This document shows positions 1-21,497 of a stretch of 21,497 nucleotides of DNA, piece by piece. This stretch comes from a virus. The stretch covers positions 1 through 21,497 of IMG/VR virus record IMGVR_UViG_3300045120_000173, one strand, 5' to 3'. Within the stretch, counting starts at the first letter, position 1, and each line of letters begins with the position of its first letter. The translations under genes and the position numbers were made by a program. The notes beneath the pieces are model-generated. The model was not told the DNA's origin. It did not search any database and saw nothing but the letters and a program-made list of their open reading frames with translations.

Positions 1-34
1 CTCGAGAAACGCTAAGTTTATAGGATAGGAATCA

Positions 35-460
35 ATGCCTCGCAGGTCGGCTACTGCTTTTACGGTTGCAGCTCCGGGCTATCGGCCGGAGCCACCGGCG
101 ACGTTGACGCGGGCTCAAGCGGCTGAATGGCAGGATGTTGTTGGTCGGATGCCGGCGAATTGGTTCCCTCGCGAGAGCCATGCGGTGCTTACGGCATTCG
201 TTCGAAGTGTGGTGAAGATGGATGTCCTTGCCGTGGCGGTTGATCGGTTTGGACCCGAGGACATCTGTGATGAGGATGGGTTGAAGCGGTATGAAAAGTT
301 GCTGACGTTGGCGGCTCGCGAGGCGCGAACGATGACGACGTTAGCGCAGTCAATGCGGCTAACGCAGTTGAGCAGATACCAAGCCAACCAAGCTGAGAAG
401 AAGTCCGGCAAATCGGGTGTTTCGGGTGTCGCGGAAAAGCCCTGGAAAGCCGCCGCGTAA
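35..460 (+). CDS. Terminase small subunit (P27-like)
   Basis: This 141-aa protein is the likely DNA-recognition subunit of the packaging motor. It would bind phage DNA and hand it to the large terminase encoded next. It has an N-terminal Pro-rich leader (about residues 15-25), an L-T-x-x-Q-A-x-x-W stretch near residue 24, and a mostly helical remainder ending in a basic tail. Length and layout fit P27-type small terminases, but identity is weak from sequence alone. Position directly before an unmistakable large terminase is the strongest support. The ATG at 35 follows purine-rich AGGATAGGA at 22-30. The 3' end overlaps the next gene by 44 nt in a different frame. Confidence 0.75.
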   Translation: MPRRSATAFTVAAPGYRPEPPATLTRAQAAEWQDVVGRMPANWFPRESHAVLTAFVRSVVKMDVLAVAVDRFGPEDICDEDGLKRYEKLLTLAAREARTMTTLAQSMRLTQLSRYQANQAEKKSGKSGVSGVAEKPWKAAA

Positions 461-1970
461 GAAAACGCCGGGCGAAGAGGTCATCGACTTCTGTCAACGG
501 TATGTGCACGTCCCCGAGGGGCGGCACATGGGGCGGCCGGTGGTGCTGCGGGACTGGCAGCGGGCCGAGATCCTGCGGATCTATGACAACCCGGCCGGAA
601 CGCGGCGGGCAATCGTCAGTTTCGGGCGAAAGAACGGCAAGACCAGCTTTGCGGCGATGCTGTTGCTGGCGCATTTGTGCGGGCCGCAGGCGCGAGCGAA
701 TAGTCAACTCTACAGCGCGGCGCAGAGCCGGGACCAAGCGGCCATCATCTTCGCGCTGGCGGCCAAGATGGTTCGGCTCAGTCCGGATTTGAATTCGGTA
801 GTTACGATTGGTGACACGGCGAAGCGGCTGTCGTGTCCGGAGCTCGGCACGGTGTATCGGGCGCTGAGCGCGGAGGCGAAGACGGCCTACGGGCTGAGCC
901 CGGTGTTCATAGTGCATGACGAGCTGGGGCAGGTACGGGGACCGCGCTCGGAGCTTTACGAAGCGCTGGAAACGGCGACGGCGGCGCAGGAAAACCCGCT
1001 CTCCGTGGTGATCTCGACGCAGGCGGCGACGGACAACGATCTGTTGAGCGTGCTCATCGACGACGCAAAAGCCGGGCATGATCCGCGGGTGGTGTTGAGC
1101 CTTTACACGGCGGACGAGGAGCTTGATCCGTTCGGCGATGAAGCTATCCGGCAGGCCAACCCGGCGTTCGGGGATTTTCAGTCGGCCGACGAAGTCAGGA
1201 GCATGGCCGAGGATGCTCGGCGCATGCCATCGAGGGAGGCCGAATACCGCAATCTGATCCTGAATCAGCGGGTCGAGGTGCAGTCGCCGTTCATCCCGAT
1301 CAGCGACTGGAACGCCTGCGGTGACGAGCCTGCGGACTTTGGCCGTGCGGACGTGTTCGGCGGCTTGGACCTGTCGAGCGTTCGGGATCTGACCGCGCTG
1401 GTGCTGATTGCCCGGATCGATGGGGTCTGGTCGGTCAAGCCGACGTTCTGGTTGCCGAAAGAAGGACTGCGGGAGAAGGCGCGGCGGGACGGCGTGCCCT
1501 ATGACATGTGGCACAGCCAAGGTCTGCTGAACGCGGCGCCCGGTGCCTCGATAGATTACGAGCATGTGGCCGAGCATCTGCGCGGCGTGTTCGATGCCTA
1601 CAACATCAAGCAGATTGGGTTCGATCGGAAGTTCATGGAGTTCTTACGCCCCTGGCTCTTGCGGGTCGGGTTCAGCGAAGAGGAATTCACCGAGCGGTTC
1701 AAGGAGTTCGGGCAGGGCTGGGTGTCGATGACGCCGGCGCTGAGAATACTGGAGTCGGAGATAGCCAATCGGCGGCTGGCGCACGGCGGCAATCCGATCC
1801 TGCGCATGTGCTGCCTGAATGCGGTCGTCAAAGGCAAAGAGAACGCCAAGACCTTGGACAAGCGGCACGAGAAGAACCGCATTGACGGAATGGTGGCGCT
1901 GACGATGGCGTTCGGGACTGCGGCGCCGTTCATTGAGAACAAGCGCGACTGGCGAACGCTGATCTTCTGA
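417..1970 (+). CDS. Terminase large subunit (ATPase and nuclease)
   Basis: This 517-aa packaging motor protein translocates DNA into the prohead and cuts it. The N-terminal ATPase shows a Walker A-like FGRKNGKT at residues 69-76, a Walker B VFIVHDE at 163-169 and a coupling motif ISTQA at 199-203. The C-terminal RNase H-like nuclease shows candidate metal-binding acidic residues D318 (GGLDLS), D403 (GFDRKF) and D490 (RIDGM). Length and motif order fit the HK97-like Terminase_1 family. The start is a GTG at 417, inside the small-terminase gene. Another GTG lies at 426, so the exact start is uncertain by a few codons. The large overlap suggests translational coupling. Confidence 0.95.
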   Translation: MFRVSRKSPGKPPRKKTPGEEVIDFCQRYVHVPEGRHMGRPVVLRDWQRAEILRIYDNPAGTRRAIVSFGRKNGKTSFAAMLLLAHLCGPQARANSQLYSAAQSRDQAAIIFALAAKMVRLSPDLNSVVTIGDTAKRLSCPELGTVYRALSAEAKTAYGLSPVFIVHDELGQVRGPRSELYEALETATAAQENPLSVVISTQAATDNDLLSVLIDDAKAGHDPRVVLSLYTADEELDPFGDEAIRQANPAFGDFQSADEVRSMAEDARRMPSREAEYRNLILNQRVEVQSPFIPISDWNACGDEPADFGRADVFGGLDLSSVRDLTALVLIARIDGVWSVKPTFWLPKEGLREKARRDGVPYDMWHSQGLLNAAPGASIDYEHVAEHLRGVFDAYNIKQIGFDRKFMEFLRPWLLRVGFSEEEFTERFKEFGQGWVSMTPALRILESEIANRRLAHGGNPILRMCCLNAVVKGKENAKTLDKRHEKNRIDGMVALTMAFGTAAPFIENKRDWRTLIF

Positions 1971-1986
1971 CGGAGCAGTTTCGGAA

Positions 1987-3870
1987 ATGGCTATGCACTA
2001 TCGCGACTCCTTCTCGGAGGGGTCTGGCGACGAATTCGTGCTGTCTGACGGCAGCCGGGACCGGCACGGGACGCGCATTAATCCGGCCGGCTGGGATCTG
2101 ACGGAGTTCCGCAAGCATCCTGCTGCATTTTTCGGGCACGGCGGAGTGCCGATCGGCACGTGGGCGGATGTGCGAGTGGCGGGCGGGAAGCTGCTCGGGC
2201 GCCTGGTCATGGCCAAGAAAGGCTCTAGTGCCCGCCTAGACGAGCTGCGCAGCCTCGTCGAGCAGGGCATTCTGCGGGCCGTATCGGTTGGCTTTGAGCC
2301 GATCGAGGAGGGCAAGCCGGGTGACGAATGGGAATTCAAGCGACAGGCACTGCTAGAGGCTTCGCTTGTTGGCATTCCCTCGAACAAGAACGCGCTGAAG
2401 ATGGCGCGAAGCCTGAATCTCAGTGACGAAACCATGTCCTTGGCCTTTGGCGAGCAAGCCGAAATGAGGCGGGACATATCTGCCGGCGAGCAAGCCGCAA
2501 CATCCCGAAACAGGAATACGAAAGTGGAAAAGACACTCGCTAAGAGCATCGAGGATGCTCAGGAAAGCTACAACCAAGCGCGAGATGCGCTGAACGATCA
2601 CGTGAAGGACGAACACGCCGACAGCGATCAGACGGAGACCATGTCGGCCGAGGTCGAGCACCGGCTGAAGAAGCTCGATTCGCTGAAGCGGGCTGAGAAG
2701 GCGATGGCAGCGCGGACCGCCGATCCGCCGCCAGCGGCCAACGGACAATTTCAGGCACCGGCACTGCTTCGCCGTCCGCTCGGGGTGCAAAAAAGGGAAC
2801 CGAAGCCGGAGGATCTGCGGATCCGAGCCGCGCTAGTCAATTTCATCGCCGGAGCCCTGAACAAGGATCCGATGAAGGTTCTGGAAGAGCGCTATCCCGA
2901 CGACGAGGCAACCAACATTTATGTTCGCGCCGCCGTTCTCGGAGCAACGACAACGCTGGCCGGCTGGGCGGCCGAGCTCGTCGAAACGGCGAATATGAGC
3001 TTCATGTCGACGCTGAATCCAATGGCGGTGTTCCCGCGATTGGCGGCGCTCGGCACTAGCTTGGCTTTCGGACCCAATGCCGGGGCGATCAGAATTCCGT
3101 CGCGGGCAGCAACGCCATCGATTGCCGGCTCATTCGTGGCCGAAGGTGGTGCCATCCCGGTGCGCCGGCTTGGGCTGACGAGCATTACGCTCTATCCGCA
3201 CAAAGTCGGGGTAATCTCCTACTTCTCACGGGAGATTGCGCGCTACTCGACACCACAGATCGAAAGCCTCTTGCGGGAGGAAATCCAGAACGACACGGCG
3301 AAGGCCATCGATGCGCTTCTCATCGACAATGTGGCTGTTTCGACCACGCGGCCGGCGGGCCTTACCAATGGCGTAACGCCGATCACGGCGTCGACGGCAA
3401 ATGGCTATCTCGCCATCCTGGCCGACATCCAGGCCCTGGCGGCACCGTTCGACACCGCCAACGCTGGCGTCAAGCTTGTGCTGCTGATGAACAAGCGGGA
3501 GGCAAGGTTCCTGACTATGGCGCCTGGGCCAGACGGCACTTTCGGCTGGGCGAGCCAGTTCATGTCGGAGTTCAGCGTGCTGGTCTCGACGAGCATTCCG
3601 GCGGGAACGCTGGTAATGCTCGACGCCGCCGATTTCGTCTCGGTTGCCGGCGGTGCCGAGTTCGAAGCAAGCGAACTGCCGACCCTGCATGCCGACGATA
3701 CGACGCCGCTGAACATCGGCACGGCGGGCTCGCCGGCTACGGTTGCCGCACCGACAATTTCGATGTGGCAGACGGGCAATATCGCGCTCCGCATGATTAT
3801 GGACGTGACCTGGGCCATGCGGCGTTCCGGCATGGTGCAGACCATGACCGGCGCCGACTGGGGACCGTAG
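1987..3870 (+). CDS. Fused prohead protease and HK97-type major capsid protein
   Basis: This 627-aa polyprotein joins two normally separate head proteins. Residues ~1-145 match the S78 prohead protease: H51 in FFGHGG, S100 in AVSVGFEP and the conserved EASLVGIPSN at 124-133. Residues ~180-245 are charged and helical, like the HK97 delta (scaffold) region. Residues ~275-627 match the HK97 capsid fold, for example the IPSRAATPSIAG stretch and EGGAIPVRRLGLTSITLYPHKVGVISYFSREI region. The protease would presumably cut away itself and the delta region during maturation. ATG at 1987 follows CGGAG at 1971-1975. A second in-frame ATG at 1993 follows GGAA at 1983-1986 and is equally plausible. An internal GTG start at 2524 is described separately. 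Confidence 0.93.
   Translation: MAMHYRDSFSEGSGDEFVLSDGSRDRHGTRINPAGWDLTEFRKHPAAFFGHGGVPIGTWADVRVAGGKLLGRLVMAKKGSSARLDELRSLVEQGILRAVSVGFEPIEEGKPGDEWEFKRQALLEASLVGIPSNKNALKMARSLNLSDETMSLAFGEQAEMRRDISAGEQAATSRNRNTKVEKTLAKSIEDAQESYNQARDALNDHVKDEHADSDQTETMSAEVEHRLKKLDSLKRAEKAMAARTADPPPAANGQFQAPALLRRPLGVQKREPKPEDLRIRAALVNFIAGALNKDPMKVLEERYPDDEATNIYVRAAVLGATTTLAGWAAELVETANMSFMSTLNPMAVFPRLAALGTSLAFGPNAGAIRIPSRAATPSIAGSFVAEGGAIPVRRLGLTSITLYPHKVGVISYFSREIARYSTPQIESLLREEIQNDTAKAIDALLIDNVAVSTTRPAGLTNGVTPITASTANGYLAILADIQALAAPFDTANAGVKLVLLMNKREARFLTMAPGPDGTFGWASQFMSEFSVLVSTSIPAGTLVMLDAADFVSVAGGAEFEASELPTLHADDTTPLNIGTAGSPATVAAPTISMWQTGNIALRMIMDVTWAMRRSGMVQTMTGADWGP
2512..2526 (+). promoter_or_regulatory. 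Possible internal ribosome binding site and GTG start for capsid-only product
   Basis: AGGAA at 2512-2516 lies 7 nt before an in-frame GTG at 2524 (codon 180 of the fusion). Initiation here would give a protein of about 448 aa with the scaffold-like helix and capsid domain but no protease. This is inferred from spacing only; the codon could simply be an internal valine. Confidence 0.35.
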
Positions 3871-3877
3871 GAAAGGA
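3871..3877 (+). promoter_or_regulatory. Ribosome binding site that sets the start of the 91-aa gene
   Basis: GAAAGGA sits 9 nt before the ATG at 3887. An upstream in-frame TTG at 3878 directly abuts it and is too close, so the ATG is chosen. Confidence 0.7.
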
Positions 3878-3886
3878 TTGACTGAA

Positions 3887-4162
3887 ATGGCTGAAACCAA
3901 GCCGACGACAACCGAAACCAAGCCGGCTCCGGCGGAGGAGCTTCCCGCCGAGCGGGAAAAGCGGGAGAAGGCGGAGCGGGAGAAGGCTCACGCTGAGCGA
4001 CTGACGGCGCCGATGGAACCACCGACGCCAACTCAGGCTGAAGCCGACGCCATCAACGAGGGCACGTATCAGGCTCCGATCGTTCCAGGGGCAACGGCCA
4101 AGCGCGAGCGCGAGCGTGAGGCCAAGCCGGCGGGCGAATCGGCAGGATACAAGACCCGCTGA
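3887..4162 (+). CDS. Small charged low-complexity protein between capsid and portal
   Basis: I do not recognise this 91-aa protein. It is rich in Glu, Lys, Arg, Pro, Thr and Ala. It has a K/R-E repeat zone at roughly residues 22-36 (EREKREKAEREK) and another RERERE stretch near residue 77. No hydrophobic core is obvious, so it is probably disordered or helical. Position between capsid and portal suggests a head-assembly role such as an accessory scaffold or an internal head protein, but that is inference. The start is taken as ATG 3887 because of the well-placed GAAAGGA. The stop overlaps the portal start as TGATG. Confidence 0.75.
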   Translation: MAETKPTTTETKPAPAEELPAEREKREKAEREKAHAERLTAPMEPPTPTQAEADAINEGTYQAPIVPGATAKREREREAKPAGESAGYKTR

Positions 4163-5547
4163 TGGGTAACTGGTTAACGCGGGTTTTCCGCCCCTCGACG
4201 GTGCGAGCCGCCGAGGGGCAATATCGGCCAGGACCGTATCTCCTCCAGGACGGTTGGCTGTCGGCCAGCGCCGGCCGGCTAATGAACTGGTGGCAATGCG
4301 GCTATACGCTCCAGCCCTATGGCGAATGCAGCGCCATCGTCGAGGCGTGCATCTCGGCTTATGCGCAGACGATCGCCATGTGTCCAGGCGACCACTGGCG
4401 CGCCCGCGATGACGGCGGGCGGACGCGTGTCACAACCTCAGCGCTGTCGCGCATCATGCGGCGGCCAAACGACTACGAGACAATCTCGAATTTTCTGATG
4501 AACCTGACGCGGCGCCTATACGCGAAGGGCGAGGCGTTCGGGGTGGCGCTCCGCAACGATCGCGGCGAGATCGCCGAGCTGCATCTGATGCGGGAGGGTG
4601 CACCGCGCATCGCCGAAGACGGATCGATCTTCTACAGCCTGACCGGGAATGAGATCCTCGACAAGCGGATTGATCTCAGCAATCCGGTTCCGGGGCGGGA
4701 TGTCCTGCATGTCCGGCTTCAGACGCCGCGGCATCCTCTGAAGGGCGAAAGCCCGATCCTGGCGGCAGCGCTTGATCTCGCCATGTCCGGCACCGCGCTC
4801 GGTCAGCAGATTGCCTACTACCAGAACGAAGCGCGGCCCTCGTTCCTGCTGCAAACAGATGACAATCTCACTCTCGAGCAGGTGAGCGCATTGCGGAATG
4901 TCTGGGACGCGCAGACGAAGGGCACAGGCTCCGGCGGCTCGCCGATCCTAACCGGCGGCACCAAGGCGCAGCAGATGTCCGGCGGCACCGCCGAGCAGGG
5001 CCAGCTCGCTGATCTGCTCAAGTGGACGGAGCAGAACATTGCGTTGGCGTTCCGCGTGCCGCTGCCGGTGCTGGGGATCGGCGGGACGCAGTATTCTTCG
5101 ACGGAATTGCAGATGCAGGCTTGGATCGCCAGCGGATTGGGGTTTGGGCTGAACCACATTGAAGTTGAATTCGACCGGCTGTTTGGGCTGCGCGGGCCGC
5201 CGGACGAATACACAGAGTTCGATACGAAGGTGTTGCTGCGCTCGGCCTTCAAGGATCGCATCGAGGGCCTGTCGCGCGGCGTTCTCTCAGGGATCTATGC
5301 GCCGAACGAAGCGCGCGCGGAAGTCGAGCTGAAGGCGGTCGCGTTCGGCGACGAGCCTAGAGTTCAGCAGCAAGTTGTTCCGTTGAGCGCAGCCGAGGAC
5401 ATTCCGAGCGCGCCGCCGGCGCCGGGGCCGGAGGCCGCGCCTGGACCGGCCACTCCATCCCCAGAGGATTCGGCAAATGCTGCAAAGAGTGCCCGAGCCA
5501 TTACACGGCGAGGCTTCCGGCGACAGGTCTATGCTGACGCTGCGTGA
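4162..5547 (+). CDS. Portal protein (HK97 family)
   Basis: This 461-aa protein would form the dodecameric DNA gateway at one capsid vertex and dock the terminase. Features of the HK97-type portal include the early W-rich region (GRLMNWWQCGYTL, 38-50), a region of alternating helices around YGECSAIVEACISAYAQT (53-70), the LMREGAPRI/VLHVR core (142-185), and the channel-region signature VPLPVLGIGGTQYSSTE (299-315) followed by ELQMQAWI. The C-terminal ~60 residues are Pro/Ala-rich and then basic, probably a disordered tail. The ATG shares bases with the previous stop (TGATG). The 3' end overlaps the collagen-like gene by up to 71 nt. Confidence 0.93.
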   Translation: MGNWLTRVFRPSTVRAAEGQYRPGPYLLQDGWLSASAGRLMNWWQCGYTLQPYGECSAIVEACISAYAQTIAMCPGDHWRARDDGGRTRVTTSALSRIMRRPNDYETISNFLMNLTRRLYAKGEAFGVALRNDRGEIAELHLMREGAPRIAEDGSIFYSLTGNEILDKRIDLSNPVPGRDVLHVRLQTPRHPLKGESPILAAALDLAMSGTALGQQIAYYQNEARPSFLLQTDDNLTLEQVSALRNVWDAQTKGTGSGGSPILTGGTKAQQMSGGTAEQGQLADLLKWTEQNIALAFRVPLPVLGIGGTQYSSTELQMQAWIASGLGFGLNHIEVEFDRLFGLRGPPDEYTEFDTKVLLRSAFKDRIEGLSRGVLSGIYAPNEARAEVELKAVAFGDEPRVQQQVVPLSAAEDIPSAPPAPGPEAAPGPATPSPEDSANAAKSARAITRRGFRRQVYADAA

Positions 5548-6148
5548 GGAGATCGCGGAAGAGCTCGGCCAAGAGCTCGGCCAGTTTGCGGTCAGTGTCC
5601 GGCGGGAATTGCGCGAGGCGCGGGATCTGGCACTCGCCGAGATGCGGGCCGCGGTCGCAGAGCTACGGCTAGCCGTAAACGAGCGACTGGCGACGGTCAG
5701 GGACGGCAGGGATGGCCTTGACGGGAAAGATGGCAGCGAGGGGCGGGACGGGGCCGATGGCGCTGTAGGGGCTCCTGGGGCGCCTGGCGAGCCTGGGCCG
5801 GCAGGAGCCGATGCCCGCAGCTTCGATATCCGCGGCACTTGGGCCGAGGCGGAAGAGTATCGGGCGCTCGATGTCGTGGCGCTGAACGGAGCCTCGTTCG
5901 TGGCACGCCGGGACGCGCCGGGCGCATGTCCGGGCGAGGGCTGGCAGTTGATCGCCGGGCAGGGCAAGCGCGGCCACCAGGGTGACCAAGGGCCGCCAGG
6001 ACCAAAGGGCGACGATGGGCCAGAAGGGCCGGCGGGGATGCCGGTGGTTGCACTTGCCGTCGACGCCGAGGGCTTGCTGACACTGACCAACGGCGACGGA
6101 TCGACGGTCAATTGCGACCTGTATCCGCTGCTGGCGAAGGCGCGATGA
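5477..6148 (+). CDS. Collagen-like coiled-coil fibre protein
   Basis: This 223-aa protein has the layout of a trimeric fibre. Residues ~22-75 form a charged heptad-like helix. Residues 77-112 hold 12 uninterrupted G-x-y triplets. Residues ~117-160 form a small domain with W122, Y128, W156 and the pattern ...YRALDVVALNGASFVAR..., like short carbohydrate/chitin-binding-type modules seen in phage fibres. Residues 163-186 hold eight more G-x-y triplets, and a short beta-rich end follows. ATG 5477 has AGAGGA at 5463-5468, 8 nt upstream. An alternative ATG at 5531 would shorten it by 18 residues and reduce the overlap with the portal gene. The function is probably a surface appendage; which virion part carries it is unknown. 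Confidence 0.82.
   Translation: MLQRVPEPLHGEASGDRSMLTLREEIAEELGQELGQFAVSVRRELREARDLALAEMRAAVAELRLAVNERLATVRDGRDGLDGKDGSEGRDGADGAVGAPGAPGEPGPAGADARSFDIRGTWAEAEEYRALDVVALNGASFVARRDAPGACPGEGWQLIAGQGKRGHQGDQGPPGPKGDDGPEGPAGMPVVALAVDAEGLLTLTNGDGSTVNCDLYPLLAKAR
5561..5584 (+). repeat. 12-bp direct tandem repeat in the coiled-coil region
   Basis: GAGCTCGGCCAA (5561-5572) is followed directly by GAGCTCGGCCAG (5573-5584), 11 of 12 bases identical. It encodes ELGQELGQ at the start of the helical stalk and is a candidate slippage duplication. Confidence 0.85.
5705..5812 (+). repeat. Collagen-like repeat block 1 (12 Gly-x-y triplets)
   Basis: Twelve consecutive triplets run from GRD GLD GKD through GPA GAD. 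The first half is Asp/Arg-rich and the second half Pro/Ala-rich, a charge pattern like other bacterial and phage collagens that lack hydroxyproline. Confidence 0.9.
5963..6034 (+). repeat. Collagen-like repeat block 2 (8 Gly-x-y triplets)
   Basis: Eight triplets run from GKR GHQ GDQ to GPE GPA. They follow the small W/Y-containing domain, so two triple-helical rods would flank a globular knob. Confidence 0.88.
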
Positions 6149-6160
6149 GGACAACAAATT

Positions 6161-6439
6161 ATGGCAGCAACTGAGATCTTGGCGGTTGGCAGCGGGGCGG
6201 CCAATTCGGCCGATGTTGTCATAGCCGCTGGCAGCACGCTGACGGTTGCCCTGAAGGACGCAACCGGGCCGGTGGCCGATGGGCGCGTGCAGATTTTCCT
6301 GAAGGGGGATAGCGGCCAATATTGGAATATCGGCGAGCTCTCCAGCAGCGGCACGGGAGCGCTCGTCATTATTGGGGCAGGCACCTATCGGTTCAGCCGG
6401 GTCGCGGAGTCGCCCGCCTGCGGGGTGTTTAGTGGCTAA
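6161..6439 (+). CDS. Small beta-rich virion-type protein, function unknown
   Basis: This 92-aa protein alternates short beta segments: SADVVIAAGSTLTVALKDA, RVQIFLKGDSGQYWNIGEL, ALVIIGAGTYRFSRV. It ends in ...SPACGVFSG. Its look is familiar from many siphophage structural operons, where such short beta-sandwich proteins are annotated as hypothetical or as decoration-like. ATG 6161 is preceded by GAGGA at 6146-6150. The position between fibre-like genes suggests a surface or decoration role, which is inference. Confidence 0.72.
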   Translation: MAATEILAVGSGAANSADVVIAAGSTLTVALKDATGPVADGRVQIFLKGDSGQYWNIGELSSSGTGALVIIGAGTYRFSRVAESPACGVFSG

Positions 6440-7289
6440 ACTGCTGCAACCACTGACGCAGCGGCTGATACAGCCGCTGACATTCGGGCTGAACGACCCC
6501 AAGCTTTACAAGCCGTTTGCTGCGCCGGTCGTGCCGGCCTGGGTACCGACCGATCTCGGCGCGAGCCTAAAGTTCTGGGTCACCGCCGGCGACCACGGCC
6601 AGGCCGGCTGGACCGACGACGGCGCCGGGCTGATGTCGGCCGTCAAGGACCGGGTCGGCAATCTGTCGCTGACCGCCATCACGGCGGAACGGCCGACCTG
6701 GGGCGCGACGAGCTTCAACAGCGCTTATCCCGGCCTGGCCTTTGCCGGGGCTCAGCGGCTCATCACGACCAGCCTCGGCACGCTGCCAACCGGCGCCGTC
6801 CCCGGTTCCGTCTTCATGGTGGTTTCGCAGGACTTCACCCCTGGTGGCGCAGGCACGCATTACCTGATGGCCTATGGTGGCGGCGCGCCCGCCGTCGATC
6901 GCGGGCTTACGCGGGTGCTGGCTACCTCCTCCCGGTTCCGCGTCTCTGACGGAACGACAGTCTCAAGCGAAGCGGTGGCTGTCTTTGACGGCGCGCATAT
7001 CGTTAGCGGCTCGTGGGCAGCGGCGGCGGAAACCGGCCGTTACGACGGTGCCGACATCAGCCAAGGCCCGGTCGCTATAACGCTCGCCACCGGCACTGCC
7101 CGCCTTGCTCTCGGTGCCCGCAATGGAGCGGCTATCGGCAGCGGCGCGACCATCAATGTCAGCGACATGATCATCACGACAACGTTGACGCTGCTCGAGC
7201 ACCAGAAGCTTGAGGGTTGGGCCGCATGGTCGAAAGGGCTCGTCGCCCGGCTTCCTGCGGGACACCCCTATAAGAGCGCCGCGCCATGA
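6432..7289 (+). CDS. LamG/concanavalin-like structural protein
   Basis: This protein is about 285 aa from a GTG at 6432, which overlaps the previous stop by 8 nt and has GGGG at 6422-6425. An upstream TTG at 6372 would need a 68-nt overlap and is less likely. After a short leader the protein reads as a jelly-roll of the LamG/concanavalin type: ASLKFWVTAGD, then a W-x-D-D segment, ERPTW, and FAGAQRLITTSL. A typical C-terminal LEHQKLEGWAAWSKGL then LPAGHPYKSAAP closes the domain. Such domains bind glycans or pack on virion surfaces. A role as a surface or adsorption accessory protein is inferred. The 3' end overlaps the next gene as ATGA. Confidence 0.78.
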   Translation: MAKLLQPLTQRLIQPLTFGLNDPKLYKPFAAPVVPAWVPTDLGASLKFWVTAGDHGQAGWTDDGAGLMSAVKDRVGNLSLTAITAERPTWGATSFNSAYPGLAFAGAQRLITTSLGTLPTGAVPGSVFMVVSQDFTPGGAGTHYLMAYGGGAPAVDRGLTRVLATSSRFRVSDGTTVSSEAVAVFDGAHIVSGSWAAAAETGRYDGADISQGPVAITLATGTARLALGARNGAAIGSGATINVSDMIITTTLTLLEHQKLEGWAAWSKGLVARLPAGHPYKSAAP

Positions 7290-7666
7290 CGTGCGAAACC
7301 GTCATCGACTTCCCGCGCGGCGACAATACCGAGATCTATTTCCTGTTTCTCGACAAGGCCAACGCGCTGCTCGACCTCGCCGGCAGTCGCTTCGTGCTGA
7401 CCCTGGCATGGGCCGGCGGAACGCTCACCAAGGATACCCTCGACGTTGACGGGCTCGCCATCGAAGAGGACGCGACGACAATAACGGACGACGGAGCAAC
7501 CTACGTCGGCGACCGACTGACTTGGTATCGGACGGTCGAGGAAAGCCGGATCGTGCCATCCGGCAACCTGACCGAATGGGAAGTCGAGCGGCGTATTGCT
7601 GGGGCTCAGGAGTCCTGGGGCAGTGGCCGCTTCAACGGCTATGGCGGGCTGACCCCGGATGACTAG
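7286..7666 (+). CDS. Small Ig-like/baseplate-type N-terminal domain protein
   Basis: This 126-aa protein has the pattern F-P-R-G-D-N-T-E-I-Y-F-L-F-L-D followed by LLDLAGSRFVLTLAW. It resembles the N-terminal domain of baseplate upper proteins and of small proteins found just upstream of tail fibres, which often act as attachment adaptors. The rest is acidic and unremarkable. It begins at ATG 7286 (ATGA overlap) and overlaps the spike gene by 8 nt, so it may be the adaptor for the spike. The family assignment is tentative. Confidence 0.65.
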   Translation: MTCETVIDFPRGDNTEIYFLFLDKANALLDLAGSRFVLTLAWAGGTLTKDTLDVDGLAIEEDATTITDDGATYVGDRLTWYRTVEESRIVPSGNLTEWEVERRIAGAQESWGSGRFNGYGGLTPDD

Positions 7667-9869
7667 CCCCGCAATCGTCGCGCTATCGACCCCACACCGT
7701 CCAACCGTCGTCAAGGTCGGCGTGCGTGGCGCCATCGGCCCGGCCGGCGGGATCGGCCATGTCGACCGGCTTCGCGAGGATCTCGGAAGCACGGCGTTCG
7801 CCAGCAATCAGCGCGGCATCTACATCTGGCAGTACTCCGCTGCCTCGCTGGCCAAGCCGGCGTTCTACCGGCGGCGGCTGGAGGCCGGCGCGCCGGATCA
7901 CGAGCTCGCCGGCCAGGACGCGGACGGCAACTGGTGGGAGATCGACGAGCAAGAGATCGACGTGCGCTGCGCCGGCTGCATGGTCGATGGCGTAACGGAT
8001 GATGCAGCGGCGCTGAACCGCGCCTACAAGGCCGGCGCCCGGCTCGGCGTCATAGTGTTCATCCCGAAGGGGCAACTGCTCGTCAAGGCGAGCGGGGTAC
8101 TTTGGAACGGACTGCGAGTTAAGGGCGCCGGCATGAGCGCCACGACTATCCTCGTCCAGCCCGAACTTACCATCACCCCGTTCCCGGTACCGCCTAATCA
8201 GAAGATCGATTACGTCCATCTGTCCGATTTCACGGTCGATGGGCAGGGCACACTTAACGGCGTTCGCACCGGTGGCGTTGCGCATCTCATCTCGGGATAT
8301 GCCTGCACGGGCTGGAAGCTGGAGCGGATCAAGCTCACCAACGCCATCGGCTATTGCATGGGCTGGCAGGGCTACCCGTTCGCGGTTCCCGGCAAGAACG
8401 GGCCGGAAGAAGATCTGCTTGCCATCGATTGCATTTTCGACCTCGGCGGCATGGTCAAGTCGGCGCAGACAACGCTCGTCAATGCCATCGATGCCGACGA
8501 TACGTCCATTACGGTCGGTGACTACACCATCCTCGATGCGACGGGCGGCGCCATCCAGGTCGGCGACGAGTTTATGAAGCACGGCACGGTGACCGGTCCG
8601 ACGATCGGCGTCACCCGAGGCGGGGCCGGCTCGACGCCGGCGGCGCACGCGGCAGGCGCACCCCTCTACCGGCTGGCCGGCGGCGATTGCATCGACATCA
8701 AGCACGCCACCAACTTTACCTTCATCCACTGTCTGTTCACCCGGTCCCTCGACAAAGGGCTCAATCCGCGTGTCCGCTTCGGCAAGGCGTATGGCTGCGG
8801 CGCCCGCTATTGTGTCGTCGGGTTTGGTCTCTCTTCGCTCGGCGAGGAGGAGGACATCTTCACGACCCTGACCGGGGCGATCACCTCCACGACGACAACG
8901 TTCCCCGTGGTCAGCACGACCGGCTTTCCAACGGCCGGGACGGGGCTGCTCGATAGCGAGACTTTTACCTGGACCGGGACGACGGCAACGACGCTGACGG
9001 GGGTTACGCGCGGGGTCAACAACTCGGCCGCCGTGGCGCATGCGTCCGGCACCGGCGTTGGCTGGATACAGCCGACCAGCGGCGAGGCCGATTGCTATTT
9101 CGGCATGTTCGGTTGCTGGGCCGAGCATTGCGATACCGGGGTCGCGGTGGGGGCCGGCGGCATCGCCTCGACGATGATGGCAGAGATCCATCATTTCATG
9201 GCGGATCAATGCATATCGGGAATCAATCTCTCGGGTGGGGCGACCGGTGCAGGCCGGCCGAGCGGGCGCCTGCGCGCTAAGGTCATCGGCGGATCGGTGA
9301 CGCGCTGCACGGGGTCGGCGCTCTATGCGCAGAATTTGGATTCACTAATCATCGATGGGTTCGGCAATCTGAATTGCGATTATGGCATCGAGGTTCACGA
9401 TAACCCGAACGGCGGTGTCATCGACAATTGGAGCCTGACCGGCAATATCCATGGTGACATTGCCGAGACGGGCCTCGGCGGGCGACTGCGGCTCGGTGAC
9501 GGAAACGGCACCAATATTTCGCTGCTCGCTGGCTCGACGCGGGCGATGCGGCTGGTTCCGGAACTCGGCATCAGGACCGAGCAGGGACTGAGCCTCGGCG
9601 TGACATGGACGCCGGGAGCCACGCCGGGCACGCTGTTGAACAATGAGTATTACGAGACGTTCGTGACGGATAGCCGCGTCGGCCTGGCAGATTGTGCGCT
9701 GCTTGCCGCGAACTTCAATACTGGCCAGGCAAACGTGCGCTGGGGCGCCAACGTCACCAAGAGCGGCTCGGGCAATGTTCGGCTATGGATTGAGAACAAG
9801 TCGGGCGGCACGCTAACGCCAGGCACGCTGAGCTCGAAGGTGTTCTTCTTCAAGGTGCTGAGCACATGA
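7659..9869 (+). CDS. Beta-helix tailspike-like protein with two inserted repeats
   Basis: This 736-aa protein resembles phage spikes of the pectate-lyase-3 type. A collagen-like or flexible leader (~1-50) is followed by the hallmark DGVTDDAAALNRAY at 110-123 and VIVFIPKGQLLVKAS at 131-145. Long right-handed beta-helix-type sequence follows (G/N/D-rich turns, e.g. 183-265, 340-395, 475-600). Two related ~70-aa domains interrupt the helix at 269-338 and 400-469. Residues ~625-736 look like a beta-sandwich C-terminal domain. Such proteins bind and often cleave host polysaccharide. No catalytic residues can be assigned from sequence alone. ATG 7659 overlaps the previous stop, and the 3' end overlaps the next gene (ATGA). 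Confidence 0.82.
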   Translation: MTSPAIVALSTPHRPTVVKVGVRGAIGPAGGIGHVDRLREDLGSTAFASNQRGIYIWQYSAASLAKPAFYRRRLEAGAPDHELAGQDADGNWWEIDEQEIDVRCAGCMVDGVTDDAAALNRAYKAGARLGVIVFIPKGQLLVKASGVLWNGLRVKGAGMSATTILVQPELTITPFPVPPNQKIDYVHLSDFTVDGQGTLNGVRTGGVAHLISGYACTGWKLERIKLTNAIGYCMGWQGYPFAVPGKNGPEEDLLAIDCIFDLGGMVKSAQTTLVNAIDADDTSITVGDYTILDATGGAIQVGDEFMKHGTVTGPTIGVTRGGAGSTPAAHAAGAPLYRLAGGDCIDIKHATNFTFIHCLFTRSLDKGLNPRVRFGKAYGCGARYCVVGFGLSSLGEEEDIFTTLTGAITSTTTTFPVVSTTGFPTAGTGLLDSETFTWTGTTATTLTGVTRGVNNSAAVAHASGTGVGWIQPTSGEADCYFGMFGCWAEHCDTGVAVGAGGIASTMMAEIHHFMADQCISGINLSGGATGAGRPSGRLRAKVIGGSVTRCTGSALYAQNLDSLIIDGFGNLNCDYGIEVHDNPNGGVIDNWSLTGNIHGDIAETGLGGRLRLGDGNGTNISLLAGSTRAMRLVPELGIRTEQGLSLGVTWTPGATPGTLLNNEYYETFVTDSRVGLADCALLAANFNTGQANVRWGANVTKSGSGNVRLWIENKSGGTLTPGTLSSKVFFFKVLST
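8463..8672 (+). repeat. Inserted ~70-aa domain, copy A
   Basis: Residues 269-338 of the spike protein. Shared pattern with copy B: TTL-x-x-AI, an alternating Thr/Val segment, a mid-domain Glu, then GVTRG, then S-x-A-A-H-A near the end. This type of short Thr-rich domain ending in GVTRG...AHA recurs in phage tail proteins. Confidence 0.75.
8856..9065 (+). repeat. Inserted ~70-aa domain, copy B
   Basis: Residues 400-469 of the spike protein. It begins TTLTGAITSTTTT and ends TLTGVTRGVNNSAAVAHASG, aligned end to end with copy A. It is strongly diverged at the DNA level, so this is an old duplication or two separate acquisitions. Confidence 0.75.
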
Positions 9870-10579
9870 TGAGCAATCCGGCGGCAAGCGTGATTGTCAT
9901 CAGCCCGCCTGATCCAATCCTGACGCTAGCGGAAATCAAGCGGCAGCTCGGCATCGACTCATGCGATACGGCCAGCGATCCGCTGCTTGATGCGCTGGGC
10001 CGTGCGGCGCAATGGGAGCTCGAACCGCCATCCTGGGTAGGCCGAGCCTTCGGGCAACAGGTGCTTGAGCTGCGCCTGGACGAAACGGCGTGGTTTGCCG
10101 ATAGCTGTTCATGCACAGGGCAGCCGGCATCAATCGTGCTGCCCTATCCGCCGCTGGCGCTCGATGCGGAGACCGGCGCCCCGCTCGTCGAGAGCGTGAA
10201 ATATCTCGATGCGAACAATGTGTTGCAGACGCTGCCGGTTGAGGCTTGGCGCGTGACGGGCGCCGGCGGGACAGGCGTCGCCAAGATCGCGCTGGCCTAT
10301 GGCCAGGCATGGCCGACTACGCTCGCCGATCCGGAGGCTATCCGGGTTCGCTTTACGGCGGGCTTCGCGCTTGGCGATCCCAATCTCATCCCGGCAAAGC
10401 AGGCAATGCTGCTCGCTATCGGCCAGATGAAATCACTGGCGCGTGATGACATCCTGCTGACGCGGGAGAACGTGCCGGGCGTCGGCACGCAGGAATGGGC
10501 GCTGTCGGCCGAGGCGGGCAGCATCGTCCGCAGCGCGACGGATCGGCTGCTGGCTAAATATTGGGTGCCGGTGGGATGA
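9866..10579 (+). CDS. Head-tail connector-like protein (phiE125 gp8 / gp6-like)
   Basis: This 237-aa protein resembles the phiE125-gp8/HK97-gp6-type adaptor that forms the ring under the portal. Typical features are LTLAEIKRQLGID at about residues 19-31, an acidic DPLLDALGRAA helix, the central LPYPPL followed by VESVKYLDANN, and the RVRFTAGF segment near residue 155. The C-terminal part is longer than in minimal gp6 proteins and helical (IPAKQAMLLAIGQMKSLARDD). Two adjacent ATGs (9866, 9869) are available; 9866 overlaps the spike stop as ATGA. It restarts the head-neck gene series after the fibre block. Confidence 0.8.
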   Translation: MMSNPAASVIVISPPDPILTLAEIKRQLGIDSCDTASDPLLDALGRAAQWELEPPSWVGRAFGQQVLELRLDETAWFADSCSCTGQPASIVLPYPPLALDAETGAPLVESVKYLDANNVLQTLPVEAWRVTGAGGTGVAKIALAYGQAWPTTLADPEAIRVRFTAGFALGDPNLIPAKQAMLLAIGQMKSLARDDILLTRENVPGVGTQEWALSAEAGSIVRSATDRLLAKYWVPVG

Positions 10580-10806
10580 GCGGCCTTGATTGGCTCTGGT
10601 GGCTGTGCGGCCTGGTGTGGGCCGGTGCAGCCGTGCTCGCGGTGCGACGCGTGCGGCTGCGGCATGCCTACGATCAGGAACGGCAGCGGGCGGCGCGGGC
10701 CGACCACGATGAATGGCTGACGACGCATCGCAAGATCTGGCGCTATCCGCTGCCGCCGGCTTTCGACCGGCCGTGGGCCGCGCCGCATCTGAGGCGTGAG
10801 CCATGA
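10576..10806 (+). CDS. Small single-helix membrane protein in the connector operon
   Basis: This 76-aa protein has one strong hydrophobic segment (LDWLWWLCGLVWAGAAVLAV, about residues 4-23), then a basic cluster (RRVRLRH) and a polar, Trp/Pro-containing tail. The positive-inside rule predicts the N-terminus outside and the tail in the cytoplasm. ATG 10576 overlaps the previous stop (ATGA), and the 3' end overlaps the next gene (ATGA). I know of no standard head-neck protein with this layout. It could be a host-membrane-acting accessory gene lodged in the operon. Confidence 0.7.
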   Translation: MSGLDWLWWLCGLVWAGAAVLAVRRVRLRHAYDQERQRAARADHDEWLTTHRKIWRYPLPPAFDRPWAAPHLRREP

Positions 10807-11132
10807 CGCCCGGCTCGGCGCGGGCCATGTACCGCCGGCAGATGCAGAACGGCGAAATGGTCACGCTGAAGCGCGGCACGGCCGAGGCTGTGGTTAGGGC
10901 GAAGCTCAGCGGCTATGCGCCCGACGAGCTCGTCGGCGGTATCACGCAAGGCGACCGCCACATCATCATGCTCGCCGAGGATCTCGCCGCAGCCGGCTGG
11001 GAGGGTGACCCGAAGCGCAACGATGTCATCCTGCGCAGCGACGGCCGCAAGCTGAACATCGAGAACGTCGACGCCTCAACGCGCCGCCTGCAAGGCGAAA
11101 CGATCGCCTACGACATCACGGCGAGGGGCTGA
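10803..11132 (+). CDS. Putative head-closure / head-tail adaptor protein
   Basis: This 109-aa protein is placed where HK97/SPP1-like phages encode the head-closure adaptor. It has a basic start (ARAMYRRQMQ), beta-rich stretches (EMVTLKRG, VVRAKLSGY, HIIMLAEDL) and a closing beta region (NDVILRSDGRKLNIENVD, then GETIAYDITARG) typical of the small beta-barrel closure proteins. Assignment rests mainly on size, beta pattern and position between connector and gp10-like genes. Confidence 0.68.
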   Translation: MTPGSARAMYRRQMQNGEMVTLKRGTAEAVVRAKLSGYAPDELVGGITQGDRHIIMLAEDLAAAGWEGDPKRNDVILRSDGRKLNIENVDASTRRLQGETIAYDITARG

Positions 11133-11722
11133 TGGGGTTGGCGGTCAAGGTCGAGCCGATCGAGCGAGACGTGGAGCTCCTTATCGACGAGACGCTGTCG
11201 CCGGAAGCGCAGAGCGCGTTCCTAGCAAATGTGGCGCGGCAGTCGCGGGATGAAGCGATCGCCATCAATACGCAGGCGCTCGGCCATGCACCTGACTACG
11301 ACACCTGGGTCGACGGGCGCGAGACGGACGATCTCGACAGCGTCAAGCCGCTCGGACGGATTATCTTCCTGTTCGAGTTGGTGCAGGAGCTGTTCGCTTG
11401 GATCGGCGCCGAGCTCGTGCAGCATTCGCCGGTCGTGAGCGGGCGCTATGCGCGCGGGCATCTGTTCTTCGCCGATGGCGACCTGGTCGATCCGGGCGGC
11501 GCTGTGCCCGAGGCGCACGAATACGCCTTCGTCAACGAGGTGCCCTATGCGCGCAAGATCGAGCGCGGCGAATCGGCAATGGCGCCGGACGGCGTCTATC
11601 AGGCGGTGGCGGCAATCGCCCAGGCGCGCTTCGGCAACCTGGCGCGGATACGGTTTAGCTATCGGACCCTGACCGGGGCCAAGGCCGACCGGCAGCCGGC
11701 GATCATCATCACGATGCGCTGA
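11132..11722 (+). CDS. HK97 gp10-like neck/tail-completion protein
   Basis: This 196-aa protein has the late-region signature of gp10-like proteins: HSPVVSGRYARGH near residue 98, a short beta segment, then the FVNEVPYARKIERGES stretch at about residues 133-148 and a closing beta strand (RIRFSYRTL). These proteins sit at the head-tail interface in siphophages. The N-terminal ~90 residues are helical and longer than in minimal family members. The start overlaps the previous stop as TGATG. Confidence 0.78.
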   Translation: MGLAVKVEPIERDVELLIDETLSPEAQSAFLANVARQSRDEAIAINTQALGHAPDYDTWVDGRETDDLDSVKPLGRIIFLFELVQELFAWIGAELVQHSPVVSGRYARGHLFFADGDLVDPGGAVPEAHEYAFVNEVPYARKIERGESAMAPDGVYQAVAAIAQARFGNLARIRFSYRTLTGAKADRQPAIIITMR

Positions 11723-11724
11723 AC

Positions 11725-12135
11725 ATGGCGAGGAAAGCGGTCGTCGATGCGGTCGAGACACGGCTTGCAGCGAACTGGGCGGCGACACCCATCATCGGGC
11801 TGAACACATTGCAGGGCGAGGCGCCGAGCGACGGCTCGGCGTTTGTGCGGGTCGAATATCCAGTGTCCGATACGCGGCAGATCACGTTCGGATCGCCCGG
11901 CAATAACTTCTGGCGCGAGCAGGGAGCGTTCCGCATCATCATCAATGCCGAGCGGGGCAGCGAACTCGATGCGCTCGCTTGGGTGGATACGCTCGGGGAT
12001 ATCTTTATCGGCAAGCAGTTCGACGGCTTGCAAACCTTCGCGCCGGGCTCGCCGTCAATCGATGATCGGAACGACCAGGGGAATTACTACCAACTTAGTA
12101 TGGTAATTCCTTTCCAATATGATTTCATCGGGTGA
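11725..12135 (+). CDS. Tail terminator protein (DUF4128-like)
   Basis: This 136-aa protein would cap the tail tube and join it to the head. It shows an N-terminal helix (VVDAVETRLAANW), the GSAFVRVEYPVSDTRQITFG region, FRIIINAERG and a short helix (DALAWVDTLGDIFIGK). That matches the alpha/beta layout of lambda gpU-like terminators and the DUF4128 family. The last ~25 codons are visibly more AT-rich than the rest and contain a hairpin at 12080-12110. The stop overlaps the HNH start. Confidence 0.8.
   Translation: MARKAVVDAVETRLAANWAATPIIGLNTLQGEAPSDGSAFVRVEYPVSDTRQITFGSPGNNFWREQGAFRIIINAERGSELDALAWVDTLGDIFIGKQFDGLQTFAPGSPSIDDRNDQGNYYQLSMVIPFQYDFIG
12080..12110 (+). promoter_or_regulatory. 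Inverted repeat upstream of the HNH gene
   Basis: GGAATTAC at 12080-12087 pairs perfectly with GTAATTCC at 12103-12110. A G-U and an A-T pair (12088-12102, 12089-12101) can extend it. It lies inside the terminator gene, 24 nt before the HNH ATG. No T-run follows, so it is not an intrinsic terminator; an mRNA structure is possible. Confidence 0.55.
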
Positions 12136-12875
12136 TGGAGAAGAAATGTCGAGAATGCAGCATCTCAATCGTATATCCGGCGCGCCTGTGTGATGAATGC
12201 AGGCAAAAGCTGGCAGTAGCTCGGCGTCGGCATTTTGGCCGACTGCAATACGAGAGGAAGCGCCATGGCACGGCACGCATCGGCGATATAATCAAGTGCG
12301 CAGACTGCTCTTCTCAGATAGTGAGGAATTCATCAACGCGGTCGCTCTGCGAGCCTTGTGCAGCAAAGCGACAAAGACAAAGCAAGTGGGACCAAAGCCG
12401 GAAAAGGGGCAGGGGCGCACGGGGCGACACGGCGATATGCGCCTATTGCAATGGCACGTTCACGAAGGCGGACGGCCGGCAGAAATTTTGCAGCCCATGT
12501 CGGGCTCAGGACGCCTCCGCAAAGCTGGCGGCAAAAAGACGGGGCAAGGACGATCCGGGCTTCGTGCTCAGGCGGGCTATCCGCACATCAATGTGGTACG
12601 CGCTCAAGGGACTGAAGCGCGGTCGGAAGTGGTCGGATCTCGTCGGCTATTCGGTCGACGATCTGAAACGGCATATTGAGCGACAGTTTGCTTCAGGGAT
12701 GTCATGGGCGAACTACGGGAAGTGGCACATCGATCATATCGTGCCGCTGGCTTCGTTTCAGATAGATGGGCCTGACGACCCGCAACTGCGGGCAGCTTAC
12801 GCCATGACGAATCTTCGTCCGCTTTGGGCACGGGACAATCAGACGAAGCGGGAAAAGAGAGTCCTGCTTCTCTAG
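12135..12875 (+). CDS. Free-standing HNH endonuclease with three zinc ribbons
   Basis: This 246-aa protein has three Cys4 pairs: C5/C8-C19/C22, C55/C58-C72/C75 and C102/C105-C119/C122. A basic linker follows, then the GYSVDDLKRHIERQF and MSWANYGKWHIDH region. The nuclease core has H198, D200, H201 (WHIDHIVPL), N226 (NLRPLW) and N235. This is a standard HNH layout of homing-type phage endonucleases, which cut DNA and spread their own gene. It sits between two universal tail genes and has no obvious tail role. ATG 12135 is preferred over the adjacent GTG 12132 because it gives a TGATG overlap. Base composition is lower in GC than the flanking genes. Confidence 0.88.
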   Translation: MEKKCRECSISIVYPARLCDECRQKLAVARRRHFGRLQYERKRHGTARIGDIIKCADCSSQIVRNSSTRSLCEPCAAKRQRQSKWDQSRKRGRGARGDTAICAYCNGTFTKADGRQKFCSPCRAQDASAKLAAKRRGKDDPGFVLRRAIRTSMWYALKGLKRGRKWSDLVGYSVDDLKRHIERQFASGMSWANYGKWHIDHIVPLASFQIDGPDDPQLRAAYAMTNLRPLWARDNQTKREKRVLLL

Positions 12876-12881
12876 CCTAAC

Positions 12882-12887
12882 AAGGAG
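12882..12887 (+). promoter_or_regulatory. Strong ribosome binding site of the tail tube gene
   Basis: AAGGAG lies 9 nt before the ATG at 12897, one of the best Shine-Dalgarno sites in the window. This fits the high protein demand of a tail tube subunit. It also favours 12897 over the out-of-frame ATG at 12890. Confidence 0.75.
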
Positions 12888-12896
12888 ACATGACCG

Positions 12897-13832
12897 ATGT
12901 TTGCATCGTCCAGCGGGACGCGCGTCGCCGTCAATGGTGAAACGGTATGGGGCGTCCCCGAAACGTCGCCGACTTTCCAAGAGTTGCGGGTAACCAATCG
13001 CGGCTTGCGAACGGCAAAACAGACAGCGGCATCAGCCGAACGGCGGGCCGACCGCAACGTGCCTGATCTGCTCCTGCTCAGCCTCGGCGCCGGCGGCGGC
13101 TATGATTTCGAATGGTCCTACTCAGATCATTTGGCGATCATGCAATCCGCGCTGTTTTCCAGATGGCCGACCGTGGCTCCATTCGAAATCAAGAATGGTA
13201 TTGATCCATATTATATGACGCTTGAGGAAACCCTGGAGCTCGGCACGACCGATTCGTTTTCGCGCTTCTCCGGCGCAATGGTCTCACGCTACAGCTTGTC
13301 GCTCCGGGCGCGCCAGATCGTGACCGGTACGGTTGAGTTTCTGGCGAAGAGTGAGGTGCTGGCAACAGCCATCCTCTCCGGCGCAACATATACTCCCGCC
13401 AACGCCTATCCGATCGCCACAGCATCCGCCAATGTTGCCGGCCTGGTCATTGGCGCAATTACGCCGTCGCCCAAGGTCATGTCGCTGGATTTCCAGATTG
13501 ATAACAGACTGCGGGAGCGGCCGGTTATTGGTTCACTCTATTCGCAGGAATTCGGCTCCGGGCGCTGCGAAGTGACCGGCAACATGTCCTGCTATTTCGA
13601 GAGCAACGATCTCTATCAAGCGGCACTAGATCACGAGTCGGCATCTTTGGATTTCGTGCTGGGGGATCCATCGGCCCGGCATTGGGAAGTGCATTTCCCG
13701 AAAATCTTCTTCGGCAACGTCGAACGTGTCGTCGGCGGTAACGATGAGGATGTCATGGTCAACTTGCCGTGGCAGGCCGTCTACGATGACGTAACCGACT
13801 GCACGATCAGAATCGTGAGGGAAACATCGTGA
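12897..13832 (+). CDS. Major tail tube protein
   Basis: This 311-aa protein is probably the subunit of the non-contractile tail tube. It is beta-rich, with an opening GTRVAVNGETVWGVPET, a central SRFSGAMVSRYSLSLRARQIVTGTVEF segment (beta-strand pairs typical of tube folds) and a repeat-like second half ending ...DVMVNLPWQAVYDDVTDCTIRIVRE. The length is near twice that of a minimal tube protein, suggesting an added domain. Position between the tail terminator (past the HNH insertion) and the chaperone/tape-measure genes supports the call. The stop overlaps the next start as GTGA. Confidence 0.82.
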   Translation: MFASSSGTRVAVNGETVWGVPETSPTFQELRVTNRGLRTAKQTAASAERRADRNVPDLLLLSLGAGGGYDFEWSYSDHLAIMQSALFSRWPTVAPFEIKNGIDPYYMTLEETLELGTTDSFSRFSGAMVSRYSLSLRARQIVTGTVEFLAKSEVLATAILSGATYTPANAYPIATASANVAGLVIGAITPSPKVMSLDFQIDNRLRERPVIGSLYSQEFGSGRCEVTGNMSCYFESNDLYQAALDHESASLDFVLGDPSARHWEVHFPKIFFGNVERVVGGNDEDVMVNLPWQAVYDDVTDCTIRIVRETS

Positions 13833-14047
13833 AAACCATCATCATCCTTGAGGACTTCACCGGCTATCCGCAGGGAGCCAAGCAGGGCAGCCTGCGGCAG
13901 GAATTCGAAAAGGGTCAGGAGATCGAGGTAACCGATGCCTTCGCCGAGCTCGTCATCGGCAAGGGCCATGCAAAGGAGAAGGCCGGCGGCGAGGCTAAGG
14001 ACAAGAAGAAGGCAAAGGAGTCCGAGGCAGCCGAGCCGCAGGAGTGA
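13829..14047 (+). CDS. Small charged protein upstream of the tail chaperone
   Basis: This 72-aa protein starts at GTG 13829 (GTGA overlap). The N-terminal half is compact (MKTIIILEDF, then KGQEIEVTDAFAELVIGKG), resembling short beta-hairpin phage proteins. The last ~25 residues are Lys/Glu/Ala-rich and probably disordered. I do not recognise the family. Its place in the tail tube/chaperone interval suggests an accessory tail-assembly role, which is inference. Confidence 0.7.
   Translation: MKTIIILEDFTGYPQGAKQGSLRQEFEKGQEIEVTDAFAELVIGKGHAKEKAGGEAKDKKKAKESEAAEPQE
14039..14044 (+). promoter_or_regulatory. Ribosome binding site that sets the chaperone start
   Basis: CAGGAG precedes the GTG at 14052 by 7 nt. 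It supports that start rather than the far-upstream in-frame ATG at 13935, whose product would have an Arg/Ser-rich, non-native-looking leader. Confidence 0.7.
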
Positions 14048-14051
14048 GCGC

Positions 14052-14465
14052 GTGGATCTGAAAGAGATCAAGACCGACCCGGCGCTGCTCGAGCAAGGCG
14101 GCTGGGTGAGTGACATCCCCGGAATGGGGGATCTGGAGCTCCAAGTGCGACCACTCAGCAATCCGAAATATCAAAGGCTCCAATCGAAACTGATCCAGGC
14201 GCTGCCGCGGGCAAAGCGCGTCGGCGGCCGGCCCGATGAGGATGAGCAGGATCGCATCATCTCAACCTGCCTGCTCAATACCGTGCTGCTTGGCTGGCGC
14301 AATCTGAAGGATGGCGGCGAGGAAGTAGAGTTCACCCCGGACATGGCGCGCATGCTCATACTGCAACCGGAGTTCCGCGACTTCCGCGATGCGGTGCTCT
14401 ACGCCTCCGGCGTGGTCAGTGATAATCGGGTGGCTGACCAAGAGGACGCCGCAAAAAACTCATAG
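14052..14465 (+). CDS. Tail assembly chaperone, short form (gpG-like)
   Basis: This 137-aa protein is helical, with a conserved-looking core (LELQVRPLSNPKYQRLQSKL, about residues 25-44; RIISTCLLNTVLLGW at 75-89). It would coat the tape measure during tail assembly. It stops at TAG 14463-14465, 6 bases after the A AAA AAC slippery heptamer, so most ribosomes would make this short form. A -1 slip at 14453-14459 would join it to the next reading frame to give a 251-aa gpGT-like product (14052-14806). Length, position just before the tape measure and the slippery site together make this assignment strong. Confidence 0.88.
   Translation: MDLKEIKTDPALLEQGGWVSDIPGMGDLELQVRPLSNPKYQRLQSKLIQALPRAKRVGGRPDEDEQDRIISTCLLNTVLLGWRNLKDGGEEVEFTPDMARMLILQPEFRDFRDAVLYASGVVSDNRVADQEDAAKNS
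14453..14459 (+). promoter_or_regulatory. Programmed -1 frameshift site (A AAA AAC)
   Basis: In the chaperone frame the codons are GCA AAA AAC TCA TAG, giving the X XXY YYZ heptamer A AAA AAC exactly in register. After a -1 slip the next codons are CTC ATA GAG GTG, entering the downstream frame. The zero-frame stop follows immediately. Confidence 0.85.
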
Positions 14466-14806
14466 AGGTGCTTCGCTGGTCGCTCGCATGGGATGGCGAA
14501 AAGGCGAAGTGGCTGGAGGAAATCGCCGAGGAGGAAGGGCGGCCGCCCAAGGCGCTCATTGACCGGCCGGAGCTCTTCCCCGGCAATGAGTGGTATCTCG
14601 AAGCGTTCTGGGAACTCTCGACGGATCGTGATGCCGGCATGGCGCTCGGCCCGATCCCGTTCAGCGCCATCAATCAATATGGCAAGCGGCTCGCGCTCGA
14701 CGCCGAGGAGTTTGATACCTTCCGCATCATGATCCGGGCGCTGGACGGCGCCTATCTCGACCACGCCGAGGCGCGTCGCAAGGCGCGCGAGAAGCAACAC
14801 AAATAG
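14459..14806 (+). CDS. Tail assembly chaperone C-terminal extension (gpT-like, -1 frame)
   Basis: This 115-codon frame is entered by -1 frameshifting and would form the C-terminal part of the long chaperone that recruits tail tube subunits. Visible features are LRWSLAWDGEKAKWLEE, ELFPGNEWYLEAFWELSTDRD, the IPFSAINQYGKRL helix, ALDGAYLDH and a basic KAREKQHK end. These match other siphophage gpT-like extensions. The only start codon nearby is a GTG at 14468 whose AGAGG lies flush against it, a poor initiation site. Frameshifting therefore explains the gene better than independent start. Confidence 0.85.
   Translation, partial: LIEVLRWSLAWDGEKAKWLEEIAEEEGRPPKALIDRPELFPGNEWYLEAFWELSTDRDAGMALGPIPFSAINQYGKRLALDAEEFDTFRIMIRALDGAYLDHAEARRKAREKQHK
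14471..14509 (+). promoter_or_regulatory. Possible stimulatory stem-loop after the slippery site
   Basis: CTTCGC at 14471-14476 can pair with GCGAAG at 14504-14509. TCGC at 14484-14487 can pair inside it with GCGA at 14496-14499. The stem begins 11 nt past the heptamer, slightly farther than usual. Confidence 0.5.
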
Positions 14807-14819
14807 GTCTCTGCCCAAC

Positions 14820-17375
14820 ATGGAAATGAACGTCATCCGCCGTGTTGAAATCCGCGGCTCGGCGCCCGGCGTGGCGGAAGCGACTACTCAGTTGCAGGGG
14901 CTGTCGAAGGCGCAGGATCAGGTTGCCGCGTCGGGCGAGAAACTCGGCACCGTCACCGACATCAATACGCGCCGACAGATCTCCGCGGCGCAGGCCATCG
15001 ACCGGCTGCGTGCCTCGATGGACTCCACATACCGGGCGCAGCAGCAACTGGAGCGTGGCCAGGCGCTGGTGGATCGCGCTTTCCAGCAGGGTGCCATCGA
15101 TGCAAACCGGCAGGCCGAGATGCTCGGCATGCTGCAACAGCGCTACCGGCAGGCAACGGCGGGATCGGCCGGCCTGCACCAGGCTAATACGCTGTCTAGC
15201 CAGCAACTCGGTGTCATGCAGTTCCAGTTGCAGGATATCATGGTTGGGCTGGCATCCGGGCAATCGCCGTTCACGGTGATGATGCAGCAGGGCTCCCAAC
15301 TCGCCCAAAGCTTCCGATCTGGAACCGGCGTTACTGCAGCGCTTCGGGCAATCGGTACCGGCATCGTCTCGTTCGTCACCAATCCGCTCAATCTCGCTGT
15401 GGTCGGCTTCGGCCTGGCGGCCGCGGCGGCAGTGGCGTTCTACCGGGCCGTCACGCAGGGCGGTGCATCGGTCGCCGATACGCTGAAGGAGCATGAAGAG
15501 CACATCCGCAGGATCAAGGATGCCTGGCAAGATGCCGGCAAGGCTATGGAGGCTTATGGCAGGGAGGGCATCAACGTTATCGAAACGCTTGATCGGCTGA
15601 CGACGGAGCGAATGCGGCAGCAGTTGATCAAGGGTGCAAGCGGCATCACCATGCCGCACGGGCCGCTGGATGCCATTTTCGGCAATCCTCTACAGCCGTT
15701 CGCAGGGGCCTTTGGAGCGCTCGACAAGAGCAAGGCCGCCGGCATGCCCGACATCCTGCAATTTCGTCGGCTCGTCGTGGAGGCGATGAATGCCCAGGGC
15801 GCGACCCAGAGCACTCAGAGATATGGCAAGAGCCTGCTCGAAACGACTGAAGAACTGGCCAAGATCCAAATCGAATTGGATGGCTATCACGAGAAGCTTA
15901 ACCGGGCGACAGAGGCAGCGCGGGTGGCGGCAACCGCGCAGGAACATCTGAAGCGCGTTACGGAGGAGGCGGGCGAGGCAGCCAAGAAAGCCGCCGACGC
16001 ACAGCAGGCGGGGCACGAGGCCTATCAGGATGCGCTCGACCGCAACATCAAGAAGACCGAAGAGCTGCGTACGGAAACAAGTAAGGCGTTCTCCTCCATC
16101 GTGCAGGATATCCGCTCCGGCGCGAGCGCTGGCCAGGTGCTGCTCAACATCCTCAATCGCATCTTCGACGCGGCGACGAACAAGCTCGGCGACATGATTG
16201 CCAATGCGCTGTTTCCATCCGGCGGAAAGGGCGGTGGATTGGGCGGGCTATTAGGCATCACGCCGCCGCCGGTTCCGGGGCAGGTCAATCCAGCACCGTT
16301 CACCGGATACGACCCGACGACCGGCAAGGTGATCGGGCCGACGGTTGTTCCCGATCCAATGGGGCGCGGCTATGATCCGTTGTCGGGACGGATGCGGCCG
16401 CTGCCGACCCCGCCGACGCCTCGTGTTCCGTTGACGAAGCCGCCGACTGGCGGGGCAGCGCCTGCACTAGATGGGAGTGGTGGTGGCACGGGCGGATTCT
16501 TTAGGACTGCTGGCAATTATCGTGGGCCGGTAAATGACGTTCTGACGAATGCATTGCGGGAAACGGCTTTGGCGCAGGGCTATGGCGTAGAGGCATTCTC
16601 CGGCCGTGGGGGACGCGCCAGCAATCCAGGCTCGATGCATCCTAGGGGATTGGCGACCGATTTCCGACTTATCGATCTAGCGACGGGCAAGCCGGTTGGT
16701 GGGGTTTCAAACCCTATCCGCCATCCAGAAATATTCCGGGCGTATGAACAATTCGCGCAGGATACTTATCAGACTCTTCTGAAGACCAATCCCGCTGCAG
16801 CGGCGCAATTCCGCTTCGGCGGTTATTTCAGCGACCGGCCGCTCGATGTCATGCACGCTGATATGGGCGGCATGCTCGGCAAAACCATGGGCGGCGGCAC
16901 ATGGGCCGGCGGATTGTCTGATGCGATGCGTGCCAGATATCCAGGCGCCGAATCGGTCGGCCTGGGTCAGCTTCTCAGCAGCCTGTTCGGCGGCCTCTTC
17001 GGTGGCGGAACTGGGGCAATGGTGGCGCATGCCGGCGGGCTGATCGGCGAGGGCGACCACATGCGGCCGAAAAGGCGCGTGCCGCTCGCCATGTTCGCCA
17101 ATGCCCCGCGCTATCACAGCGGCGGCTGGCTCGCCGCGGACGAGCGCCCCGCAATCCTGCAAACCGGCGAGCGGGTGCTCTCGCGGGCCGATGTGGCACA
17201 GGGGCGCCGCCGCGGCGGCGGATTCGCAACGACGATCAACGTTGACGCGCGGGGCTCCCAGATCGGCGAGACGCAAATCCGCGGCATCGTCGCCGGACAG
17301 CTCAAGGAGCACCGGACCGACCTGACCCGCCACTTCGGCGACGTGCAGCGGGCGCACAACCTGCTGAAGGGCTGA
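14820..17375 (+). CDS. Tape measure protein with embedded M15-like peptidase domain
   Basis: This 851-aa protein sets tail length and is ejected into the host envelope. Residues ~1-165 are helical and contain the prophage tape-measure signature LGVMQFQLQDIMVGLASGQSP (130-150). A hydrophobic stretch follows at 189-207 (PLNLAVVGFGLAAAAAVAF). Long coiled coils run ~220-430. A Pro/Gly linker (480-565) leads to a peptidase-like domain at ~570-712 with H607-x6-D614 and H679-x-D681. The end has the common motif YHSGGWLAADERPAILQTGERVL (765-787). The embedded domain suggests a D-Ala/peptide-cutting step in the peptidoglycan. ATG 14820 and ATG 14826 are both possible. Confidence 0.9.
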   Translation: MEMNVIRRVEIRGSAPGVAEATTQLQGLSKAQDQVAASGEKLGTVTDINTRRQISAAQAIDRLRASMDSTYRAQQQLERGQALVDRAFQQGAIDANRQAEMLGMLQQRYRQATAGSAGLHQANTLSSQQLGVMQFQLQDIMVGLASGQSPFTVMMQQGSQLAQSFRSGTGVTAALRAIGTGIVSFVTNPLNLAVVGFGLAAAAAVAFYRAVTQGGASVADTLKEHEEHIRRIKDAWQDAGKAMEAYGREGINVIETLDRLTTERMRQQLIKGASGITMPHGPLDAIFGNPLQPFAGAFGALDKSKAAGMPDILQFRRLVVEAMNAQGATQSTQRYGKSLLETTEELAKIQIELDGYHEKLNRATEAARVAATAQEHLKRVTEEAGEAAKKAADAQQAGHEAYQDALDRNIKKTEELRTETSKAFSSIVQDIRSGASAGQVLLNILNRIFDAATNKLGDMIANALFPSGGKGGGLGGLLGITPPPVPGQVNPAPFTGYDPTTGKVIGPTVVPDPMGRGYDPLSGRMRPLPTPPTPRVPLTKPPTGGAAPALDGSGGGTGGFFRTAGNYRGPVNDVLTNALRETALAQGYGVEAFSGRGGRASNPGSMHPRGLATDFRLIDLATGKPVGGVSNPIRHPEIFRAYEQFAQDTYQTLLKTNPAAAAQFRFGGYFSDRPLDVMHADMGGMLGKTMGGGTWAGGLSDAMRARYPGAESVGLGQLLSSLFGGLFGGGTGAMVAHAGGLIGEGDHMRPKRRVPLAMFANAPRYHSGGWLAADERPAILQTGERVLSRADVAQGRRRGGGFATTINVDARGSQIGETQIRGIVAGQLKEHRTDLTRHFGDVQRAHNLLKG
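16527..16955 (+). other. M15-type peptidase-like domain inside the tape measure
   Basis: Residues 570-712. The S-M-H-P-R-G-L-A-T-D pattern matches the S-x-H-x6-D zinc site of VanX/DD-peptidase-like M15 enzymes. H679 near the end (DVMHADMGG) would be the third zinc ligand. The closing TWAGGLSDAMRARYPGAESVG matches the tail of stand-alone phage peptidoglycan hydrolases. Confidence 0.65.
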
Positions 17376-17382
17376 CAGCGCG

Positions 17383-18099
17383 ATGTCGTCGATCACCTGG
17401 GATCACTCGCTACTCAAGCTGGTGAACATCAGCTACGACCTCGTCGCCTCGTCGATCGAAGGCGGACGAGCTCTCAACGGCCTGACCGGCGCAATCGATT
17501 TCTCGGGCGGCGGACTGTGGCGGATGTCGGCTTCCGTTGAACTCTACCAGCCGGAGGAGCATCGCGCCTGGTTCAAGATGGCGTCGATCCTGAACGGCGG
17601 CGTCAACTCCATCAACATGCCGTTCCGCACCGACCGCATCAACATGGATACGACGGTGCTCGCCTTTGAATCCGATCTGGTCGGCGATTTCAGCGTTGGC
17701 GCATCGACGATCTACATCCGCGTGCAGGGGCCGAGTGATGGGCTGCTGATGCAAGAGGGGATGATCTTCGGCCTGAATCACAGTTCCGGCGGGCTGCGGC
17801 AGCGCGTCTATCTCGTGAAACACATCATCAGCGCCACGGTCCATCCGACGCTGGACTATACCATTTACAACGTGGCCATACGGCCGACGCTGCGCGCCGA
17901 TGCCAGCAATGACGATCCGGTTGACTGGAGCCGGCCAGCCTGCCGCATGCGCCTGCCGAGCGGCGCGACGATGCGCTGGGACGTGACGGCCGAGCAGTTC
18001 TGGCTGGCGCAGAATTCGATTGAGCTGATCGAGGCGCTGCCAGTCGAGGATCCGCCTTACGACGAGGTGGTGGCGGTGTACGCCGCGCCCAGCACATGA
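17383..18099 (+). CDS. Minor tail protein at the distal-tail position
   Basis: This 238-aa protein follows the tape measure directly, where siphophages usually encode the distal tail protein that links tube to tip. The sequence is beta-rich, with GLTGAIDFSGGGLWRMSASVELY near residues 33-55, MPFRTDRIN at about 79-87, then QRVYLVKHI. A C-terminal ...PSGATMRWDVTAEQFWLAQNSIELIEA segment resembles distal-tail/minor-tail proteins of Rhizobiales prophages. The assignment is mostly positional. Only 7 nt separate it from the tape-measure stop, and no clear Shine-Dalgarno is seen. Confidence 0.68.
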   Translation: MSSITWDHSLLKLVNISYDLVASSIEGGRALNGLTGAIDFSGGGLWRMSASVELYQPEEHRAWFKMASILNGGVNSINMPFRTDRINMDTTVLAFESDLVGDFSVGASTIYIRVQGPSDGLLMQEGMIFGLNHSSGGLRQRVYLVKHIISATVHPTLDYTIYNVAIRPTLRADASNDDPVDWSRPACRMRLPSGATMRWDVTAEQFWLAQNSIELIEALPVEDPPYDEVVAVYAAPST

Positions 18100-18698
18100 C
18101 GCCATACATCGACCCGGACGTTGCGGCGGTATTCCGCGGCGGCGCCAATATCGGCATATTCTTCCGGCTCGACACGGATCCGGTGACGCGGCTGTGGCTC
18201 GGTGACGCCGACATCGAACTCGGTATCGAAAGCATCGACGAGGACGGCGCCGTCTATCTCGGCGGCGGCAAGATCGTGAACCTGCCCGACTTGGACATCC
18301 TCATCAACGGCAAGGCGGACAGGGCGGAGTTCTTCGTGTCCGGTGTCGATGCCGACTTCATGGCGCGGTTTGACGCCGAGGCGCCGCCGGTGAAGGGCGT
18401 TGAGGTCAAGGTCGGTATGGCGCTGCTCGATAACGACTATCAGCCGGTGACGCCGATCATTCCGCTGATCACCGGCTATGCCGACTTCTGGGCGATGGAG
18501 CGCAAGAGCGTGCTCGGCGCCGATACGCCACAGCAGATGATCAAGCTCAGTGTCGGAATGGGTGATACGGCGCGGCGAAGGCCGGCGCTTACATCGTGGT
18601 CGGATTCCCAGCAGAGGATGCTCTCGGCAGACGACGAGTTCTGTCAGCGCGTACCGCGCTACGTGCAGTCGTATACGGTCTCGTGGCCGCGTTTTTGA
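18096..18698 (+). CDS. Minor tail protein, tail-tip series
   Basis: This 200-aa protein starts at an ATGA overlap. Visible features are an NIGIFFRLDTDPVTRLWLG opening (about 18-36), DEDGAVYLGGG, LPDLDILINGKADRAEFFVSG near residues 63-83 and a basic C-terminal part ending ...YVQSYTVSWPRF. The same arrangement is seen in the series of small tail-tip genes between the distal tail protein and the central tip protein of many alphaproteobacterial phages. A tip or hub role is inferred. Confidence 0.65.
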   Translation: MTPYIDPDVAAVFRGGANIGIFFRLDTDPVTRLWLGDADIELGIESIDEDGAVYLGGGKIVNLPDLDILINGKADRAEFFVSGVDADFMARFDAEAPPVKGVEVKVGMALLDNDYQPVTPIIPLITGYADFWAMERKSVLGADTPQQMIKLSVGMGDTARRRPALTSWSDSQQRMLSADDEFCQRVPRYVQSYTVSWPRF

Positions 18699-18708
18699 TC
18701 TGCATCAA

Positions 18709-19137
18709 ATGCTGCTTGGCGACTTCCTTGAACGGTCCGGTGGCGAGCGCTGGCCGCGGGATCGTCGCTGCCCGACGCTGTTCGCAGCACATTGGGCAAG
18801 ACTGTCGACCGGGCGGGATCCGCTGGCGCCCTGGCGGGAACTCTATACCGACGCGGCGAGCGAGGAGCGCATCATAGCCGCGGCCGGCGGCTATCTGGCG
18901 CTCGTCAGGCAGGCATTGGAGGGCATCGGCTGGCAGCCGGTAGATGTGCCCGATGACGGCGACATAGGTGTGCTCGAGGGGGTGCTGGCGATGAGCGAGG
19001 CGGGGCCGGTGCAGGGACAAGTCGCAGCCATCCGCTGCGGCAGCTTCTGGATCGTGCGGGCGCTCGCCGGCATTCGCGGCATCGACATCGCGCAGCTTGC
19101 CGCGTGGCGGGCTCCACCAGAGGCGTTTGGCGCGTGA
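18709..19137 (+). CDS. DUF6950/NlpC-like tail protein
   Basis: This 142-aa protein has the layout of DUF6950/NlpC-P60-related tail proteins encoded just before the central tip protein. Visible are MLLGDFLERSGGERW, then C21 in a RDRRCPTLFAAHW segment, TGRDPLAPWRELY and a later DDGDIGVLEG. The family often reads W-G-x-x-D-C at the first site; here it is W-P-R-D-R-R-C. The later region lacks the usual His, so peptidase activity is doubtful. ATG 18709 is chosen because upstream in-frame sequence reads through the previous gene and gives a poor Arg/Ser-rich leader. There is no good Shine-Dalgarno. Confidence 0.68.
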   Translation: MLLGDFLERSGGERWPRDRRCPTLFAAHWARLSTGRDPLAPWRELYTDAASEERIIAAAGGYLALVRQALEGIGWQPVDVPDDGDIGVLEGVLAMSEAGPVQGQVAAIRCGSFWIVRALAGIRGIDIAQLAAWRAPPEAFGA

Positions 19138-21317
19138 GGGCTATTCGGTGGCTGGGAGCGGCCAGCGCTGCTGGTGGGGCATCGCTCTGGCCGCAAACGG
19201 CATATGCGGGAGCGTTGATCGTCCCGCTGCTCACTTCGGCGCTGACGCCGCTGTTTGGTGCGACGGCGGCAGCCTGGATCGCGCCAATCATCCTGACCGT
19301 CGCCGGCATTATCCTGTCGGTGCTGCTGGCGCCGAAGCCGCCCAAGCCGGAGGACGGGCACTTCGCCTTTCAGCAGGCAGTCCCCTATCGCATCTGGGCG
19401 GTCGGCACGACGCGCATTGCCGGCGCCACCATGCTCAAGGAGGAGTTCGACGGGCCGCTCTACTACGTGGCGGCATGCGGCGGCCATCGCTTCGCCGAAT
19501 GGCGGCAGTTCTGGCTGAATGACGACCGCGTCGACATCGTCGCCGTCCACGAGAAGGGCGGCAACGTCAACGGCCTCGGCGACGGTCGCTACGGCGACGG
19601 CGTCATCAGCCTGTTTTACCGGCTCGGGCTGCCGACCGAGACAAGCTACAGCACCGAATTCGGGGTGGGTGGCTGGTATCCCGAATGGAGCGCCGCGGCG
19701 CGCGGCGACGGGCAGGCGTCGATCGGCATGAAGGCGCGCAAGGCCGGGCCGGACGAATTCTCCCGGCGCTATCCGGCGGTGCCGCCGTCACCCAGCGCGA
19801 CATGGGATACGGCGCTGGTCTGGGATCCGCGCGATTCCGGACAGGACCCCGACGATCCGGACACCTGGGAGTTCTCGCGCAACGCCATCCTCTGCCTGCT
19901 GTGGTTCGAGTGCTTCTGCGAGTTCGGGCCACAGCGTGACTACCACATCGCCATCCTGCCGGTGCTCGCCCAGTGGAAGGGCGAGGCGGACATCTGCGAC
20001 GAGGACGTGCCGCTGAAGGCCGGCGGAACCGAAAAGCGCTACGAGGTCGGCGGGTGGGTAACGACCGAGCAGGATCCCGATGTCGGGCGGCAGGCCATCC
20101 TGGCGGCCGGCGATATCCGCATCTACGAGCGCGGCGATGGCGCGCTTGTGCCCTGGTGCGGCAAGTTCCGCACACCGACCATTACGCTGATTGATTCCGA
20201 CATTTCCGGCTTCTACCTGCCGACCGAGATTCCGAACGAGGAGGCGGTCAATTCGCTCAAGGTGACGTTCACCTTCCCGGATGCCGGCTACACGACCGCG
20301 GAAGCCGATCCGTGGGAGGACGAGGCGGATCAGGTTGCCCGCGGGCGCAAATATGTGACGACCGGGCAATACAATTGGGTCGGCAGCTTCAGCCAGGCGC
20401 GGCGGTTGGCCAAGCGCGAATTCTACCGGCTGCAAACCCCGCGCCGCGGCACGCTCGAACTCCGCTTCAGCGGGATCAATGCGGCTTATGAGCGGTGGAT
20501 CACCATCGACAGCAACGGCGCGCCGGCGCGCCTCTCGGGCGTCATCGAGAATCTCGGCTCGCAACTGTCGCTGTCACGCGGCGGCACAATCTTCATGGGC
20601 TTCGTCGGGACCGATGCGGCAATCGACGACTGGGACGAGGATGTCGACGAGGGCAACGCCCCGCCGGTGCCGATCGTCATCTCGTCGAGCGCGTTGCAGG
20701 TGCCGACCAACGTGGATCTGGTGTTTGAGGTGCTGGGCGGCACCTATCATGTGTCGGTAAGCTTCGACGAGCCGAGCAACGGCGATCTGGCCTACGAAGT
20801 GCATTGGCGGGTAGCCGACGACGGCGGCGGCTCGCCCGGCCCGTGGTCGGCAAACATCCACTACGGCATGACGCCGGCGGTCGGCGGGCGAGTGGAGCTC
20901 TCGCTCACCGGCGTGGCCCTCAATACAGACATCGAGGTCGAGGTCCGTTCGGAGGCCGATCACGGTGGTTTCTCCGGCTGGTCGGCGACGGAGACCGTCA
21001 GCACGGATACCGGGGCCGTGGCACCGTCGAGCCCAACGATCACCTCGCAGTCCGGCGCCGCCGGGCAGTGGACGATCACGTTCAAGGCGCCGAACAGCGC
21101 CAACTACTTCGGCTCACGGGTCTACAGCGTCATCAGCGGCGGCGGGTTTGGCTCGGCGACCGATCAGTTCGGCATCATCACAGGCACGCCGAACAGTTCG
21201 AAGACGAAGACGAAGAGCAGCGTCGCGGCGGGCACGTATGACCTTTACGTCCACGCCGAGAATTCGGACGGCGCGGCGAGCTCACCGGCCGGCCCGGTCA
21301 GCGTGACGGTCACATGA
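19134..21317 (+). CDS. Central tail-tip / host-specificity protein with fibronectin-III-like end
   Basis: This 727-aa protein starts at GTG 19134 (GTGA overlap); a GTG at 19104 would add ten residues. The N-terminus is hydrophobic: a signal-peptide-like start (RAIRWLGAASAAGGASLWPQ, with AYAG near 23-26) and a second hydrophobic segment at about 50-66. The core matches alphaproteobacterial tail-tip proteins: PYRIWAVGTTRIAGATML at 84-101, EEFDGPLYYV, then later SFSQARRLAKREFYRL. Residues ~523-626 and ~627-727 are two fibronectin-III-like beta domains. It probably forms the tip hub that contacts the receptor. The 3' stop overlaps the next gene (ATGA). Confidence 0.85.
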   Translation: MRAIRWLGAASAAGGASLWPQTAYAGALIVPLLTSALTPLFGATAAAWIAPIILTVAGIILSVLLAPKPPKPEDGHFAFQQAVPYRIWAVGTTRIAGATMLKEEFDGPLYYVAACGGHRFAEWRQFWLNDDRVDIVAVHEKGGNVNGLGDGRYGDGVISLFYRLGLPTETSYSTEFGVGGWYPEWSAAARGDGQASIGMKARKAGPDEFSRRYPAVPPSPSATWDTALVWDPRDSGQDPDDPDTWEFSRNAILCLLWFECFCEFGPQRDYHIAILPVLAQWKGEADICDEDVPLKAGGTEKRYEVGGWVTTEQDPDVGRQAILAAGDIRIYERGDGALVPWCGKFRTPTITLIDSDISGFYLPTEIPNEEAVNSLKVTFTFPDAGYTTAEADPWEDEADQVARGRKYVTTGQYNWVGSFSQARRLAKREFYRLQTPRRGTLELRFSGINAAYERWITIDSNGAPARLSGVIENLGSQLSLSRGGTIFMGFVGTDAAIDDWDEDVDEGNAPPVPIVISSSALQVPTNVDLVFEVLGGTYHVSVSFDEPSNGDLAYEVHWRVADDGGGSPGPWSANIHYGMTPAVGGRVELSLTGVALNTDIEVEVRSEADHGGFSGWSATETVSTDTGAVAPSSPTITSQSGAAGQWTITFKAPNSANYFGSRVYSVISGGGFGSATDQFGIITGTPNSSKTKTKSSVAAGTYDLYVHAENSDGAASSPAGPVSVTVT

Positions 21318-21497
21318 TCGAGGCAACCGGCAAGGTCGCGGAGAAGCTCGTCAACGGCTTTGCCGGCTCGCCGGCATTGTTGTTCGTGGCCGTGCTCAAC
21401 ATCGCCGTTATAGGCATGGCCGGCTACGCGCTGGTCTCGGTCGCCAAGATGGCGAGCGAGGGCCGGACGCAGATTACCAACCTGCTGCAAGCGTGCA
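21314..21497 (+). CDS. Partial small membrane protein (holin-like?), cut by window end
   Basis: Only the first 61 codons are present. The visible part has a polar start (MIEATGKVAEKLVNGF), one hydrophobic segment (PALLFVAVLNIAVIGMAGYA, about residues 20-39) and a polar stretch ending ...ITNLLQAC at the edge. Similar one-helix proteins follow tail-tip genes in Rhizobiales prophages and may belong to the lysis module. Holin identity is a guess. ATG 21314 overlaps the previous stop as ATGA. Confidence 0.7.
   Translation, partial: MIEATGKVAEKLVNGFAGSPALLFVAVLNIAVIGMAGYALVSVAKMASEGRTQITNLLQAC

Follow-up and report, generated by a model that had tools for sequence, protein, structure and literature searches.

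In phage lambda, the slippery heptamer of the tail chaperone pair G/GT is GGGAAAG. The pair is made from one start codon via a -1 slip and is encoded 5′ of the tape measure gene (reviewed in PMC5009743). In the Caulobacter phage phiCbK and its group, AAAAAAC is the shift site of the pre-tape measure chaperone gp93/gp94, and GGGAAAC takes this role in phage Colossus (PMC3556154). Sites of the same two kinds have been predicted in gp18/gp19 of the Burkholderia phage KL1, with GGGAAAC adjoining the stop codon and a predicted stem-loop (PMC3483164), and in gp12/gp13 of the Acinetobacter phage Loki, with AAAAAAC adjoining the stop codon (PMC5313236). The frameshift signal of Escherichia coli dnaX has three parts, a Shine-Dalgarno-like element upstream, an A-rich heptamer and a hairpin downstream (PMC3711429). 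The device is thus widespread in phages and already described, and the heptamer AAAAAAC is already published; the window analyzed here (the whole of a 21,497-nt stretch of viral DNA) is, judged from its sequence, a clear new example, in which a programmed -1 ribosomal frameshift almost certainly lets one start codon serve two tail assembly chaperones.

The 21.5-kb record is a virus contig which, according to profile matches, encodes packaging, head and tail functions of a long-tailed phage, comprising terminase, a protease-capsid fusion, portal, connectors, tail terminator, tail tube, two chaperone ORFs, tape measure and tail tip genes. The features of the chaperone region and of its tail tube and tape measure neighbors given below lie on the plus strand. 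The order along the window is tail tube (12897-13832; PF18906 Phage_tube_2, 5.7e-42), a small ORF, ORF1 (14052-14465), ORF2 (14459-14806) and, directly 3′ of ORF2, tape measure (14820-17375; phrog_8892, 1.4e-38; TMP_2, 1.4e-14), so that an overlapping ORF pair of the lambda G/GT type lies between the tail tube and tape measure genes. As in lambda, a single start and a -1 slip would give two chaperones upstream of the tape measure; the heptamers differ, however, and the likeness is drawn from layout, not from sequence relation. No near-identical DNA to the window was found among phage records.

Three other loci of the record deserve mention. A single ORF at 1987-3870 has matches to families of head maturation proteases as well as of major head proteins and represents the protease-capsid fusion. 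At 5477-9869, flanked by the portal and head-tail connector genes, are collagen-like and tail-fibre/tail-protein-like genes; fibre genes are unusual at such a place. Between the tail terminator and the tail tube, an endonuclease VII-like ORF at 12132-12875 (phrog_1035, 4e-16) shows a weak N-terminal match to a zinc ribbon and is possibly a homing endonuclease.

ORF1, a G-type tail assembly chaperone of 137 aa (phrog_313, 2.8e-11; phrog_8233, 1.5e-7), runs from a GTG at 14052 to a TAG at 14463-14465, and its Shine-Dalgarno sequence AGGAG (14040-14044) is placed 7 nt 5′ of the GTG. It is homologous to ORF1 of RcXuper and of Caulobacter and Dinoroseobacter phages, and detectably related to the Ccr phages. 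ORF2 is a T-type domain in the -1 frame (PF23812 Phage_TAC_18, 9.2e-19; phrog_3817, 3.6e-28; phrog_8233, 3e-14) that would add 115 aa to a fusion, with 14803 as its last coding base and its stop codon at 14804-14806. Both parts therefore fall into tail chaperone families, and the 271-aa phrog_8233 profile is matched by ORF1 over residues 8-125 and by ORF2 over residues 145-257, as expected of a family containing fused products. The profiles of ORF1 and ORF2 found no match among solved structures. The first-pass annotation had described the -1 frame as free of stops before 14804, and indeed it is open from 14438 (with a stop upstream at 14435) up to the stop of ORF2; both frames are open together over a short stretch only, the roughly 25 nt (14438-14462) that precede the ORF1 stop. 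In this GC-rich DNA, 6 of 103 -1 runs reach 122 codons as this one does; its length is thus no rarity, and the coding character of ORF2 is deduced from its homology to PF23812 and phrog_3817 and not from frame length.

Within the overlap, A AAA AAC (14453-14459) is the sole in-frame X XXY YYZ heptamer of ORF1, and ORF2 is in the -1 frame. Its register with the upstream frame, already pointed out in the first-pass annotation, is confirmed by the codons GCA (14451), AAA (14454), AAC (14457), TCA (14460) and TAG (14463), which leave one codon, TCA, between the heptamer and the stop. As background, in-frame XXXYYYZ occurs 5 times in 6504 codons over the remaining genes of the window. The ORF1s of relatives, their 3′ ends left aside, have 22 in 7420 codons, none of them XXXAAAC. 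The chance of encountering any heptamer at the roughly 7-9 in-frame positions of the overlap is thus about 1-3%, and far lower for XXXAAAC; support for a frameshift beyond chance comes from the ORF2 homology and from the comparison with relatives.

In phage records, tblastn returned 22 relatives for ORF1 and 332 for ORF2. Scoring with ORF1 coordinates covered 14 named phage records; in each of them the ORF1 stop is preceded, at a distance of 0 or 1 codon, by GGGAAAC or AAAAAAC, and ORF2 is in the -1 frame. When single proteins were used to scan viral and genome contigs for close relatives, ORF1 gave none and ORF2 gave one. Viral and bacterial contigs were also scanned by ORF2 protein motifs, the heptamer not being used, with an alignment of five members (one of 12 members was too diverse), and 70 further loci were obtained. 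After removal of near duplicates at 80% ORF2 identity, 62 non-redundant loci were left, window included, most of them found by the ORF2 protein alone. In 62/62 loci, ORF1 carries an XXXAAAN heptamer close to its 3′ end and the frame offset is retained, the heptamers being 30 AAAAAAC, 28 GGGAAAC, two GGGAAAA, one GGGAAAT and one AAAAAAG. The distance from heptamer to stop is 0 nt in 38 loci, 3 nt in 19, 12 nt in four and 39 nt in one, so that the stop is 0 or 1 codon away in 57 of 62. Two further loci, without a heptamer according to the script, are not counted among the 62 and were read by hand. One (L059) has AAAAAAC-TGA in the correct frame; in the other (L071, 2075-2876), the ORF1 frame contains G GGG GAA, apparently used in place of XXXAAAC, and this heptamer is reported to be frequent in SEA-PHAGES genomes (PMC10885494). 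A relative with a broken slippery site and both frames intact, the finding named in the first-pass annotation as one that would speak against a frameshift, was sought, and none was present among the 62 loci and these two.

The relatives are phages of alphaproteobacteria and also of gamma- and betaproteobacteria, and an alphaproteobacterial host is a plausible label for the window. phiCbK and Colossus, phages of alphaproteobacteria, resemble the window in gene position, in the two-product layout and in a site that is AAAAAAC or GGGAAAC; they differ in that protein identity is only about 25% and the Caulobacter phages are much larger. The Rhodobacter phages RcRudolph and RcSimone-Hastad have an ORF2 that is 41-43% identical to that of the window and annotated as a joined frameshift product, but in them GGGAAAC is followed directly by the stop, whereas the window has AAAAAAC with one codon between. 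For KL1 and Loki, the published predictions likewise put the heptamer, GGGAAAC in the former and AAAAAAC in the latter, right where the first tail chaperone gene stops; these phages have beta- and gammaproteobacterial hosts and, unlike the window, an extra tail gene between the chaperones and the tape measure. The first-pass annotation had stressed that the heptamer is a different one from that of lambda, which holds, but the site is not unusual in its own lineage, given the AAAAAAC and GGGAAAC published for Caulobacter phages.

The possibility that ORF2 is made separately, by termination-reinitiation at the GTG at 14468 with the heptamer being incidental, has in its favor that this GTG, the first start in the ORF2 frame, is found 2 nt past the ORF1 stop, a spacing that suits coupled reinitiation, and that Vibrio phage 382E49-1 shows a junction, TAGAGGTG, much like that of the window. 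The GTG is directly abutted by AGAG, which leaves ORF2 without a properly spaced Shine-Dalgarno, in agreement with the first-pass annotation. Moreover, the relatives do not conserve this GTG: the first ATG, GTG or TTG of their -1 frame is in most cases far inside ORF2, often by tens of codons, and one relative has none. The protein similarity, on the contrary, begins at the shift site, with matches from query residue 1, and every relative has kept the slippery site. Reinitiation is for these reasons very unlikely. Still less probable is slippage of the RNA polymerase on the run of six A, by which mRNAs with joined frames would arise. Runs of A do serve in this way in some dnaX genes, but the sites of transcriptional slippage often have 8 or more A/T (PMC3711429). 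In addition, nearly half of the relatives carry at the same place GGGAAAC, which has no long homopolymer, so that a common mechanism should act at translation.

It could also be argued that the two ORFs are truly one continuous gene, either degraded or split by an error of sequencing or assembly, as the window is a virus contig record and not a finished isolate genome. However, isolated phages with complete genomes show the same -1 layout, as do sequenced genomes of bacteria (L085-L088), which reduces the likelihood of this explanation almost to nil. A programmed -1 frameshift in a tail chaperone gene, the reading already put forward in the first-pass annotation, is by contrast supported by the register of the heptamer, the gene position, the families of both ORFs and the presence of XXXAAAN in all 62 loci.

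The window may share the three-part layout of E. coli dnaX, with a candidate element upstream and a predicted hairpin downstream of the heptamer, although dnaX is a cellular gene with AAAAAAG, whose product is shortened rather than extended by the shift; the significance of the two flanking elements is seen at the group level and not in the window alone. The candidate upstream stimulator is the Shine-Dalgarno-like GAGGA at 14442-14446, overlooked in the first-pass annotation, which begins 11 nt 5′ of the first base of the heptamer. In the 62 loci, the Shine-Dalgarno cores GAGG, AGGA and GGAG peak 10-12 nt 5′ of the heptamer, and such an element at -10 to -12 was observed 37 times against 25.0 expected under synonymous permutation of ORF1 (z 4.3). 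Where the codon starting 11 nt upstream encodes Glu and is followed by G, it is GAG in 30 of 37 cases compared to 82 of 243 elsewhere (p 5.5e-8), a p-value that, like the one for the hairpin below, is optimistic since these statistics treat related phages as independent. The element is commoner at AAAAAAC sites (22/30) than at GGGAAAC sites (13/28). Taken alone, the GAGGA of the window has no significance under synonymous permutation (permutation frequency 0.92).

The candidate downstream stimulator is a predicted stem-loop at 14466-14514 (-21.6 kcal/mol, z -1.84; 10 of 200 shuffles equally good). The CTTCGC of the stem proposed in the first-pass annotation does begin at 14471, 11 nt after the heptamer, but the best predicted stem is longer than had been stated and pairs 14469-14477 with 14503-14511, with an inner helix of 14480-14484 and 14495-14499. 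In the group, the 50 nt 3′ of the site fold more strongly than their synonymous permutations, with a mean z of -1.73 compared to -0.32 at a control position (p 2e-7), whereas in the window alone the same comparison was not significant (z -1.35, p about 0.12) and in a wider context of 141 nt the fold was no better than shuffles (z -0.08).

In the mechanism that we propose, most ribosomes would end at the TAG at 14463 and release the 137-aa G-type protein. A minority would stall at A AAA AAC, Lys- and Asn-tRNA being in place there, and shift back by one base; the nearby stop, the hairpin and pairing between GAGGA and 16S rRNA would probably help. These ribosomes would then read CTC ATA GAG and onward to 14803, giving a G-T fusion with a predicted length of 251 aa, under tandem as well as P-site-only slippage. 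That length is as given in the first-pass annotation, but the junction K-K-L-I-E named there requires a slip of the P-site tRNA alone with AAC still unread, the tandem slip, in which AAA AAC is read first, predicting A-K-N-L-I-E instead. By analogy with lambda, the G part would bind the tape measure protein, with recruitment of the tail tube protein falling to the T part. What the analysis shows is the signal in the sequence, its conservation and the tail chaperone families of both ORFs; we infer the occurrence and frequency of slippage, the action of the stimulators and the chaperone function. The efficiency of the site could be low, since in E. coli A_AAA_AAC promotes shifting far less than A_AAA_AAG does (PMC5009743) and re-pairing from AAC to AAA is tolerated less readily by the prokaryotic ribosome (PMC4066793).

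A consistent XXXAAAC signal that ranks as poor in E. coli tests raises a testable question, namely whether tRNA-Asn slips more readily in other hosts or the stimulators and the nearby stop compensate. We found no statement in the open-access literature of the group-wide regularity of a near-exclusive XXXAAAC, a stop within one codon, a Shine-Dalgarno-like element at -10 to -12 and a hairpin. As a tentative proposal, with the odds rather against it, the Phage_TAC_18 lineage might use these elements together, with the stop 0-1 codon away, as a conserved class of low-efficiency signal that sets the G:GT ratio and is possibly tuned via tRNA-Asn and its wobble modification.

As regards annotation, ORF1 and ORF2 should be entered as one frameshifted product. 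A joined feature is present in only 3 of 16 related phage records, those of RcRudolph, RcSimone-Hastad and Caulobacter RBC11, and several begin ORF2 far too late. In the phage records L008, L009 and L010, ORF2 is annotated from a start well 3′ of the shift site, and the frameshift product has been missed.
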